From assembly GCA_016930415.1 (NCBI GenBank), contig JAFGGS010000005.1, forward strand, positions 1 to 64,000: 64,000 bases of DNA, read 5' to 3'. Every line of letters starts with the position of its first letter. The first letter of the stretch is position 1. Below are positions 1 to 64,000 of the stretch, one piece after another. The DNA comes from Candidatus Woesearchaeota archaeon (lineage in GTDB: Archaea > Nanobdellota > Nanobdellia > Woesearchaeales > SM23-78). The position numbers were made by a program, and so were the translations under genes. The notes beneath the pieces are model-generated. The model did no database searches and was not told the DNA's origin. It worked only from the letters and a program-made list of their open reading frames with translations.

Positions 1-3000
1 AAGCAGAGCCTCACAGCGGATGAGCCTGTCTTTATAAGACAGGATGGGAAGGCAAAGCTTGTTAAGATTGGTGATTTGGTCGATGGCCAGGTCAAGGGGG
101 AAGGCGCATTCGAATGTGATGGCATTGAAGCGCTTTCATTCGATGATTCCTATAACTATTCCTTCAGGCCAGTGAGCCATCTGATAAAGCATAAGAGAGA
201 GAACGAGATTATCAAGATAAAGACAAGTTATGGTAAGAGCATAAAAGTCACTGGCTGCCATAGCATTTTTGGAATCGACAAAGAGACTCTTAAAGTCAGA
301 GAAGTGCAAGCCAGAGAGCTTAGGAGAGGTGACTTAATTATTGCTCCAAAAGTAGCCGGATTAAGCGATACGCAGTGTATAAGCGAGATTAACATCCTAG
401 AGTATATAGATGTCTCTGTCGCGAAGAAACAAGGTTGGTTCCTCTACACTGACCAGGAGTCCATCAAGAAAGCCTTTGAAAGCGCGAAGATAATCCATAA
501 GAAGAAGGCAGGGGATAAATCCAGGAAATATTACTGCCTTCTTTCCAAGGAGGGTGATGTAGTTGATGTTCTTGACGACTCGTATAAGCAGTATGTGGCA
601 AAGGGATTCATCCCTCTCTGGATTGCAAAGCTACTGGGGATCTCTGACGGGATAATAAGAACCTACTTTCATGGAAAGGAATATTCAATTCCTTCCAATA
701 TTCAGATAACCAGCGGACTTGCAAAGCTCCTGGGATTGTTTGTTGCAGAAGGCCACATTGACAACCGACAAGTGGGTTTCACGTTTTCCAGAAAAGAGCG
801 CGACCTTGTCAGGCTCGTGTGTGAACAGGCATTCCTACTCGGGTCTAGCCATACTGTTGAGGAGCGTCCGGAGAAGAACTGCGTGCGTGTAAAGATATTT
901 GGAGGACTTCTAAGCCACTTGTTTAGTACTTGGTGCGGTAAGGGGGCGCATAACAAGAGGGTTCCTGAGTTCATGTTCAGCTGTCCTTCTTCTATCAGGC
1001 AGGATTTTATTGACTACCTATATATTGGGGACGGCCACAATACAAAAGGCAGGAACCAGCTCATGCTCACAACGGTCTCTTCAGGACTGGCCAACCAGGT
1101 TTCCTACATTTGGCTGCTTCAAGGCGTGGTCGCCAGCATATCTAGCAAGATGAATGCTGGCTTGGGAAGAATTCCTGGCAGAGCGTATGTTGTGACTGTC
1201 TATGGCAATGATATCAATTTTTCAAATTACTTCTCAATAACGAATGCTTATTCTTCTAACCGGACGCGAAGGGCTCACATGACCGCAGTTGTCCTTGCAG
1301 GAAAGTTAGGCTTAAGCTTGACGCACGAAGAGGCGAACTACCTCGATATGATGTCCGCTCTGGAGCAGGGAAGAGAGTATTCCTATTCTGAAATGTCCGG
1401 CTTATTTGCCACTGATAAGCCAGGATATAAGCTAAGATACCTTTCGGACAAGGGTTTCTTGGAGAGGACTGCGCAAGATAGTTATTGTCTGACTTCCCAA
1501 CTAGTGCAAAAATGCCAGCTTTACGAGCAGTTGAAAAAACTTGCAAACTCAGGGTTCTTGTTCCTTTCAGTTAAGGAGATGGAAACAATAACGGAAGGAT
1601 ATGACTATGTTTATGACTTATCTGTTCCGGGCACAGAGAATTTCGTGGCTGGATTAGGTGGGATATCGGCCCATAACTCTCGTGGTCAGCAGGGAATCGG
1701 CATCAGCGCGAGCGTCATGTACTCTCAGCTCACGACCGGCAGGCCTGCGAAGGTGATATCGAAAATCGCGCCTGACAAGCCTGCCCACTTCATGGAGGTG
1801 GGTATCGACACCAGCAAGAACGAGCCTGTCATATACAAGGATGAGGAGAACGAGTGGGACAAGCCTCACGGTACCAGGATCGAGATGGACATGGAAGGAG
1901 CATACCTCAAGGGCGGCCAGAGCGTTGATGAGTACCTGAAGGAGACCGCCATCGTTAATCCCCACGTCCTCATCACCTACGTCAATCCTAAGGCTGAGCA
2001 GATGATATTTCCAAGGGCGACTGAGGAGCTGCCCAAGCAGCCAAAGGAGATTAAGCCTCATCCTTACGGCGTAGAGCTTGGGATGCTCCAGAAGATGATG
2101 GCAAGCACAGACTCTAGGACCTTGCAGTCATTCCTGACAAGCGACTTCTCAAGGGTCGGAGCAGAGACTGCAAAGGAGATATGCGAGGAAGCAAGAGTCC
2201 TTCCGAACATGAAGCCTAAGAACGTGTCAAGGGACGATGCTGAGAAGATAATCCAAGCCATCAAGAAGGTCAAGATCATAAGCCCGCCGACAGACTGCAT
2301 AAGCCCGCTCGGAGAGGAGATGTTCGAGAAGGGGATGAAGAAAGAGGTCAACGCAGAGTTCTACGTCGCGGTCACAAGGAAGCCATCGGTCTATCGGGGA
2401 AACCCGTTCGTGGTCGAGGTAGGGATAGCTTACGGCGGCAACCAGCGATCTGACGGCGCAGCGACTGTGCTTAGGTTCGCGAACAGGGTCGCGTTATTAT
2501 ACCAGCAAGGGGCTTGCGGGGTCACGAAGAGCATAGTCCAGACCAACTGGAAGTCTTACGGCCTGCAGCAGAGCAACGGAAGCCTGCCAGTAGGAGCGCT
2601 CACGATCGCGGTTCACATAGCAAGCGTCTGGGTCCCTTTCACGTCAGAGTCAAAAGAGGCGATCGCTCATTATCCTGAGATCATAAGCGAGATAAAGCTT
2701 GCGCTTCAAGAGGCTGGCAGGAAGCTCCAGACTTACGTCCATAAGAAGCACAAGGTGCAAAACCAGCTGGAGAGGGCAAACCTATTCGAGAGGTACATCC
2801 CTGAAGTCGCGTACTCGCTCGCCAAGCTAACAGACGGCAGCAAGGAAGCCATCGAGCGGGGCTTGAAGGACATGATCAACAAGTCAGACATCCAGGCGCA
2901 GATCCACCAGATGGAAGCCCTTAAAGGAGAGGCTGACGAGACCTTCAACAAGAAGAACGGTAAGACAAGCGAAGACGACTCTGAATCAGGAGCTGAAGAG

Positions 3001-3018
3001 CAAGAGGAAGCTGATTAA
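1..3018 (+). CDS. top6B: DNA topoisomerase VI subunit B, intein-containing (5' partial)
   Basis: GHKL-type ATPase subunit of topoisomerase VI, which with Top6A makes the ATP-dependent double-strand passage that relaxes and decatenates DNA. The reading frame is open from base 1, so the listed TTG at 76 is not a start; the N-terminal extein lies upstream of the window. Only the last two N-extein residues (KQ) are visible before the intein. The C-extein resumes at 1678 with SRGQQGIGISA, the glycine-rich nucleotide-binding motif, followed by about 445 residues of transducer and C-terminal domain ending in an acidic tail. The intein must be spliced out for an ATP site to form. The stop is 2 nt before the top6A ATG, so the two subunits form an operon. 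The family call is very secure. Confidence 0.96.
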   Translation, partial: KQSLTADEPVFIRQDGKAKLVKIGDLVDGQVKGEGAFECDGIEALSFDDSYNYSFRPVSHLIKHKRENEIIKIKTSYGKSIKVTGCHSIFGIDKETLKVREVQARELRRGDLIIAPKVAGLSDTQCISEINILEYIDVSVAKKQGWFLYTDQESIKKAFESAKIIHKKKAGDKSRKYYCLLSKEGDVVDVLDDSYKQYVAKGFIPLWIAKLLGISDGIIRTYFHGKEYSIPSNIQITSGLAKLLGLFVAEGHIDNRQVGFTFSRKERDLVRLVCEQAFLLGSSHTVEERPEKNCVRVKIFGGLLSHLFSTWCGKGAHNKRVPEFMFSCPSSIRQDFIDYLYIGDGHNTKGRNQLMLTTVSSGLANQVSYIWLLQGVVASISSKMNAGLGRIPGRAYVVTVYGNDINFSNYFSITNAYSSNRTRRAHMTAVVLAGKLGLSLTHEEANYLDMMSALEQGREYSYSEMSGLFATDKPGYKLRYLSDKGFLERTAQDSYCLTSQLVQKCQLYEQLKKLANSGFLFLSVKEMETITEGYDYVYDLSVPGTENFVAGLGGISAHNSRGQQGIGISASVMYSQLTTGRPAKVISKIAPDKPAHFMEVGIDTSKNEPVIYKDEENEWDKPHGTRIEMDMEGAYLKGGQSVDEYLKETAIVNPHVLITYVNPKAEQMIFPRATEELPKQPKEIKPHPYGVELGMLQKMMASTDSRTLQSFLTSDFSRVGAETAKEICEEARVLPNMKPKNVSRDDAEKIIQAIKKVKIISPPTDCISPLGEEMFEKGMKKEVNAEFYVAVTRKPSVYRGNPFVVEVGIAYGGNQRSDGAATVLRFANRVALLYQQGACGVTKSIVQTNWKSYGLQQSNGSLPVGALTIAVHIASVWVPFTSESKEAIAHYPEIISEIKLALQEAGRKLQTYVHKKHKVQNQLERANLFERYIPEVAYSLAKLTDGSKEAIERGLKDMINKSDIQAQIHQMEALKGEADETFNKKNGKTSEDDSESGAEEQEEAD
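7..1677 (+). mobile_element. Intein with LAGLIDADG homing endonuclease inside Top6B
   Basis: A 557-residue protein-splicing element inserted in frame. It begins with Ser (block A: SLTADEPVFIRQDG), has a block B with T..H (KVTGCHSIFG), two LAGLIDADG helices (LAKLLGLFVAEG and FIDYLYIGDG) spaced as in a monomeric double-motif endonuclease, a block F (YVYDLSVPGTENFVAG) and ends GGISAHN followed by Ser as the +1 nucleophile. All splicing residues (Ser1, block B His, penultimate His, terminal Asn, Ser+1) are present, so splicing should be active. Both endonuclease motifs keep an acidic residue (E, D), so the element may still be mobile. It splits the GHKL glycine-rich loop between KQ and SRGQQG. 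The boundaries are read from the conserved flanking Top6B sequence. Confidence 0.95.
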
Positions 3019-3020
3019 CG

Positions 3021-4235
3021 ATGGCAAAGGCAAAGGCAGCAGCGGAAGGCGTCAAGAAAGAGATACAGACCGCGCTACCATTGGATAAGCAGGATAAGAA
3101 AGCAGCCAAGGAAGCTAAGGAGCGTGCGCCTGCTCCCAGGAATGGCAACGGAAAGAGTGCGGGCGGCGCAAGAGAAGAGCTGGTAAACCTTGGAGACAGT
3201 CTTGTCAAGGACATTAAGAAAGGAGAGAATCCGAAGATAGAGCTCTCAGTCCGAGGACTCTCAAACGTGGTGTACGACAAGGAATCAAAGACCCTGGGCC
3301 TCGGAGACAAGACAGCGCAGAGATTCTTCTTCAACGTGGCTCACGCCAAGAAATTCCTGCAGACAGTAGAAGTCGCTGCGATCTGCAAGACGCTCCTAGA
3401 TGCAGGAAAGCACGCAAGCCTTAGGGACGTATTCTACATGGCCAAGAGGACAATTCCCAACAGCAAAACAAACGTCGTCGACGACCAGAAAGAGAGCGAC
3501 AAGGCGATCGAGGACTTAGAGCTGATAACCACGTTCTCAAGAGAGAACCTGAACGTGAACGCGAACAAGATGGGAAGCGTCGCAGGCAAGGTCGTGATAG
3601 AGGACTCGGGAGACACAATAGACTGGAGCCGCTTAGGAAGCGGCGGATGGAGCATCCCCTCGAACGTCGAGAACATCGCATTCAAGAAAGTGGACGCGAA
3701 ATACGTCATCTACATGGAGAAAGCAGCGGTGTGGGAGCGTCTCCACGAGGACAAGTTCTGGGCGAAGCAGAACTGCATAATCATGAGCTCGCAAGGACAG
3801 ACCACTAGAGGGATAAGAAGACTATTGCAAAGGCTCTCAAGCGAGCACAACCTCCCGATATTCGTCCTAGCAGACAACGACCCTTGGGGATGGTACATCT
3901 ACTCAGTCCTAAAGTTCGGAAGCATAAGTCTCGCCCACATGGCAGACTCGATGGCTATCCCAGACGTCAAGTTCGTAGGGATCACCTGCGACGACGTACT
4001 AACATACGACCTCAAGAGGCACTTCATCAAGCTGACAGACAAAGACATCTCCAGGCTCAAGCAGATGCAAAGCTACGAGTGGTTCGCAAAGAACAAGGCT
4101 TGGCAGCGACAGTTCAAGATGATGAAAGACTTCGGAGCAAAGGTAGAGATCCAAGCTCTGAGCAGCAAAGGAATATCGTTCATCAGCGAGAGATACCTGC
4201 CAGAGAAGATCAAGAAGCAGGACTTTTTGGACTGA
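3021..4235 (+). CDS. top6A: DNA topoisomerase VI subunit A
   Basis: Spo11-like cleavage subunit of topoisomerase VI, 404 aa. The catalytic tyrosine lies in RDVFYMAKR (Tyr139) within the winged-helix 5Y-CAP domain. The TOPRIM metal-binding DxD is in VLADNDPWGW (Asp285/Asp287). A lysine- and alanine-rich N-terminal extension of about 55 residues precedes the core. The start ATG is 2 nt past the top6B stop. It converges on carB, with only 26 AT-rich bases between the two stops. Length and motifs match the archaeal family. Confidence 0.97.
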   Translation: MAKAKAAAEGVKKEIQTALPLDKQDKKAAKEAKERAPAPRNGNGKSAGGAREELVNLGDSLVKDIKKGENPKIELSVRGLSNVVYDKESKTLGLGDKTAQRFFFNVAHAKKFLQTVEVAAICKTLLDAGKHASLRDVFYMAKRTIPNSKTNVVDDQKESDKAIEDLELITTFSRENLNVNANKMGSVAGKVVIEDSGDTIDWSRLGSGGWSIPSNVENIAFKKVDAKYVIYMEKAAVWERLHEDKFWAKQNCIIMSSQGQTTRGIRRLLQRLSSEHNLPIFVLADNDPWGWYIYSVLKFGSISLAHMADSMAIPDVKFVGITCDDVLTYDLKRHFIKLTDKDISRLKQMQSYEWFAKNKAWQRQFKMMKDFGAKVEIQALSSKGISFISERYLPEKIKKQDFLD

Positions 4236-4261
4236 TTAAAAAATATGAAAATATAATTCTC

Positions 4262-7200
4262 CTAGTACTCTTCCCACGCCTTTATCGAGATGTCCTTCTT
4301 ATCTGTATTGCACATGGCCTGAACAAACGCCTTCGCCACCCTCATGTTGGTGATCAAGGGTATGTTGTAGTCGACAGCGTTCCTCCTGATCGTGTAGTCG
4401 TTGTAGAGCTCAGATCTTGACAAGTTCTTTGGGATGTTGATGACAAGGTCTATCTTGCCGCTCTTCAGGCACTCGAGTGTATTCGGGCTCCTCTTGTCGT
4501 CAGGCCAATAAAGTGCGGTGCATTTCACCCCGCTCTCTTCCAGGAACCTCGCAGTCCCTGGAGTCGCGTAGAGCAAGAGCCCCTTACCCGCGAGAAGCCT
4601 TGCCTCCTCCACCAGCTCTGCCTTGGAGTCTACAGGACCAGTGGATAAGAGCACTCCCTTCCTAGGATAATCATACCCAACTGAGAGCATGGACTTGAGG
4701 ATGGCCTCGTCAAAGTCATCACCTATGCAGCCGACCTCGCCAGTGCTAGCCATCTCAACTCCCAGGATCGGGTCTGCGCCCTGCAGCCTGCTGAAGCTGA
4801 ACTGGGGAGCCTTTACGCCCACGTAGTCTAGCTCGAATGATGACTTCTCAGGCTTCTTCACATCCTCGCCGAGCATCACCCTCGCCGCCAAGTCTATGAG
4901 GTTCAGCTTGAGAACCTTTGACACGAACGGGAAGCTGCGCGAAGCCCGCAGGTTGCACTCGATGACCTTGATGTCGTTGTCTTTTGCAAGGTATTGGATG
5001 TTGAAAGGACCAGAGATCCCCAGCTTCTTCGCGATTCTTCTCGATATCCTCTTGATCCTCCTGATAGTCTCGACGTAGATCTTCTGAGGAGGGAATACTA
5101 TTGTCGCGTCGCCAGAGTGCACTCCAGCGAACTCGACGTGCTCGGATATCGCATAGCACAACATTTCACCATCCTTGGCGACTGCGTCGATCTCAATCTC
5201 CTTCGCCCCCTCGATGAACTTCGAGACAACGACTGGATGACTCTTTGACAAGTCACTTGCCAGCTTCAGGAACTGCTCTAGCTCTTCAGGGTTGCTCACG
5301 ACGTTCATCGCGCTTCCAGACAAGACGTACGAAGGCCTCACGAGGACTGGGAAGCCGACCTTGTCAGCGAAAGCCTTCACCTCAGAGAAGCTCCTGAGCT
5401 CCTTCCACTCGGGCTGGTCGACGCCAAGCTCGTCAAGCAATCTTGAGAACTTGTGGCGGTCCTCAGCAGAGTCGATAGACTCTGGAGACGTGCCAAGGAT
5501 CCTCGCGCCCTCCTTGTGAAGTCTCATCGCGAGGTTGTTAGGGATCTGGCCGCCAGTGCTAACAACGACACCCAAAGGATCCTCCAGGTCAATAACATCC
5601 ATCACCCTCTCGAAGGTGAGCTCGTCAAAGTAGAGCCTGTCGCACATGTCATAATCAGTGCTCACAGTCTCAGGGTTGAAGTTGATCATGATAGCCTTCC
5701 TGCCAGTCTTCCTCACAGACGCGGCAGTGTTCACGCAGCACCAATCGAACTCAACGCTGCTGCCGATCCTGTAAGCCCCGCTTCCAAGCACGACCACTGA
5801 GTCCTCGTCACCACCTTGCCTGCCAAAACCCACGTCGTGACAGGATCCGCTGTAAGTCAAGTACAAGTAGTTGGTCATCGCAGGATACTCTGCTGCGAGA
5901 GTGTCGATCTGCTTGACAAAAGGGATGATTCCCTTCTTCTTCCTATGATCACGGACCTTGAGGAGCGACTCCTCCATCTCCGCAGACCCAGGTTTCAGGA
6001 CGAGCCTCGCCACTTGGAAGTCAGAAAAGCCCCTCTTCTTGGCCTCGAGGAGCAGCTCATCAGGCAATGAGCCAAGAGAACCATGGCTTGAGAGCTCGTT
6101 TGAAATGCTCGTTATGTTCTCGAGCTTGTGCAAGAACCACTTGTCGATCCGAGTCAACTCGTGGATGCGATCCACAGAGTAGCCTTCCTCAAAAGCCTTT
6201 GCGATCGCGAATATCCTGCGGTCACTCGGGTTCTTGAGCTCGTGCTCCAGGTCAGGATACAAGATGTCCCTGTTGGCTGTGAATCCATGCATGCCATGGC
6301 CGATCATGCGAAGGCCCTTCTGGATCACCTCCTCGAAGTTCCTGCCGATAGCCATGACCTCGCCCACGCTCTTCATGCCAGTGCCTATCCTGTTAGACAC
6401 TTGGGAGAACTTGGACAAGTCCCACCTTGGGATCTTGCACACAATGTAATCGAGCGCAGGCTCAAAGCAGGAAGTCGTGACCTTGGTGATCGAGTTCCTA
6501 AGCTCGGGGAGCGAGTATCCAAGGCCTAGCTTGGCGGCGACGAACGCGAGCGGATAGCCAGTGGCCTTTGAAGCGAGGGCGCTAGACCTTGAGAGCCTCG
6601 CGTTCACCTCGATCACGCGATAATCCTCAGAGAAGGGATCGAGCGCGAACTGGATGTTACACTCACCAACCATGCCCAGGTGCCTTATCACTTTGATCGA
6701 TATCTCGCGCAGCTTGTGATACTCTGAGTTGGTGAGCGTCTGGCTCGGAGCCACGACGATGCTCTCGCCAGTGTGTATTCCTAAGGGGTCAAAGTTCTCC
6801 ATGTTGCACACGATTATGCAGTTGTCATAAGAATCCCTGACGACCTCGTATTCGACTTCCTTCCAACCCCTAAGGCTCTCCTCGACGAGTATCTGGGATG
6901 AGTGCGTGAACGCTTTGGCAGCGCGATCGACTATCTCTTCCTCTGACGAGCAGAATCCGCTCCCCTGGCCGCCGAGACTGTAAGCCGCCCTGATGATTAT
7001 AGGGTAGCCTATCTTCCTTGCAGCCTTCTTTGAGTCCTCAACGCAATTCACAGCAATGCTCCTTGGAGTCTTGACGCCTATCTCATCAAGCCTCTTGACG
7101 AACAATTCGCGGTCCTCAGTGTCTATTATAGTCTTGACAGGCGTGCCGAGCACCCTGATGCCGTGCCTCTCCAAGACCTTTGACTCGAATAACGCGACTC

Positions 7201-7549
7201 CGCAGTTCAAGGCGGTCTGCCCTCCGAACGACAAGAGGATTCCGTCAGGCTTCTCCTTCTCGATCACTCTCTCGACGAAGAAAGGAGTGACGGGCAGGAA
7301 GTATGTCTTGTCAGCCATTCCTTCGCTCGTCTGGATGGTCGCGATGTTAGGATTGATCAGGACTGTCTTCACGCCTTCCTCCTTCAAGGCCTTGATAGCC
7401 TGCGAGCCTGAATAGTCGAACTCGCCAGCCTCGCCGATCTTGAGAGCCCCGCTGCCGAGCACGAGCACCTTCCCGGGCCTGACAAGATGAGCCTTCGCCC
7501 CCGGCACTTTTTCCTTCATCGCCTCCTTTACCTTAACTCTGCTCGTCAT
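4262..7549 (-). CDS. carB: Carbamoyl-phosphate synthase large subunit
   Basis: Makes carbamoyl phosphate from bicarbonate, ammonia (channelled from CarA) and two ATP for pyrimidine and arginine synthesis. The 1095-aa protein has the expected duplicated carboxyphosphate and carbamate halves, each with a nucleotide-binding start (KVLVLGSGALKIGEAGEFDYSG and VVVLGSGAYRIGSSVEFDW) and an ATP-grasp fold, then a C-terminal MGS-like allosteric domain. The ORF track starts at 7693, inside carA; the ATG at 7549 (MTSRVKVKEAMK) is preferred because it lies 7 nt after the carA stop and gives the family length. It is co-transcribed with carA from one promoter. Confidence 0.97.
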   Translation of the reverse strand: MTSRVKVKEAMKEKVPGAKAHLVRPGKVLVLGSGALKIGEAGEFDYSGSQAIKALKEEGVKTVLINPNIATIQTSEGMADKTYFLPVTPFFVERVIEKEKPDGILLSFGGQTALNCGVALFESKVLERHGIRVLGTPVKTIIDTEDRELFVKRLDEIGVKTPRSIAVNCVEDSKKAARKIGYPIIIRAAYSLGGQGSGFCSSEEEIVDRAAKAFTHSSQILVEESLRGWKEVEYEVVRDSYDNCIIVCNMENFDPLGIHTGESIVVAPSQTLTNSEYHKLREISIKVIRHLGMVGECNIQFALDPFSEDYRVIEVNARLSRSSALASKATGYPLAFVAAKLGLGYSLPELRNSITKVTTSCFEPALDYIVCKIPRWDLSKFSQVSNRIGTGMKSVGEVMAIGRNFEEVIQKGLRMIGHGMHGFTANRDILYPDLEHELKNPSDRRIFAIAKAFEEGYSVDRIHELTRIDKWFLHKLENITSISNELSSHGSLGSLPDELLLEAKKRGFSDFQVARLVLKPGSAEMEESLLKVRDHRKKKGIIPFVKQIDTLAAEYPAMTNYLYLTYSGSCHDVGFGRQGGDEDSVVVLGSGAYRIGSSVEFDWCCVNTAASVRKTGRKAIMINFNPETVSTDYDMCDRLYFDELTFERVMDVIDLEDPLGVVVSTGGQIPNNLAMRLHKEGARILGTSPESIDSAEDRHKFSRLLDELGVDQPEWKELRSFSEVKAFADKVGFPVLVRPSYVLSGSAMNVVSNPEELEQFLKLASDLSKSHPVVVSKFIEGAKEIEIDAVAKDGEMLCYAISEHVEFAGVHSGDATIVFPPQKIYVETIRRIKRISRRIAKKLGISGPFNIQYLAKDNDIKVIECNLRASRSFPFVSKVLKLNLIDLAARVMLGEDVKKPEKSSFELDYVGVKAPQFSFSRLQGADPILGVEMASTGEVGCIGDDFDEAILKSMLSVGYDYPRKGVLLSTGPVDSKAELVEEARLLAGKGLLLYATPGTARFLEESGVKCTALYWPDDKRSPNTLECLKSGKIDLVINIPKNLSRSELYNDYTIRRNAVDYNIPLITNMRVAKAFVQAMCNTDKKDISIKAWEEY

Positions 7550-7556
7550 ATGATAA

Positions 7557-8714
7557 TCACTTCCCACTCCTCCCGGATTCTCTCTTATGCTTCCTGACTT
7601 CTTCCAGGAAGTCGTCGAACAAGAACTCGGTGTCAGTAGGGCCGCAAGCAGCCTCGGGGTGGAACTGGCATGAGAAGAAAGGCTTAGAGACATGCCTTAT
7701 CCCCTCGCACGTGCCGTCGTTCGCATTAGAGAACAAGACCTCCCAACCTTCTGGCAGGCTCTCTGAGTCGACTGCGAAGCCGTGGTTTTGCGACGTGATG
7801 AAACACCTGTTATGCTTGTTATCGGTGTGCATGACCGCAGGCTGGTTCTGGCCCCGATGGCCGTACTTTAGCTTGTAAGTGTCAGCGCCGCACGCAAGGG
7901 CGAGCAGCTGGTTGCCTAGGCAGATGCCGAAGACAGGCTTAGGATCATTAGCATCAAGGGATTTCTTCAGGTTAGCGATGGTGGCCTTGCAGGCCTTAGG
8001 GTCGCCAGGCCCGTTCGATATGAACAAGCCATCATACTCTTCACCTAAGAAGTCATAATTCCAAGGGACCCTTACAATCTCCACACCTCTCTTCAAGAAG
8101 CACCTTATTATGTTATTCTTGACGCCGCAATCAACAAGCACGACCCTAAGAACGCCCCTGCCAACCACTTCTCCTCGCCCCCTGTATATCTTCTTCTCGC
8201 TGATGCTGACCTTCTTCACGAGGTTCTCCTTGTTAGGATCAAAGAACCCTTGGCCCTTCTCTTTCCTCTCATCCTTATCGAACACGATCCTGCCAAGCAT
8301 GGTCCCCTTCTCGCGCAGCATCTTGGTGAGCATCCTCGTGTCTATGTCAAAGAGCGCAGGCACCTTGTTCTCCACGAGCCACTCAGACAAGCTCTTCTTC
8401 GCATTCCAATGGCTGTGCTCAAAGCTGTAATCAGACACGACAAGCCCTGTTATGTGGGCCTTGTCAGACTCGAAGTTCTCAAGAAGGCCGCTAGCCTCAT
8501 CCTGCTCATCGCCTGGGACGCCGTAGTTGCCTATTAACGGATAAGTCAAGACGAGTATCTGGCCTGCGTAGCTAGGATCAGTCAGGCTCTCAGGATAACC
8601 AGTCATTCCAGTATTGAACACGACCTCGCCAGCGACCGAAGACTCAAAACCAAAAGACTTGCCAAAGAAAACAGAGCCGTCCTCAAGAATAAGCCTGGCC
8701 TTAGTAAGTTTCAT
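7557..8714 (-). CDS. carA: Carbamoyl-phosphate synthase small (glutaminase) subunit
   Basis: Class I glutamine amidotransferase that supplies ammonia to CarB. The N-terminal CPSase small domain starts MKLTKARLILEDGSVFFGKSFG. The C-terminal GATase has the nucleophile elbow GICLGNQ and the histidine/glutamate of FHPEA. The start is placed at the ATG at 8714, not 8759: a TATA-like ctttttaaac lies about 30 nt upstream, so the message is leaderless, and the extra 15 residues of the longer ORF do not match the family. First gene of carAB. A palindrome shared with purF lies further upstream. Confidence 0.96.
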   Translation of the reverse strand: MKLTKARLILEDGSVFFGKSFGFESSVAGEVVFNTGMTGYPESLTDPSYAGQILVLTYPLIGNYGVPGDEQDEASGLLENFESDKAHITGLVVSDYSFEHSHWNAKKSLSEWLVENKVPALFDIDTRMLTKMLREKGTMLGRIVFDKDERKEKGQGFFDPNKENLVKKVSISEKKIYRGRGEVVGRGVLRVVLVDCGVKNNIIRCFLKRGVEIVRVPWNYDFLGEEYDGLFISNGPGDPKACKATIANLKKSLDANDPKPVFGICLGNQLLALACGADTYKLKYGHRGQNQPAVMHTDNKHNRCFITSQNHGFAVDSESLPEGWEVLFSNANDGTCEGIRHVSKPFFSCQFHPEAACGPTDTEFLFDDFLEEVRKHKRESGRSGK

Positions 8715-8740
8715 ACTAAAAAAAGAACAGAATCGCGCTT

Positions 8741-8750
8741 GTTTAAAAAG
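8741..8750 (-). promoter_or_regulatory. carAB TATA box
   Basis: Read on the minus strand as ctttttaaac, centred about 30 nt before the carA ATG. This is the spacing expected for a leaderless archaeal transcript. No Shine-Dalgarno motif precedes carA, which fits. Confidence 0.7.
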
Positions 8751-8783
8751 ATTATGCAAGTGCAGTAATCAGAAGCGGATATT

Positions 8784-8801
8784 CGTCGTGAGAATCACGA
8801 G
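8784..8801. promoter_or_regulatory. Palindromic operator candidate between carA and the PHP gene
   Basis: CGTCGTGAGAATCACGAG contains the inverted repeat TCGTGA-GAA-TCACGA. It sits between two divergent TATA boxes, about 34 nt upstream of the carA box and 40 nt upstream of the PHP box. A copy identical at 16 of 18 positions lies upstream of purF (26938-26955). Binding by a dimeric regulator is inferred, not shown. Confidence 0.55.
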
Positions 8802-8840
8802 GGTGCGCGCATCATGTTCTCTTGCCAGCTCATTTTTCAC

Positions 8841-8850
8841 AACCTTTTTA
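8841..8850 (+). promoter_or_regulatory. TATA box of the PHP-domain gene
   Basis: aacctttttaac motif about 30 nt upstream of the ATG at 8877, divergent from the carA promoter. The spacing implies a leaderless mRNA. Confidence 0.6.
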
Positions 8851-8876
8851 ACTGGCCAAGGGACTAACAGGGAATC

Positions 8877-9638
8877 ATGCTCAAGACAGACCTGCACATC
8901 CACACGTCAGAGGATTGGTACGACTGCGACAACGTATCATACAGCGCAAAGCAGCTCATACAGGAAGCCGCGAGGCAGAAGTTCGAAGTGCTCGCGATCA
9001 CTCACCATAATCACGTGTTCTTCAACCGCGAGATCCAAGGCTACGCCAAGAAGAAGGGCATACTCCTTATCTCTGGGGCAGAGGCCAGGATCGAAAGAGC
9101 AGATGTCTTATTGATCAACGTGACCAACAAGGACTTGCCGAGACTAAAGCGTCTGGGCGACCTTGAAAAGATAAAGGACCGCGCGCTCATAATCGCGCCT
9201 CACCCCTACTTCTTCCTTGGAAACTGCCTCGGAGACAAGCTCGAGCCTAACATCAGGCACTTCCACGCCATAGAGTACAGCCACTTCTACAACAAGTTCA
9301 TGCAGAACAGGCTTTTATCGTTCTTGAACGGCAACAAGAAGGCAGAGGAGGTCGCCAGGAAGTACAACAAGCCGATAATCGGGACTAGCGACGCCCACAG
9401 GATGTACTGTTTCGGCACGACCTTCTCCTGGGTCGACTCTGCCAAGACCAAGGACGCAGTCCTGGAAGCTGTCAAGAAAGGCAAGGTGAGGCTTGAGACC
9501 CACCCACTGCCCTTGCACAGCTTCGCAAGGAGGATCGCTGGCGTAGTCGTAAAGGAACGGTTCTGGCGCCTCCTCACAAGAACGGACTTCAACTCACCAG
9601 ACACCTGCGACGACCCGCATTTCAAAACATTTAAATAA
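8877..9638 (+). CDS. PHP-domain metal-dependent phosphoesterase
   Basis: 253-aa stand-alone PHP (polymerase and histidinol phosphatase) domain protein. Motifs visible in order are TDLHIHTS (motif I), ITHHNH (motif II), GAEARI, a PHPYF histidine segment and GTSDAHR near residue 170, all metal ligands of the trinuclear site. No polymerase domain is attached. Family members hydrolyse small phosphoesters such as nucleoside 3',5'-bisphosphates or histidinol phosphate; the substrate here cannot be told. It is divergent from carAB, and the intergenic palindrome could control both. Confidence 0.88.
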   Translation: MLKTDLHIHTSEDWYDCDNVSYSAKQLIQEAARQKFEVLAITHHNHVFFNREIQGYAKKKGILLISGAEARIERADVLLINVTNKDLPRLKRLGDLEKIKDRALIIAPHPYFFLGNCLGDKLEPNIRHFHAIEYSHFYNKFMQNRLLSFLNGNKKAEEVARKYNKPIIGTSDAHRMYCFGTTFSWVDSAKTKDAVLEAVKKGKVRLETHPLPLHSFARRIAGVVVKERFWRLLTRTDFNSPDTCDDPHFKTFK

Positions 9639-9659
9639 ATCCAAAAAAGAGGAAACCTG

Positions 9660-10268
9660 ATGGGTGACTTTCCAGTAAGGCTTAGGCCTGGCAATGAACG
9701 AGACATCTTAGCGTGCGAGTTCGAGATAGAGCACGAGGACGTGCTCCACTTGAAGAACATGTACAAGAGGATATATGACTGGCTCGTGGACGAGGGCTAC
9801 ACTGCAGCGGACGGCCCAGACCAGATCTATGAGACGCTCTACTGGGAGCGGACCAAGCCCACCGGCGCGCAAGAGCATCACATCTGGTGGCGCGCGTTCC
9901 TGACGCCGAGAGACAACCGGTATTACCGTTACTTTCTCAAGATAGACTATCAGACTCTCAACTCAAAAAAGATGGAGGTCATGCGTCACGGACAGAAATT
10001 CGGCACCAACAAGGTAGACCTCATACTCAGGATACAAGCCTGGCTCCAGCTCGACTACAACGACGAGTGGCAGAAGTCGTTCATCCTGAGCAGGTTCGAC
10101 AAGTGGTTCAGGACGAGATTCTACCTTGACAACATCTACAAGTACAAGAAAGACCTCTACAAGGACACTTATCGCCTTCACACGATGATAAAGCAATACC
10201 TGAAACTGACCTCTATAGCCGCTGACTGGGGAAGACCCTTCCACCACCCTGAGAAGGGAGTGAGCTAG
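9660..10268 (+). CDS. Conserved hypothetical protein
   Basis: 202-aa soluble protein, rich in aromatic and charged residues (WWRAFLTPRDNRYYRYF, FDKWFRTRFYLDNIYKYKKDLYKDTY). No signal peptide, membrane segment or known catalytic motif is seen. It has its own TATA-like box (catttaaataa) about 27 nt before the ATG, so it is probably a separate transcript. The base composition is like its neighbours, so it is likely a real native gene. I do not recognise the family. Confidence 0.75.
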   Translation: MGDFPVRLRPGNERDILACEFEIEHEDVLHLKNMYKRIYDWLVDEGYTAADGPDQIYETLYWERTKPTGAQEHHIWWRAFLTPRDNRYYRYFLKIDYQTLNSKKMEVMRHGQKFGTNKVDLILRIQAWLQLDYNDEWQKSFILSRFDKWFRTRFYLDNIYKYKKDLYKDTYRLHTMIKQYLKLTSIAADWGRPFHHPEKGVS

Positions 10269-10318
10269 AAGAGATAAGAGATTGATCTGCGGACCAGAAA
10301 GGGAAGAGATGAACGATC

Positions 10319-11305
10319 ATGTATGACGTAATAACAGTGGGAAGCAACTACCTCGACATATTCGCGCACACCGACAAGTCGCAGCTGATAGGCATAAGGA
10401 CGCAAGACAAGACTGTAGAGTACATATCCTACCCTGTAGGCGCCAAGATCCTGGTCACCCGGCTGCTGCATAACTTCGGAGGGAACGGAGCGAATACAGG
10501 AGTGGCCTTCTCGAGGATGGGCCTCAAGACGGGCTACGTGGGAAAAGTCGGGAAAGACACGACAGGATCCCAGATACTAGCTTCTCTCAAGAAGAACAAG
10601 GTAGCATTCCTAGGAGTGCTCGGCGGCGAGTCAGGCACCTCGATAATACTGGACGCCATGGAGGAAGACAGGACAATACTCACCTTCAAGGGCTGCAACA
10701 ACGACCTGAAAGTCAAGGAATTGGGCTTCTCGAGGCTGAAGGCCAAGTGGTTCTACCTATCATCCATGCTGGGAGACAGCCTGACCACTATGAGGAGCAT
10801 AGCAGAGCACGCAAAGGAGGGCGGGATGAAGATATCATTCAACCCCTCCCAGACGATCGTAGATCACGAGAAGGAAGCAGCGCTGGCCCTCCTCAAGCAG
10901 TCAAACCTAGTGGTGCTCAACAAGGAAGAGGCCGAAAGCCTGGTAGGCGCAGGGACCATTGAAGACAACCTCCAGAAGATAGTAAGCACAGGCCCAGAGG
11001 TTGCGGTGATAACCGACGGCAAGAACGGCGCAGTCGCTTACCGCGCTGGCGAGTTCTACACAGTCAAGGCAAGGACTGACCTGAAGATCGTCGAGACTAC
11101 TGGCGCAGGCGACGCGTTCGCCTCCACGTTCACGGCCGGCATAATCCTTAAGAAGCCAGTCGAGCAATGCCTGCTCCTCGCCATAAACCAGGCAGAGAGC
11201 GTCATCCAAAACCACGGGGCGCAGAACAACCTCCTGGACAAGAAAGCCCTCCTCTCGATCGTCTCAAAAGACAGGCGGCTGCTGGAGAAGAGAAGCACCA
11301 GGTGA
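10319..11305 (+). CDS. PfkB/ribokinase-family carbohydrate kinase
   Basis: 328-aa ribokinase-fold sugar or nucleoside kinase. The N-terminal substrate-binding signature NFGGNGANTGVAFSRMG and the C-terminal ATP/anion-hole signature ETTGAGDAF (catalytic Asp in GAGD) are both intact. The substrate is unknown: ribokinase, a nucleoside kinase and a fructose-phosphate kinase all fit. It follows the hypothetical gene by about 50 nt and precedes the PPDK_N-like gene. Confidence 0.9.
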   Translation: MYDVITVGSNYLDIFAHTDKSQLIGIRTQDKTVEYISYPVGAKILVTRLLHNFGGNGANTGVAFSRMGLKTGYVGKVGKDTTGSQILASLKKNKVAFLGVLGGESGTSIILDAMEEDRTILTFKGCNNDLKVKELGFSRLKAKWFYLSSMLGDSLTTMRSIAEHAKEGGMKISFNPSQTIVDHEKEAALALLKQSNLVVLNKEEAESLVGAGTIEDNLQKIVSTGPEVAVITDGKNGAVAYRAGEFYTVKARTDLKIVETTGAGDAFASTFTAGIILKKPVEQCLLLAINQAESVIQNHGAQNNLLDKKALLSIVSKDRRLLEKRSTR

Positions 11306-11402
11306 CCTTCAACGCCTTTCTCGAAAACAAGCTTCTTAGGCCTTCGGCTACAGGGCTAAATTTAAATACTAGTGCAAGGAATATGAGCTTAAAGGTGCTG
11401 TG

Positions 11403-12944
11403 ATGAGATACATAATAACCCTGACCAACGTGGGGCGGAAAGAGAGTGAGACCTTAGGTTTCAGGGCCTCAGACCTGGGACTCCTCAAGGAGAAGGGATT
11501 CAACACTCCCCTAAGCTTTGTCGTGAACGACGAGGCCTTCGATGACTTCATGGCAGAGAACGGCCTGCGCGCAAAGATAGAGAAGATATACCATGAGAAC
11601 GAGGACTCCTCAAAGGCATTCCAGGAAGTCATGAGCGCGTTCATAAAAGCCTCCTTCCCAAAAGAGCTCTACTCAGAGCTATGCGAGGCTTACGAGTCCT
11701 TAGGGATCGAGCAGGGATCCTCTGCGCACAACCTAATCTCAGGAGGAGACTTGCCATACATAACGCTGATACGAAGCCCATCTTACATTCTCCACACAGA
11801 AGACGAGGAGGGGATACTGCAAAACGTCAAGGGGCAAGACCAATACCTGGCAGCCCTCAAGCTGGTGTGGGCGTCTGCCTACTCTCCAGCGTCAAGGCAT
11901 TACAGGGCAAAAGCAGCAATATCAGACCGGTTCCGGATGGGCGTCATAGTCCAGAAGATGAAGGGAACGGACGCCTCCGCAGTCACCTACTCCCGCACGG
12001 ACTTCAACGAGTACATGATAAGGGTCAAGAGTTACATAGGATTCTTAGACTACGGAGAGCCAGTGCTGGGAAAAGACGTCCACGACGTGGACGTGAACTC
12101 ACTCATGATAAGGAGCACCCAGATAAACTTGCAGGAATATGCGATCCGAAGGGACGTGGACAGCGACGAGCTGGTAAAACACCCGCTAGTCGCGGACGGG
12201 GAGCGCCAGAAGATGAACGACAAGCTCATCTCAGAAGCTGCGAGGCTGACCAAGAAGGCCAAGAGCTTCATAGCGAAAGACCTCAAGCTCTACCTCAACA
12301 TCAGGCAGGAAGCCGTTAGCGTCAACCAAGTCAACAGGATGACTTATGAGACGAAGACAGAAGTGGAGGAGAAAGACATAATCACGGTCGAGACCAAGGA
12401 AGGGGACGCGCGCGAGGTCAAGCACGAGCACACGACGACCCTGAGACAGACAGAGGACGCGGACGCAAAGCTCACCATGCCAGCAATACTCTCATGCGAC
12501 GAGGCAAGGGAGCGAGTGGTGAATGAGCTTGGCCACAAGCTATTCTCGCTGAACGGATTCGCAATGGAATCAGCCGCGAGCACACTGGTCGAGTCAGAGA
12601 GCATAAGCCAGATCCCTGTCGAGGAGGAAGGAGCTGAGAGGCTGCCAGGAGACGAGGAATCGCTGGAAGACGAGGCTGACGAGCCAGAAGTAGAAGTGAT
12701 ATGCGAATCAGCCAAGGAAGAAGACGTCGAGGAAGAGCCAAGAGTCGAGATCGTGCCTGCTGAAGGAAGCCCGGAGGCAGTCGAACAGGAAGTGGAAGAA
12801 GAAGAGACCCTCCTAGAGCAGGTCATGAAGATAAAGGACATAACAGAGCGCATGGAAAGCCACGCCCTCAACAACCACGACGAGGCCTACGAGCAAGAAG
12901 CAAGGAAGCTAAAAGAGCTCTTGTCAAAGGTGAGATCGCGGTAA
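11403..12944 (+). CDS. PPDK_N/PEP-synthase-like ATP-grasp protein with acidic tail
   Basis: 513-aa protein. The first 300 residues resemble the N-terminal PEP/pyruvate-binding ATP-grasp domain of PEP synthase and PPDK: FRASDLGLLKEKGFNTPLSF parallels the GGKGANLGEL...GFPVPPGF opening, LIRSPSYI parallels the AVRSSA loop, and a QKM...T...YSR segment matches VVQKMV. The phosphohistidine and C-terminal TIM-barrel domains of true PEP synthase are absent. In their place is a long acidic, glutamate-rich tail ending in a basic helix. ATP-dependent phosphotransfer without the His domain would be atypical, so the role is unknown. GTG at 11400 directly precedes the chosen ATG; a TATA-like tttaaata is about 38 nt upstream. 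Confidence 0.72.
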   Translation: MRYIITLTNVGRKESETLGFRASDLGLLKEKGFNTPLSFVVNDEAFDDFMAENGLRAKIEKIYHENEDSSKAFQEVMSAFIKASFPKELYSELCEAYESLGIEQGSSAHNLISGGDLPYITLIRSPSYILHTEDEEGILQNVKGQDQYLAALKLVWASAYSPASRHYRAKAAISDRFRMGVIVQKMKGTDASAVTYSRTDFNEYMIRVKSYIGFLDYGEPVLGKDVHDVDVNSLMIRSTQINLQEYAIRRDVDSDELVKHPLVADGERQKMNDKLISEAARLTKKAKSFIAKDLKLYLNIRQEAVSVNQVNRMTYETKTEVEEKDIITVETKEGDAREVKHEHTTTLRQTEDADAKLTMPAILSCDEARERVVNELGHKLFSLNGFAMESAASTLVESESISQIPVEEEGAERLPGDEESLEDEADEPEVEVICESAKEEDVEEEPRVEIVPAEGSPEAVEQEVEEEETLLEQVMKIKDITERMESHALNNHDEAYEQEARKLKELLSKVRSR

Positions 12945-13016
12945 GGATAGCCGCCTTGTCCGATCGCTTTTTCTAAACAAAACATTTTAAAACACTTGAA
13001 TCCATTAAACTAGTTG

Positions 13017-13337
13017 ATGGAAAAGAAGAGGGGGAGGCCCGCGGGAAGCAGCATACGCCAAGCGCTGGTCGAGATACTATACGCGTGCAAGAAAGCCTAC
13101 GGCTACGAGCTCTACAAGCACTACGCGAGCATATACCCTAAGGCGACTATGCGAGTCATCTACTACCACCTGAAGAAAGGGGCTGCGACTGGAGAATTCG
13201 AGGTGGAAGCGATAAAGAAAGAGGAAGGCAAATACAGCTGGGGCAGCCACGCCGAGAAGATATACTACAGGCTAGGCAAGCACGCGAAAGCAAAAGGAGA
13301 CAAGCGAGTAGACGAGTACTTCACGAAGAAGAAATAG
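13017..13337 (+). CDS. Small winged-helix DNA-binding protein with AT-hook-like N-terminus
   Basis: 106-aa basic protein. The N-terminus EKKRGRPAGSS has the RGRP core of an AT-hook. The rest (YGYELYKHYASIYPKATMRVIYYHLKKG) looks like a PadR-type winged helix, with an alpha-rich segment and a recognition helix before a basic wing. Probably a transcription regulator or chromatin protein. It has its own TATA-like box (acattttaaaac) about 28 nt before the ATG at 13017; the TTG at 13014 is not needed. Confidence 0.75.
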   Translation: MEKKRGRPAGSSIRQALVEILYACKKAYGYELYKHYASIYPKATMRVIYYHLKKGAATGEFEVEAIKKEEGKYSWGSHAEKIYYRLGKHAKAKGDKRVDEYFTKKK

Positions 13338-13338
13338 A

Positions 13339-14040
13339 TTACTTTATCTTCTTAAGAAATCCCATCAGTGCGTACGCTTCTCTTCTTGTCATGAAGCTCT
13401 TTGTTATCATCCTCTTCCACATCTTCCTCTGGGTGTCTCTCTTCTCGTCGTTTAGGAAGTCCATCTTCTGCAGTGCATATCCTAGGAGTTTCATGATCTG
13501 CTTCTTCTCAGGCTCTCCCATAGGAGTGTAGCCACTCATCATCCTGCTTGAGAACTCTGCTTTCTTCAACTCGTAGAGGAGGATTGCCAGTGCGTGGCTT
13601 ATGTTCATGGAATCATAATCCTTGCTCGTGGGGATCGAGACTACGAAGTCGCACATCTCAATCTCGTGGTTGTAGAGGCCGTCGCCCTCACGCCCCAGGA
13701 CCAAAGCGACTTCTTTCTTAGATAAATTCACTTCCTGTAGCTTCCTCGCCAGCATCTCCGGCGTGATAGGACTTCTTGTGATGTTGTAATCCCGGCCAAG
13801 CTTTGAAGTCGTTCCGACCACGTAATCATACTTGGAAAGAGCCTTCTCAATAGTAGTCTTCACGACCTTGATATTCTTCACGACACCTTGCGCGTTCTTA
13901 GCGAACCTGCGGGCATCCTCGTCAACATCGCACTTAGGCCTGATAAGGACTAGCTTGTCAAGATCAAAATTAGCCATGACACGGCATATGCTCCCGATGT
14001 TGCCAGAGGTCTCAGACTCTAATAGTACTATGCTTAACAT
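13339..14040 (-). CDS. SPOUT-family RNA 2'-O-methyltransferase (TrmJ-like)
   Basis: 233-aa SpoU/TrmH-type knot methyltransferase, probably methylating ribose in tRNA as TrmJ does at position 32. Motif 1 is LLESETSGNIGSICRVMANF, motif 2 LVLGREGDGL, and motif 3 IPTSKDYDSMNISHALAI. A basic C-terminal helix region follows. The ORF-track start (TTG 14049) is replaced by the ATG at 14040, which lies about 30 nt from a TATA-like ctttaaaag and gives MLSIVLLES. Convergent with the winged-helix gene, one base apart. Confidence 0.9.
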   Translation of the reverse strand: MLSIVLLESETSGNIGSICRVMANFDLDKLVLIRPKCDVDEDARRFAKNAQGVVKNIKVVKTTIEKALSKYDYVVGTTSKLGRDYNITRSPITPEMLARKLQEVNLSKKEVALVLGREGDGLYNHEIEMCDFVVSIPTSKDYDSMNISHALAILLYELKKAEFSSRMMSGYTPMGEPEKKQIMKLLGYALQKMDFLNDEKRDTQRKMWKRMITKSFMTRREAYALMGFLKKIK

Positions 14041-14087
14041 AATCCTCAAGAGGAAGAACTGCTCTTTTAAAGCTTCTCAAAATAATT

Positions 14088-15260
14088 CTAGAACGTGACC
14101 CAGCTTAGCATCTCGCGCAGGATCGGGACTAGCAGTAGCACCAACAGCACGACGATGAGTACGACAGTGATCTTCATCCACACCCTTGAGCCGTCCTTGT
14201 TTCCCCACACCTTCTCAAGGCTCTCCTTGATCATCCTGCCACCATCCACAGGTCCTAACGGGAGCAGGTTTGCAAGCCCTAAGCCCAGGCTTAGCATGAA
14301 TATCCACGCGAAGAGCCCGTTGAACCAGAGTATGCCTTTAAGCCACCAAGTCTCCTCGTTCGTGAACTTCGTCTTGACGCTCACGCCGATCACGGCCTTC
14401 TCAGGATTCTCAGGCCTGGCAGTCGTGGTCACGGAATAATTATTGTCAGCGTTGCCAATGATTATGGTTTCGTTCACAGCCACTCCTTTAAGCGCCTTCT
14501 CAAAGCTCGAGAGATCCGAGACTGTGAAGTTATTGACGAACGTGTACATCACGCCAGCCTCAAGGCCGGCGGCCTTGGCAGGCATTCCATCCTCGACGAG
14601 GGTGAACTCGACACCCAAGGGCTTGGCGACTGCGTCAGTCAAGGGATTCAAGACGAACGCGGTGATCAACAGGACGATGACCGCCGTCAATATGTTAGAG
14701 AACGGCCCTGCCGCGAATATGCTATACTTGACGTAGTCAGGCTCCTTCTCGACCTTCTTCTCGTCAGGCTCGACGAACGCGCCTATGAGCGGGCCGAAGA
14801 ACACTATACCTGTGCTCTGGACCTTGACGTCGTGCGCCCGCGCGACTATGCCGTGGCTGAACTCGTGTATGACGACGACTATGAAGAGCGCGATTATGCC
14901 ATACCAGAAAGGCACGAATATAGGACTTCCAGGGATAGGAACTCCTGGCAGGACAGGGGATATCACTGGCGGCGCGCCAGGCACGAAAGCCAAGTCCCAC
15001 ACGCCCTTGACGATCATGAACATAATCAAAGCCATCCCTATGTATCCTACGCCGATGCCGCAGTAGCCAATTATCTTTATGAGCTCAGCGTGCCTGCTCC
15101 CAACCCTTTCGATCCAGTCAAGACCGAACCTGGTCCTGTAGAGGGCTATGAACTTGGCCTGGAACTCGAACTTCTTCCTATTGGCATAAATGAAGACTAC
15201 GATCGCTAGGTAGAACAATATTATGAACTTATACTCGAGGACTGACGCTAAAAGACTCAT
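14088..15260 (-). CDS. M50-family intramembrane zinc metalloprotease (site-2 protease) with PDZ domain
   Basis: 390-aa polytopic membrane protease that cleaves substrates within the membrane. An N-terminal membrane helix (residues 9-26) is followed by VVVIHEFSHGIVARAH with the HExxH zinc site in a membrane segment, a PDZ-like domain around residues 210-290 (GMPAKAAGLEAG), and NLLPLGPVDGGRM, the third-ligand motif, near residue 340. A last hydrophobic helix closes the protein. It is leaderless from a TATA-like box about 30 nt upstream, in a divergent promoter region shared with the 15354 gene. Confidence 0.93.
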   Translation of the reverse strand: MSLLASVLEYKFIILFYLAIVVFIYANRKKFEFQAKFIALYRTRFGLDWIERVGSRHAELIKIIGYCGIGVGYIGMALIMFMIVKGVWDLAFVPGAPPVISPVLPGVPIPGSPIFVPFWYGIIALFIVVVIHEFSHGIVARAHDVKVQSTGIVFFGPLIGAFVEPDEKKVEKEPDYVKYSIFAAGPFSNILTAVIVLLITAFVLNPLTDAVAKPLGVEFTLVEDGMPAKAAGLEAGVMYTFVNNFTVSDLSSFEKALKGVAVNETIIIGNADNNYSVTTTARPENPEKAVIGVSVKTKFTNEETWWLKGILWFNGLFAWIFMLSLGLGLANLLPLGPVDGGRMIKESLEKVWGNKDGSRVWMKITVVLIVVLLVLLLVPILREMLSWVTF

Positions 15261-15353
15261 TGCAATAGACCTTGAACACGTGGCTTTTTATGTCTTTTGG
15301 TGGCTTGACATGAAAAACCATTAAAAAGATGCTTCGCTTCCCTCAAGCCTAAG

Positions 15354-15950
15354 ATGACTGCGACGAGTGAATGGCCATTAGGGATGGAGCCCGGAGCAAT
15401 AAGCGACCCTGGGCCTGACATCATACTGCCAGGCAGCATGTTTGCAAAACCCTCCATAGACTACCTGCTAAGAGGGCTTCCTGCCGGCTTCATCAGCCTG
15501 ACAGACAACCAGATGTGGTACGCCTGCTACGATGGCAGCTTCGTGGACGAGGACGGAAAAGGCACCAAAGTCCCTTTTGCCCTGGCGAGGGATCCTGGCT
15601 TTGCATATAATCTCACTGCGCGCTTCAGCCGCGCGAACAGGCTTGAAGAGGCAGGCAGGATAGAAGAGCTGTCAATAACCCTTCTTCAGGATCTCAAGGA
15701 TGACCTGTTAGAAGGAAAGGAGCCAGTCTACCTGGTCAGGGGGCTTTGCGCTGACAAGAGGCTCTTTGAAGGCCAGGCATGGCATGCCTGCTACAGCGGA
15801 GCGCACATCCTAGACGACGCAGTGCCAAAGGCTCCTTACGTCATAGTGAAGAGCTACAAGCTTGCAAGGGAGCTTACAGCGTCTGACCGCGACCTTTGCA
15901 GCTTCGAGACTGTGCTGCTAGTAGGCGCGCCGAATATGACCTGCTTCTAA
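15354..15950 (+). CDS. Hypothetical protein with two internal repeats
   Basis: 198-aa protein I do not recognise. It contains two diverged copies of a roughly 55-residue unit: YLLRGLP...MWYACYDG...VPFALAR...YNLTA (about residues 38-93) and YLVRGLC...AWHACYSG...APYVIVK...RELTA (about 125-178). The conserved W-x-ACY-x-G core suggests a small beta-rich fold. No signal peptide or membrane helix is seen. A TATA-like ccattaaaaag box lies about 30 nt before the ATG. Confidence 0.75.
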   Translation: MTATSEWPLGMEPGAISDPGPDIILPGSMFAKPSIDYLLRGLPAGFISLTDNQMWYACYDGSFVDEDGKGTKVPFALARDPGFAYNLTARFSRANRLEEAGRIEELSITLLQDLKDDLLEGKEPVYLVRGLCADKRLFEGQAWHACYSGAHILDDAVPKAPYVIVKSYKLARELTASDRDLCSFETVLLVGAPNMTCF

Positions 15951-16025
15951 AGAAAGCCTTCCGGCAGAGGAAGAGCATCTATCACTCTATAATCAATTCT
16001 ATATCAAACTATATCAGAAAAAGCT

Positions 16026-16187
16026 TTACTTCTTCCTCTTAGGCCTGAGGACCTTGCTCGCGCACTTCCTGCACTTGATGCCGCCAGCCATGACCTTGAG
16101 CGTCGGAGCCCTGATCTTAGACTTGCATCTCCTGCAGACGAATATGTTCTTGAAGTTCCTGTTCTCAGACTCTGCGAATTTAGCCAT
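16026..16187 (-). CDS. rpl40e: Ribosomal protein L40e
   Basis: 53-aa zinc-ribbon ribosomal protein, too short for the ORF track. The translation has the CRRCKSKIRAP...KCRKCASKVLRPK pattern: two CxxC pairs spaced as in L40e and the basic C-terminus. A Shine-Dalgarno GGTGAT ends 7 nt before the ATG. It lies downstream of aIF5A on the same strand, separated by a hairpin and a second copy of the aIF5A 3' end. Confidence 0.93.
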   Translation of the reverse strand: MAKFAESENRNFKNIFVCRRCKSKIRAPTLKVMAGGIKCRKCASKVLRPKRKK

Positions 16188-16221
16188 AAAAAATCACCAA
16201 AAATCATTAATCATTTTTTTT

Positions 16222-16296
16222 AGCCTGTCTTGATCCGCGCTCAGAAAAATTCTGTTTCTGGCGCAGCTAAAACCAGGCTTTCAGCCTGTCTTTATC
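16222..16296 (-). repeat. 3'-end duplication of the aIF5A gene flanking a hairpin
   Basis: AGCCTGTCTTTATC at 16283-16296 is the end of the aIF5A coding sequence. It recurs as AGCCTGTCTTGATC (13 of 14 identical) at 16222-16235, 61 bp further along the transcript. Between them is a hairpin GCGC-T-CAGAAA-loop-TTTCTG-GCGC (16237-16264). On the transcript a second small stem, AGGCT-GAA-AGCCT, joins the gene end to the spacer. The same arrangement occurs at tRNA 3' ends in this window. Confidence 0.75.
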
Positions 16297-16682
16297 TGTT
16301 TCATGATCCTGTCGTTCAATATGACCCAGTAGACGACTGTCATGCCCTCTTTGAGCTCGGGCTTCAAGTCCTCCGGGATCGCCATGTCGAATGTCTCGTA
16401 AGTCTCAGAGTCCATGACGCTGGCGTGGTCGCCGTTAAGGTTTAGTACTTGGGCGTTCCTCTTCTCGATGACCGGGGTCTCGAGCTCGTCGTGACCTGGG
16501 ACTACTATCTGCCTCTTCTTGCCGTCTATCATGCCGACAGCGTCAAGCCTCACCTTTGCGTGTCCGTGCTTGCCTGGCTTTGAGATCTGGATGCTCGTGA
16601 CTGTGCACGCGGCATCCTCGACTACGATGTAGTTGCCTATCTGGAAGCTTCCTGCGCTCTTCCTCTTGACTTCTCCGCCCAT
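16281..16682 (-). CDS. eif5A: Translation initiation factor 5A (hypusine-containing)
   Basis: 133-aa aIF5A, the EF-P/eIF5A homologue that relieves stalled peptide-bond formation. The N-terminal SH3-like domain carries the modification loop SKPGKHGHAKVR, whose Lys becomes (deoxy)hypusine. The C-terminal OB domain follows. The start ATG at 16682 has a GGTGAT Shine-Dalgarno a few bases upstream and a TATA-like atttaaac about 25 nt back. Upstream of L40e in a probable operon. Confidence 0.96.
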   Translation of the reverse strand: MGGEVKRKSAGSFQIGNYIVVEDAACTVTSIQISKPGKHGHAKVRLDAVGMIDGKKRQIVVPGHDELETPVIEKRNAQVLNLNGDHASVMDSETYETFDMAIPEDLKPELKEGMTVVYWVILNDRIMKQIKTG

Positions 16683-16785
16683 CAGTTAATCACCAATCTC
16701 GATTATGTTTAAATTAGAGTACCCTTCAGAGAATTGGAGGCCTTTAAAAAGGTTTCTGTTAAAAAGGTTATTAATTCCTGTTTTT

Positions 16786-17508
16786 TCATCCGAAGAACCA
16801 GTCGAAGAGGCTCTTCACCTTCTTCTTACGGCTACGCTCCCTCTCAGGAGCCTTGGCGCTCCAACGCTTGCGGCGAAGATACCTTGAGAGCTTCTCCTCC
16901 ACGTCAGGATCCTCAAAGGCATCCTCATCCTTCCTGAACGCGGCCGTGTGGTGCCTGCTCTGGCCAGCCTTGTTAGTGTAGTACTTATGCTTCTTGTGAA
17001 GCATCTCGTGATACATGACGTAGTCCAAGAGCAGCTCGTCATCCTCCAAGACCTTGGAAATCGTAATTGTGTTGCTCGCGTAAGTATAAGTTCCGAGCTT
17101 AAAGAAGCTCTCAAGCCCCCACACAAGGTTAGGCTTCTCCATGAAGCCTCCGAAATACTTCTTGTTGACCCGCTCAAAACACTCGTCAAGCACAGGATCG
17201 ACCCTAGTCGCGGGCCGATACTCGCCGATGCCCTTGACGAAGTGATCGTAGAGGTCCATGTTGATGGTGCGTTCAGGCCGCGGAAGATCCCGGAAGACCT
17301 TGAGCATCAACGACTGGATGAGGCCGATCTTTATCTCGTCAGAGACGCTCTTCCACTCGTAAGAGAGCTTGAACTCCATCCAGTCGCGCGTGTACTTCAC
17401 GTTGGCGTTGTAGCTCTTGAACGCGCGCGAGAATTTTACCTTGAGCTCTCTTGTGCTCCTCTCGCCAGGATACAACTCGTAGAAAGCAAGCTGTGCGATG
17501 TTTCTCAT
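16786..17508 (-). CDS. SprT-like zinc metallopeptidase
   Basis: 240-aa protein with the HExxH zinc site in YVMYHEMLHKKHKYY and a downstream histidine pair (SRHHTAAF), as in SprT/Spartan-like proteases. A C-terminal basic tail (RRKRW...RSRKKKVKSLF) could bind nucleic acid. The start is moved from 17751 to the ATG at 17508 (MRNIAQLAFYELYPG), which lies about 28 nt from a TATA-like ctttttaatat; the 81 extra residues look non-coding. DNA-protein crosslink repair is the known role of the family; here it is inference. Confidence 0.85.
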   Translation of the reverse strand: MRNIAQLAFYELYPGERSTRELKVKFSRAFKSYNANVKYTRDWMEFKLSYEWKSVSDEIKIGLIQSLMLKVFRDLPRPERTINMDLYDHFVKGIGEYRPATRVDPVLDECFERVNKKYFGGFMEKPNLVWGLESFFKLGTYTYASNTITISKVLEDDELLLDYVMYHEMLHKKHKYYTNKAGQSRHHTAAFRKDEDAFEDPDVEEKLSRYLRRKRWSAKAPERERSRKKKVKSLFDWFFG

Positions 17509-17569
17509 GGTTACTGCGGGGTGTTGAGATATTAAAAAGTTAATCTTTAAGGTTGCTTTTGTAGGTGTT

Positions 17570-18664
17570 TTGGGCTTGGGGCTGTATTGGGAGCGGGGCA
17601 GTATATGCTGGCTTGATGCCGGAGACAGGACGAGCACCGGAAAGATCAAGCTAGGGGGAGAGACGAGGTGCGGATTTTGCGGAAACAAGGATGTAACGCA
17701 AAAACTAGTCAGCCATTGGTTCTTGAAGTTTGACGCCGGGCTGGATGCCATAGCAAGATCAGTCGAGACTCAGAGCGATGAATCAGTCAGGAATTACCTG
17801 GCAAGCCAGGTAAGGCAACCCCTCTTGCCATGGGACGTATCCCGTGACAACTATCTTGGAACGAGAATGCCCAACGGAGACGGATTATTCGTATATATGT
17901 GGTACGAATCGCTTCTAGCATACGCAGTCGGGATCGGCAAGGACCTAGACGAGGTGTCATTCGACCATTTTCTGGGGAAGAACATCATATACTACCATGG
18001 CATAGTCTGGCCCTTCCTCTTGTCGCGGGCGTTAGGAAAAGATGGTTGCTCCACAGACCTAAGCGCCAGGGGCTTCCTGAGATTAGACGCTTCGGATCCT
18101 GAGATTGTTGACATAGAGACTGCGCTGAAATCATACGATGCGGATTTCCTCAGGCTTTACGCAGTATGGAAGACTCCTGACAAGATGGCTGATTTCGAGA
18201 TGAGAACAGGAGACTTGGGCTCTTTCGTGAATACGTATGCAGTTAACAAGATAGGATCCCTCCTGCATAGGACGAGATCCATACTCAGAAGAACAGGCGT
18301 CACCACGGCCATTCCCGGGACTGACAACGCTGAACTGAAAGAGTCTGCTCGCAGAATCAGTTCCGAGCTCGATAAGAAGCACGTCCGCGGAGCCCTGCTG
18401 GCTCTGTTCGACCATGTGGACGTATGCAACAGGCAGATAAGCAATGAGAAGCTTTATAATGTTAGCGGGACTTACAACCTGAACAGGATAGCCTACATGG
18501 CGCAGTCCACTTTGCACCCGCTCTATTTTTTCATGCCCGAGCGAGCCAAGGATTTTGACATCTTCAGGCTTGACAGGGCAGGGAGCCGCCAGGACACGCG
18601 CATGGGCGAATCGCCAAGAGCATACTGCCTGGTTTTCGATGATGTAAAATGGAATCGAATCTGA
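17570..18664 (+). CDS. Truncated methionyl-tRNA synthetase-like protein lacking HIGH and KMSKS
   Basis: Up to 364 aa. The sequence starts inside the zinc region of a MetRS (RCGFCGNKD...SHWFLKF) and continues through the catalytic-domain segments WDVSRDNYLGTRMP, FVYMWYESLLAYAVG and FLGKNIIYYHGIVWPFLL into the helical anticodon-binding-like domain. The N-terminal Rossmann half with HIGH is absent. The KMSKS position after ARGFLRLD reads ASDPE, so methionine activation is not expected. No in-frame ATG exists before residue ~100; the only early starts are TTG codons, and the frame is open back to a TGA at 17525. It could be a decaying pseudogene or a retained inactive paralogue. It overlaps the next gene by 16 nt, which favours retention. 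Confidence 0.7.
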   Translation: MGLGLYWERGSICWLDAGDRTSTGKIKLGGETRCGFCGNKDVTQKLVSHWFLKFDAGLDAIARSVETQSDESVRNYLASQVRQPLLPWDVSRDNYLGTRMPNGDGLFVYMWYESLLAYAVGIGKDLDEVSFDHFLGKNIIYYHGIVWPFLLSRALGKDGCSTDLSARGFLRLDASDPEIVDIETALKSYDADFLRLYAVWKTPDKMADFEMRTGDLGSFVNTYAVNKIGSLLHRTRSILRRTGVTTAIPGTDNAELKESARRISSELDKKHVRGALLALFDHVDVCNRQISNEKLYNVSGTYNLNRIAYMAQSTLHPLYFFMPERAKDFDIFRLDRAGSRQDTRMGESPRAYCLVFDDVKWNRI

Positions 18665-19734
18665 TACTGCCCGGATTGCTGAAGAAAGGGGACACGATCG
18701 CGATACTGGCCCCATCCTCAGGCCTTGGAGCAATATTCCCGCACAGGATAGAGAATGCGGCGGCGGCACTGAAAGAAATAGGCTTCAATGTGAAGAGATA
18801 CCCCTCTTGCAGCTCGATACTGCCAGACGGAAGCTCGATGAGTGCGGCTGAAAGGGCGAACGAGATCAATCAGGCATTTGCCGACAAGAAAGTAGATGCG
18901 ATAATCGCTGCGATCGGAGGACTGCAAGCGAACGCGATACTGGACCTCCTGGATTACAAGCTTATACGAGCCAACCCAAAGCCATTCATCGGATACTCAG
19001 ACATAACCCTGATCCATCACGCAATACACTGCAAGTCAGGAGTCATGACCTTCTACGGCCCCTGCGCCATGACGCAATTCGGAGAGTACCCTAAGCCCCT
19101 CGGCTATACTATCGAATACTTCAAGAAGGCGCTGATGGCAGATGCCCCGTTCGAGGTGAACGCATCCGGCTCCTGGACTGACGAGCTCCTCAATTGGGCT
19201 GAGAAAAAAGACCTGGAGAGACCAAGAAAGATGAAGAAGAACGTCGGACACGTATGGGTGCGGGAGGGAAGCTCGACAGCACCGATGGTCGGAGGATGCT
19301 TATACAGCATACTGCAGCTGAGGAAGACTGATTTCGAGATCGATTACGAAAACAAGATACTCTTCATAGAGACCCCTGAGGGTCAGGACTTCACGAAAGG
19401 AGAGCCCCTTGCATACGTGGATAGCCAGATGCAGGACCTCAAGAACTCTCACGTATTCAATAAGATAAAAGGACTGGTCGTCGGACGAGGATTCGGCTAT
19501 TCAGAGGAAGAGATCAAGACGTTCGAAGGGATCGTGAGGAAGCACACAAAAGACTTCAACTTCCCAGTCCTCTTCAACGCGAACATAGGGCATGCCGACC
19601 CGATAATCACGCTGCCTTTCGGAGCAAAGGTAACCTTGGACTCAGAAAAGAACCTGTTCCAGATATCAACACGGGCTGGACGCGCCGCAGCAAGTGCCCC
19701 TGCCAGATCAACGCAACAGAGGAGGATAAAATGA
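18649..19734 (+). CDS. S66-family peptidase (MccF / LD-carboxypeptidase-like)
   Basis: 361-aa S66 serine peptidase. The catalytic serine is in FIGYSDITLIHHA, the glutamate in IETPEG and the histidine in NANIGHADPIITLPFG, the Ser-Glu-His triad of the family. Bacterial LdcA recycles murein, which archaea lack, so the MccF branch, which hydrolyses peptidyl- or aminoacyl-nucleotide toxins, is the better analogy. It overlaps the MetRS-like gene at its 5' end and the 82-aa gene at its 3' end (ATGA), forming a tight three-gene operon. Confidence 0.88.
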   Translation: MESNLILPGLLKKGDTIAILAPSSGLGAIFPHRIENAAAALKEIGFNVKRYPSCSSILPDGSSMSAAERANEINQAFADKKVDAIIAAIGGLQANAILDLLDYKLIRANPKPFIGYSDITLIHHAIHCKSGVMTFYGPCAMTQFGEYPKPLGYTIEYFKKALMADAPFEVNASGSWTDELLNWAEKKDLERPRKMKKNVGHVWVREGSSTAPMVGGCLYSILQLRKTDFEIDYENKILFIETPEGQDFTKGEPLAYVDSQMQDLKNSHVFNKIKGLVVGRGFGYSEEEIKTFEGIVRKHTKDFNFPVLFNANIGHADPIITLPFGAKVTLDSEKNLFQISTRAGRAAASAPARSTQQRRIK

Positions 19735-19979
19735 TGATATACCCGCCATTCCTTGAAGAACATTCTGCTATGTACCAACACGTGAGGAACTGGGAGGAGA
19801 AGAAAGAGCGTGAACTGCTAAGATTCACGAGCGTAGAACAAGCCAGCAGATACGTCCGCCAATGGAGCCTCCTGGAACGGATGCTCGCGGTATTCTGCTT
19901 CGAAGACAGCACCGCAAGGTACTCTGCTGCCAAGGAATACCTCTGGATGAACCGCGACAGGGAAACAACAAGGCAATAG
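19731..19979 (+). CDS. Small hypothetical protein, translationally coupled to the S66 peptidase
   Basis: 82-aa protein rich in Glu, Arg and aromatic residues. Its ATG overlaps the stop of the peptidase gene (ATGA) and is preceded by a strong Shine-Dalgarno (GAGGAGG), which supports translation. Helical throughout; no known domain recognised. Its job is probably linked to the two genes before it. Confidence 0.7.
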   Translation: MMIYPPFLEEHSAMYQHVRNWEEKKERELLRFTSVEQASRYVRQWSLLERMLAVFCFEDSTARYSAAKEYLWMNRDRETTRQ

Positions 19980-20031
19980 GCAGACCATAGACTTGATGAT
20001 GCTTACCCTGGCATTAAAAGGACGATTTCTC

Positions 20032-20814
20032 TCAGATGTATCTTGCCATGTCCTGCAATATCTCATAACCTGCCTGGAGCCTGGCCTCAGGCGTGGGCTG
20101 GTCGGTGATCGCCCGTCCGACGACGAGTATAGAAGAACCGGCCCTGACTGCGTTGCCAGGTGAGAAGACCCTCTTCTGGTCATCCCCTGCCGGCGTGGTC
20201 GTGCCCTTTATGCCAGGGGTCACATACATGAAATCGTGCGGAAGGTGGCTCCTGATCGCGCGAAGGTCTGCAGCAGAACACACGACGCCGTCAAGACCAG
20301 CTGACTTCGAGAGCAAAGCCAAGTGAAGCACTTGATCCTCCACGCCGCCAGGGATCCTCATCTCATCGTTCATCATCGCCTGGTCTATGCTTGTCAGGAT
20401 AGTGACGCCAACAATCTTTGGCTTACGGATATCATAATCTTCAGAAGCCTTTGTCGCGCCCTCTACAGCCGCCTCCATCATCTTCTTCCCGCCCATGGCG
20501 TGGACGTTGAACATGTAGATCCCTTGCTGGGTCGCAGCGTACGCGGCATCCCTGACGGTCGCAGGGATGTCATGGTATTTCAAGTCAAGGAATACTCCAG
20601 CGCCAAACCTGTGGACTGAGTTGATAGCATCAAATCCGAACCTCGTGAACGACCCCTTCCCGACCTTGAACAATCCTGCGACTGGGCTAAGTTCACAGAC
20701 CCTCTCCCTTAATTCAGAAATAGACGCAATCTTGTCCAATGGGAGGCAAACCTTGGATCTGGCATGCTTCATCAATTCTTCACGGGTTATTCTTTTCTCT
20801 GAAATATTGCTCAT
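20032..20814 (-). CDS. pyrF: Orotidine 5'-phosphate decarboxylase
   Basis: 260-aa TIM-barrel enzyme that converts OMP to UMP, the last step of UMP synthesis. The catalytic Asp-Lys-Asp array is in FLDLKYHDIPATV; the phosphate-binding end is TPGIK...RAGSSILVVGRAI. Two starts are possible: the ATG at 20835, overlapping the pyrE stop (TAATG), or the ATG at 20814, preceded by GAGGTGG eight bases upstream. The second is preferred. It forms an operon with pyrE. Confidence 0.95.
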   Translation of the reverse strand: MSNISEKRITREELMKHARSKVCLPLDKIASISELRERVCELSPVAGLFKVGKGSFTRFGFDAINSVHRFGAGVFLDLKYHDIPATVRDAAYAATQQGIYMFNVHAMGGKKMMEAAVEGATKASEDYDIRKPKIVGVTILTSIDQAMMNDEMRIPGGVEDQVLHLALLSKSAGLDGVVCSAADLRAIRSHLPHDFMYVTPGIKGTTTPAGDDQKRVFSPGNAVRAGSSILVVGRAITDQPTPEARLQAGYEILQDMARYI

Positions 20815-20834
20815 GTCAAAACCACCTCGTATCA

Positions 20835-21536
20835 TTAGCTGAACGTTATCTGCTTTGTGCCGTAGCGCTCGAACTCACCCTCGATGGCCCTCGCTATCTC
20901 CACGCCTGGCTTTATCATCTTGTAAGCCTTAGGCAGCAAGTCAAGAGCGTTACTCATGGCATGGTAAGGAACTCCCTTAGCAGACGTGCGCATGCCTACA
21001 CTAAGACCATCCTCTCCAACCTCGTTCCTGTCAGTCAAGCCCATTGCTCCGATTACAGGCACGCCAGCCTCTGCAAGCACGTCGATCGTGCCCAAGAGAG
21101 AGCCGCCTGTCGTGGTCACGTCCTCAAGGACCAAGGTCTTGCCTCTAGGCATTCCCAGGAAGAACCTGTCCTTTGGGGCTCCGTGCTCCTTAGGCTTGCC
21201 CCTGCCCATGGGTACGACGTACCTTCCAGGAGCGTAGTCCAGGAAATCCTTAGCCAACTTATGCTGGGCTATCACCGCGGTCTTAGTCGCCCCCTCAGGC
21301 ACACCATATATCGACGCGGGAACTATGCTCCTTGAATGAATGAACCGTATCGCGAAATCAGTCAGCCGGTCAAGCAGGTATGCATCCTCAGACACAGTCC
21401 TCCAGTTGACATACCAATTAGACATCCTGCCAGACTTAAGCTTTATAGGCTCCTGGAAGAAACCGATGACGCCATGCCTCAACACGAAATCGTCAAACTC
21501 TCTCTGGCTAAAACCGCTATTGCCCAGATTACTCAT
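20835..21536 (-). CDS. pyrE: Orotate phosphoribosyltransferase
   Basis: 233-aa type I PRTase that makes OMP from orotate and PRPP. The PRPP-binding loop is TLVLEDVTTTGGS; a lysine-rich catalytic loop (GRGKPKEHGAPKDR) precedes it. The ATG at 21536 has GGAGGGGG upstream and a TATA-like tttaaata about 40 nt back, so this gene, unlike most, has a short leader with a ribosome site. First gene of pyrEF. Confidence 0.95.
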   Translation of the reverse strand: MSNLGNSGFSQREFDDFVLRHGVIGFFQEPIKLKSGRMSNWYVNWRTVSEDAYLLDRLTDFAIRFIHSRSIVPASIYGVPEGATKTAVIAQHKLAKDFLDYAPGRYVVPMGRGKPKEHGAPKDRFFLGMPRGKTLVLEDVTTTGGSLLGTIDVLAEAGVPVIGAMGLTDRNEVGEDGLSVGMRTSAKGVPYHAMSNALDLLPKAYKMIKPGVEIARAIEGEFERYGTKQITFS

Positions 21537-21591
21537 AGCCAACCCCCTCCTAATAGCTTCAAGAATAGCTTAGTGATATTTAAAACTATCC

Positions 21592-22710
21592 TCAAACCTG
21601 GACTGGGAAACGAAGGATCGCTGCGTAGCCGCCCATGTCGCGTAGCTGCACACCCTCCCTGGTCTCTGTCGATATGACCTCGACGTTGGTCGCGAACTTC
21701 AAAGCCTCCTCCTCTAATTTTTCCAGGTTGTCAGCCTTGGTCTCGCTTATGAGAAGCAAGTCAATCGCGCCCATTGCGAGGCAATCCATGACTTGCTTCT
21801 CGCCATAACTCACCATCTCAGGCTTAGTCGCGAGCAAGTGGAAGAACTTCTGCATGGCAACCTTTTCCTTCGCGACCTCGGCCTCAGCGAGGACGTCCTG
21901 GCTCCTCTCAAGAAGCTCCTGAAGCCCGAACTCGTCAGTGTAGCTCAAGTCCTTGACCGCTAGTATCTTATGCTTGATCTCAGGATTCAAGAAGTCATGG
22001 TTCACGAATTCGTTAGTAGTAGTGCTAGGACCGCCAATCAAGATGCCTTTAAGCTCCTTCATGTAGATGAACTGCTCCTGTATGTAATCAGCCACCTTCT
22101 TATAATGATCCCTGATAGCACCCTCCCTCAAACGGGCGAACCTAGGAGCTGACTGACCACCAGCTTTCATTTTGCCAGGAACCTCTGAGTGAGTACGCTG
22201 AAGAGGCACGATGGTCTTACCCTTCAAGAGGGCTATGGTCGCGTCGCGCCTATCAATGACCACCATGCCGTAAACGTCCTCGTGAGCAGCCATTTCCTTC
22301 AAAGGATCAAGCACGAACTCCTTATCACAACGATACATGCGGATGTTGAGAGGAACAGGCGGCTCCAAGCTCCAGACCTGATAATCCTGGACCCCTTCAC
22401 GCTCAGCAACGTTACCAGAGAAAACAGATAAGCCATTAGGAGGAGTTCCCTTGAAGAGCTTCAAATGCTGGATCATCTTCTCCAAAGCATTAGTCACGTT
22501 ATTCCTAGTGCTCGCGCTCTTGATATTCGAAGCAGTACCCTGCTCCTGCTGCAAGTGATTGATGATCTTGTTCAAATCATAGCCTGCAGGCACGTAAACC
22601 GACACGAGCTCAGTATGGCGGCCACGGTGCTTCTCCAAATCACCGATGAAATGCCGCAGCATGAGACGCTGCTTGCTATTCATCTTGATAGTCTCCTTAT
22701 CCTCAGTCAT
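21592..22710 (-). CDS. prf1: Peptide chain release factor aRF1
   Basis: 372-aa class I release factor. The stop-codon recognition loop NIKS is in ASNIKSASTR and the hydrolysis motif GGQ in AGGQSAPRFAR. Domain 3 is short: after LLLISE the chain runs directly to EEEALKFATNVEVIS, so the cysteine-containing minidomain of many archaeal and eukaryotic factors is missing, and the protein is about 40 aa shorter than usual. Leaderless from a TATA-like ctttttaaac about 29 nt upstream. Confidence 0.95.
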   Translation of the reverse strand: MTEDKETIKMNSKQRLMLRHFIGDLEKHRGRHTELVSVYVPAGYDLNKIINHLQQEQGTASNIKSASTRNNVTNALEKMIQHLKLFKGTPPNGLSVFSGNVAEREGVQDYQVWSLEPPVPLNIRMYRCDKEFVLDPLKEMAAHEDVYGMVVIDRRDATIALLKGKTIVPLQRTHSEVPGKMKAGGQSAPRFARLREGAIRDHYKKVADYIQEQFIYMKELKGILIGGPSTTTNEFVNHDFLNPEIKHKILAVKDLSYTDEFGLQELLERSQDVLAEAEVAKEKVAMQKFFHLLATKPEMVSYGEKQVMDCLAMGAIDLLLISETKADNLEKLEEEALKFATNVEVISTETREGVQLRDMGGYAAILRFPVQV

Positions 22711-22771
22711 AAGACTATTAGAGGAAAAGAGGGGTTTAAAAAGATTGTCTAAGAAAACAAAAAGAAAATGC

Positions 22772-23779
22772 TCACTTTCGCTGGCTTAAGAAGTACGCCA
22801 CTGCGCCCTGGACTCCGATCTCCGGAAGGTTAGTCTTCAAGATGTCTGGCTTGTTCAGCGAGGGCATCTGGAGGTCTCCTCTCTCGTATCTCCTGATGGC
22901 TGGCTTGAAGAGCAGGTCCCAGTCCTTGGTCTGGCTGCCCATGCACACGATCACGTCCAGCGGGCTGAACGCCGAGTTCATCATGCCGAATGAGTGCGCG
23001 ATGGCCTGGGCTTGGGTCTCCCTGATGGTCTTCTGCGGCTCGCCGTTGGGATCCTTGCGGAACGCCTTGTAGACATGCTTTGAGGTTATGGAGCAAATCA
23101 CTCCGGGGCACTCCTCGGGACTGACAGGAGCGTTTATCCGCTGCTCCTCTTCCCTCCCTGCGTTCAAGTCCATCAAGGCCTCGTCGATGATCTCGTGATC
23201 CCAAAGCCTGGTCATGAGCAGGTATTGCTGAGCCATGGACGCTGCGCCGTTGCCGCTGACATACGGCTCCAAGTGGCCTTGTCCACCGCAGCCGCAGAAC
23301 ATGCCTTCCGGCCTGTAGGTCTGGTGTCCGAACTCCGCGCTCGACGCGTTCACTCCATTCCTCGCGACTGCGCAGTTGTATCCTGAAGAATAAGTCGCGA
23401 CTAGGACGTTGTCTTGTCTTCTTCCTTGGCCAAACCTCGCCTCTGCCTGCACAGCTGCCCTCATGTCGTTGGTCAGCACGACGTCGCAGTCAGCCATGCT
23501 GAGCTCCTTGGCGAAGTCGATAACCCCCTTGATGGGCGAGTTCGGAGACTCTAGTATCAGCAGGTTCTTCTCATCAACGTTCCCTGCCGCGCTTATGCCT
23601 ACCTTTGAGCCTGCTGGAAGCATCGAGGTCAGGATGCTTGCTAGATGATGGTTGCTTCTTATGTCTGCCATCGGCATTGAGAAGACGTCGCTCTCAAGAG
23701 CCCCTGTCTTTGGGTTGACCTCTCCAACCCTCAGGTTAGTGCCGCCGAAATCAACTCCGAAATAATTATTCCCTGCCAT
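22772..23779 (-). CDS. ROK-family sugar kinase
   Basis: 335-aa hexokinase-fold kinase. The phosphate-1 motif is GVDFGGTNLRVG. The ROK zinc signature FGHQTYRPEGMFCGCGGQGHLE has the His and three Cys. The catalytic Asp lies in LTNDMRAA. The substrate could be glucose, N-acetylmannosamine or another hexose. The start is placed at the ATG at 23779 (MAGNNYFG), about 28 nt from a TATA-like tttataag, not at 23797. Confidence 0.9.
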   Translation of the reverse strand: MAGNNYFGVDFGGTNLRVGEVNPKTGALESDVFSMPMADIRSNHHLASILTSMLPAGSKVGISAAGNVDEKNLLILESPNSPIKGVIDFAKELSMADCDVVLTNDMRAAVQAEARFGQGRRQDNVLVATYSSGYNCAVARNGVNASSAEFGHQTYRPEGMFCGCGGQGHLEPYVSGNGAASMAQQYLLMTRLWDHEIIDEALMDLNAGREEEQRINAPVSPEECPGVICSITSKHVYKAFRKDPNGEPQKTIRETQAQAIAHSFGMMNSAFSPLDVIVCMGSQTKDWDLLFKPAIRRYERGDLQMPSLNKPDILKTNLPEIGVQGAVAYFLSQRK

Positions 23780-23919
23780 GGCTTTCCAGCTAACCACGTG
23801 AAACTTATAAATCTTTCCAAGAAGTCACCATCCTAAAATGGGGTCTTGTCGCGTTTTTGTTGTAGTCCTGGTTGATAATTGATAATATTTAAAAGCCCCA
23901 AGCCTCAACTATTGATTTA

Positions 23920-24654
23920 ATGGCTGATTATTCGAGTCTTAGGAAGAAGAACCTGCTTCTGGCGAAGAGGCTTGTCCGGGAGAGCGTGAATCCAGACCTA
24001 TTCATAATCAACGCTGTGAACAACGCTGAGGAGCTCCAGCGCGTCCAGAACAACCTGGCGAAGCGCCTTAGGGAGTGGTATTCTCTCTACTTCCCTGAGC
24101 TTGACAAGAAGATTCAGGATCATGAAGAGTACATAACACACGTCTTGAAAGGCGACAAGCACAAGCTCTTGAAGGAGTGGAAGGTTGACGAGTGCATGGG
24201 TTCTGAGCTTGACAAGAAGGAGCTAGAAGGCATAAGGCACCTTGCAGAGTCAATCAGAGGCTTGTACGAGGAGGAGAAGCGGCTCGTAGAATACCTTGAG
24301 AAGACGATGAAGGCTTACTCTCCAAACCTAAACACGCTCGCAGGCGCGGTCATAGGCGCGAAGCTACTCCGAGGCGCTGGCTCACTTAGGAAACTCGCCA
24401 TGATGAGGAGCAGCACGATCCAGCTCATAGGCGCAGAGAAAGCGCTCTTTCGCCACATAAAGACTGGCGCCAAGCCTCCGAAGTACGGCCACCTGCTCCA
24501 GCACCCGTTAGTCCAGCGAGCCAAGAAAGATGACCGGGGACGCATGGCAAGGGCTTTGGCTGACAAGATATTCGTGGCTGTCAGGATCGATTATTTCAAA
24601 GGAGAATACAAAGGGGATGAGCTATTAAAAGAGGTCGAGGTGAAGTTGAGATGA
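23920..24654 (+). CDS. nop5: Nop5/Nop56-type C/D RNP scaffold protein, N-terminally short
   Basis: 244-aa core protein of C/D-box sRNP methylation complexes. The coiled-coil region (RLREWYSLYFPEL onward) and the NOP RNA-binding domain (LNTLAGAVIGAKLL...STIQLIGAEKALFRH...PKYGHLLQHPLV) are intact. The roughly 120-residue N-terminal domain that docks fibrillarin in other archaea is absent: the chain starts just before the coiled coil. A TATA-like box about 30 nt before the ATG argues against a missed upstream start. It overlaps the membrane-protein gene by 4 nt, with fibrillarin next. Confidence 0.92.
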   Translation: MADYSSLRKKNLLLAKRLVRESVNPDLFIINAVNNAEELQRVQNNLAKRLREWYSLYFPELDKKIQDHEEYITHVLKGDKHKLLKEWKVDECMGSELDKKELEGIRHLAESIRGLYEEEKRLVEYLEKTMKAYSPNLNTLAGAVIGAKLLRGAGSLRKLAMMRSSTIQLIGAEKALFRHIKTGAKPPKYGHLLQHPLVQRAKKDDRGRMARALADKIFVAVRIDYFKGEYKGDELLKEVEVKLR

Positions 24655-25037
24655 AGGTAGGGAAGCATGACAAGATGCTGCTCTTCGAGCAGGAATTCCT
24701 GACGTTGATACTGATAGTGCTCTTAGGATTACTGTCCTATTCCATGAGGGCGAAGCCAGAGTACTATATTGGGACGCTAGGCTTGGGTTTTGCAGTGTAC
24801 TTCTGGATGATTCACGAGGAGAAAGTGCACACGAGCGGCAAGAAGCACGACTACTTCGCCCACACCTCAAGCTACATCATGATCGCGCAGACAGCGATCG
24901 CGATCCAGCTCTTATCATACTTTTTCAGCTGGGCATACGCCTTCCTGATAAGCTCAGTCATCAGCGTGCTCATGTACAGCGTGGCCTTGAGCAGGATAAT
25001 ACTATTCAAGGTGGTCTTCAAGGGCCAGAGGCAATGA
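24651..25037 (+). CDS. Small integral membrane protein between nop5 and fibrillarin
   Basis: 128-aa protein with about four hydrophobic helices (near residues 14-31, 38-55, 72-90 and 92-112) separated by short charged loops. Its ATG overlaps the nop5 stop, so it is translationally coupled. No known family is recognised. Its place inside the C/D RNP operon is unexpected. Confidence 0.75.
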   Translation: MKVGKHDKMLLFEQEFLTLILIVLLGLLSYSMRAKPEYYIGTLGLGFAVYFWMIHEEKVHTSGKKHDYFAHTSSYIMIAQTAIAIQLLSYFFSWAYAFLISSVISVLMYSVALSRIILFKVVFKGQRQ

Positions 25038-25073
25038 ACGCCAAAGAGGCGTCTTATAAGAAACAGGTGAGTG

Positions 25074-25754
25074 ATGATGCAGCAGGTAAAGAAGTTCAAC
25101 GTGTACGAGCGTGAAAGAGACCGAAGGCTGCTCTTCACCAAGAACCTGACGCCTGGAAAGAGCTTCTTTGCAGAGATGCTGCTAAAAGACAGGGGCGCAG
25201 AGTACCGGGCTTGGGACGTCTCCAGGAGCAAGCTTGGCGCAGGCATCAAGAAGGGAGCCAGCCAGATAGGCATAAAAGAAGGAGACGCGGTATTATACCT
25301 TGGCGCCAGCCACGGATTCACTCCTAGCTACGTCTCGGACATGGTAGGCAGGGACGGATTCGTCTTCTGCCTCGACTTCGCGCCAAGAGTCGTGCGAGAC
25401 CTGGTCTTCGTGTGCGAGGAGCGGGAGAACATGGCACCGATCCTTGCAGACGCGAACCAGCCAGAGAGCTATAAGGAACTAGTCCCTGCAGAGGTCGACG
25501 TGGTCTTCCAGGACGTAGCCCAGAAGAACCAACTAGGCATATTCCTAAAGAACTGCGACTCCTACCTAAAGACAGGGGGATTCGGCCTATTGGCCCTGAA
25601 AGCCAGGAGCGTTGACGTCACGAAGAAACCAAGAGAGATATTCGAGCGCGTGAGAAAAGAGCTCGAGAAACACCCTGGAATGACAGTCGTGGACTACAGG
25701 GACCTATACCCCTTCGAGAAAGACCACGCACTCTTCATCTGCAAGAAGAAATGA
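25074..25754 (+). CDS. flpA: Fibrillarin-like rRNA/tRNA 2'-O-methyltransferase
   Basis: 226-aa SAM-dependent methylase of C/D RNPs. The SAM-binding segment is AVLYLGASHGFTPSYVSDMVG, followed by FVFCLDFAPR and the VVFQDVAQKNQ region; the K-D-K-H catalytic set can be traced through LALKARS and DHALF. Start ambiguous among GTG 25071 and ATG 25074/25077; AGGTGAG immediately upstream favours an ATG. It is the third gene of the nop5 operon. Confidence 0.94.
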   Translation: MMQQVKKFNVYERERDRRLLFTKNLTPGKSFFAEMLLKDRGAEYRAWDVSRSKLGAGIKKGASQIGIKEGDAVLYLGASHGFTPSYVSDMVGRDGFVFCLDFAPRVVRDLVFVCEERENMAPILADANQPESYKELVPAEVDVVFQDVAQKNQLGIFLKNCDSYLKTGGFGLLALKARSVDVTKKPREIFERVRKELEKHPGMTVVDYRDLYPFEKDHALFICKKK

Positions 25755-25756
25755 TT

Positions 25757-26128
25757 CTACTTCCTGAGGAAGTCCTTTATGTTCTTTATCAAATCCTTGT
25801 GGACGAATGGCTTTATGATGTGCCCTTTCAAGTCCATGTCTTCCATGAACTGGACTCCGACCTCTTCCTTCCGCAGGATTGTCAAGAACGCTATCCTCAA
25901 GTCTTTTGTAGCAGGGTCAGCCCTTATCTTCTGGCATAGCTCTTTGCCGTTCATGTCAGGCATCATGATGTCAAGCAATAACAGGTCTGGCTTTGCCTTC
26001 TTGAGCTTCTCCAGACACTCCTTTGCGCTGAAGGCAGTGACTACTTTGTAGCCCTCCATGCTGAGCACTACTTCGACTAGCTTGACTATGTGCTCCTCGT
26101 CATCAACAACCATTATTGTCTTGGGCAT
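25757..26128 (-). CDS. Single-domain response regulator (CheY-like receiver)
   Basis: 123-aa receiver domain only. Phospho-acceptor Asp is in LLLLDIMMPDMNG, the acidic pair in VVDDEEH, the switch Thr in AFLTIL and the Lys in HIIKPF. No output domain and no histidine kinase next to it, so it is an orphan that may act by protein-protein contact. Leaderless, with TATA-like tattataaaac about 28 nt upstream. Confidence 0.93.
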   Translation of the reverse strand: MPKTIMVVDDEEHIVKLVEVVLSMEGYKVVTAFSAKECLEKLKKAKPDLLLLDIMMPDMNGKELCQKIRADPATKDLRIAFLTILRKEEVGVQFMEDMDLKGHIIKPFVHKDLIKNIKDFLRK

Positions 26129-26268
26129 GCCTTCAATTATTGTCAGGCTGTTTTATAATACTTACGGTTATTGCGGGCAGCGTCTCATAGAATTACCCTG
26201 CAGAAAATCAGTCTATAGATTCTTCTTGCCCGAAAAATATATAACCATTCCTCTCGTTCAAAGGCTTG

Positions 26269-26922
26269 ATGAGAGGATTATTATTGATGAGCTCAGGCAT
26301 CGACAGCCCTGTTGCCGGCGTCATGATGAAAGAGCGAGGAGTCGAGATCATAGCGCTCCACCTGAGCCTGTTGGAAAACCCTGCTGAAGCAGACAAGGTG
26401 ACCCGCCTTGCAAGGAAGATCGGTGCCAAGAAGCTAGTCTTCGCGAGCATCCAGGAAGCACACGAAGCCTACAAGGCCAAGTGCAACCCAAGATACACCT
26501 GTCTCTTCTGCAAAAGAACCATGCTAAGAGCTGCAGAAGCGATAGCAAAGAGCGAGGGGTGCGATTTCATAATCACAGGAGAGAACATGGGGCAAGTCGC
26601 AAGCCAGACGCTCGACAGCATGAAGGTGACTGACGACGCCGTCAAGATGAAGATCCTAAGGCCTCTTCTTGGCTTTGACAAGACAGAGACCATGGCCAGG
26701 GCCAGAAAGTACGGGACATACGACCTCTCGATAGAGAAACACGAAGAGGCAAAGCCTCTAGTGCAACGGACTCAAGGAGTCCGCTTGTCGCCCGGTTGCC
26801 CCTTCCTGCCAAAAAACCCTGCGACGAGGCCAAGACTAGAAGCAGTGAAGGCAGAGGAGGCCCGCCTAGACCTGGTGAGACTGATGGAAGACGTCGTCAA
26901 GAGCGCAAAGACAGTCTACTGA
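26269..26922 (+). CDS. ThiI-like PP-loop ATPase without THUMP domain
   Basis: 217-aa adenylating PP-loop protein. SSGIDSPVAG is the PP-loop (SGGxDS type), and TGENMGQVASQTL and a conserved CLFCKRTM cysteine pair follow the pattern of the ThiI catalytic half, which makes 4-thiouridine in tRNA. The N-terminal THUMP/NFLD RNA-binding part is missing. It may act with a separate THUMP protein or on another sulfur-transfer target. Leaderless, TATA-like aatatataa about 30 nt upstream of the ATG at 26269. Confidence 0.85.
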   Translation: MRGLLLMSSGIDSPVAGVMMKERGVEIIALHLSLLENPAEADKVTRLARKIGAKKLVFASIQEAHEAYKAKCNPRYTCLFCKRTMLRAAEAIAKSEGCDFIITGENMGQVASQTLDSMKVTDDAVKMKILRPLLGFDKTETMARARKYGTYDLSIEKHEEAKPLVQRTQGVRLSPGCPFLPKNPATRPRLEAVKAEEARLDLVRLMEDVVKSAKTVY

Positions 26923-26937
26923 GCAAGAAAAACCCTG

Positions 26938-26955
26938 CGTCGTGATTATCACGAG
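26938..26955. promoter_or_regulatory. Palindromic operator candidate upstream of purF
   Basis: CGTCGTGATTATCACGAG includes a perfect 15-nt palindrome, TCGTGAT-T-ATCACGA. It ends about 14 nt before the purF TATA-like box (actatataaaag). It matches the carA/PHP intergenic palindrome at 16 of 18 positions. Both controlled enzymes use glutamine for nucleotide synthesis. The regulator is unknown. Confidence 0.55.
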
Positions 26956-27027
26956 CCTGTTTTTAACAAACTATATAAAAGATGGCGCAAGGCCCTATCT
27001 TAACACAATATTTCAGGGTGGACATGA

Positions 27028-28467
27028 GTGGCGGGCATAATACGGCACAACTGCGGATTAGTCGTGGCCCACACGCTGCACGACGCTTATTCTTTCATCA
27101 AGTCGCTCCAGCACCGCGGAAGAGAAGCCACTGGGATCGCGGCGATAGGCAAGGGAAGGATCGACGTCGTGAAATGGATTGGTCCAGTGAACCGCATAAG
27201 CAACAAGACGCTCCACAAGTTCTTCAACGCAGGAGAATACCACACCTTCTTCGCACACGTCAGGTACGCGACCAGAGGCAGGAAGGACCAGATACTAAAC
27301 GACGCCCACCCGCACACGATCGGAGGGGTCAGGCATGACTATGGGTCTCACGTCCACATAAGAGATTGCGACATGGCGATAATACACAACGGCCAAGTCG
27401 ACGTCGAGCTCCTGGAGAAGGAGGGAGCTGACCTCAAAGCCTTGAGGACCGGCTGCGACACAGAAGCATTGCTCCTCGCGTTCAAGCAGGGAAAGATGGA
27501 TGAGAAAGCTCTGGTGAACCTCTTCAAAGGCGCCTACACCCTCGCGATCGCAGACAAGAACAAAGACCACGTCCTGGTCATAAGGGACAGGCTCGGCATG
27601 AAGCCAGGCGTCATCGGATGGAAAGACGGAAACTACGTCGTCGCCTCAGAAGACGTCGCGTTCATAGAATGCGGCGCAGAGCAAGAGAAGGAACTGCGGC
27701 CGGGCTCAACCTACAAGCTCTTCCCAGATGGAAGCTACGCCTCAGAGAAGCACGCAGAGCCAAAGCCAAGGCATTGCTTCTTCGAATGGAACTACCTTGC
27801 GAGCAGGAAGTCGACTCTCTCAGAAGTGCCTGTCAAGAAGCTGCGCGAAAAGCTAGGAGTGATGCTCGCAAAGGAGCACAAGCCAGAGGACGCTGACTAC
27901 GTCACGTTCCTACCACAGTCTCCGGAAGACGCTGCCAAGGCGTACAGCGAGGAATCAAGGATAAGGTTCCGGACAGTCTTCTACAAGCTTCGCGACGAGC
28001 GGTCGTTCCAGGGATCGACGACGACTGAGCGCAAGAATTCGATAAACGAGAACCTCTACCTGCGTCCGCTCATCCTGAAAGAACTCAAAGGAAAAACCCT
28101 TGTCGTGATAGATGACAGCATCGTGCGGGGCAACAACTCAAGGCACGCGATCAACATGCTCTTTGACGCTGGCGTCAAGAAGATATACTTCCTAAGCTAC
28201 ACCCCTCCTATTGGAGTGATAGGCGAAGACGGGAAACCAAGAGGCTGCACTTGGGGAGTAGACATGCCGCCAGACGACTCATTCATCGCCAGAGGAAGAA
28301 GCGAGAATGAAATCGCAAGAGAACTAGGGCAGGACAAGCCCAAAAGCGCAAAGCTAGAAGTCAAATACCTCACGACGGAATCGATGATGAAAGTCTACGA
28401 GAGCCTCAAGATGCCAAGGAACAACTTATGCACGTATTGCATCGGCGGAAAACACCCTTTTAGATAG
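27028..28467 (+). CDS. purF: Amidophosphoribosyltransferase
   Basis: 479-aa enzyme for the first step of purine synthesis, making phosphoribosylamine from PRPP and glutamine. The Ntn-hydrolase glutaminase nucleophile is Cys9 (RHNCGLVVAH), preceded by an 8-residue propeptide that must be removed. LQHRGREATG and IIHNGQVD are glutaminase segments. The PRTase half has the PRPP loop LVVIDDSIVRGNN and C-terminal cysteines (CTYCIGG). The GTG at 27028 is the only usable start because an in-frame TGA lies just before it; GGGTGG lies six bases upstream. Confidence 0.95.
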   Translation: MAGIIRHNCGLVVAHTLHDAYSFIKSLQHRGREATGIAAIGKGRIDVVKWIGPVNRISNKTLHKFFNAGEYHTFFAHVRYATRGRKDQILNDAHPHTIGGVRHDYGSHVHIRDCDMAIIHNGQVDVELLEKEGADLKALRTGCDTEALLLAFKQGKMDEKALVNLFKGAYTLAIADKNKDHVLVIRDRLGMKPGVIGWKDGNYVVASEDVAFIECGAEQEKELRPGSTYKLFPDGSYASEKHAEPKPRHCFFEWNYLASRKSTLSEVPVKKLREKLGVMLAKEHKPEDADYVTFLPQSPEDAAKAYSEESRIRFRTVFYKLRDERSFQGSTTTERKNSINENLYLRPLILKELKGKTLVVIDDSIVRGNNSRHAINMLFDAGVKKIYFLSYTPPIGVIGEDGKPRGCTWGVDMPPDDSFIARGRSENEIARELGQDKPKSAKLEVKYLTTESMMKVYESLKMPRNNLCTYCIGGKHPFR

Positions 28468-28478
28468 AATTGTTTTTC

Positions 28479-30104
28479 TTACTCCTTCTCCACGCACGCC
28501 TTCACGAGCCCGTAGAATAGCGGCCCTGGCTTCTCGAACCTGCTCTTGAGCTCAGGGTGGCCTTGCGTCGCTGTGAAGTACTTGTGCTTCTCCTTCGGCA
28601 GCTCTATGAACTCGACTAGCTTGCCATCAGGGCTTAGGCCTGAGAATATTAGTCCCTTCTCCAATAACGCCTGGTGGTATTCTGGGTTGACCTCGTAGCG
28701 GTGGCGGTGCCTCTCCCAAGCCTCCTTCTCCTTGCCATACAACATCCATACCAAAGTTCCTTCCTTCATGACAGCGGGATACGCGCCAAGCCTCATGGTG
28801 CCTCCCTTGTCAGTGATCTTCTTCTGCTCAGGCAAGATGTCGATTACAGGGTGAGGAGTGCCTGGATGAGTCTCAGTCGTGCTCGCACCTTTCAGGTCGC
28901 ACACGTTCCTCGCGAACTCGACGACCGCGAGCTGCAAGCCGTAGCATATGCCAAGGAACGGGACTCCGTGCTCCCTGCAGTAATGGATGATCTGGACCTT
29001 GCCCTCGATCCCGCGGCTTCCAAAGCCGCCAGGGACTATTACGCCGTCGATCCCCCGCAAGAGCGAGCCTGCTTCTTCAAGATTGTTCACGTCAGTAGTC
29101 TCGATCATCTTGACGCACACCTTGACCTTGAGGTTCGCGCTGCAATGCTTAAGCGCTTCTAGTATGCTCGCGTAGGAATCCTCAAGCTTAGTGTACTTGC
29201 CGCAGATCGCGATGGTCACCTTGCCCTCTGTATGGTCGAGGTTGTCAGCCAGCTTCTTCCAATCATCCTTGACGCCGGAAGCGATGCCGAGGTTCTCTTT
29301 GATGATGTCATTAATGCCCTCTTTAGAGAATACCAAAGGGATCTTGTAGACCGAATCGACGTCGACTCCGCTTATCACTGCCTTCTCCTCGATGCCACAG
29401 AAAATGCTTATCTTCTTCTTGATGCCAGAGTCGAGCAGCTCCTTGCACCGGCCGATTATTATATCGGGCTCGATCCCGCGCTCGCGCACCAAAGCCACGC
29501 TCTGCTGGGTGGGCTTGCTCTTCTGCTCGTGCACGTTGTCAGGCACAGGCACGTAAGTTAAGTGCACGTACATTATGTTCTCAGGCCCGACCTCCTTCTT
29601 AATCTGGCGGCAGGCCTCGATGAAGAGCTCGTTCTCGATGTCGCCCACTGTGCCGCCGATCTCAATCATCAAGACGTCAGCCTTTTCATCCTCTGCGATC
29701 TTGTAGAATTTCTCCTTGATGAGGTCTGTCACATGAGGGATGAGCTGGACGGTCTTGCCAAGATAATCGCCGCGCCTCTCCTTAAGCCTGATCTCCTCGT
29801 ATATCTTGCCCATGGTCAGGCTCCAAGAGAACTTGCAAGACACTCCTAGGAAGCGTTCGTAATGGCCAAAATCCATGTCGACCTCTCCGCCGTCATCAAG
29901 AACAAACACTTCTCCGTGTTCAGTCGGGTTCATAGTCCCCGGGTCCACGTTGAGGTAGCCGTCGCACTTGACAGGAACCACCTTCAGGCCTGCCTTTGTT
30001 ATGAGATTACCGATGCTGGCCGCAGCCACTCCCTTGCCAAGCCCTGAGAGAACGCCGCCCGACACGATGATGAATTTCTTCTTCATGTCATTTCTACGCG
30101 GCAT
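28479..30104 (-). CDS. pyrG: CTP synthase
   Basis: 541-aa enzyme that aminates UTP to CTP. The N-terminal synthetase domain begins KKFIIVSGGVLSGLGKGV; the C-terminal class I glutaminase has PFLGICYGLQ and QGHPE. The start at ATG 30104 (MPRRND) is about 26 nt from the centre of TTTATAAA at 30127-30134, so it is the leaderless start. The ATG at 30086 (MKKKFIIVSGG) would give the usual family length and cannot be ruled out. Convergent with purF, 11 nt apart. Confidence 0.96.
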   Translation of the reverse strand: MPRRNDMKKKFIIVSGGVLSGLGKGVAAASIGNLITKAGLKVVPVKCDGYLNVDPGTMNPTEHGEVFVLDDGGEVDMDFGHYERFLGVSCKFSWSLTMGKIYEEIRLKERRGDYLGKTVQLIPHVTDLIKEKFYKIAEDEKADVLMIEIGGTVGDIENELFIEACRQIKKEVGPENIMYVHLTYVPVPDNVHEQKSKPTQQSVALVRERGIEPDIIIGRCKELLDSGIKKKISIFCGIEEKAVISGVDVDSVYKIPLVFSKEGINDIIKENLGIASGVKDDWKKLADNLDHTEGKVTIAICGKYTKLEDSYASILEALKHCSANLKVKVCVKMIETTDVNNLEEAGSLLRGIDGVIVPGGFGSRGIEGKVQIIHYCREHGVPFLGICYGLQLAVVEFARNVCDLKGASTTETHPGTPHPVIDILPEQKKITDKGGTMRLGAYPAVMKEGTLVWMLYGKEKEAWERHRHRYEVNPEYHQALLEKGLIFSGLSPDGKLVEFIELPKEKHKYFTATQGHPELKSRFEKPGPLFYGLVKACVEKE

Positions 30105-30280
30105 CAAAGATTCATCCCGTCACTCTTTTATAAATATTTATGCGATGCAAATATTATTATGCAGAATAATGATGCCAAGCGATCCTCTGCCTTTTCATTG
30201 TTTCATTTTTTTTCAGAAACTTTTTATAATCCAAGCTTTCTAAAAATTTCCAACGAGATCATTTCAGGATCCGGAAGCAG

Positions 30281-31246
30281 ATGATGAAAGAGATAACAGA
30301 CATAGACGGGAACGAAGAGTTCATAAGAGGCTATATCCAGCGACTCGGCTTCATGCCTGAGCATAAGTTCGAGTACTTCAAATGCCTGACAGACGAGGGC
30401 ACGCCGACCTTCCTATATGACGAGGACGTAGGTTTCGGAGTCATGTGCTTCTTCTCAAAAGAAGGCAAGAGCAGGATAGTGACTTCGCTGGTCGAGCCGC
30501 TAGCCCCGAAAGAGAAGATGATTGAGGCCCTCGAGAGATTCATAAAGTTCTGCGTGGAAGAGAAGGGAATGGACAAAGTCATCCTTGAGACCCGCTACGA
30601 GGTGAAGCTAGGGCTTGCAAAGAGGCTGAAAGAGGAAGGAAAAGGCTACGAGGTGCTCAAAGAGAGATACAGCATGACCTGGCCGGTCTTCATCATGAAG
30701 AACTTCGACGAGAACCTCTCAGGCGGGAAGTGGAAGAAGATAAGGTACTTCAAGAACAAGTTCTTCAAGGACCACGACGCGAAAGTAGACGACTTCAAGG
30801 ACGAGGACAAGGAAGTGCTGAAGGAGCTCGTCATGGACTGGGTGAAGAAGAGGACTGCGTCAGACCACGCCGCTTACAAGAGATACATCAACATGATCGA
30901 GAGCAGCTTCAAAGGATTTGACATGGTCAAGGTTATCAAAGTCAAGGACAAGCCAGTCTCTGTCTTCGGAGGATGGAAGACTGTGATGCCAGGCATGTAT
31001 TACTCCTGCGTCGGAATATACGACTACGACTACGAGAACATCGGAGAGGTCTCGAACGTGATAGACCTAAGCCTCATCAAGCAGCTAGGAGTCGAGAAGA
31101 CAGACTTGGGCGGTGGAGAGGAAGCGCTCACGAACTTCAAGAAGAAATTCTTCCCAGACGAGTTTTACAGGACCGACGTGTACACTGTGCTTCGAAGAGA
31201 CAAGGAAAAGAAGAAAGAAGAGGACGAAGAGCCATCATTGCAGTAG
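30281..31246 (+). CDS. FemAB/DUF2156-like double-GNAT acyltransferase (tentative)
   Basis: 321-aa protein. The C-terminal half (KWKKIRYFKNKFFKDH, then KPVSVFGGWKTVMPGMYYSCVGIYDYDYENIGEV and TDLGGGEEALTNFKKKFFPDEF) resembles the aminoacyl/acyltransferase fold of FemAB and DUF2156 proteins, which move an acyl or aminoacyl group to a surface polymer or lipid. No signal peptide or membrane helix. The tail is Lys/Glu-rich. A TATA-like ctttttataat box lies about 55 nt upstream. The next gene, on the other strand, is another FemAB/GNAT-like protein. Confidence 0.6.
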   Translation: MMKEITDIDGNEEFIRGYIQRLGFMPEHKFEYFKCLTDEGTPTFLYDEDVGFGVMCFFSKEGKSRIVTSLVEPLAPKEKMIEALERFIKFCVEEKGMDKVILETRYEVKLGLAKRLKEEGKGYEVLKERYSMTWPVFIMKNFDENLSGGKWKKIRYFKNKFFKDHDAKVDDFKDEDKEVLKELVMDWVKKRTASDHAAYKRYINMIESSFKGFDMVKVIKVKDKPVSVFGGWKTVMPGMYYSCVGIYDYDYENIGEVSNVIDLSLIKQLGVEKTDLGGGEEALTNFKKKFFPDEFYRTDVYTVLRRDKEKKKEEDEEPSLQ

Positions 31247-31254
31247 AACGGATG

Positions 31255-32145
31255 TCATATGTCTATCTCGCAGAGGTTCTCCTCCTCGAGGTTCCAAAGC
31301 TTCTTCCAGCCGCAGTCGTGCGAGAGGAAGTCCACGATTATCGCGCCTTTCGAGATCGCGTTCTTGATGTGCTCGACAGTCATGAGCTTTCCGATGTTAT
31401 TCACCTTAAGGTTGTTCCCGCCAAGGATCACTGTGTAGCGCTTGTTGGACTCCGTGAATATGGCTGCCTCTGCAGCCTCCATCTTACCATCTATCAGGAT
31501 GCTGAGCATCTCAAGCTCATCCCTGCTAAGAGCCCTCTCAAGGACTTTCCTCATCCCGTTCACGAAGTGTTCCTCGTCAAAGAAGGACTCCCCCACGAAC
31601 CGATCCCTGTTAAGGGCTATCATCCGGTCGAAGTCCTCAAGCCTGTTCCTCGCGATGAGAGGATTCTTCGCAGAGAGCATCTTTAAGTCCCTGGTTATGT
31701 TCTTACGATGCTTCTTGCCGAAAGTCGAGAAGTAATTCTCCAATGAATTTGAGTGCTTGCGAAGGTCAAGGAAGAAGACGGTGTCAGTGCTACAGCCGGG
31801 GAAGAAATCAGCGTATACAGGCTCAGAATACGCGAGCCACGAATCCTCCGGTATCTTCTTGATGAACTCGGGGAGCAAAGAATAGTCCTTTAACAATATG
31901 TGGCTGTGCTCGGGAAGCTCGCCTCCGAACCACTCGTAATAATCCTTCCCCTTCTCCCTCCACAAAGGGATGACTCCCACAAGATCCTTTCCCTTGTAGC
32001 CTGCTATGAAATGAAGCTGGTGGATATTCGGGTCAAAGAAGCATACGCGATAATCCCACTCATCGAAGAGATAGTCATCATCCGGAAAAGAATTCCAAAG
32101 CTTCCTGCATTCCTCTAGGTCAGTTACGATCTTGAAATCAATCAT
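31255..32145 (-). CDS. GNAT/FemAB-like acyltransferase (CelD/GNAT_6-type)
   Basis: 296-aa protein. The layout (WNSFPDDDYLFDEWDYRVCFF, then YFSTFGKKHRKNITRDLKML, then AAIFTESNKRYTVILGGNN and IGKLMTVEHIKNAISKGAIIVDF) follows the CelD-like FemAB-related GNAT proteins, which acylate polysaccharides or peptides. The start is moved from 32163 to the ATG at 32145 (MIDFKIVTD). Convergent with the 30281 gene, 8 nt apart. Confidence 0.7.
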   Translation of the reverse strand: MIDFKIVTDLEECRKLWNSFPDDDYLFDEWDYRVCFFDPNIHQLHFIAGYKGKDLVGVIPLWREKGKDYYEWFGGELPEHSHILLKDYSLLPEFIKKIPEDSWLAYSEPVYADFFPGCSTDTVFFLDLRKHSNSLENYFSTFGKKHRKNITRDLKMLSAKNPLIARNRLEDFDRMIALNRDRFVGESFFDEEHFVNGMRKVLERALSRDELEMLSILIDGKMEAAEAAIFTESNKRYTVILGGNNLKVNNIGKLMTVEHIKNAISKGAIIVDFLSHDCGWKKLWNLEEENLCEIDI

Positions 32146-32301
32146 CTTGTCCCTTGGCCACAAGCATCATTAGTGGGTATTTAAATCTGATGGAAGGCCA
32201 AAAACCAGCCGGCCAGACCCTCTTTCCCCTCTCAACCAGGCTAAGAAGGAAGAGCTGGCCTCCGTTAACTTTAAAAACAAGCGCTATCCTTTGGGGTTTT
32301 C

Positions 32302-32718
32302 ATGACAGTATACATCGACGCTGCGCCAGGGAAAGGAAGGGGTATGTTCGCGGCCAAGGACTTCAAGGAAGGAGAGGTCATAGAGGTCTGCCCTGTAATC
32401 CCTGTGCCGAAAGACCAGTGGGAGATAATGGACACCACAGTCCTATCTCACTACCTGTTCGAGTGGGGTGAGAACGAGGATGAAGTGGCGGTGTGCCTAG
32501 GCTACGGCTCGATATACAACCACAGCCACGAGCCAAACGCAGAGTTCGACACTGACATACCCGCCCAGACTATAGTGTTCACGGCCATAAGGAACATCAA
32601 GAAGGGAGAAGAGATCTGCACAGACTACCAATGGGAAGTGGACGACCCCTCAACCCCTGAATGGTTCAAGAACGGACACAAGAAAAACGAGGGGAAAGAA
32701 GAGGAGAAGAAAGAATAA
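32302..32718 (+). CDS. SET-domain protein lysine methyltransferase
   Basis: 138-aa compact SET protein. GKGRGMFAAKDFKEGEVIE is the SET-N opening, GYGSIYNHSHEPNA carries the NH-x-x-x-PN SAM-binding and pseudoknot motif, and IKKGEEICTDYQW the catalytic Tyr. A Lys/Glu tail follows. The target is unknown; stand-alone archaeal SET proteins can methylate chromatin proteins. A TATA-like ctttaaaaac box lies about 33 nt upstream; leaderless. Confidence 0.92.
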   Translation: MTVYIDAAPGKGRGMFAAKDFKEGEVIEVCPVIPVPKDQWEIMDTTVLSHYLFEWGENEDEVAVCLGYGSIYNHSHEPNAEFDTDIPAQTIVFTAIRNIKKGEEICTDYQWEVDDPSTPEWFKNGHKKNEGKEEEKKE

Positions 32719-32754
32719 TAAGATTGCTGGTTCTCAACAACTGATGATCACAAA

Positions 32755-34095
32755 TTACCTGAGATAACCCCACGTGTGGAGCTTGTCAGACTCCTGGAAC
32801 CACTTGATCCCGATATCAGTCCTGTAGAACATGTTCTGCAATATTATGTTCTTGATCCTGGAATAAGCCTGCTTCCGGGCCTCCTCGACAGTCGAGCCGC
32901 CGCCAGTGACGATCAAGACGTAGCCAGTATCCCCTGCCACTGCCCAGACGTCGTTCACCAGCTTGACATCACCCAGGTGAACCCCTTCCCTGTTAGGCTT
33001 CTTGAAAAGGATCGATAAGTCCCGGTATATGTAAGCCTCGTTCTTGTCATCGAAAGGGAACGGAGGCACGGCTACGACGACCCCGACCTGGAAGCCTTTC
33101 TTGGCCTTGAACTCAGGGGCTTCGCCGCTCGCGATCCCATACAGGAACTCTCCCCAGTCGCTCACGATACCCTCCATCTGGATGCTTATCGTAGGATAAC
33201 CGAACCTGGAAGTGAACTCCAAAGGATAGATCCCTTTCGCGTTCGCGATGCAGTTGATGTCGATGTAGCCCACGTAGCCTGACTCCGCGAGCCTGTCCTT
33301 GATCTTTGAGAGCGTGCTGTAGAAAATCTCGTTAGGCTCAGACCAGAACATCAAGGTCCCCATCTCGCCAGTGTAAGGCCCTATGTCCCCTGGAAAGAGC
33401 TTCTTGTGCTCGAAGTTCACGTTGATAGGAAGCATGAAGTCCTTGCCGTTGAAGAATGCCCCGACAGCGATCTCGACCCCGACCGCCATCTTCTGGAGCT
33501 GGAACTTCTTTATCTTGCGGGCCCAGAGCTTCTTGTTCTGCTCAAGGATCTCGACCAAGTCCTTGCCGTCATCATCCTGGCTCATGAAGAGGATGCCCTT
33601 GCTGTCGCTAGATATCGCGCCGCAAGGCTTGAAGACATACCTTCCGGGGTTCGCCTTGATGTGCTCGACGGCCTCCTGGAAGTTGGTGAAGTCCCAGTGC
33701 GGGAGCACCTGCATGCCAGCCTCTCTCATCTCCTGCTGGCCGTACTCCCTGTCCTCTTCGAGCTTGTCAGTATAAGTCGAACCGCCGACCACGAACTTCC
33801 CCTCTTTCCGAAGCGCGTCCGCGAGCTCTCCGAAACCCACGTCATCGAACACGACGACGTCAGCCCATTCAATGTGATCCTCCCACGCATCCACTATCTC
33901 AAAGAAACCGGTATGAAGGCCGTCTTCGCTGTTGTCCTCTATGAAGACCTTGACCTCGTGTCCTTCCTTGGTTATCTGCCATGCAAGGTCTCCGCTCAGG
34001 CTCTCCATCGTGATGAACAGGAACTTCCTCACGTTCTTAGGCCCGTTCTTCCCGTCAGCATCCTTATCCTTGCCGTTTTTTCCGTTCGAATCCAT
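32755..34095 (-). CDS. purD: Phosphoribosylamine-glycine ligase (GAR synthetase)
   Basis: 446-aa ATP-grasp enzyme for the second step of purine synthesis. The ATP-grasp core is seen in GRYVFKPCGAISSDSKGI and the metal and active-site segment in VEIAVGAFFNGKDF...EHKKLFPGDIGPYTGEMGT and YIDINCIANAKGIYPLEFTSRFG. An unusual low-complexity N-terminus (MDSNGKNGKDKDADGKNG) precedes the domain. Four bases separate it from an upstream 59-aa ORF on the same strand, so the two are probably co-translated. Confidence 0.9.
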   Translation of the reverse strand: MDSNGKNGKDKDADGKNGPKNVRKFLFITMESLSGDLAWQITKEGHEVKVFIEDNSEDGLHTGFFEIVDAWEDHIEWADVVVFDDVGFGELADALRKEGKFVVGGSTYTDKLEEDREYGQQEMREAGMQVLPHWDFTNFQEAVEHIKANPGRYVFKPCGAISSDSKGILFMSQDDDGKDLVEILEQNKKLWARKIKKFQLQKMAVGVEIAVGAFFNGKDFMLPINVNFEHKKLFPGDIGPYTGEMGTLMFWSEPNEIFYSTLSKIKDRLAESGYVGYIDINCIANAKGIYPLEFTSRFGYPTISIQMEGIVSDWGEFLYGIASGEAPEFKAKKGFQVGVVVAVPPFPFDDKNEAYIYRDLSILFKKPNREGVHLGDVKLVNDVWAVAGDTGYVLIVTGGGSTVEEARKQAYSRIKNIILQNMFYRTDIGIKWFQESDKLHTWGYLR

Positions 34096-34099
34096 CTAC

Positions 34100-34279
34100 T
34101 CACGCAATCCTCGCTTTTTCATCCTTGGGCTTCAGGTTCTTGTACTCTGCCTCCTCAAGGATGAGCTTAAAATGAGCGGATTCCTTCAAAGAAATCTTTC
34201 TTTTGAAAGAAAAATTGTGGATGAGTTTGCTAATCCTGCTTGTACTCTCTGTTGTTGTAGTATCAGAAGAAGTGTTCAT
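34100..34279 (-). CDS. Small 59-aa protein upstream of purD
   Basis: Not in the ORF track. It reads MNTSSDTTTTESTSRISKL..., ending EEAEYKNLKPKDEKARIA, stop 4 nt before the purD ATG. The Ser/Thr-rich start is followed by a basic helical part. The upstream GGTGAT Shine-Dalgarno overlaps the stop of an even smaller ORF. Function unknown; reality supported by position and ribosome site. Confidence 0.5.
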   Translation of the reverse strand: MNTSSDTTTTESTSRISKLIHNFSFKRKISLKESAHFKLILEEAEYKNLKPKDEKARIA

Positions 34280-34291
34280 TTTTTTTATCGA

Positions 34292-34342
34292 TCACCTGGT
34301 TCTTTCGCGTGCAGACCCTCCAAAATTTTCCTGAATTCTCAT
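34292..34342 (-). CDS. 16-aa upstream ORF (possible leader peptide)
   Basis: ATG at 34342 preceded by AAGGAGCTGA, a good Shine-Dalgarno; it encodes MRIQENFGGSARERTR and stops in the TGA of AGGTGATC. That stop is embedded in the Shine-Dalgarno of the 59-aa ORF. Ribosomes ending here would be placed at the next start, which suggests coupling or attenuation. It could be a chance ORF. Confidence 0.35.
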   Translation of the reverse strand: MRIQENFGGSARERTR

Positions 34343-34584
34343 TTCAGCTCCTTTTCTTCCGGCGAAAACAAAAAAGATTTGTCGTCGGAAAATTTTTTTT
34401 ATGAAAAACAATAGGTTAATTATGTATTTAAAGATTTCGTTTCAAATTTTTTTTGAAAAATATTTTTTTCCTGCAAATTTCTTCAAGATCCTTCAAGACT
34501 TTCTGGCTTTTGCCAACGTATCTTCCACGCAAAATCAAGTGCATGAAAAGATTTAAAAGAGCCGGAAGAATACTTCAGTCCATA
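34343..34584. other. AT-rich divergent promoter region of purD unit and cysS
   Basis: Very AT-rich. On the minus strand ctttaaatac (about 34428-34437) is a likely TATA box for the purD unit, giving a leader of roughly 60 nt before the 16-aa ORF. That leader contains a TTTTCCG/CGGAA stem. On the plus strand gatttaaaag (34551-34560) is the cysS TATA box. The part between shows no other gene. Confidence 0.5.
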
Positions 34585-35979
34585 ATGCCAATCGCGTTTT
34601 TCAACACACTCACAAGGAAGAAAGAGGAACTCAAACCCATAAAGAAAGGAGAGGTAGGCATATACACCTGCGGACCCACAGTCTACTGGTACCAGCACAT
34701 AGGAAACTTCAGGGCGTACATAGCCTGGGATGTATTGAAAAGAACGCTTCTCCACCTAGGCTACAAGGTAAACCATGTCATGAACTACACTGACGTAGGA
34801 CACCTGACCTCAGACGCGGACGAGGGAGAGGATAAGATGGAGAAAGCCGCCGCCAAGGAAGGCAAGAAGGCGAGTGAGATCGCGAAGTTTTACTCAGACG
34901 CGTTCGAGAAAGACGCAGAGAAACTCAGCATCATCACGCCGACCACCGTGTGCAAGGCGACAGAGCACATAAAAGAACAGATAGCGCTAGTCCAGGCCCT
35001 CGAAAAGAATGGATTCACCTACAAGACGAGCGACGGCATATACTACGACACCTCAAAGTTCCCGGATTACGGCAAGCTCGGACGCATAAGCGCAGAAGGG
35101 CTTGAGGAAGGCAAGAGGGTCGAGATGGGCGAGAAGAAGAACAAGACAGACTTCGCGCTCTGGAAGTTCTCAGAAGAGCCAGGTAAGAGACAGCAGGAAT
35201 GGGAGAGCCCCTGGGGCCTAGGATTCCCTGGATGGCACATCGAGTGCTCAGCCATGAGCAGCAAGTACTTAGGGGAGCAGTTCGACATCCACACCGGCGG
35301 AGAAGATCACATCCAAGTCCACCACCAGAACGAGATCGCGCAGAGCGAAGGAGCCTACGGCAAGAAGCCATGGGTAAAGTACTGGCTCCACAACGCGTTC
35401 CTCACATTCAAAGGAGATAAGGTGTCAAAGAGCAAAGGAGGACTCTACACCATAAGCGAGCTTGAAGAACAAGGATTCTCAGCGCTCGACTACAGGTACT
35501 TCTGCCTAGGCACCCATTACAGGAAACCCTTGAACTTCTCCCTAGAAGCGCTTGAAGGAGCGAAGAACACCTACGCACGGCTCAAGAACATGATAATCGA
35601 GCTGAAAACCAGGACCGACTCGAAGAAGACAGCATCCTTCGAGAAGTACAAGCAAGAGTTCGACGCTGCTATGGAAGACGACCTCAACACCGCCCAAGCC
35701 CTTGCAGTCCTCTGGAACACGCTAAAAGACGAGGGGCTTGGAAGCCGCGAGAAGCTCGAACTCGCATTCGAGTTCGACAAAGTGCTAGGCCTAGGCCTCG
35801 CAGACGCAGAGGCAGAAGCGATCGAGGCGCCAGAAGAGATTATGGACTTGGTAGACGCGCGAGAAGACGCTCGCAAGAAGAAAGACTGGAAAGCCTCAGA
35901 CAGGATAAGGGACGAGATAAAAGCCAAAGGCTGGATCGTCGAAGACACGAAAGAAGGACAGAAACTCAAGAAGGGGTGA
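34585..35979 (+). CDS. cysS: Cysteinyl-tRNA synthetase
   Basis: 464-aa class I synthetase. It has CGPTVYWYQHIGNFRAYI (zinc Cys plus HIGH motif), the zinc-ligand segment GWHIECSAMSSKYL, the HTGGEDHIQVHHQNEIAQSEG region and KMSKS as GDKVSKSKGG. The helical anticodon part is intact to the C-terminus. The start at ATG 34585 (MPIAFFNTL), about 30 nt after the TATA box, replaces the longer ORF start at 34453, whose first 44 residues are not conserved. Confidence 0.96.
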   Translation: MPIAFFNTLTRKKEELKPIKKGEVGIYTCGPTVYWYQHIGNFRAYIAWDVLKRTLLHLGYKVNHVMNYTDVGHLTSDADEGEDKMEKAAAKEGKKASEIAKFYSDAFEKDAEKLSIITPTTVCKATEHIKEQIALVQALEKNGFTYKTSDGIYYDTSKFPDYGKLGRISAEGLEEGKRVEMGEKKNKTDFALWKFSEEPGKRQQEWESPWGLGFPGWHIECSAMSSKYLGEQFDIHTGGEDHIQVHHQNEIAQSEGAYGKKPWVKYWLHNAFLTFKGDKVSKSKGGLYTISELEEQGFSALDYRYFCLGTHYRKPLNFSLEALEGAKNTYARLKNMIIELKTRTDSKKTASFEKYKQEFDAAMEDDLNTAQALAVLWNTLKDEGLGSREKLELAFEFDKVLGLGLADAEAEAIEAPEEIMDLVDAREDARKKKDWKASDRIRDEIKAKGWIVEDTKEGQKLKKG

Positions 35980-35981
35980 AC

Positions 35982-36527
35982 ATGAATTCTCTCATCAGGA
36001 CAGCAGACCCTTGCGACGCACCAAGGATAATCGCGCTCCAACGAGAGGCAGGAGTCGGAAGGACAAATCCTCAGTGGCCAAGCACGGGATTCGTCAACTA
36101 CAAGATACCGACCCTCGGAGAATACGTCCGCAGGATATTTCAAAACCCTTTCTTTTACGTGACAGAGGTCGACCTTGACACCATCGGGTTCCTGGCAGCA
36201 TACGACTTCGAACGATTCAAGACGCTGGGAGACCCGATACTAGAGAACCTGACACCCCACGTGAGCCACGCCACGATCTACGCAGACCAGATACTCGTAA
36301 AAGCGCCTTACAGGGGGAACTTCGTCGGAAGAGAACTGGTGGAGAAACTAGTCGCTGACTCGCTAAGAGCAGGAAAGGAAGAAGTAGTCCTATTCACAAG
36401 CCACCATCCGAGAAGAAACGAGCAAGCCATAAGTCTCGTGCAAAACTTCGGATTCCAGGAACTCTCAGACTTCGCCCACGAAAACGCAAGGTATGGGCTC
36501 TACAAGAAGATGCTCAAAGACTCTTGA
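35982..36527 (+). CDS. GNAT-family N-acetyltransferase
   Basis: 181-aa GCN5-type acetyltransferase. An acceptor-side N-terminus is followed by ATIYADQILVKAPYRGNFVGRELVEKLV, the motif A acetyl-CoA pyrophosphate loop (R/Q-x-x-G-x-G/A degenerated to YRGNFVGREL), and a motif B end NFGFQEL. The ATG lies 2 nt past the cysS stop; GTG 35976 is an alternative. Substrate unknown. Confidence 0.82.
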   Translation: MNSLIRTADPCDAPRIIALQREAGVGRTNPQWPSTGFVNYKIPTLGEYVRRIFQNPFFYVTEVDLDTIGFLAAYDFERFKTLGDPILENLTPHVSHATIYADQILVKAPYRGNFVGRELVEKLVADSLRAGKEEVVLFTSHHPRRNEQAISLVQNFGFQELSDFAHENARYGLYKKMLKDS

Positions 36528-36529
36528 CA

Positions 36530-37111
36530 TTATCTCTTCGCGCTTGGTACAGTCACTCCAAGATCAAAGACATGATACTTCCCGCTTCTTGCACTGAGCT
36601 CGTGCACCTGATAAGGGATGGACTCATCCAAAAGCATACTAAGATCAGTTCTGGTCTGGCGATATATTGCTAGTTGACTCTCACGAGTCTCCTTCTCAAA
36701 GTCGTCTCGGGAAATTATAGAATAGCTCTTGGCGCCCCTCACGCTGACAACCTCGCCTGCTTCCAAAGGCAGGTATACGCCTGCACTGAACAAGAACCTC
36801 ATCTTCCAAGGCAAGAATCTCATGACCCGCTGCTCAACAGTGAACAAGGTCTGCCGCGCCACACCATCACTACCGATCTTCGGAGAATCCTCATAATCGA
36901 GTCTCGACAAGATCCCCTGGCAGAAGACTTCCTTGCAAAGAGAGAATATGGCGAAGCCTTCAAGTTTCCCATCAACTCTTACAACCCCTGCAGTCTGTCC
37001 AAAAGAAAACCCGTCTCTTAGTATGAACGCCAGCTCTTCATTGAGCATGTGCACATAATGATCTGCCAGCGTCATCTCCCAGTCTGAGAACTGGTCTGTG
37101 TTGCTAGCCAT
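36530..37111 (-). CDS. Hypothetical protein
   Basis: 193-aa soluble protein of mixed alpha/beta look. It has ADHYVHMLNEELAFILRDGFSFGQTAGVVRVDGKLEGFAIFSL at the start and a C-terminus YHVFDLGVTVPSAKR. The opening loosely recalls an acyl-CoA N-acyltransferase fold but no diagnostic motif is seen. Leaderless from a TATA-like gtttataaac about 25 nt before the ATG. Convergent with the GNAT gene, 2 nt apart. Confidence 0.65.
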   Translation of the reverse strand: MASNTDQFSDWEMTLADHYVHMLNEELAFILRDGFSFGQTAGVVRVDGKLEGFAIFSLCKEVFCQGILSRLDYEDSPKIGSDGVARQTLFTVEQRVMRFLPWKMRFLFSAGVYLPLEAGEVVSVRGAKSYSIISRDDFEKETRESQLAIYRQTRTDLSMLLDESIPYQVHELSARSGKYHVFDLGVTVPSAKR

Positions 37112-37193
37112 CAGATGAGGAAAGCCAAAATTGTTTATAAACTTTTTCGCGTAAACTTTATAAACCGCCTGGATTTCTTCCGTCTATACCCCT

Positions 37194-37298
37194 GCCTCCG
37201 TAGCTTAGCGGTGGAGCTCGCGGCTGTTACTCGCGCTCTGCAATTTAAGGAGTGGCGCAGAGACCGCGCGGTCACCAGTTCGAATCTGGTCGGAGGCG
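37194..37298 (+). tRNA. tRNA-Asn(GTT) with intron at 37/38
   Basis: Acceptor GCCTCCG/CGGAGGC, T-arm ACCAG-TTCGAAT-CTGGT, discriminator G at 37298, CCA not encoded. Anticodon GTT at 37226-37228 in a CGCGG/CCGCG stem. The 33-nt intron is 37230-37262. The junction fits a bulge-helix-bulge: exon CTGT pairs with intron GCAG, with bulges TA^C and AG^A. The intron has GCGCTC near its 5' end and GGCGCAGAG at its 3' end. TATA-like ctttataaac lies about 30 nt upstream. Confidence 0.93.
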
Positions 37299-37313
37299 TC
37301 ATATTATTTCGCT

Positions 37314-37394
37314 TGGTGACCGGTCACCAGTTCGCGCTCAGAAGCGAAGCTTCTGGCGCAGAGGACAACGTCCTCTTGAATCTGGTCGGAGGCG
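37314..37394 (+). repeat. Displaced second copy of the tRNA-Asn 3' half with T-loop hairpin insert
   Basis: CGGTCACCAGTTCG (37321-37334) and GAATCTGGTCGGAGGCG (37378-37394) repeat the 3' half of tRNA-Asn, 96 bp downstream of the original at the acceptor end. The T-loop is split by a 44-nt insert (37334-37377) made of two stems: GCGC-T-CAGAAGC-GAA-GCTTCTG-GCGC and AGAGGAC-AAC-GTCCTCT. A 16-nt palindrome TGGTGACCGGTCACCA (37314-37329) sits at the left edge. No 5' tRNA half accompanies it. Confidence 0.8.
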
Positions 37395-37426
37395 TTATAA
37401 TACTTTAGAAATTTTTTCACAAATTT

Positions 37427-37604
37427 GAGCCTGTAGCTTAGCCTGGCTGGAGCACACGACTGATAGCGGAGCACCAAAGGTGCGAGCCGCCAGGAATTCA
37501 GGGAATTCCTGAGCGCCCGTAGCGCATTTTTTAGCGCGAGGGAAGAATATGTGCGAGAAACGTCAGAGATCGTGCGGTCGGGAGTTCGAATCTCCCCGGG
37601 CTCA
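37427..37604 (+). tRNA. tRNA-Ile(GAT) with a 103-nt intron at 37/38
   Basis: Acceptor GAGCCTG/CGGGCTC, T-arm GGGAG-TTCGAAT-CTCCC, discriminator A at 37604, no CCA. Anticodon GAT at 37462-37464 in stem CACGA/TCGTG. Intron 37466-37568. Exon CTGA pairs with intron TCAG; bulges TA^G and AG^A. The intron is built of hairpins: GCGG..GCACC-AAA-GGTGC..CCGC, CAGGAATTC-AGG-GAATTCCTG and a GCGC stem around a T-run. Confidence 0.92.
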
Positions 37605-37664
37605 TCAACGATGAGGCTGGGGGCCTAAGAAACGTGAAACGTTTCTTTCTGTCCCCGGGCTCAT
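37593..37664 (+). repeat. Direct repeat of the tRNA-Ile 3' end with hairpin spacer
   Basis: TCCCCGGGCTCAT occurs at 37593-37605 (tRNA 3' end) and again at 37652-37664, 59 bp later, followed by a T-run. The spacer has CTCAT-CAACG-ATGAG, which starts in the tRNA end, and the perfect stem AGAAACGT-GAA-ACGTTTCT (37628-37646). Same architecture as the tRNA-Gly and aIF5A loci. Confidence 0.85.
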
Positions 37665-37791
37665 TTTTTTTTCTATCTTTCTCTTGAATCAAACAAGGGG
37701 AGTTCACTCGTTTGGCGCTTTGGCCAGACCAAAATGCGATTTTCAGGTGTAACTTTTTTAAAGCCAAGCCCACTGGCTAATCCTCGGGTGA

Positions 37792-39363
37792 GTGATCGCT
37801 GACATGAAGAAGACTCTCAAGATCGAGCAGAGGTACGCGAATTCAGTCCTTAACATAATACTAGACACGCTAGCTCTTAAGAAACAGGCGCTTGTCTTCG
37901 TGAACAGCAAGAACTCTGCAGAGGCCGAGGCTGAGAGGCTCGCCGCCAAGGTCCGTCCAGAAGGAGAGGGGAAGGCGGCGCTTGAAGAGTTGTCTGAGCA
38001 AGTCCTTGGCGCGCTTGAGAAGCCGACCAAACAGTGCAAGCGCCTGGCGCTATGCGTAAAGAGCGGGATAGCCTTCCACCACGCAGGGCTTCACTCGAAG
38101 CAGCGCGAGATCGTAGAGGATAATTTCAGGGAGGGGACGCTCAAGGTGATATGCGCGACGCCAACCCTTGCCTACGGCCTAAACCTCCCGGCTTTCCGCG
38201 TGATCGTCAGGGATTTGAAACGATTCTCAGGCCAGCGAGGCATGGCATGGATACCTGTACTTGAATACCTGCAGTTCTGCGGACGAGCAGGAAGGCCAGA
38301 CTATGGTGAGGAGTATGGAGAAGCCATCTGCATCTCAGAGACAGACTCTGAGAAGGAGAACATAATGGACCACTACGTGAACGGCGAGCCAGAGGACATA
38401 CTCTCAAAGCTCGCAGTCGAGCCGATCCTGCGAACATACGTCCTGAGCCTGATCGCGATCGAGTACTGCAACTCAGAAGAGACCTTGATGGGTTTCTTCG
38501 AGAAGACCTTCTACGCCCACCAGTTCCAGAACACTGAGCGGCTCGAAGAGATAATCGAGAAGATCCTGCGCTACCTCGAGGATTGTGGCTTCATCCAATG
38601 GAGCGAGGACGGCAAACGGGTCGAGGCCACGCTCACAGGCCACCGCGTAAGCCAATTATACCTGGATCCCTACACTGCTAACTACCTGATTAACTGCATG
38701 AAGAGGGCGGCTGAGAAGATGGTGAACGACTTCTCGCTCCTGCAGATGATATCATACACACTGGAGCTTAGGCCGCTGTTGTCAGTGCGGGTGTCAGAGT
38801 ACGAGCTGGTCGAAGCCGCCATGGCAGAGAAGTCATCGCACATATTAAGCATCGAGCTCTCGATGTACGACACAGACTACGAGGAGTACGTCAAGAGCAT
38901 AAAGACAGCCCTCTTCTTCTACGACTGGATAAACGAGGCGGACGAGGAGCAGCTGCTCGAGGGCTACAACATCAGGCCAGGAGAAGTACGGGCGAAGCTA
39001 GAGCTAGCAGACTGGCTGTTGTATGCTTCTGAGGAGCTTGCGAAGCTCTCGAAGATGCACGGCCTGCTAAAAGAGATCGCGAAGGTTCGCATCAGGCTGC
39101 GGCATGGAGCAAAAGAAGAGCTCTTGCCACTCCTTCGCCTGCAAGGCATAGGCCGTGTCAGGGCGAGAAAGCTATACCAGAACAAGATACGAGACGTCGA
39201 GGACATAAAGAAGGCAGACTTATCAGCGCTATCAGCCATGCTCGGACGGGCGATCGCCCTCTCGCTAAAGAAACAAGTAGGGCAAGACCTCTCAGAAGAA
39301 GCGATAGTCGTGCCTAAAGGCAAGAGGAAAGGACAGCTAAGCCTGGAGAAGTACAGGAAATAA
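37792..39363 (+). CDS. Hel308/Hjm helicase, C-terminal part only (RecA2 to HhH)
   Basis: 523 aa (519 from the ATG at 37804). It starts at the end of the RecA1 domain and has RecA2 motifs IV-VI (ALVFVNSKNSAEAEAERLA, FHHAGLHSKQREIVEDNFREG, CATPTLAYGLNLPA, LQFCGRAGRPDY), the winged-helix and ratchet domains, and an HhH end (LLRLQGIGRVRARKLY). The RecA1 domain with Walker A and DExx is missing, so it cannot hydrolyse ATP alone. It has its own TATA-like box (37751-37762) and a GGTGA near the GTG/ATG starts, so it is expressed. Either the N-terminal half is encoded elsewhere (split gene) or this is a truncated relic beside the tRNA loci. Confidence 0.88.
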   Translation: MIADMKKTLKIEQRYANSVLNIILDTLALKKQALVFVNSKNSAEAEAERLAAKVRPEGEGKAALEELSEQVLGALEKPTKQCKRLALCVKSGIAFHHAGLHSKQREIVEDNFREGTLKVICATPTLAYGLNLPAFRVIVRDLKRFSGQRGMAWIPVLEYLQFCGRAGRPDYGEEYGEAICISETDSEKENIMDHYVNGEPEDILSKLAVEPILRTYVLSLIAIEYCNSEETLMGFFEKTFYAHQFQNTERLEEIIEKILRYLEDCGFIQWSEDGKRVEATLTGHRVSQLYLDPYTANYLINCMKRAAEKMVNDFSLLQMISYTLELRPLLSVRVSEYELVEAAMAEKSSHILSIELSMYDTDYEEYVKSIKTALFFYDWINEADEEQLLEGYNIRPGEVRAKLELADWLLYASEELAKLSKMHGLLKEIAKVRIRLRHGAKEELLPLLRLQGIGRVRARKLYQNKIRDVEDIKKADLSALSAMLGRAIALSLKKQVGQDLSEEAIVVPKGKRKGQLSLEKYRK

Positions 39364-39393
39364 CACTGAGAAACAAGATTCTCAGGAAAGCTC

Positions 39394-40419
39394 TTACTCC
39401 ATCAATCTGCTTATGCTAAGGCCTTTGTTGATGTTGAAGATGACCCTTGCGAAGTACCTCTCAAGAGGCACTTCTTCATACCACGGATGCTCCTTAGCGA
39501 AGTCCTTGGACCTGAAGACGACATTCGTGCCCACGACCTTGTCTAGCCAGCCGTTCTTGTAAGCGTCATCAATCCTCTCGACAACAGGCCCGTTGAAGAG
39601 CGCGAGGCTAGCCGCGAAGAAGACCCTCTTAGCGCCCTCGTCCTTTAGCTTCTTAGCCGCGTTGACAACAGTGCCTGCGGTGTCGATCATGTCATCGACC
39701 ACGAAGACATCCCTGCCCTCGACCTCACCTATGAGGCTCATGTTCTCGATGGTGCTGGTCTTAGAGTAGTCGCGCTCCTTGTGAATCAAGGCGAGCTTCA
39801 AGCCAAGCTTTTTCGCGTAGAAGTTAGCCCTTGCAGCGCCTCCTGCGTCAGGCGCGACGATCACCAAGTTGCTAATCCCTATCTTGTTATTGATGTACTT
39901 TATCAGGCTCTCAGACGCGCGTAGGTTCTCAAGAGTCGCCCTTCTGAAGAAACCAGCGATGGCCTCGTTATGAAGATCCAAGGTTATGATCCTGGAAACA
40001 CCCAGGCCCTCAAGCTCTGTAGCTACCATTGCGGCAGATATGCCCTCCCTGGTCTTTGACTTGTCCTGGCGCGCATAAGGATAGACGGGGATGACTGCTG
40101 TTATGCAGTGAGCATTAGAGAAGCGGGCGGCGTTTATCGCGGTCTTCAAGGCCATCAGGTTATCGTTCACGCTAAAGCCCTTGCTGTTGTTCTCGACGTC
40201 CTGGAAGATGTAGAGGTCCTGGTTCCTGATAGACTCGTCGATCTCAGTCTTGACCTCTGTGTTAGAGAAGCGGATCTCCCTTGAAGGCCTAAGAAGCGGG
40301 TCAGGCCTCTCACCCTCATCCTCGAGAATCTCGCGAAGACGAGCCACGACTTTCTCAGCGAAGTGCCTGCCAGACTCGCAAGCCAAGACCCCGAGCCTTC
40401 CGCGATTATAAGCATCCAA
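39394..40419 (-). CDS. prs: Ribose-phosphate pyrophosphokinase
   Basis: 341-aa PRPP synthetase supplying PyrE and PurF. It has EIRFSNTEVKTEI (flag region), VIPVYPYARQDK (ATP-binding), LDLHNEAIAGFF (metal site), PDAGGAARA and the PRPP loop VFVVDDMIDTAGTV. The start is a TTG, supported by GGGGGTGAT eight bases upstream; no in-frame ATG is near. The upstream region has a TATA-like ttaaatttaaa. Confidence 0.95.
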   Translation of the reverse strand: MDAYNRGRLGVLACESGRHFAEKVVARLREILEDEGERPDPLLRPSREIRFSNTEVKTEIDESIRNQDLYIFQDVENNSKGFSVNDNLMALKTAINAARFSNAHCITAVIPVYPYARQDKSKTREGISAAMVATELEGLGVSRIITLDLHNEAIAGFFRRATLENLRASESLIKYINNKIGISNLVIVAPDAGGAARANFYAKKLGLKLALIHKERDYSKTSTIENMSLIGEVEGRDVFVVDDMIDTAGTVVNAAKKLKDEGAKRVFFAASLALFNGPVVERIDDAYKNGWLDKVVGTNVVFRSKDFAKEHPWYEEVPLERYFARVIFNINKGLSISRLME

Positions 40420-40545
40420 AAGCCGAAATCACCCCCTGATACTGCCCGAGAGGAACCCTTGGTTTTTAAATTTAACCGAAGAAAACGCTGCTTTGTTTCT
40501 TTCTTAATCCTTTCTTAACTTAAGCCTTATTCCTAAACCAGCCCC

Positions 40546-40983
40546 CTAGTCCTTAAAGACCTTCTTCCTGAGTTCATAGAAGATTATGACTGGGATGAAA
40601 AAAGTCACCTCAGCAGCGACCGAGCCTAGGAGAATTGCCAAGGGATAGTTTCCGATGACGTATGGAAATGATGACAGATAAAAAGGCCTGAGCAGGAAGC
40701 TGTCAAGATACTCTGCAGGCCCAAACTCGACGAACATATTTCTCATATGCCTGAAGAGAGTCCCAAGACTCAAGCCCCGCTTCCTTCTCTTCTTCTTCAA
40801 GTCCTGGAACGAGATGTAACCATAGAACACGACGTTGTCGACCCACGTCGCAAGCACGCCAGCAACGATGTTATTGCCTGTGAGAAACTTAAATGCAGTC
40901 GCAGAGATTATGGCGGCCAAGGTCGCCAATAAGATAGGCATAGAATACCTCTTGAACCATTCCTTATACTTTTCCTTCCACAT
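40546..40983 (-). CDS. Small integral membrane protein
   Basis: 145-aa protein with about four hydrophobic helices (residues 14-33, 38-56, 100-118, 120-138) and a basic loop (KKKRRKRG) between the second and third. No family recognised. Leaderless: TATA-like tttttataag about 29 nt before the ATG. Confidence 0.75.
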   Translation of the reverse strand: MWKEKYKEWFKRYSMPILLATLAAIISATAFKFLTGNNIVAGVLATWVDNVVFYGYISFQDLKKKRRKRGLSLGTLFRHMRNMFVEFGPAEYLDSFLLRPFYLSSFPYVIGNYPLAILLGSVAAEVTFFIPVIIFYELRKKVFKD

Positions 40984-41031
40984 AGTTCACAGAGGAGAAT
41001 TAACGCTTATAAAAATTACGTTATGGCCTGC

Positions 41032-41904
41032 CTAGTCGACCGCATATATCCCTTTGTGGATAACGACGTTCGCCTTCTCGCCAAGGACCAGGTCTTTCCT
41101 TGGCTTGTTCTTTATCATGCTAGACTGGTAGTCATGAGGATTTATGACCTCGAGATGGGGATAAGTCTTCGACACGTATGCCTGCTGCCTCTTGAGCACA
41201 GAGTAGTCGAGCCCGAGGTAGTCGACTATCCTGCTTGATCCGCTCACCGCCTCGGTTATCTTGATCTTGCGACCGAGCTTGTCGACCAAGAAGACGTGGT
41301 CATCAACCACCATGTAGTCTCCCCTGGTGAATCCAGGCAGCTCTATGAACACGTTCACCCTGTAGAGCTCCTTGCTAGTCTGCTTGTTCTTGCTAAAAAG
41401 CCTGGGGCTCACCTTCAGGCCGCCTCCGAACTTGTCTAGGAGCTCGCGGCCGAGGACTTGGGCCAGCTTGTTGCTGGTGAGGTAGAGGTCAAAGCCGTCC
41501 TCGAAGCGCTCAACCTTGTTGATGAAGACCCCTCTCTGGCGAAGCCCGGATATACGCTCTTGCAGGTACTCCACACTCTCCTTCAGGACTGGCTCGCTCC
41601 TGCTCCTGATCTGCAGGATCGCCTCGAAGTACTTGGTACCCTCCCGTTCGCAGAGATTGCACTTGGCCATCTTTACGATGACTACTGGCTTGTAGACCTG
41701 TCCTTTGAACTCCACGATTGTCTGGATATCCTTCTTCTCCTTGTGCTTCTCTGGCAGAGAATAATACTCGAACTTTATCTTGGCCTTTGGCATGGTCTCC
41801 CTGATCTTCTGCATGATGACCTCGCGGACATCCTTGACAGGCCTCCAGCTATGCTTATCCAGGAACTTGCCGCAGCGGCATATCGAGATATTGATGGCTT
41901 TCAT
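41032..41904 (-). CDS. NMD3-like protein
   Basis: 290-aa archaeal NMD3 homologue. In eukaryotes NMD3 loads the 60S subunit for export; the archaeal role is probably in large-subunit maturation or quality control. Zinc-type cysteine clusters CRCGKFLDKHSW and AKCNLCEREG are followed by the conserved central segment (YFEAILQIRS...FDLYLTSNKLAQVLGRELLDKFGG...SKELYRVNVFIELPGF). The leader carries a 12-bp hairpin (41943-41982). Confidence 0.88.
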   Translation of the reverse strand: MKAINISICRCGKFLDKHSWRPVKDVREVIMQKIRETMPKAKIKFEYYSLPEKHKEKKDIQTIVEFKGQVYKPVVIVKMAKCNLCEREGTKYFEAILQIRSRSEPVLKESVEYLQERISGLRQRGVFINKVERFEDGFDLYLTSNKLAQVLGRELLDKFGGGLKVSPRLFSKNKQTSKELYRVNVFIELPGFTRGDYMVVDDHVFLVDKLGRKIKITEAVSGSSRIVDYLGLDYSVLKRQQAYVSKTYPHLEVINPHDYQSSMIKNKPRKDLVLGEKANVVIHKGIYAVD

Positions 41905-41942
41905 ATACTATCATTGCCCCCGAAACCTTGTACTTCGTAATC

Positions 41943-41982
41943 CCCCTCTTTTTTCAGGAGCCAGGCTACCAAAGAAGAGGGG
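41943..41982 (-). promoter_or_regulatory. Strong hairpin in the NMD3 leader
   Basis: CCCCTCTT pairs with AAGAGGGG, extended by TTTT/GAAA to about 12 bp with one G-T pair, loop about 16 nt. It lies between the likely NMD3 TATA box (minus strand, 41993-42002) and the ATG at 41904. The hairpin location within a roughly 60-nt leader suggests mRNA control; this is inference. Confidence 0.5.
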
Positions 41983-42076
41983 TGTTTCCGTGATATTTAA
42001 ACCTTTGGCCAGGCATTTAAAAAGGAGGTGTAAAACCACAACCTTTTTAATCATTCCTGCTTTCGAGGATTTGATT

Positions 42077-42712
42077 ATGTTCAGGAAAAAGAAGCGCGTC
42101 GTGGAGCAGTCTGCCTGGAAGCCTAAGTCTTTCTGGGGAAGGCTCTGGTATTTCATCTGGTACGATGACTCTGCCTGGAGTTGGCTTGCGAACGTAGTCC
42201 TGGCCTATATCATAATCAAGTTCCTGTTCTATCCTGCGATCGGATTCTTGCTAGGCACTAATTTCCCGATCGTCGCAGTGGTCAGCACCAGCATGGTGCA
42301 TGACCAGCCCTTTGACGCTTGGTGGACTGCTCACGAGGATGATTACCTGGCCCTGGGGATTACGAAGGCTAACTTTTCAGGCTATGATTTCAGGAACGGC
42401 TTTAACAAGGGAGACTTGATGCTCTTGATAGGAAAGGATCCTGAGGATGTCGAAGTGGGCGACGTCATAGTGTTCCAGTCAAAGAAACCTTACCCGATCA
42501 TCCACAGGGTGATACGAAAGGAGGATAAGGGCATGTGGGTCTTCCAGACCAAGGGCGACAACAACGCAGCCCAGATAAGGGACTCTGAGCTTGACGAGAC
42601 TTACGTCCTTGAGAAGGTCATCTTGGGAAAGGCTGTCGGTAGGATTCCTTGGCTTGGCTACATCAAGATTTGGTTCGTGGATGGCCTGCGGATGGTGGGG
42701 GTGCGTGTATGA
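42077..42712 (+). CDS. Type I signal peptidase
   Basis: 211-aa membrane-anchored signal peptidase. After a basic N-terminus (MFRKKKRVVEQ) comes a hydrophobic helix (residues 38-60), then the catalytic serine in VVSTSMVHD (SM motif) and VEVGDVIVFQSKKPYPIIHRVIR; GDNN follows. The archaeal-type enzyme uses His rather than Lys as partner, matching IIHR. The start at ATG 42077 is about 31 nt from a TATA-like acctttttaa; the ORF-track start at 41780 is wrong. Overlaps the next gene by 4 nt. Confidence 0.92.
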   Translation: MFRKKKRVVEQSAWKPKSFWGRLWYFIWYDDSAWSWLANVVLAYIIIKFLFYPAIGFLLGTNFPIVAVVSTSMVHDQPFDAWWTAHEDDYLALGITKANFSGYDFRNGFNKGDLMLLIGKDPEDVEVGDVIVFQSKKPYPIIHRVIRKEDKGMWVFQTKGDNNAAQIRDSELDETYVLEKVILGKAVGRIPWLGYIKIWFVDGLRMVGVRV

Positions 42713-43278
42713 TCCTGCGAGACACCATCAAGAAGACAGAGGAGAGCCAAGCCTACAAGGAATGGAAGAAGAAAAATCCTGACTACTACTTGGCGCATGC
42801 CTTCACCATGCTAGACGAGAAGGAGAAGAGGTATCGCTGGGAGCTAGGCTACTACTCGCCGACCAAAGATAAGCTGACAGTGATCGAGACCGAGCCAGAG
42901 ATACGCGCCAAGGCAGAAGAAGATGTCTTCAAGAAAGACGGCACAGTCCAGGCCCTTGACATGAAGAAAGTCAAGATAAGCGTGACGCGCGCGATGGAGA
43001 TCTGCGACGAGTTGCTTAAGGAGAAATACAAGAACCAGATGGTATCCAAGAGGATAATCCTGCTCCAGAAGGCGACTGCCCAGATGTACAACATCACCCT
43101 GGTCACTCACACCTTCAGCATCCTGAACATAAGGATCGACGCGGGGAGCGGAGAGGTCATCTCGCATAACCTGCAAAGCATAATGAACCTCGGCTCCTGG
43201 GAGCGGGGCGGAGGCGGGAAGAAGGAGCCTGCAGGAAGCACTCCAAGCACACCAACGGATGAGAGGACCCCTGACTGA
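42709..43278 (+). CDS. Hypothetical protein coupled to the signal peptidase
   Basis: 189-aa soluble protein. The segment NITLVTHTFSILNIRIDAGSGEVISHN resembles PepSY-type repeats, and the first half (HAFTMLDEKEKRYRWELGYYSPTKDKLTVIE) may be a second, diverged unit. A Gly/Pro/Thr-rich tail ends the protein. ATGA overlap with the signal peptidase gene shows translational coupling. A role with protein export or with protease inhibition is possible but unproven. Confidence 0.7.
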   Translation: MILRDTIKKTEESQAYKEWKKKNPDYYLAHAFTMLDEKEKRYRWELGYYSPTKDKLTVIETEPEIRAKAEEDVFKKDGTVQALDMKKVKISVTRAMEICDELLKEKYKNQMVSKRIILLQKATAQMYNITLVTHTFSILNIRIDAGSGEVISHNLQSIMNLGSWERGGGGKKEPAGSTPSTPTDERTPD

Positions 43279-43450
43279 GGCTTTTGTCGTACATCCCGAT
43301 TTCTTTTCCATCACCTTTTACTATTCACTCGTACACCTATGACTTCGGAATATATTACTGAAAGATGTGTTTCAAAGAATGTTTTTCAAAGTTATAGTTT
43401 ACGCGTTAATCATCTTTATAAACAACAATCCCCCAAAAAACAATTAAACA

Positions 43451-43564
43451 ATGGTTATTGACGGCAAGACAACAATAAGCTACGAGGCGATGATCAAGAA
43501 CAGAAGCCTAAACTCATTCTTCGACGAAGACGACGCCGCGCCGGAAAAAGAAGAAGAGGAATAA
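43451..43564 (+). CDS. 37-aa acidic microprotein with its own promoter
   Basis: Not in the ORF track. It reads MVIDGKTTISYEAMIKNRS... and ends in the acidic run APEKEEEE. A TATA-like ctttataaac (43414-43423) is about 32 nt before the ATG, the leaderless spacing seen for neighbouring genes. Codon choice is like that of the neighbours. Function unknown. Confidence 0.55.
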   Translation: MVIDGKTTISYEAMIKNRSLNSFFDEDDAAPEKEEEE

Positions 43565-43688
43565 TCCTCACTTCTTGCGTTGCATCAAGATACCTAATGA
43601 TGATTTCGCTAAGTTATCTCTTTCCTCATTCCAGAATGGTAACCTTTAAATAACTCCTTTCTCTCCCCAGAGTCAAGGGTGATATTGG

Positions 43689-45473
43689 TTGGCTGAAGAA
43701 CGAGAACAAGTGATGAAAAATTTCTCTTACAAAGAGCAAGAGATGATTCGCGCCTTCATCTTCACCAATCCGCACGGGAACACGAGCTTCATCTATCCGC
43801 AGTCATTGCTTGCAGGAGAAGAATTGCCGCCGCTGGTATCAGCATACAGCAGAACGCATGTCCCTATGCAGACAAGAAGCCTACAATTCCTGGACCAGGA
43901 GAAAAGAGAACAGACAAGGGAGTTCCTCTCGCACATCGCTCCATTGATGGACATCTTCAGGCTTTCTGACGGCACGCTCAAGGTAAGCCCAAAGACCCAA
44001 GTATTCAGTAGCCAATGGATACTCGGCCACGGTCATGATAGCATAAAGGAAGAAGCCCAAGTCGTAGGAGTGGTCGAGCAGGTCTCGGACATTACAGGCA
44101 AGAAGATCACAGGACACCCTCTGAACCGCCCGCAGGTGAAGAGCACAAGATACATAGACTTCTCAACAGTCCTGCCGCTCATGCTGGGAGACCCTGACAT
44201 CGCAGGGCTTCCAAGTGTAGATAAGGCCCTGTCATATATCGAACGTATGGGACGCCAATACGTCCGCTTCACCAACCTGATAACAGACGGACTGCTAGCC
44301 CAGCCAGTCAACCAGCGAGGGATAGAATACCTCAAGAGACCTGAAGAGGTACAGAAAGCAGCGCTTGCATGGGCTAAAGGACAGAAAAGGATAGATCCAT
44401 CCTTCGAGGCGACGCCTGAGATGCTTGAGCGCCAAGAACAAAAGATTCTCGAGAGCCTCACAGGAGACAGCCTTCGCGCAACAGTCGAGAAGTCAGTGCT
44501 TGACTACTCAAGATTATACCTTCTCGCCCTCAACAGGACCAGCGTAGGATTCTCAACAGACGCAAGAACCCTTGAGAGGATAATAACCGACATGATCTCA
44601 AGCAACCGCGTAGAGGACAGGACTAGAGGCCAAGAACTATGGGATGAGGCAAAGAAGATAGCGCCGATAATCCTCGGGCCAAAGAGCCACATTGAGATCG
44701 ACCAGTGGCAGATAGAGACTGACAAGGCCATGAGGGAATACTTGGCAAGGACCCACCTAGGATCCCTGCATGAGAGGAACTTGTTGAAGAACGGCACAGC
44801 AAACCTGCTCTCACCAAGGGACATAGAAATGTACACTGACAGATTCAACGCGGCTCTCGTAGTCTTCCCATACTGTGGAGCAGCTCTCCAGGATATCTTC
44901 TCAGCCCTCACAGACAAAGATGTGGATCAAGTTCTTGAGATTGCTCACGCTCATAGGGGGAAGAAAGGAGTGATACATCCTGCAATCTCCCATGGAGGTC
45001 TCACAGTAGAGTTCGTGATGGGATACCACGGCTATCGCGACCTTTTCAGGCACAGAAGGGGAAGCAGGAGCACGCAGCTGCTCACTACAAGGCTGGGATT
45101 CGAGGTCCCGCCACTATACGATTCCCTTGGCATAACTCAAGAATACCTTGCTGACATGAAGCAGGCTTCAGACCTATTCGAGGAGGCTGCGAGCGTGAAT
45201 CCGCAAGTGGCTGAGAAGCTGGTGCCGTTCGGAGCCAACATAAGGGCTATGCACTCCTGGCAGACAGACCAGATGGGATACGTAGGAGACCTAAGGACTG
45301 ACATAACCAAGGGAAACTTCTCGTACGTAAGCACTGTAAGGGAGCTTCTGTCAAAGGTTTCGGCTCTCATGCCGAAAACAAGCAAGTACTTCAAGGTAGA
45401 CCGGAGAGAGTTCCCGCCAGAGGTGTGGAAGAAGATCTACTCTTGGTATGATGCTCATGAAAGAAACAGGTGA
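43689..45473 (+). CDS. ThyX-like flavin-dependent thymidylate synthase, double-length
   Basis: 594-aa protein with two ThyX-like halves. The first has ILGHGHDSIKEEAQVVGVVEQVSD and NRPQVKSTRYIDF (the S-x-RY part of the ThyX motif). The second has FVMGYHGYRDLFRHRRGSRSTQLLTTRLG, with an RHRxxS motif. Normal ThyX is about 220-300 aa and tetrameric; here two copies are fused, so active sites would form across fewer chains. It makes dTMP from dUMP with FADH2. The start is TTG 43689, supported by GGGTGAT five bases upstream and a TATA-like cctttaaata. First gene of a dTMP-supply cluster. Confidence 0.78.
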   Translation: MAEEREQVMKNFSYKEQEMIRAFIFTNPHGNTSFIYPQSLLAGEELPPLVSAYSRTHVPMQTRSLQFLDQEKREQTREFLSHIAPLMDIFRLSDGTLKVSPKTQVFSSQWILGHGHDSIKEEAQVVGVVEQVSDITGKKITGHPLNRPQVKSTRYIDFSTVLPLMLGDPDIAGLPSVDKALSYIERMGRQYVRFTNLITDGLLAQPVNQRGIEYLKRPEEVQKAALAWAKGQKRIDPSFEATPEMLERQEQKILESLTGDSLRATVEKSVLDYSRLYLLALNRTSVGFSTDARTLERIITDMISSNRVEDRTRGQELWDEAKKIAPIILGPKSHIEIDQWQIETDKAMREYLARTHLGSLHERNLLKNGTANLLSPRDIEMYTDRFNAALVVFPYCGAALQDIFSALTDKDVDQVLEIAHAHRGKKGVIHPAISHGGLTVEFVMGYHGYRDLFRHRRGSRSTQLLTTRLGFEVPPLYDSLGITQEYLADMKQASDLFEEAASVNPQVAEKLVPFGANIRAMHSWQTDQMGYVGDLRTDITKGNFSYVSTVRELLSKVSALMPKTSKYFKVDRREFPPEVWKKIYSWYDAHERNR

Positions 45474-45511
45474 GATAAAATGAAAGGATGGGTGCGTGAG
45501 GTGATGTTTTT

Positions 45512-46165
45512 TTGACGAGATTCCAATTGCTGAAGAGTATTCCTCTAGATGAGCTTGTCACCAGCGTGAGAAGAGTGCCTCTGGTCCAGAAGGCACCGGA
45601 CGGGTCAGACATACTAGTCTACAAGGATGCAAACATCTCGCTGCATTCTCTCAAGCCCGAAGAGGTCAATCCAACGACGTTCTACCTGATCAAGCGAGGG
45701 CTCCAGCTGCAAAGGGACTTGAGGACATACCTGATGGGTGAGCACGGCATAGACTCTCTGAACCTGGACGGCGCGCTAGAGATAAGCAACAGCGAAGGAG
45801 AAATATGGACGCTCACCCCTCCCATAATAGAATTGGCCCACCGTGAAGTCGCCTTCATCCCGGGACAGGGAGAGATACGTTACGGCAGTACGTTCGGCGT
45901 CGAGATACCGATAATAAACGACGGGGCTCACAGGGTCCAAGTCGCAAGGGAGCGAGGGACTAAGTTTACAGGGCTCGTGATCTCAGGCATACCGCGAGAG
46001 CACCCGTTCTACGCTCACCCCAACTCATGGGATCTAGTCAGAGTCGTTGATGAAACGCCCAAGACGAAGGCCGAGAAGAAACTCTACTTGAGAGAGGACT
46101 GCTACGCCCTCTACAGGGACTTCGGAGTCCTGGGATGCGGAAAGCCCAGGCATCTGGGAAAGTGA
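45512..46165 (+). CDS. ParB-like-domain protein in the dTMP cluster
   Basis: 217-aa protein. FGVEIPIINDGAHRVQVARERGTKF resembles the ParB/sulfiredoxin fold motif (DGxHR..A...), which binds nucleotides or DNA. No helix-turn-helix is evident. The start is TTG 45512, six bases after GAGGTGATG. It is placed between the ThyX-like and TMPK-like genes, which points to nucleotide handling rather than partition, but this is inference. Confidence 0.6.
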   Translation: MTRFQLLKSIPLDELVTSVRRVPLVQKAPDGSDILVYKDANISLHSLKPEEVNPTTFYLIKRGLQLQRDLRTYLMGEHGIDSLNLDGALEISNSEGEIWTLTPPIIELAHREVAFIPGQGEIRYGSTFGVEIPIINDGAHRVQVARERGTKFTGLVISGIPREHPFYAHPNSWDLVRVVDETPKTKAEKKLYLREDCYALYRDFGVLGCGKPRHLGK

Positions 46166-46204
46166 AGTGAATGACAAGCGAATGACAAAGGAAGTTGATG
46201 ATAG

Positions 46205-47359
46205 ATGAAAAGAAGCGGATTGATATTCCTTGAGGGGATAAGCGGGGCAGGAAAGGACAGCTACGACGACTGGATAACCGGCTACTTCGCGAACCTTGGA
46301 ATCCAGACCCGATTCTTCACAGAGCCGTCAGTCTTCAGGCACGTGACAGAAGCATACAAGCGCCTGCCGCAGTCAGAGAGGGATCCTGAAGTCGAGGCGA
46401 TGCTCTTCACAGCTGACCGGAAACAGCAGTTCAACACTTCGATAAAGCCGCTGATCGGCTCAAGTCATGGCGTCGTCGTCATGAAGAGGAGCTTCCTATC
46501 ATCGTTAGCCTACCAGGCGAAGACAGATGATGAAGTGGCGAAGATACGGGCGATGAACCATTTCTTCCCGGATCCGGACCTGTCAGCAGTCTTTCTCTGC
46601 GACCCGCAGACAGCCCTCTCAAGGATACAAGGAAGGGACAAGGAAGTCTCTCCTGACGAGACCCTGAAGAAGATCACCATGCTAAAAGGCAGGTACGAGC
46701 ACCTGGCGACCGCCCTTCCGGATCTCAATATCAAGCTGATAAGCGCAGACGCGTCCTTCGGGGCAGTGCAATACCAGCTTCGTTCGCACTTCAACAAATT
46801 GATGGGAGTGCCCATGGAGCGCGCAGTCTTCCTGGATAAGGACGGCACTCTTGTAGATAATTCAGAGTATCCTGCAATCGTGCCTACTGACAAGATATAC
46901 TTCGACCAGACAGTCGAAGGCCTCAGATCCCTGCAGGGAGCAGGGTATAAGCTGATAATAATCTCGAGCCAACCATGGGTCGGAAGAGGAAGGCTTTCTC
47001 CGGTGCAAGTCGAGGACGCTTTCAAGAGCGTAGCGGCGCAGTACGCTGAGAAAGGCATAATCATAGACGCCTATTATTACTGCCCGCACCAACGGCCTGA
47101 AGAGGGCGGAGTGGACTGCGAATGCAAGAAGCCAAAGACCGGCCTACTGGAACAGGCAGCCGAGAGGTTCAACATCGACACCTCGCGGAGCTACTTCGTA
47201 GGGGACCGATCAGACGACATACTCACAGGAAGAAACTTCGGCCTCGAGACTTGCCTCGTCACGATGTCTAAAGGAGACATATCAGGCCTTGGAGACGTGA
47301 AGCCGACATACTTGCACAGGGATGTCAACGCGTTCGCAAGAGCCTTGAAGAAGGATTAA
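46205..47359 (+). CDS. Thymidylate kinase-HAD phosphatase fusion
   Basis: 384-aa two-domain protein. Residues 1-200 are a thymidylate-kinase-like P-loop NTPase (FLEGISGAGKDSYDDW; RSFLSSLAYQ; QGRDKEVS lid). Residues 205-384 are a GmhB/HisB-type HAD-IIIA phosphatase: FLDKDGTLVDNSEYP (DxD), IISSQPWVGRG, the zinc-loop CPHQ...CECKKPKTG, and FVGDRSDD. The kinase would make dTDP from the ThyX product; the phosphatase's substrate is unknown. Confidence 0.85.
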   Translation: MKRSGLIFLEGISGAGKDSYDDWITGYFANLGIQTRFFTEPSVFRHVTEAYKRLPQSERDPEVEAMLFTADRKQQFNTSIKPLIGSSHGVVVMKRSFLSSLAYQAKTDDEVAKIRAMNHFFPDPDLSAVFLCDPQTALSRIQGRDKEVSPDETLKKITMLKGRYEHLATALPDLNIKLISADASFGAVQYQLRSHFNKLMGVPMERAVFLDKDGTLVDNSEYPAIVPTDKIYFDQTVEGLRSLQGAGYKLIIISSQPWVGRGRLSPVQVEDAFKSVAAQYAEKGIIIDAYYYCPHQRPEEGGVDCECKKPKTGLLEQAAERFNIDTSRSYFVGDRSDDILTGRNFGLETCLVTMSKGDISGLGDVKPTYLHRDVNAFARALKKD

Positions 47360-47363
47360 AAAC

Positions 47364-47772
47364 TTATCTCGGATGAGCAAGCGCCGCCTTTAAGGCTTCA
47401 TCATGGGCCTTCTTGACCTTGATGTCATCTTTTGACGGTAGCCATACCCACTCCATCTCCTCGATCTCGTCGTTCCCCTCGACTGACGGCAGTCTCTCTT
47501 CTGCTTCCTTCGCGACGCTTCCCTTGTAGAACTTCATCCTAGAGTCATATTACTCGCCTATGTCGTCTGCGTAGTACTTCGCTTTCCTAGTCGCAAATGG
47601 TTTTTCGTCAACTCGCTCAAGCCTCAGCCTGGTCTCTTTTTCTTCTCGTCGCGGCTTTAAGGACTGGCGCGTAGGCTGGCATCCTTTCCTTGACGAGCTT
47701 GCCCTCTGGCTTCTCTGCCTCGCGCCTCTTTTTTTTGAAAAGCTTTATTAGGCAGAAGCCTAATTCTTCCAT
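47364..47772 (-). pseudogene. Degraded Nudix hydrolase
   Basis: Minus strand. The C-terminal part reads KFYKGSVAKEAEERLPSVEGNDEIEEMEWVWLPS with an in-frame TAA just before it and a frame change from the N-terminal part (MEELGFCLIKLFKKKRREAEKPEGK...KAATRR). The EEMEWVWL ending and PEGK...AATRR fragment suggest a Nudix protein that has lost its intact Nudix box. Promoter of the next gene lies inside its 5' end. Confidence 0.5.
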
Positions 47773-47794
47773 AAAAACGGGGGTTTTTACAGCC

Positions 47795-48373
47795 TTGAAC
47801 AAGTTCATAGCCTTAGTCGGGATGTGCGGATCAGGCAAGAGTGTTATCGCTGACGAGCTAGTCAGGAGAGGATACTCTTTCTTCAGATTCGGACAGATAA
47901 CCCTAGACATAGTCAAGGAGCGAGGCCTCGAGCCGACAGAAGCCAACGAGAAGATAATCCGCGAGTCTGTGCGAAAAGAGCATGGCATGGGAGCCTACGC
48001 GACCCTCAACATACCTAAGATAGATGCTTTCCTGAAAGAAGGAAACGTAGTCGGAGACGGCCTCTACAGCTGGAGCGAGTATAAGATCCTAAAAAAGAAG
48101 TATGGCAAGCAGCTAGTCGTGATTGCGGTGTACGCGCCGCCAGAGATGAGATACGAGCGCCTCGAGAAGAGGAAGCTCGCAAAGGACGACAAGGACTTGA
48201 GGAACAGGCCATTCACGGTTGAAGAGGCAAGGAAACGCGACTTTGCAGAGATCGAGAACATCGAGAAAGGCGGGCCGATAGCGATGGCAGACCACACCCT
48301 GATAAATGAGGGTACCGTGGCAGAGCTGCTCGTCCAATTCGAGAAAGTGATGAAGAAGATCGGGGGAGAATGA
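47795..48373 (+). CDS. UPF0200/dephospho-CoA-kinase-like P-loop kinase
   Basis: 192-aa P-loop kinase. Walker A is LVGMCGSGKS; FFRFGQITLDIVKERGLEPTEANEKII...RKEHG matches the UPF0200 family, distantly related to dephospho-CoA kinase and adenylate kinase. The start is TTG 47795; no ATG is in frame. It precedes dCMP deaminase by one base, so a nucleotide-kinase function is plausible. Confidence 0.8.
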   Translation: MNKFIALVGMCGSGKSVIADELVRRGYSFFRFGQITLDIVKERGLEPTEANEKIIRESVRKEHGMGAYATLNIPKIDAFLKEGNVVGDGLYSWSEYKILKKKYGKQLVVIAVYAPPEMRYERLEKRKLAKDDKDLRNRPFTVEEARKRDFAEIENIEKGGPIAMADHTLINEGTVAELLVQFEKVMKKIGGE

Positions 48374-48374
48374 C

Positions 48375-48944
48375 ATGGCAAAGGCTAAAGATGCGAAATG
48401 CTCAAGCGATAACGTGACTAAGCGTAAGAACTACATCTCCTGGGATGAGTACTTCATGGGCGTGGCCTTGCTCTCAGCGCACAGGAGTAAGGACCCCAAC
48501 ACCCAGCTTGGAGCATGCATAGTATCGCCCCAAAAAAAGATAATGGGCGTCGGCTACAATGGATTTCCCTCAGGATGCTCTGATGACGTCCTTCCATGGG
48601 CGCGCGAAGGCCCCTTCCTTGAGACTAAGTACGCCTACGTCTGCCACGCAGAGCTCAACGCCATAATGAACAGCAGGGACACAAACCTAAAAGGATGCGT
48701 GATATACATCGGCCTCTTTCCCTGCAACGAGTGCGCAAAGCTCATAATACAATCAGGGATAAATGAAGTGGTGTACTTGTCAGACAAGTATGCGCAAGTG
48801 GACGCGTTCAAGGCCGGAAGGAAGCTTCTCGAGACTGCTGGAGTGAAGATGCGTCAGCTCATAATCCCTAAGAAGAGCATAACCATTGATTTTTCAATCC
48901 CCGAGATGACCCTCGGAACGCTCACCCGCAGGAAGAAACTATGA
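48375..48944 (+). CDS. Deoxycytidylate deaminase
   Basis: 189-aa zinc deaminase converting dCMP to dUMP, the ThyX substrate. Zinc and catalytic motifs are CHAELNAIMNS (His, Glu) and FPCNECAKLI (Cys pair); the substrate-binding part is SKDPNTQLGACIV...GYNGFPSG. ATG follows the UPF0200 stop by one base. Completes the dTMP-supply cluster. Confidence 0.94.
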   Translation: MAKAKDAKCSSDNVTKRKNYISWDEYFMGVALLSAHRSKDPNTQLGACIVSPQKKIMGVGYNGFPSGCSDDVLPWAREGPFLETKYAYVCHAELNAIMNSRDTNLKGCVIYIGLFPCNECAKLIIQSGINEVVYLSDKYAQVDAFKAGRKLLETAGVKMRQLIIPKKSITIDFSIPEMTLGTLTRRKKL

Positions 48945-48960
48945 TCTTCTCTTAGGGATT

Positions 48961-49227
48961 TCAGCCTAAGATGAGGAGCTTGTCCTTGCCGGTAAAGCCA
49001 CTCTTCAGCACAACCGGCCTCTTCAGCCCTTTAGACAAGAACTTGACTAGCTCGACGTTCGCCTTGTTATCTTCAGCCCTGGCGCCGACCTCGACTACTA
49101 ACGCATTCTTAGAATCATCAAATCCTATTATCCTAGTCTTCTTCTTGCCAGGCTTCGCATGCACACGAAGAACTCCATCCTTCACGTGATCCAACAAGTC
49201 AGATGAGGCTATATTCTTAATTGCCAT
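48961..49227 (-). CDS. DUF167 (UPF0235) family protein
   Basis: 88-aa small protein of the DUF167 family, with the pattern LRVHAKPGKKKTRIIGFDD...ALVVEVGARAEDNKANVELVKFLSK. Function of the family is unknown. Its ATG directly follows the TFS stop, so the two are co-translated. Confidence 0.88.
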   Translation of the reverse strand: MAIKNIASSDLLDHVKDGVLRVHAKPGKKKTRIIGFDDSKNALVVEVGARAEDNKANVELVKFLSKGLKRPVVLKSGFTGKDKLLILG

Positions 49228-49545
49228 CTAGTCGTAGTCTCTCCAGACATGCTTGCACTTGGTGCACTTCAAGAACTTGGTTTCTGGCTCGTCGCCCGCC
49301 CTCATCTGCTGGAGCCAGTACCGCGCACGGCCGTTCCCGCACTCAGGGCACTCAGCGTCAGTCTCAGGCAGCTGGTCATCGTTCTCCTCGACGACAGCGA
49401 CTTCCCGCTCATCCTTGACCACCTGCTCCTTGATGGTGGCCGACTCGACCTCCTTGCTGGTGTAGCCGCAGCTGCACGCAAGGACCTTCTTCTTCTTATC
49501 TGACTTTGGCCTGAGCAACGAACCGCACTTCGGGCAAAACATCAT
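49228..49545 (-). CDS. tfs: Transcription elongation factor TFS (TFIIS/RpoM-like)
   Basis: 105-aa transcript-cleavage factor for RNA polymerase. The N-terminal zinc ribbon FCPKCGSLLRP...LACSCGY and the C-terminal TFIIS-type ribbon AECPECGNGRARYWLQQMRAGDEPETKFLKCTKCKHVWRDYD are present; the acidic DE pair that enters the polymerase is there. Start at ATG 49545, after GGAGGGTG; the ORF start at 49578 is too far upstream. Confidence 0.94.
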   Translation of the reverse strand: MMFCPKCGSLLRPKSDKKKKVLACSCGYTSKEVESATIKEQVVKDEREVAVVEENDDQLPETDAECPECGNGRARYWLQQMRAGDEPETKFLKCTKCKHVWRDYD

Positions 49546-49659
49546 CTTCGCATCACACCCTCCAACGACCAGCGACAAAGCAATGATCTAACCAATAAGA
49601 ATTCATTCCGAACGAGCCGCTTTAAATATTTTTTGAAAAGGATTGCTGAAACCAACCCC

Positions 49660-50085
49660 TTAGTTTACATTAATATCCTCTCCCTCCTTCCGGATGACGT
49701 TTAGGCCCTTCTGGAAGCTTCCGCCAACGCCGCTTGGCAAGAAGACTATGTGAGCTGCTCCAGAATCCATCTTGAGAACCACGCTCCCATCCCCAGAACT
49801 CTCAATAAGGTAATCCTTACCCTCGACGAGCTGAGGCAGCGTGAACTCGTGATAATACTCTCCTCGCACGCTCTCAGCCAGCGCGACTTCAGCCCTAATG
49901 ACCTCGCCAAGGCTCTCAAGCAAGCGGACATCCCTGTCAGCGTCAGCCTTGCGAAGCTGCCCAAGCAAGACCCCCGCCACGACCAGTACCAACAAGACCA
50001 CGACGCCGATTATCACGACGAGCTCGAAACTGCTCTGACCCTTCTCACCCTTTTCGTTTCCATTGGCCGCCTTCATGATCATCAT
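49660..50085 (-). CDS. Class III signal-peptide pilin-like protein
   Basis: About 141 aa. Short basic leader then KGQSSFELVVIIGVVVLLVLVVAGVLLG, an archaeal class III signal peptide (Q-S-S-F-E) with the conserved hydrophobic assembly helix. The C-terminal globular part has ESVRGEYYHEFTLPQLVEGKDYLIES, resembling the same region of the next protein upstream. Third gene of a pilin operon; several ATGs and a GTG at 50100 are possible starts. Confidence 0.85.
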   Translation of the reverse strand: MMIMKAANGNEKGEKGQSSFELVVIIGVVVLLVLVVAGVLLGQLRKADADRDVRLLESLGEVIRAEVALAESVRGEYYHEFTLPQLVEGKDYLIESSGDGSVVLKMDSGAAHIVFLPSGVGGSFQKGLNVIRKEGEDINVN

Positions 50086-50108
50086 CTCTTTCTTGCGCAC
50101 GCATCGCT

Positions 50109-51851
50109 CTATCGCTCCTTCTTGATAAACACCCTGCCAGCGTTGAACGTGCTGTTGACCAAGACGTTCTTGTAGAATATCTTGACTGTGCCGCCATTGA
50201 TCACGTTCGCTCCTCCGCCGCGAGCGTCGCTACTGGAACTGTTGAAGTAGACCTCATTAGCCTTGAGCAAGAGCCCGCCGCCAGCGCCAGCCTCGCCCCT
50301 GCCGCCGACTCCGCCATGGTAATGAAGAGACGCGCCATACATCCCGCCCACCATCGAGCTAAGAGTGGAGTTAAAGCCTCCAAGGCCCCCTGCGCCGTAC
50401 TGGTCATCACCAGAGCCGCTGTCATCGCCCCTGCTGCCATTGCCAGAGCGATTCTCGCCCGTAGTGTAAATCATTCCTGTAATGTTTATTATTTGGGACG
50501 CGTAGAGCTTGACGTAGCCTCCGCCTGCTGCGCCTGCCCCGCCTCCCCCTCCGCCGCTTCCAGGAGTGGCTCCATAATCAATATAGACTGCGCCTCCAGC
50601 GCCTCCCCCGCCTCCTCCTCCACCGCTACCCATGAACACAGTCTCATCCTCTGAGATGTCTCCCTGGGATTGGGGCGCGGCGTATCCTCCTTTGGTACCA
50701 TTCCAGCCGGGAAGGCCGTCGACGTTGGTGAACAAGCCCCTGAATCCGCCGGCTCCGCCGAAAGGACCGCTGCCATTCACTCCTGAAAAGCCAGAGCTCA
50801 CCGTCGGGCTTCCATCTGAGTCTCCGCCGTTGCCACCAGCACCACCATTTCCGCCATCATATCCCTTTCCACTGGCATTTATGAGGCCCATGACTGTTAT
50901 GTTTCTCGCATGGATCTCCAGGAATCCGGTGTTAGCGCTCCCATTATACTTCCGGACAGAGACGTTCGCCCCAGGCGCTATGACAAGATTGTTGATACGG
51001 TCATACACTCCGAAGAGCTCGACGTTGCCAGTGATTATCCACTCGAAGAGCTGGGTGCACACGCACCCCTCGCAGGCGTCGATAGTCATGGGGTCGCCGT
51101 CCTCACAAATAGCATCAGACTCGCAGTCAGCCCCGCAAGACCCATACATACAGGCATAATCGAACTGGTCGTACCCGCACGCGCACGTGACCTCGCAATC
51201 ACCATAAGCATCCCTGGTCCCGGTCATGTTGCCCATGCAAGTGCTGGTTGACTGGGAACAATTAGTGTTGTTGTAAGTGTTTGCCGGCTCGCACATCTCA
51301 GGCGGGTCAAGCACGAAGTTGCCGCAAGAAGGAAGGGACTGGTTCTCGCACCTGCAAAGAGGAGTGCACACGTCAATAGTCCAAGGGTTGCCGTCGTCGC
51401 ACATGCTCGACTGGTCACACTCGACCCCTGGAAACCCCAACCTGCACTGGTAGTTGACGATGATCTGGCCATCCATCTTCCTGATGATGTTGGAGCCCTT
51501 CTTCAGGAAACCAGTCATGTTCTCGCTCAAGAGAAGCAGGTGCTCTGAGTCGTCCATCTTCAGAAGGGCATCTGCACTGCTCTCCATCGTGACTGAGTAA
51601 TTATTACCCTCCAGGACGAAAGGGATGATGAACTCCCTGCTATACTCGCCGTCCACGCTCTCGGCAATGGCGAGCTCGATGCGGATCATGTTGGCGACGC
51701 TTGAGAGAAGCGCGTCGTTGCGATCCTTCGCGATGGTGTATATCTTTCCTTGGATGAAACCCATCGCGCCTATGAGGATCATGAATAATATTCCCACTAT
51801 TACGATGAACTCGAAACTGCTCTGGGCGCGCGTTCTTGATCTAGGCCTCAT
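50109..51851 (-). CDS. Large pilin-like adhesin: class III signal peptide, Cys-rich and Gly-rich regions
   Basis: 580 aa. The N-terminus TRAQSSFEFIVIVGILFMILIGAMGF is a class III prepilin peptide. Then a pilin-like domain (IAESVDGEYSREFIIPFVLEGNNYSV) shared with the third gene. Residues about 140-280 hold Cys-rich repeats (CDDGNPWTIDVC and CEDGDPMTIDAC). Residues about 330-560 are Gly-rich (GSGGGGGGGGAGGA and like runs) with many N-x-S/T sites. Likely a pilus-tip or surface adhesin. The ATG overlaps the stop of the first pilin gene (ATGA). Confidence 0.85.
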   Translation of the reverse strand: MRPRSRTRAQSSFEFIVIVGILFMILIGAMGFIQGKIYTIAKDRNDALLSSVANMIRIELAIAESVDGEYSREFIIPFVLEGNNYSVTMESSADALLKMDDSEHLLLLSENMTGFLKKGSNIIRKMDGQIIVNYQCRLGFPGVECDQSSMCDDGNPWTIDVCTPLCRCENQSLPSCGNFVLDPPEMCEPANTYNNTNCSQSTSTCMGNMTGTRDAYGDCEVTCACGYDQFDYACMYGSCGADCESDAICEDGDPMTIDACEGCVCTQLFEWIITGNVELFGVYDRINNLVIAPGANVSVRKYNGSANTGFLEIHARNITVMGLINASGKGYDGGNGGAGGNGGDSDGSPTVSSGFSGVNGSGPFGGAGGFRGLFTNVDGLPGWNGTKGGYAAPQSQGDISEDETVFMGSGGGGGGGGAGGAVYIDYGATPGSGGGGGGAGAAGGGYVKLYASQIINITGMIYTTGENRSGNGSRGDDSGSGDDQYGAGGLGGFNSTLSSMVGGMYGASLHYHGGVGGRGEAGAGGGLLLKANEVYFNSSSSDARGGGANVINGGTVKIFYKNVLVNSTFNAGRVFIKKER

Positions 51852-52300
51852 TTTAACTCGCTTATGTTCACGTAACCGCCTGAAGACACGACGCGGATGA
51901 GGTTGATCCCTGAATGCGCGAAGTCACTCAGGTTGGCCCTGTTGCCGCTCACGTAAGGCGTCGTCAGGTTGACGTCAGAGAAGAACACTGCCTCGCTGAT
52001 CCCGCCGTACGAATCATATTCTATAATGAGTTCCTGGTTGTCCAGGACGTAGACCCCCTTCACGTTCTTAGGGATGTTGAGCCTGATAGTCTCCCAAGAG
52101 TCTCCCCCTATGAAGTAGACCTTCTCCACGGTGTCCAGGATGTCAGTCCCGATCTTCTCGATAGTCGCGGTCTGCACGTCCTCAGTAGACCTCTGGGAGT
52201 AATGATAGACCACCCCCACTCCTGAGACCACGAACAAGAGCACTATCGCAATCAGCATGATGTACTCGAAAGATGACTGCGCCCGGATCGAAAATACCAT
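51848..52300 (-). CDS. Class III signal-peptide pilin-like protein, first gene of operon
   Basis: 150 aa: MVFSIRAQSSFEYIMLIAIVLLFVVSGVGVV, then a globular domain (EKIGTDILDTVEKVYFIGGDSWETIRLNIPKNVKGVYVLDNQELIIEY) as in other archaeal pilin-like proteins. The start at ATG 52300 has GAGG 8-10 nt upstream and a TATA-like tttatata about 55 nt back. The divergent secFD promoter lies on the other side. Confidence 0.87.
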   Translation of the reverse strand: MVFSIRAQSSFEYIMLIAIVLLFVVSGVGVVYHYSQRSTEDVQTATIEKIGTDILDTVEKVYFIGGDSWETIRLNIPKNVKGVYVLDNQELIIEYDSYGGISEAVFFSDVNLTTPYVSGNRANLSDFAHSGINLIRVVSSGGYVNISELK

Positions 52301-52425
52301 CTGAAAAACCTCATCCACCTCTTATGGGAATAATCCATGAAACTAGCAATATATAAATTATGCGCAAATGGATGTGCTTTCAAGAACGCCTAAGCCACCA
52401 AAACCAGCAAGACTGTCGTCTTGAA

Positions 52426-52470
52426 GTTTCTATGCTTCCGCCCTAAAGTACTGCCCTAAAGCATAGAAAC
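52426..52470. promoter_or_regulatory. Perfect 12-bp inverted repeat upstream of secF
   Basis: GTTTCTATGCTT (52426-52437) and AAGCATAGAAAC (52459-52470) form a perfect inverted repeat around a loop with two copies of GCCCTAAAG. The right arm abuts the secF TATA-like catttatta. It could be an operator or an upstream transcript hairpin; the AGAAAC/GTTTCT stem also occurs in tRNA-linked hairpins in this window. Confidence 0.6.
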
Positions 52471-52506
52471 ATTTATTAATGAACCCGAAGAACACCCACC
52501 TATCAG

Positions 52507-53613
52507 ATGGCATTGTCAAGAAGGGAGCGGCGAGAGCAGCGATGGAAAGCCAATAAGGAGACCAGGCTCGAGCAGCTCAAGAACATAGGCCATGGAAGCC
52601 ACGTCCTGGAGAAGAAGGAATACAAAGGCATCCTGGGGATATACGACAGGCACTACCTGAAGCTCCTATGGATACCCATGATACTCCTGGTGATAGCACT
52701 AGGACTCTTCGTCTACCAGATCGCGACGACAGGCGACTTCATCAACAAAGGAGTCAGCCTTAAAGGAGGGGTCGTGATAACAGTCCCGGTCGAGACGCCA
52801 GTGGACCTGACGCAGGTATCATCCCTGCTCAAAGCCAAGTTTTCAGGAGACGAGATAGACGTCCGAAGCACTAACGAGTTCGGAGTCCAGAAAGCCTTAA
52901 TCGTCCTGACTGACAACATAGACGCGAACGACGCCATATTAGAAGAGCTGGATACGATAATACCAGGCGCATCTGAGAATGCGTCGTCAGAGACGACAGG
53001 CGCGGCCCTCGGCGGAAGCTTCTTTAGCGAGACAATCAAAGCCATGATATTCGCGTTCGTATTCATGGGGATAGTGGTATTCTTCTCATTCCGGGCATTC
53101 ATGCCAAGCCTCATGGTGATCCTCTCGGTCTTCGCAGACATCATAGAGACGATAGTCGTGGTCAACCTCTTAGGCATGAAGATAAGCGGCGCAGGGATCG
53201 CGGCCCTTCTCATGCTCATAGGATACAGCGTAGACACAGACATCCTGCTCACGACAAGAGTGCTCAAGAGCAAGGAAGGGACAGTCTTCCAAAGGACTCT
53301 CAACGCGGCAAACACAGGGATAATGCTCACCACCACTGCCCTCATCGCAGTGACTGTCAGCCTGTTCTTCACCCAGTCTGAAGTGATAAAGGAGATCATG
53401 ATAATAATGCTGATAGGACTCTTGTTCGACCTGGTGAACACCTGGCTCCAGAACACGGCCCTGCTCAGGTACTACATGGAGAGGATCCTGCCAAGAAGGA
53501 TGGCTGCAAGAGAAGGCCGCGAAGAGGCGCACGAGCGGCGCGTGGACAAGGTCGCTGAGGAAGTGGAAGACGAGATGGAAGCAGAAGAGAACGAGGAGGG
53601 TGGGAGGAGATGA
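52507..53613 (+). CDS. secF: Protein translocase subunit SecF
   Basis: 368-aa membrane protein that, with SecD, uses the proton gradient to help preprotein translocation. First membrane helix near residues 55-77, a periplasm-equivalent domain, then five helices including FSFRAFMPSLMVILSVFADIIETI and GIAALLMLIGYSVDTDILLTTRVL, the conserved D motif. A long basic then acidic C-terminus. TATA-like catttatta about 34 nt before the ATG. secF precedes secD here, overlapped by 4 nt. Confidence 0.95.
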   Translation: MALSRRERREQRWKANKETRLEQLKNIGHGSHVLEKKEYKGILGIYDRHYLKLLWIPMILLVIALGLFVYQIATTGDFINKGVSLKGGVVITVPVETPVDLTQVSSLLKAKFSGDEIDVRSTNEFGVQKALIVLTDNIDANDAILEELDTIIPGASENASSETTGAALGGSFFSETIKAMIFAFVFMGIVVFFSFRAFMPSLMVILSVFADIIETIVVVNLLGMKISGAGIAALLMLIGYSVDTDILLTTRVLKSKEGTVFQRTLNAANTGIMLTTTALIAVTVSLFFTQSEVIKEIMIIMLIGLLFDLVNTWLQNTALLRYYMERILPRRMAAREGREEAHERRVDKVAEEVEDEMEAEENEEGGRR

Positions 53614-55328
53614 GGCTCAAGAAGATACTCACCACCTGGCAAGTCATACTCATGCTAGCATGCCTGGCGATGGCCATAATCGCGATACACCCAAACCCTT
53701 GGGCAGACGGCCTGGCCATAAGAGGAGTGCTCAAGAACAGCTCTGCAAGCGAGGCAGGGATCCAGAGTCCAGGACCAGAAGTCAGGCCCATGTCACGCGA
53801 AGTCCTCTTATCCATAAACAACATCCCTGTGAAGTCGCTTCAGGACTACCACTTATTCACGCAGAGCCTGATGCCCAACATGACCTTCACAGTCAAGACG
53901 AACAAGAACATCTATCGATTGACAGCCATGCCAGAGTACAGCATCACAGACACCGGCGAGACAAAGACGGAATATTATGCTGAAGAGGTATTCGACGAGG
54001 ACCTGAACAGGACAGTCAACCTGACAAGGACCCGCGAAGTGCCGATAATAATCACTGAGGTGATAGGGGTAAAAGACGTAGGCCTCCAGCTATACGAGGC
54101 TCCGACCACTAATCTTAAGAAAGGACTGGACCTGAGCGGCGGAAGCAGGATCGTGCTAAAGCCAGTCTCAAGGATCAGCCAGCAAGACCTGGACCTGACA
54201 ATAGAGAGCATCAACCAAAGGCTGAACGTGTTCGGGCTCACAGACATAACTGTGCGGCCAGCCTCGAACTTCCAAGGAGATGAGCAGTATATAATAATAG
54301 AGATCGCAGGCGCGACCAAGGAAGAGCTCTCAGAGCTAGCCAAGCAAGGACACTTCGAAGCCAAGATAGGAAACTCTTCAGTATTCAAAGGAGGATCCCA
54401 GGACATCACATACATATGCAAGACTCCTGAATGCTCAGGCATAGACCCGCAGGCAGGATGCAGCCAGGCGCAAGGAGGCGGATGGTTCTGCAGGTTCAGG
54501 TTCAGCATCTCGTTAAGCCCTGAAGCCGCCCAAAGGCAAGCAGACCTCACAAAGAACCTTGAGATCGTGATAGAGAACGACCAGAACTACTTGTCCCAAT
54601 CACTAGAACTATTCCTGGACAACGAGTCAGTAGACGTCCTAAGGATAGGAGCCGAGCTAAAGGGGAACGCAGTGACCCAGATCAGCATCTCAGGAAGCGG
54701 AACAGGCCTCACACAGCAGGCCGCCATGACAGACTCGCTCCAGAACATGAAGCGCCTCCAGGCGATCCTGGCCACAGGAAGCCTGCCAGTAGACCTAGAG
54801 ATAGTGAAGGCAGACAACATAAGCCCAAGCCTAGGAGACGAGTTCGTACGAAACGCCCTCCTCATGGGACTAGTCGCCCTGATAGCAGTCACGCTCGCAG
54901 TATCCATAAGATACTGGAGCCTGGTAATCAGCCTGCCAATGATAATAATCATGCTCTCAGAGCTGGTCATCTTCATGGGGATAGCCGCAGTCATAGGCTG
55001 GAACTTAGACATCGCAGCCATTGCAGGGATCATAATAGCGATAGGAACCGGCGTGAACGACCAGATAGTAATAGCAGACGAGACCATCAGGGGAAGCAAG
55101 AGCGGAAACCAATACACCAACTGGAAGGAACGCCTGAAAAAAGCCTTCTTCATAATATTCACAGCCTACCTGACGATCATAGTCGCGATGATACCGCTAT
55201 GGTTTGCAGGAGCAGGCCTGCTCAAAGGCTTTGCCGTGACCACGATCCTAGGAGTTAGCGTCGGAGTCTTCATAACAAGACCAGCCTACGCCAAGATAGT
55301 CGAGATCCTCCACGAGAAAGGGAACTGA
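53610..55328 (+). CDS. secD: Protein translocase subunit SecD
   Basis: 572-aa membrane partner of SecF. TM1 at residues 8-24, the large extracytoplasmic P1/P3 domains (GLDLSGGSRIVLKP; NVFGLTDITVRP), then a C-terminal bundle of hydrophobic helices with IIIAIGTGVNDQIVIADE, the transmembrane acidic motif. ATGA overlap with secF; GGTGGGAGGAG upstream. tRNA-Val follows 45 nt after the stop. Confidence 0.95.
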   Translation: MRLKKILTTWQVILMLACLAMAIIAIHPNPWADGLAIRGVLKNSSASEAGIQSPGPEVRPMSREVLLSINNIPVKSLQDYHLFTQSLMPNMTFTVKTNKNIYRLTAMPEYSITDTGETKTEYYAEEVFDEDLNRTVNLTRTREVPIIITEVIGVKDVGLQLYEAPTTNLKKGLDLSGGSRIVLKPVSRISQQDLDLTIESINQRLNVFGLTDITVRPASNFQGDEQYIIIEIAGATKEELSELAKQGHFEAKIGNSSVFKGGSQDITYICKTPECSGIDPQAGCSQAQGGGWFCRFRFSISLSPEAAQRQADLTKNLEIVIENDQNYLSQSLELFLDNESVDVLRIGAELKGNAVTQISISGSGTGLTQQAAMTDSLQNMKRLQAILATGSLPVDLEIVKADNISPSLGDEFVRNALLMGLVALIAVTLAVSIRYWSLVISLPMIIIMLSELVIFMGIAAVIGWNLDIAAIAGIIIAIGTGVNDQIVIADETIRGSKSGNQYTNWKERLKKAFFIIFTAYLTIIVAMIPLWFAGAGLLKGFAVTTILGVSVGVFITRPAYAKIVEILHEKGN

Positions 55329-55372
55329 ACAGCAACCTTTTTAAGCAAACCACTATTTCATTCAAAAGATTC

Positions 55373-55539
55373 GGGCCCGTAGTCTAGTGGCTATGACGTC
55401 GCTTTGACGCAAACGCGCTAGGCGCTTGCAAAAAAACGCCTCGCGTTTTCAATATAGCGAAGGTCGCCAGTTCGAACGAGAATTCAGGGAGTCCTGGTGT
55501 TCCAGAACCCTGGGTCCTGCGACAATCTGGCCGGGCCCA
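55373..55539 (+). tRNA. tRNA-Val(GAC) with two introns (37/38 and T-loop)
   Basis: Acceptor GGGCCCG/CGGGCCC, T-stem GCCAG/CTGGC, discriminator A 55539, no CCA. Anticodon GAC 55406-55408, stem TCGCT/AGCGA. Intron 1 is 55410-55454 (45 nt) with an ideal bulge-helix-bulge: exon TTGA pairs with intron TCAA, bulges CG^C and TA^T, inner stem AAACGCG/CGCGTTT. The T-loop is 56 nt instead of 7, so a second insert of about 49 nt lies between 55475 and 55525, with stems CAGGG/CCCTG and CTGG/CCAG. Its junction fits bulge-helix-bulge only loosely. Confidence 0.88.
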
Positions 55540-55592
55540 TTCTTTCTTTTATTTACGAAAACATTTTATATGATGATGGCCTACTCGCATCC

Positions 55593-56135
55593 ATGGGAGA
55601 CGAGCTGGTAGACATCTGCGATGAGAATGACACTTTGACTGGAGAGCAGAGGATGAAGAGCGAGGCACACAGGCTTGGTCTTTGGCATAGGGTTGCGCAC
55701 ATATGGATAGCTAATCTGAAAGGCGAGATTCTTTTCCAGAGAAGATCAAAAGATAAAGATATCTTTCCTGATCGGTGGGACGTCGCGGTTACAGGTCACA
55801 TCGATGCAGGAGAGGACCCTGTTGATGCAGGGATTCGGGAGGCTGCCGAGGAGCTGGGATTGTCTGTCCGGAAAGAGAGGCTTGATTTCCTGATCAAGAA
55901 GAAGATTAGTGCCGCATTCAAGGATATAAGGGATAATCATTTCATCTACGTCTTCCTGCTAAAGTCAGACGTCTCTCTTGATGAGCTCTCGTTGCAGGCG
56001 GAAGAGGTCCAGGACGCCCGTTTCATGCCACTTAAAGACCTGAGAAAAGACATCTTGGAGCATCCTGAGGATTATATAGTCATATCTGATTATCACATGA
56101 AGATACTTGGCTTGATCGAGAAGAAGCTTGGCTGA
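55593..56135 (+). CDS. Nudix hydrolase (isopentenyl-diphosphate-isomerase-like type)
   Basis: 180 aa. The Nudix box GHIDAGEDPVDAGIREAAEELG is complete. The start MGDELVDICDENDTLTGEQRMKSEAHRLGLWHRVAHIWIANLKGEILFQRRS is like the YfcD/IDI-type Nudix proteins; true type I IDI cysteine is not seen. The start at ATG 55593 is placed about 28 nt from a TATA-like attttata; the longer ORF would run back into the tRNA-Val. Confidence 0.9.
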   Translation: MGDELVDICDENDTLTGEQRMKSEAHRLGLWHRVAHIWIANLKGEILFQRRSKDKDIFPDRWDVAVTGHIDAGEDPVDAGIREAAEELGLSVRKERLDFLIKKKISAAFKDIRDNHFIYVFLLKSDVSLDELSLQAEEVQDARFMPLKDLRKDILEHPEDYIVISDYHMKILGLIEKKLG

Positions 56136-56190
56136 GGAATCCTTTTTCTCATGACAATTTTTATAAACTCCACAATCCAAGGAGCTCTTT

Positions 56191-57048
56191 ATGAAGGATA
56201 AGCTTTCTAAGTTCGCGCTTGGGTCACAGCGCTCTGAGATAACAGAGTCGAAGGTCTACGCCAACCTGGCTAAGAGGGTTAGGGGGCATAACAAGAAGAT
56301 CCTCCAGCGGATATCCCAGGACGAACTTAAGCACTACAACTTCTGGAAGAAGTTCACTGCAAAAGACGTGAAGCCCAGCAGGCTCAGGGTTGCATGGTAC
56401 GGGTTCCTCGCAAGATTCCTTGGCATCACGTTCGTGCTCCGCATGATGGAGATGGGCGAGGACAAGGCGCAGAGCGCCTACAACGACTACCGCCACGTGA
56501 AGGGAGTCACTAATATAATGCGGGATGAGAAGATCCACGAAGCCAAGCTCATATCCCTGCTCCAGGACGAGGGTCTTGACTATGCTGGAAGCGTGGTCCT
56601 AGGCTTGAACGACGCGCTAGTCGAGCTGACAGGGGCCTTGGCAGGCATGACCTTCGCGCTCAAGGACGCGACGATCGTCGCGATCGCAGGCATGGTCATG
56701 GGACTTGCCGCGGCCCTCTCGATGGGCGCCTCGAACTACCTCGCGACAAAAGAGGACGAGTCAAGCGACAAGAGCCCCATGAAATCAGCCCTTTACACAG
56801 GGATAACCTACCTCGTCGTTGTAGCCATACTGATATCGCCTTACTTCCTGCTGAATAATATATTGGCGTCGCTTGCGCTCACCCTCACCTTCGCAATCCT
56901 GGTGATAGCGGCGTACACGTTCTACATAACAGTCGCCAAGATGAAGAGGTTTTGGCCGCAGTTCCTGGAGATGGCTGCGATATCGATCGTGACCGCGATA
57001 ATAAGCTTCGGATTCGGAACCCTGCTCCACGCCTGGTTTGGGATATGA
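56191..57048 (+). CDS. Rubrerythrin-like domain fused to VIT1/CCC1 iron/manganese transporter
   Basis: 285 aa. Residues 15-125 form a four-helix ferritin-like domain with ExxH-type metal ligands (ISQDELKHYNFWKKF; RDEKIHEAKLI). The rest is a VIT1/CCC1 transporter (SVVLGLNDALVELTGALAGMTFAL; AALSMGASNYLATKEDE) with about five membrane helices. It probably moves Fe2+ or Mn2+ out of the cytosol with the soluble domain as a metal sensor or feeder. Leaderless, TATA-like tttttataaac about 30 nt upstream. Confidence 0.9.
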   Translation: MKDKLSKFALGSQRSEITESKVYANLAKRVRGHNKKILQRISQDELKHYNFWKKFTAKDVKPSRLRVAWYGFLARFLGITFVLRMMEMGEDKAQSAYNDYRHVKGVTNIMRDEKIHEAKLISLLQDEGLDYAGSVVLGLNDALVELTGALAGMTFALKDATIVAIAGMVMGLAAALSMGASNYLATKEDESSDKSPMKSALYTGITYLVVVAILISPYFLLNNILASLALTLTFAILVIAAYTFYITVAKMKRFWPQFLEMAAISIVTAIISFGFGTLLHAWFGI

Positions 57049-57121
57049 GCTAAGACAGAGAAAAGTATTTAAACAACCATCGCCAGGCTTTTCTTTTAAT
57101 AAAAGAGGTGCTGGTGGAGAG

Positions 57122-57637
57122 ATGTTTTTGGATCTTGTCCTAGGAGTAGTCACTGTAGCCAACGCTTTCATAGCGCTCTTCATAGTGGTCTACGCATTCC
57201 TCTTCCTGAACAAGACCAAGAGTCACATCGACCGCAGGCCCTGGGACTACTTGTTCTTATCAAGCATAATCTACCTATTATATACTATGTTCCTGATGAT
57301 GCTTGAGATCTACGGGGTCAAGATCTTGTTCGGCACGATACACGTCTATGAGCTGAGCGTGTTCTTCCAGTTCATATACACTGGCTTGATTCTGCTCTCA
57401 TTCATCAGCCAGACCGACCTGATAGTCAACAACGAGCTGATAGTCATCGTGAAGAAGCAATCCGGGAAGGATGACGTGAAGCGCATGGTCGAAGGGGCAG
57501 GAGTGGCTAAGCTGGAGAGGGATCTCTCAAAACAGAAGCCTGCCAGGCAGGCAGCCAACGTCAGGGCAGCAGAGGACAAGATGGTCGCAAAAGCCGCTTC
57601 CTCTGCAAAGAGGAAGGGCTCCAAGAAGAAAAAGTAA
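57122..57637 (+). CDS. Small membrane protein with basic C-terminal tail
   Basis: 171 aa. About three hydrophobic helices (residues 2-28, 44-66, 72-100) then a soluble Lys/Ala-rich tail (AAEDKMVAKAASSAKRKGSKKKK). No family recognised. The start ATG at 57122 is preceded by GGTGGAG; TATA-like gtatttaaac lies about 55 nt upstream. tRNA-Gly follows. Confidence 0.75.
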   Translation: MFLDLVLGVVTVANAFIALFIVVYAFLFLNKTKSHIDRRPWDYLFLSSIIYLLYTMFLMMLEIYGVKILFGTIHVYELSVFFQFIYTGLILLSFISQTDLIVNNELIVIVKKQSGKDDVKRMVEGAGVAKLERDLSKQKPARQAANVRAAEDKMVAKAASSAKRKGSKKKK

Positions 57638-57685
57638 ACTTTAAATACCCTTGCCAGATGCCGAGTTCTATATATAGTGTGTGAC

Positions 57686-57796
57686 GCGCCGATGGTTTAG
57701 TGGTTAGAATGCGGCCTTGCCACAGGTTTTTGCCGGGAAAACAGGCAGATGCCCTGCAAAGAGGCTGCGACCCGAGTTCGAATCTCGGTCGGCGCA
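57686..57796 (+). tRNA. tRNA-Gly(GCC) with 39-nt intron at 37/38
   Basis: Acceptor GCGCCGA/TCGGCGC, T-arm CCGAG-TTCGAAT-CTCGG, discriminator A at 57796, no CCA. Anticodon GCC 57719-57721, stem CGGCC/GGCTG. Intron 57723-57761: exon TTGC pairs with intron GCAA, bulges CA^C and AG^A, inner stem AGG/CCT. A TATA-like tatatatag lies about 18-26 nt upstream. Confidence 0.94.
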
Positions 57797-57932
57797 TGCG
57801 AAGCAGAGACGACTGGGCTAGAAACCCAATGGTTTCTACTCTCGGTCGGCGCATCTTGATTTATCAAGATAACGGCGAGCGACCCAAAAACGCTTTTTTT
57901 TTTTTTAAGCGTTTTTGCCTGTCGGTCGGCGC
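57783..57932 (+). repeat. Three copies of the tRNA-Gly 3' end separated by hairpins
   Basis: TCTCGGTCGGCGCAT at 57783-57797 (tRNA end) recurs at 57840-57854 (15 of 15, 57 bp apart), and TCGGTCGGCGC again at 57922-57932 (80 bp further). Spacer 1 has the perfect stem TAGAAACC-CAAT-GGTTTCTA. Spacer 2 has ATCTTGAT-TT-ATCAAGAT and AAAAACGCTT/AAGCGTTTTT around a T-run. A 15-T run follows the last copy. Confidence 0.88.
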
Positions 57933-57947
57933 TTTTTTTTTTTTTTT
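57933..57947 (+). terminator. 15-T transcription terminator
   Basis: An uninterrupted run of 15 T follows the third copy of the tRNA-Gly 3' end. Oligo-T runs are intrinsic terminators in archaea. Its position suggests that the whole repeat region is transcribed with the tRNA. Confidence 0.65.
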
Positions 57948-57984
57948 GAAAATCTTTATAAAATGTTCTGGATTATCTAAACTC

Positions 57985-58653
57985 ATGGTTAGCGTTAGCA
58001 AAAGAAGCGTCCTAGTTCTCGATGGGTCTAATTATGTCGGGAAATCAGAAGCCATGAGTCCTCTTATGGAGGTATTCTCAGGTGCGACTGTGATTGCGCA
58101 TCATGGCTGTTATCGGTTGCCTGTCCTGCGATCCCTGGGTGATGATGCTCCAGTGACTGATTTTTCCATAAGATATTCTAAGGTTCCTGGCGAAACCCTG
58201 AAAAACACGAGGCGCTCCCATCTTGAGAGGTTGTTTGAGTCTGTGAGGCTTGCAGATGCCTGCCAAGGCCATGATGTCCTGATCGAAAGGCTCCATCCTT
58301 CAGACTATGTGTATTGGGGGATGATTGCCAGGGGTTGCGGCCTAAGGAATGGGGTGTCTGACTATTCCCGGCTGGAAGAGGAGCTGAACCGCATGGGCGC
58401 TGTCCTTGTGATGCTGACACTTAGCGATGAGGCTTTGAGGCAGAGGATGAGGGCTGATTCCAGGACTGAGAGGAAGGGTGGGCCATCAGAGGCCTTGACT
58501 CCGCTTTGGAATTCACTTGACTTTAACCTGAGAAAGCGGGATTTGTATGAACAGTTCTATGACGAGTCTGGCATGGCTCAGAAGATGATGATTGATACGT
58601 CAGTCCATTGCCCTGAGCAAGTGGCTCAGATGATAATCTCTAGCCTCAGATGA
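57985..58653 (+). CDS. Thymidylate-kinase-like P-loop NTPase
   Basis: 222-aa protein. VLVLDGSNYVGKSEAM is a P-loop with the pattern of nucleoside/thymidylate kinases, although Gly/Ser at one position is replaced (NYVGKS). DFSIRYSKVPGET and VLIERLHPSDYVYWGM (Asp-Arg type acidic/basic motif), and a lid QRMRADSRTERKGG follow. Substrate uncertain. Codon use looks more varied than in neighbours, so transfer is possible. Leaderless from tctttataaa about 30 nt upstream; the longer ORF-track version crosses the tRNA. Confidence 0.7.
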   Translation: MVSVSKRSVLVLDGSNYVGKSEAMSPLMEVFSGATVIAHHGCYRLPVLRSLGDDAPVTDFSIRYSKVPGETLKNTRRSHLERLFESVRLADACQGHDVLIERLHPSDYVYWGMIARGCGLRNGVSDYSRLEEELNRMGAVLVMLTLSDEALRQRMRADSRTERKGGPSEALTPLWNSLDFNLRKRDLYEQFYDESGMAQKMMIDTSVHCPEQVAQMIISSLR

Positions 58654-58733
58654 GATTCTGGTCTTCCAGGATCTTACAGTAATCTTTTTAAAGGGTCTTG
58701 TTGTTCTTTGGATTGCGGCAATAAGTTCTCTTC

Positions 58734-58817
58734 GTGGGCGTGCCGGAGTGGTCAAACGGGATAGGCTTAGGACCTATTGGTTTAGTACCTACGCAGGTTC
58801 GAACCCTGCCGCCCACA
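58734..58817 (+). tRNA. tRNA-Leu(TAG)
   Basis: 84 nt, type II with long variable arm. Acceptor GTGGGCG/CGCCCAC, anticodon stem ATAGG/CCTAT with loop CTTAGGA (anticodon TAG 58768-58770), T-arm GCAGG-TTCGAAC-CCTGC, discriminator A, no CCA. No intron. Its 3' end pairs with downstream sequence. Confidence 0.95.
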
Positions 58818-58861
58818 GACGAACTCAGTGAGACTGTGGGCTCAGAGGCGGTTGCCTCTGA
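58811..58861 (+). repeat. Hairpins at the tRNA-Leu 3' end
   Basis: GCCCACAG, starting in the tRNA acceptor stem, pairs with CTGTGGGC at 58834-58841. A second stem TCAGAGGC-GGTT-GCCTCTGA follows (58842-58861). The next bases CAGTCCACC may be a worn copy of the tRNA end, but this is weak. Confidence 0.6.
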
Positions 58862-58870
58862 CAGTCCACC

Positions 58871-59106
58871 TTTCTTTGAGAACACGCACACTTTTTTGTT
58901 TCTGGCGGCTTCTTGCGAAACATTAATAAAGTGCCTGGGCGGTTTTCTTGTTTTGAGTTGTTTTGACCCTGTCAGGGGCTCGTTGCTACTCGCAAGTTAA
59001 AGGCAGCTGATTCAATAGCTACCTGCGTTTTTAAGCCTTAAAAACGCTCATATCTGGTGATATAGCCGTTCTCTGCGAAAACTTTATAAACAAAACTTAT
59101 TGTTAG
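58871..59106 (+). other. Intergenic region before the S-layer gene
   Basis: No ORF or RNA gene is seen here. It holds the hairpin GCGTTTTTAAG-CCTTAAAAACGC (about 59024-59047), like the AAAAACGC/GCGTTTTT stem after tRNA-Gly, and the S-layer TATA-like actttataaa (59081-59090). Confidence 0.5.
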
Positions 59107-59280
59107 AGGCTCACATAGGCAACTCCATAGTCCAAGACAGCGTATGGGGGCTTAAGAATGCGGTTGGTAAAACAACTGCATGAGGCAAACCCCATGGACT
59201 GTATGAGGACCATGGAACAGAGAGGTTACATGTCAAAGAACATGTTTACCAACAAGAGTTAAACACGGAGGTGTGTTTAA
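59107..59280 (+). promoter_or_regulatory. Long structured 5' leader of the S-layer gene
   Basis: About 170 nt between the expected start site and the ATG, in a genome where most mRNAs are leaderless. Nested stems: AGTCC/GGACT, ATGGGG/CCCCAT, and AATGCGGTTG/CAACTGCAT with loop GGTAAAA; then TACATGT/ACATGT within GGT...ACC (59224-59250). A full Shine-Dalgarno GGAGGTG (59267-59273) is 7 nt before the ATG. The leader may stabilise or regulate a very abundant mRNA. Confidence 0.6.
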
Positions 59281-61782
59281 ATGGATATGAAGAAGACAGC
59301 GAAAAAGATAGCAGCTCTGGTTGCAGGAACCACCATGCTGGGCGCCACCATCATGGGAGCAACCGCACTTGACCTGAGCAACTACCCCGCGCCTTTCGTA
59401 TCAGATGGCGTCTTTAGCGGTAAGATCGTAGTAGGAGCGAATGCCGCAACATCAGACGTCGTCGGTGCGATAGACTTGGCGGCTAGCTTGCAGGCAGCGG
59501 CGACCTCCTCAATGGAAGTCGAAGTTCCAGGAGCAGCAGGAGAAGCATCAGTCAGCGGAGACTCAGCAGAGTTCAAGGTAGGATCCGACGTCGTCACGCT
59601 CGGCGAGACCATCGGAAGCGTCAAGTCGACCTTTACATCAAGCGACCTGGCAGCCCTGAAATCAGGAGTCTTAGACACCGGACTTGGCTCAACGCCAGTC
59701 AAGCAGTACATGAAGTTCGACAACACGACGATGTACGTCAAGTACGATGAGAACGACGATGACCAGGTATCAGACTACCTGTACATAGCGTCAGACTCAA
59801 CGCTCTTCGAGTACCACGTTGAGTTCACTGAAGGAGCAGAGTCAGAAGTCGAGACCGACAATGACATGGCAGACCTTCACGGCGAAGTGCTTACCCTCCT
59901 GGGTGCGCCTTTCACCATAGTGGACACCAACAGGAACGCGGCTTCTATCAGCCTGACCCTCCTAGGAGGACAGGTAGCTGACGTACTCAGGGACGGAGAG
60001 ACAAAGACCTACACCATCGACGGAGTAGACTACGAAGTGACCGCAGTCTTCATCTCAAGCACTGGCTCAGCAAAGCTCCAGGTAAACGGAGTGATGTCAA
60101 GAGAGCTAACTGAAGGGAAGACCCAGGTTCTCGGAACTGACGTCACAGTAGGAGTCCAGAGCATCCTGACCAACAACAGGGAAGGAATGGTAGAGTTCTA
60201 CCTCGGAGCAAACAAGCTCGAGCTGACAGACTCGAACCACGAGGACTCAGACTACGCGGCAGGAACCGTCAAGGTGAAGGGAAACAGCGTTGCCAACAAC
60301 CAGCTCATCATAAAGGCGACCAACACGTCGGACAACATAAAGCTGAATTACATCAAGTACAAGGTGTCCAACGATGAGGACCTCTTCATCATGCCAGAAC
60401 ACGGCATGAGAGAAGCGCTTGATGACGACGCAAAGGCAATGCTGGCCGACACCTGGGACCTGAAGTACGCGGGCCTTGTCAAGACCGGCTCGAGCGAGTT
60501 CAAGCTGGACGCAGTGAGCGACCACAGCTACAAGATTGACTTCGAGAACATCAACGGCGACAAGATCAGCTTCCCGTACTTGACCAAGAAGGGCGGAGTC
60601 TTCAAGTTTGGTGATGACGATGACGACCTCATCTTCGAGGAGTCATCTGCTCCAAATGGCGGCACTGCTTGGACAGTCAACGGGACCTTCGTCTCTGACA
60701 ACGACTACTTCATAGTTGCTGACAGGGCGACTGGCGCAGACGAGACAAAGGCAGCGACAAAGGTCTTGAGGTACTCAAGCATCAACGCAGCTGACAACAC
60801 AGTCACCTTCAATGACTTGTCAGGCGGAGAGCTAGTCGTATCCTTCACAGGAGACGAGGGTAGCAGCGCGACAGGAGACCTCATCGTTGACGGAGCATCC
60901 CACACGTTCTACGTGGGCGCATCCGGAACAGACCCTGAGGACTACGCCTTGTCAATAGACCTGGACGGAACCGGCGGAATCGCTAACAACACCGTCATCA
61001 GGCTAGTGACCAAGGGAGGCGCAGTCGTCGACCTAGGCTCAGCAGCGTTGAATTTCGACGCAGCCGGTCCAGTCACAGGACTTGACCTGGTCAACCTGAC
61101 CATCAGGACCACTGCATCCAAGTTCGACGAGTCAAGCGAAGGCGCAGAGACCAGCACTGTGGCAATAGACGAAAGCACAGGAAACACTGTGGACATCTCC
61201 TCAGTTACCCTGGGCGGAACAGTCGCAAGCCTAGTGCAGGACCCAGACAACGACGACTACAGCAGGGGATACACCGACTACGGAGCGCTGTTTGAGCTCT
61301 ACAACCCAAGCAGCTCAACCTCTGCAAGCGAGTTGACAATAAACTACCCAGACACCCAGAGGTACGCGCAGGTGTTCCTCACTGCTGGAACAGTTGAAGT
61401 CAAGGAAGGGGCGATCGGCGAGTCAGGAAAGCTGACCTCAACGACCCTCAACCCAATCGCAGTCGGCCTTGCAGTGCTTGACACAGAAGCCCCTGACGTA
61501 GGATCAGCAAAGATGATCGTCGTCGGTGGACCTTGCGTCAACGTTAAGGCAGCTGAATTGATGGGCAACCCCGCAGACTGTGCAGAAGGATTCACCCCAG
61601 GTAAGGCAGTAATCAAGCTCTTCGAGAGCCAGAACGCCTTGCTTGTCGCTGGATACAGTGCACAGGACACGCTCGGAGCATGCTACGTCCTCGCAGACGC
61701 GGCAGACTACGACTTGTCAGGCGACGAGGTTGAAGTAGTCGTTGCAGACCTGAACACGATAACCGTCAACACGGTTGAGTAA
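59281..61782 (+). CDS. S-layer protein
   Basis: 833-aa major cell-surface protein. Signal peptide MDMKKTAKKIAALVAGTTMLGATIMGATA, then the archaeal S-layer N-terminal motif LDLSNYPAPFVSDGVF and VVGANAATSDVVGAIDLA, and a final C-terminal part VGGPCVNVKAAELMGNPADCAEGFTPGKAVIKLF typical of the S_layer family. Acidic and Thr/Ser-rich, few Lys. No C-terminal membrane anchor is seen, so it is held by lattice contacts or partner proteins. Strong Shine-Dalgarno and a T-rich end region are present. Confidence 0.92.
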   Translation: MDMKKTAKKIAALVAGTTMLGATIMGATALDLSNYPAPFVSDGVFSGKIVVGANAATSDVVGAIDLAASLQAAATSSMEVEVPGAAGEASVSGDSAEFKVGSDVVTLGETIGSVKSTFTSSDLAALKSGVLDTGLGSTPVKQYMKFDNTTMYVKYDENDDDQVSDYLYIASDSTLFEYHVEFTEGAESEVETDNDMADLHGEVLTLLGAPFTIVDTNRNAASISLTLLGGQVADVLRDGETKTYTIDGVDYEVTAVFISSTGSAKLQVNGVMSRELTEGKTQVLGTDVTVGVQSILTNNREGMVEFYLGANKLELTDSNHEDSDYAAGTVKVKGNSVANNQLIIKATNTSDNIKLNYIKYKVSNDEDLFIMPEHGMREALDDDAKAMLADTWDLKYAGLVKTGSSEFKLDAVSDHSYKIDFENINGDKISFPYLTKKGGVFKFGDDDDDLIFEESSAPNGGTAWTVNGTFVSDNDYFIVADRATGADETKAATKVLRYSSINAADNTVTFNDLSGGELVVSFTGDEGSSATGDLIVDGASHTFYVGASGTDPEDYALSIDLDGTGGIANNTVIRLVTKGGAVVDLGSAALNFDAAGPVTGLDLVNLTIRTTASKFDESSEGAETSTVAIDESTGNTVDISSVTLGGTVASLVQDPDNDDYSRGYTDYGALFELYNPSSSTSASELTINYPDTQRYAQVFLTAGTVEVKEGAIGESGKLTSTTLNPIAVGLAVLDTEAPDVGSAKMIVVGGPCVNVKAAELMGNPADCAEGFTPGKAVIKLFESQNALLVAGYSAQDTLGACYVLADAADYDLSGDEVEVVVADLNTITVNTVE

Positions 61783-61813
61783 ACAGGTCGCTTAGACGCT
61801 AGAACCAAAACAA

Positions 61814-61848
61814 ATTTTTTGATTTTTTCTTTTTTTTCTTCTTCCCTT
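61814..61848 (+). terminator. T-rich terminator after the S-layer gene
   Basis: Several T-runs (ttttttga, tttttctttttttt, then cttcttcccttttc) begin about 30 nt after the S-layer stop. This is typical of strong archaeal termination. Confidence 0.6.
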
Positions 61849-61925
61849 TTCTCTTTCATAATCATCCATCTCACTCTCAAGGCTATCGAAACATTTATAT
61901 TTCTGGGATTGAGATGGTTAAGTCA

Positions 61926-63833
61926 ATGGTTTCCAGAAAAAGAGGTGTGATGCTAGCAGCAGCACTGGCTGCCTTTCTCCTGTCCATATCCTTAACCTTG
62001 GCGGCAGACACCAAGATATACGACGCCTGGCACTACTCAGGCGACACGTTCACGCTGGACGGACAGGTCTTCCTGGTCACCCACATGAAGCTGGACGACG
62101 ACAGGATAATCCTGCGCGCAGACGACCAGTCATTCGTCATCATGAACGGCACCTGTGAGATGACGAGCGAGAAGAGATACTGCCTAAACAGGATATTCAG
62201 GGACATAGACAACGCAGAGGCAGGGGATCCTATAAAGTTCGAGGCCGGCAGGTTTGTCTACGCAGGCCTGCAGATCCAGATATACAAGAGAGGGGACGTC
62301 CTGACCATGAAGCGGACACTCACGCCCGGAACTCCGATCAAGGACGAGGAAGTCTCTGTGACAGTCACTATAGAGAATCCGACTGACTTCTCAACAGACT
62401 CCTTCAGGTACGAGGACACTTATCCCGAAGGGGTGAGGATAACCTCTGGTGGAGGATACCTTGACAAGACCCTCCACGGAGTCGTCTTTGACGAGAACAT
62501 CCCTCCAAGGACGACCAAGACCCTGGTCTATGGCTTCACAGTAGACTCCTACATCGCGTTCAAGAACTACGCCTCCATGTACTACACCCTGGAAGGCAAG
62601 CAGAGAGGAGCCAACACCTCGACCCTCTCAGTGGACCTTGCAGCTACCAGGCCTTACCTGCTAAGCGCGAGCATCTCCCCTGGAACCGTCGAGACAGGCG
62701 GTGAAGCCACTCTCTCGCTCACAGTCCAGAACAAGAAATGGGACTTGCTCGAGGTGGAGAGCCTGGAGGTTGATGTCCCGCCGCAATACGTCTCCTTCAA
62801 TTATGATCCTGGAACCTTCACTAGGAAGGGCTCCACCTATTCCTGGTCAGGAGCGATCGATGGTGGAGTCTCAAAAAGCCTAAGCGCAAAGCTCAGGCCC
62901 AGCAAGTCAGGGACTTACTCATTCCCAGTCCGCCTCAAGGTGAAGGACTCCAGCGTGAAGTCATACACTGAGAACCGGAACCTCTCATTCACGGCGAGCT
63001 ACAAGGCTCCTGAGCTCATACTCTCAGTCAGGGAGAAGGTGGTGTCTGAGGGAGGGCCTTTCAGGGTCGCTTTCTCAGTGAAGAACAGCAACAAGTACAC
63101 TGGCTTCAAGAACGTGAACGCAATCCTGAATAGCAACATCACGATCGAGGAGAGCGGGATGATAAGCGAAATACTTCCAGGCCAGACCAAGACCCTCTTG
63201 GTCAAGGAGGATTTGGTCGCTCCGAGCGTCGACGCTCAGACCGACTACCTGTTCCGCGCATCAGGCCATTACTATACTACTTTTGGGGAAGAAGGCGACT
63301 TCGAGAAGAGCGACAAGATAACTGTAAAGCCGGTCAACAAGTCAATCTCCCTGACCCAGACCCTGGATAAGACAACTGGATTGAGGGTTGGAGATAACGT
63401 CACAGTGACTGTCAAGGTCGCTCACGCGACAGATGAGATAATAACAGTAGACGTTGGAGACGCTTACTCTCCAGGCCTGCTCTTGAAGGGCGGAAAGGCG
63501 TCTGATAGCATCTCATTCGACAAGTCAGGCACCAAGCAAGCCTACATATACAGCCTGGTGATACCTGAGAACTTCACGACTCCCGAGCTCTATGTCAAGA
63601 CAGAAGCCACCATCAGGGGCAAACCAGGGTTGGTGTGGAAGATGACCGTCCTGCCAGTCAACCTCACGAAGCTGGTGGCAGACTCCCCTGACAGCGCAAG
63701 CACTGGAAGTGGGGACAGCTCTGAACCAGCGGCGCCGCTCAAGCCGACAGTGACCCCTAAGGAGGAAGGCGTCCTGACGAAGATTGTGAATGGCGTGACA
63801 GGCTTCTTCAAGAGACTGTTCGGAGTGGACTGA
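61926..63833 (+). CDS. Secreted S-layer-like protein with CARDB/COG1361-type beta domains
   Basis: About 635 aa. Basic N-terminus and hydrophobic helix (MLAAALAAFLLSISLTLAAD) form a signal peptide. The rest is a series of Ig-like beta domains of the CARDB/COG1361 type (LSLTVQNKKWDLLEVESLEVDVPPQ; FRVAFSVKNSNKYTGFKNV; NVTVTVKVAHATDEI), then a Ser/Pro linker and a short hydrophobic or amphipathic end (GFFKRLFGVD). The TATA-like acatttatat puts the start site near the ATG at 61926; the ORF-track ATG at 61914 would fall before it. Confidence 0.82.
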   Translation: MVSRKRGVMLAAALAAFLLSISLTLAADTKIYDAWHYSGDTFTLDGQVFLVTHMKLDDDRIILRADDQSFVIMNGTCEMTSEKRYCLNRIFRDIDNAEAGDPIKFEAGRFVYAGLQIQIYKRGDVLTMKRTLTPGTPIKDEEVSVTVTIENPTDFSTDSFRYEDTYPEGVRITSGGGYLDKTLHGVVFDENIPPRTTKTLVYGFTVDSYIAFKNYASMYYTLEGKQRGANTSTLSVDLAATRPYLLSASISPGTVETGGEATLSLTVQNKKWDLLEVESLEVDVPPQYVSFNYDPGTFTRKGSTYSWSGAIDGGVSKSLSAKLRPSKSGTYSFPVRLKVKDSSVKSYTENRNLSFTASYKAPELILSVREKVVSEGGPFRVAFSVKNSNKYTGFKNVNAILNSNITIEESGMISEILPGQTKTLLVKEDLVAPSVDAQTDYLFRASGHYYTTFGEEGDFEKSDKITVKPVNKSISLTQTLDKTTGLRVGDNVTVTVKVAHATDEIITVDVGDAYSPGLLLKGGKASDSISFDKSGTKQAYIYSLVIPENFTTPELYVKTEATIRGKPGLVWKMTVLPVNLTKLVADSPDSASTGSGDSSEPAAPLKPTVTPKEEGVLTKIVNGVTGFFKRLFGVD

Positions 63834-63876
63834 TAAAGAACAAGGCTAAGGCAAGGGCATTTAGGCCTATTAATCC

Positions 63877-64000
63877 TCATTCTACCTTAAAGGAGCTTAG
63901 CCAGGGTTTCTTGAAGAGGGTTGACTGGGCATCCCTGATGGAGTCCCTACTGCCCTCGATCTGGTAGAGTATCGAGAACGTGTTCTCCTTCTTGTTGAAC
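63877..64000 (-). CDS. C-terminal end of a gene entering from the right edge
   Basis: Minus strand, 40 codons visible, ending FKKPWLSSFKVE before a TGA. The preceding residues (NKKENTFSILYQIEGSRDSIRDAQSTL) do not identify a family. Too short to call. It converges on the surface-protein gene. Confidence 0.55.
   Translation of the reverse strand, partial: FNKKENTFSILYQIEGSRDSIRDAQSTLFKKPWLSSFKVE

Follow-up and report, generated by a model that had tools for sequence, protein, structure and literature searches.

How did the 3' end of a tRNA gene come to be repeated, exactly and around a hairpin, a few tens of bases behind that gene? The question is raised by the tRNA-Ile(GAT) gene of the window, by which we mean the whole stretch of Woesearchaeota DNA analysed here (64,000 nt), and the repeat turns out not to be a peculiarity of one locus.

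The tRNA-Ile locus

The 13-mer TCCCCGGGCTCAT occurs exactly twice in the window, at 37593-37605 and 37652-37664, and simple arithmetic gives an expectation of ~9e-7 per position for two identical 13-mers lying within 60 nt of each other. The features of the locus are the following.

37427..37604, + strand: tRNA-Ile(GAT) gene, from a reading of the sequence and a partial RF00005 match
37427-37465, 37466-37568 and 37569-37604, + strand: exon 1, anticodon-loop intron (103 nt) and exon 2 of that gene
37593..37605, + strand: A, the original tRNA-Ile 3' end (T-stem 3' strand, acceptor 3' strand, discriminator) plus one base
37601..37615, + strand: first turn, hairpin CTCATC-AAC-GATGAG, beginning inside the tRNA-Ile end, from the sequence
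37610..37622, + strand: A', the inverted arm GATGAGGCTGGGG, able to pair with the tRNA end and with the copy
37627..37647, + strand: inner hairpin AAGAAACGT-GAA-ACGTTTCTT, the core of the unit, from the fold and the R1 match
37652..37664, + strand: direct copy of A (exact match to 37593-37605), followed by a T run

The sequence-only reading had reported an exact downstream repeat of the tRNA end, a spacer consisting almost entirely of stem-loop, a stem that starts within the tRNA and the lack of an open reading frame, and each of these observations holds. The 13-mer is found at both sites and nowhere else in the window, CTCATC (37601-37606) pairs with GATGAG (37610-37615), and no reading frame accounts for the 46 bp that separate the two 13-mers. 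The spacer forms a nested hairpin in which the outer arms are 37610-37622 and the direct copy; the fold of 37606-37674 reaches -33.9 kcal/mol (z -5.9), and none of 200 shuffled sequences did as well. The inverted arm can pair with the tRNA-Ile end (-19.7 kcal/mol) or with the direct copy (-23.6 kcal/mol). The first copy directly supplies tRNA-Ile with an intact T arm and acceptor, without splicing.

Standard annotation captures little of this arrangement. ARAGORN missed tRNA-Ile(GAT), RF00005 matches only its 3' part (37513-37604, 32.7 bits), and an Rfam scan of 36900-38000 returned only tRNA-Asn and a sub-threshold group II match elsewhere, so that the unit corresponds to no curated family. 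Our own covariance model, R1, matches the unit at 37614-37659 with 33.3 bits, a score to be read with the locus being part of the R1 training set.

A recurrent unit behind tRNA genes

All four tRNA genes of the window (Asn, Ile, Gly, Leu) are followed by a downstream unit, that of tRNA-Leu being degenerate.

37194..37298, + strand: tRNA-Asn(GTT) with a 34-nt intron, from an Rfam match
37299..37394, + strand: long-type unit behind tRNA-Asn, copies at 37323-37334 and 37379-37394
57686..57796, + strand: tRNA-Gly(GCC) gene, from RF00005
57797..57932, + strand: two units behind tRNA-Gly, copies at 57841-57853 and 57921-57932, hairpins at 57819-57838 and 57885-57917
58734..58817, + strand: tRNA-Leu(TAG) gene, from ARAGORN and RF00005
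58818..58870, + strand: degenerate unit behind tRNA-Leu, hairpin at 58842-58861, weak R1 match (11.2 bits, E 0.71)

The unit behind tRNA-Asn repeats the 3' portion of that gene, with the T loop of the copy interrupted by an insert of two hairpins (37335-37378), and for tRNA-Leu(TAG) the match of the gene's own tail in the downstream flank is not above chance. Across the 36 tRNA genes of the window's genome, comparison of the last 25 nt of each gene with its own 150-nt downstream flank yields a summed score of 289, against 199±7 when the tails of other tRNAs serve as the null and a maximum of 238 in 10000 permutations. The upstream control carries no signal (203 vs 198±7), and the downstream effect extends to 40 congener tRNAs (263 vs 221±8). 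By eye, about 20 of 37 tRNA genes in the window's genome have a downstream unit, a number that becomes 12 of 36 under a strict score of >= 9. Three of the units are of the long type (Asn, Pro-TGG and Val-CAC), and the partial copy downstream of tRNA-Val(CAC) still carries an anticodon-loop and a T-loop insert.

Alignment of 31 units yields a common anatomy, in which the gene end A is followed by a short turn (in many cases the mini-hairpin CGAAG/CGTAG), the inverted arm A', 1 nt, a hairpin of the form CARAA…TTYTG, 2-3 nt (often TT) and the direct copy of A. Units are ~45-60 bp long (~47 bp at tRNA-Ile). Conservation among them is limited to the hairpin foot (CARAA/TTYTG) and a 1x(2-3)-nt internal loop; the rest of the inner stem is variable, and both outer arms derive from the site, following the neighbouring tRNA. 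At E <= 1e-4, R1 has 12 matches in the window's genome, every one of them same-strand and no more than ~150 nt downstream of a tRNA; this association is partly circular, since R1 was trained largely on tRNA trailers and on most of those 12 matches. Some matches beyond the training set also lie behind tRNA ends, among them ones in congeners (L200, L201, L210, L214) and in G011, a genome of a different family (L234, L240). In the other families of the order, R1 matches are rare.

Occupied, empty and tandem sites

The spacer at tRNA-Ile is not shared by all relatives: five congeners lack it, and the unit is found at this gene in the window's genome only. In the same-genus genomes G001 and G003 the gene has no unit, and in G002, G005 and G006 it has a genuine T-loop intron and no tail copy. 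This fits well with the part of the sequence-only reading that had proposed a small insertion whose direct repeat derives from its target. Other sites follow other patterns. The tRNA-Asp unit is present in the window's genome, G002, G005 and G006 and absent from G003, tRNA-Leu of G005 and G006 is followed by tandem arrays of 2-4 units, and two units lie behind tRNA-Gly of G011, a genome in which two tRNA genes bear the unit, such that the number of units per site ranges from 0 to 4. Units thus recur at orthologous tRNAs in several congeners, and many other orthologous tRNAs have none. The recurrence in several genomes, largely metagenome-assembled, speaks against an assembly artefact.

In two more distant genomes, G056 (L053) and G041 (L057), tail copies occur behind tRNA genes without the conserved hairpin foot.

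Units are not confined to tRNA 3' ends. Upstream of tRNA-Leu and tRNA-Ser in congeners lie units in mirror orientation in which the tRNA 5' end is copied, and equal anatomy is seen at gene starts (L204/L208, where the gene start reads like NAC, L206, L235 and L238) and at one TATA box (L193). In the window's genome, copies of the gene's own 5' end upstream of tRNAs yield no overall signal (171 vs 167±5), with only tRNA-Thr and one tRNA-Ser standing out. In G006 (L180, G006:C2, ~4000-4300), a tRNA gene is immediately preceded by tandem repeats that contain CAGGAACGAAAGTTCCTG hairpins and are apparently an array of similar units on the 5' side. Near TATA-like sequence in the window's genome, G005 and G002 (L194, L199 and L203) there is one common unit, GTCCAGTG..CAGTGG-hairpin-GTCCAGTG; it may be a gene for a small RNA or a unit on the promoter side.

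Origin of the unit

The mirror-oriented 5' units and those at gene starts and the TATA box favour a process at the DNA level, since such an origin covers all unit sites and an origin at the RNA level covers the transcribed ones only. On balance, we consider it probable that the tRNA-Ile repeat stems from a duplicative hairpin insertion which recurs in this lineage and copies the end of the neighbouring gene, and which in transcribed trailers later comes under RNA-pairing constraint. The adjoining end would be copied twice around two hairpin turns, either through fold-back synthesis or template switching or through an insertion that duplicates 10-16 nt of the target, and units already in place would multiply in tandem. 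Behind a transcribed tRNA, the unit would be co-transcribed and fold as a separate minihelix resembling an acceptor/T arm, without disturbing the fold of the tRNA; the inverted arm of the unit would later drift under the constraint of RNA pairing, with G.U pairs being kept. The strong preference for tRNA 3' ends counts against duplicative insertion.

Several candidate motors were considered. Y1 transposase (PF01797) is absent from the window's genome (G000), G005 and G006, with one each in G002 and G003, and Cas1 was found in none of six genomes, the window's genome being ~91% complete; both were discarded as motors, not being found in the window's genome. A reverse transcriptase was discarded as well, because it looks by inspection like that of a diversity-generating retroelement and was not found in unit-rich G005. 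The only reverse transcriptase of the window's genome (G000:C12:34198-34812, L244) lies downstream of a gene ending in a repeat-like segment, AAWLGCDIDDFSINADDDLGGNNAARG, which is also present near the reverse transcriptase, as in a diversity-generating retroelement. A search for the exact insert junction in viral contigs found none.

Constraint on pairing and alternative explanations

The outer arms of 45 trailer units comprise, under symmetric scoring, 409 Watson-Crick, 44 G.U, 12 A.C and 50 other pairs. The excess of G.U over A.C (44 vs 12, p 2e-5) is suggestive of pairing being maintained at the level of RNA and hints at an RNA role. When polarised against the tRNA of the window's genome, changes fall mostly in the inverted arm, and those that keep a wobble pair number 18 (C>T 10, A>G 8), against 5 of the mirror kinds (G>A 4, T>C 1). 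The idea that strand-biased C>T mutation alone produced the excess of G.U is weakened by the A>G arm changes, which are as common (8 vs 10). Covariation among 52 distinct units amounts to 0.308, against 0.152±0.012 when shuffled and ~0.1 when slid, with pair counts that are partly circular inasmuch as the alignment was fitted to the R1 structure. Fold-back synthesis or template switching can also yield compensatory pairs without selection (PMC8794818). The direct copy, on the other hand, is nearer to the tRNA sequence than the inverted arm is, a pattern more suggestive of selection or gene conversion than of passive debris.

These observations also speak for a rival reading of the unit as a functional cis-acting RNA module, that is, a minihelix resembling an acceptor/T arm that aids 3' maturation (by RNase Z), termination or tRNA folding, with the tail copy kept by selection. 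Besides the G.U bias, the covariation and a copy nearly identical to the tRNA end, such a module would be in keeping with the recurrence at orthologous tRNAs, with the T run after the tRNA-Ile unit and with the folding of pre-tRNA-Ile and trailer as independent, additive domains (-75.9 and -32.4, jointly -108.3 kcal/mol). We nonetheless regard it as rather unlikely. A pattern scan detected no terminator-like site at the tRNA-Ile locus, the many empty orthologous tRNAs and a unit number varying from 0 to 4 are at odds with a required module, and, as a sole origin, it is weakened by the units that lie in opposite orientation upstream of tRNAs and beside a promoter.

A relic of a T-loop intron, in which duplication restored an uninterrupted 3' end and pushed the old intron and old 3' exon downstream, appears improbable. 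The T-loop introns in tRNA-Ile of G002, G005 and G006 lend it some appeal, as does the hairpin resembling that of the unit (CTCAGAAA) inside the G005 intron. The inserts retained in the partial copy of tRNA-Val(CAC) point the same way, and so does the count of tRNAs above the RF00005 cut-off (34 in the window's genome vs 13-20 in congeners). Yet T-loop intron and downstream unit occur together at tRNA-Ala, -Pro and -Asp of G005, showing that one does not replace the other, and units are found also at tRNA 5' ends and at non-tRNA genes. Displacement of a T-loop intron is therefore rejected as a general account, and may apply to the three long-type units.

The 3' ends of tRNA genes are classic attachment sites, and the sequence-only reading had offered an integration scar as the alternative to a small insert. 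Casposase duplications of 14-15 bp at the 3' end of tRNA-Pro (PMC6614799) offer a precedent, but descent from an element that integrated site-specifically (through a tyrosine recombinase, as a casposon or in a similar way) and then lost all but its repeat is very improbable. The unit measures ~47 bp, has no integrase remnant and no element genes between the repeats, contains an inverted copy of its target and shows one compact anatomy at ~20 tRNAs as well as at 5' and non-tRNA sites, and Cas1 was not found in the six genomes searched.

Relation to known elements

Downstream of E. coli tyrT, the tRNA 3' end is likewise repeated 3' of the gene; those repeats (rtT) are 178 bp long, occur at one locus and lack the inverted arm of the unit. 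Template-switch hairpins (Monttinen and Loytynoja 2022, PMC8794818) place a local inverted copy in one event and produce perfect stems and apparent compensatory changes without selection. The unit resembles them in that A' is a reverse-complement copy of the adjacent A, but it shares sequence beyond the copied DNA (the CARAA/TTYTG foot and the internal loop), contains a further direct copy and turns up repeatedly at one class of site. Generic template switching leaves the conserved hairpin foot unexplained. Like MITE/REP-type palindromes and the ends of IS200/IS605 elements, units are small intergenic hairpins without coding capacity. Unlike MITEs, they lack fixed terminal inverted repeats, their arms matching each site and only the foot of the inner hairpin being common, and IS200/IS605 or REP/RAYT systems are set apart by the missing Y1 transposase in the window's genome, G005 and G006. 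Where a casposon inserts at a tRNA 3' end, ~14 nt of that end are directly duplicated (PMC6614799), a trait that the unit shares in its target duplication of ~14 bp, but here there is no Cas1, there are no terminal inverted repeats and the unit measures only ~47 bp.

Non-canonical (T-loop) archaeal tRNA introns with similar hairpins are found in the same lineage, where tRNA fragments adjoin tRNA genes; the tRNA-Ile of the window differs in being uninterrupted at the T loop, with the unit outside the tRNA. Disruption of a tRNA by a mobile element has been described in Caldiarchaeum (PMC3293823), and group I introns are known from rRNA genes of Woesearchaeota (PMC6125680). Several congener tRNAs contain structured inserts of 80-160 nt, apparently of one family (AGATTTTT..AAAATCTGGTAAAA..AATTAAG..GAATT..GAAAG), in the T loop (L107, L114, L117, L123, L137, L138), the D loop (L052, L059) or the anticodon loop (L149, L152). 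These larger inserts have no match in Rfam, group I intron included, and are possibly an undescribed family of tRNA introns at several non-canonical positions.

A search of the open-licence literature retrieved no description of the unit, which may be described elsewhere; it is apparently a recurrent and so far undescribed unit of this uncultured Woesearchaeota lineage. More tentatively, it might represent a new class of miniature element that spreads beside the ends of RNA genes. The target would be copied by fold-back around a hairpin turn both dedicated and sequence-specific, which would leave an inverted and a direct echo of the site, and the units would later serve as co-transcribed minihelices. 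The units show that tRNA gene ends in Woesearchaeota are remodelled across the genome in a lineage-specific manner that lies outside the tRNA and RNA-family models used, and they bear on the fragmentation and interruption of archaeal tRNA genes. With ~20 tRNAs, several congeners and both filled and empty sites, they also provide natural replicates for studying the origin of hairpin insertions with target-derived arms and for asking whether such insertions become processed RNAs.

The Asn/Ile tRNA pair adjoins a Hel308 gene whose closest named relatives are in Woesearchaeota records. The Hel308-like ORF behind tRNA-Ile (37792-39363) apparently starts midway through the helicase, whose first half does not lie directly upstream, and is possibly a split gene; the ORFs behind tRNA-Ile in G001, G003 and G014 start in the same manner.
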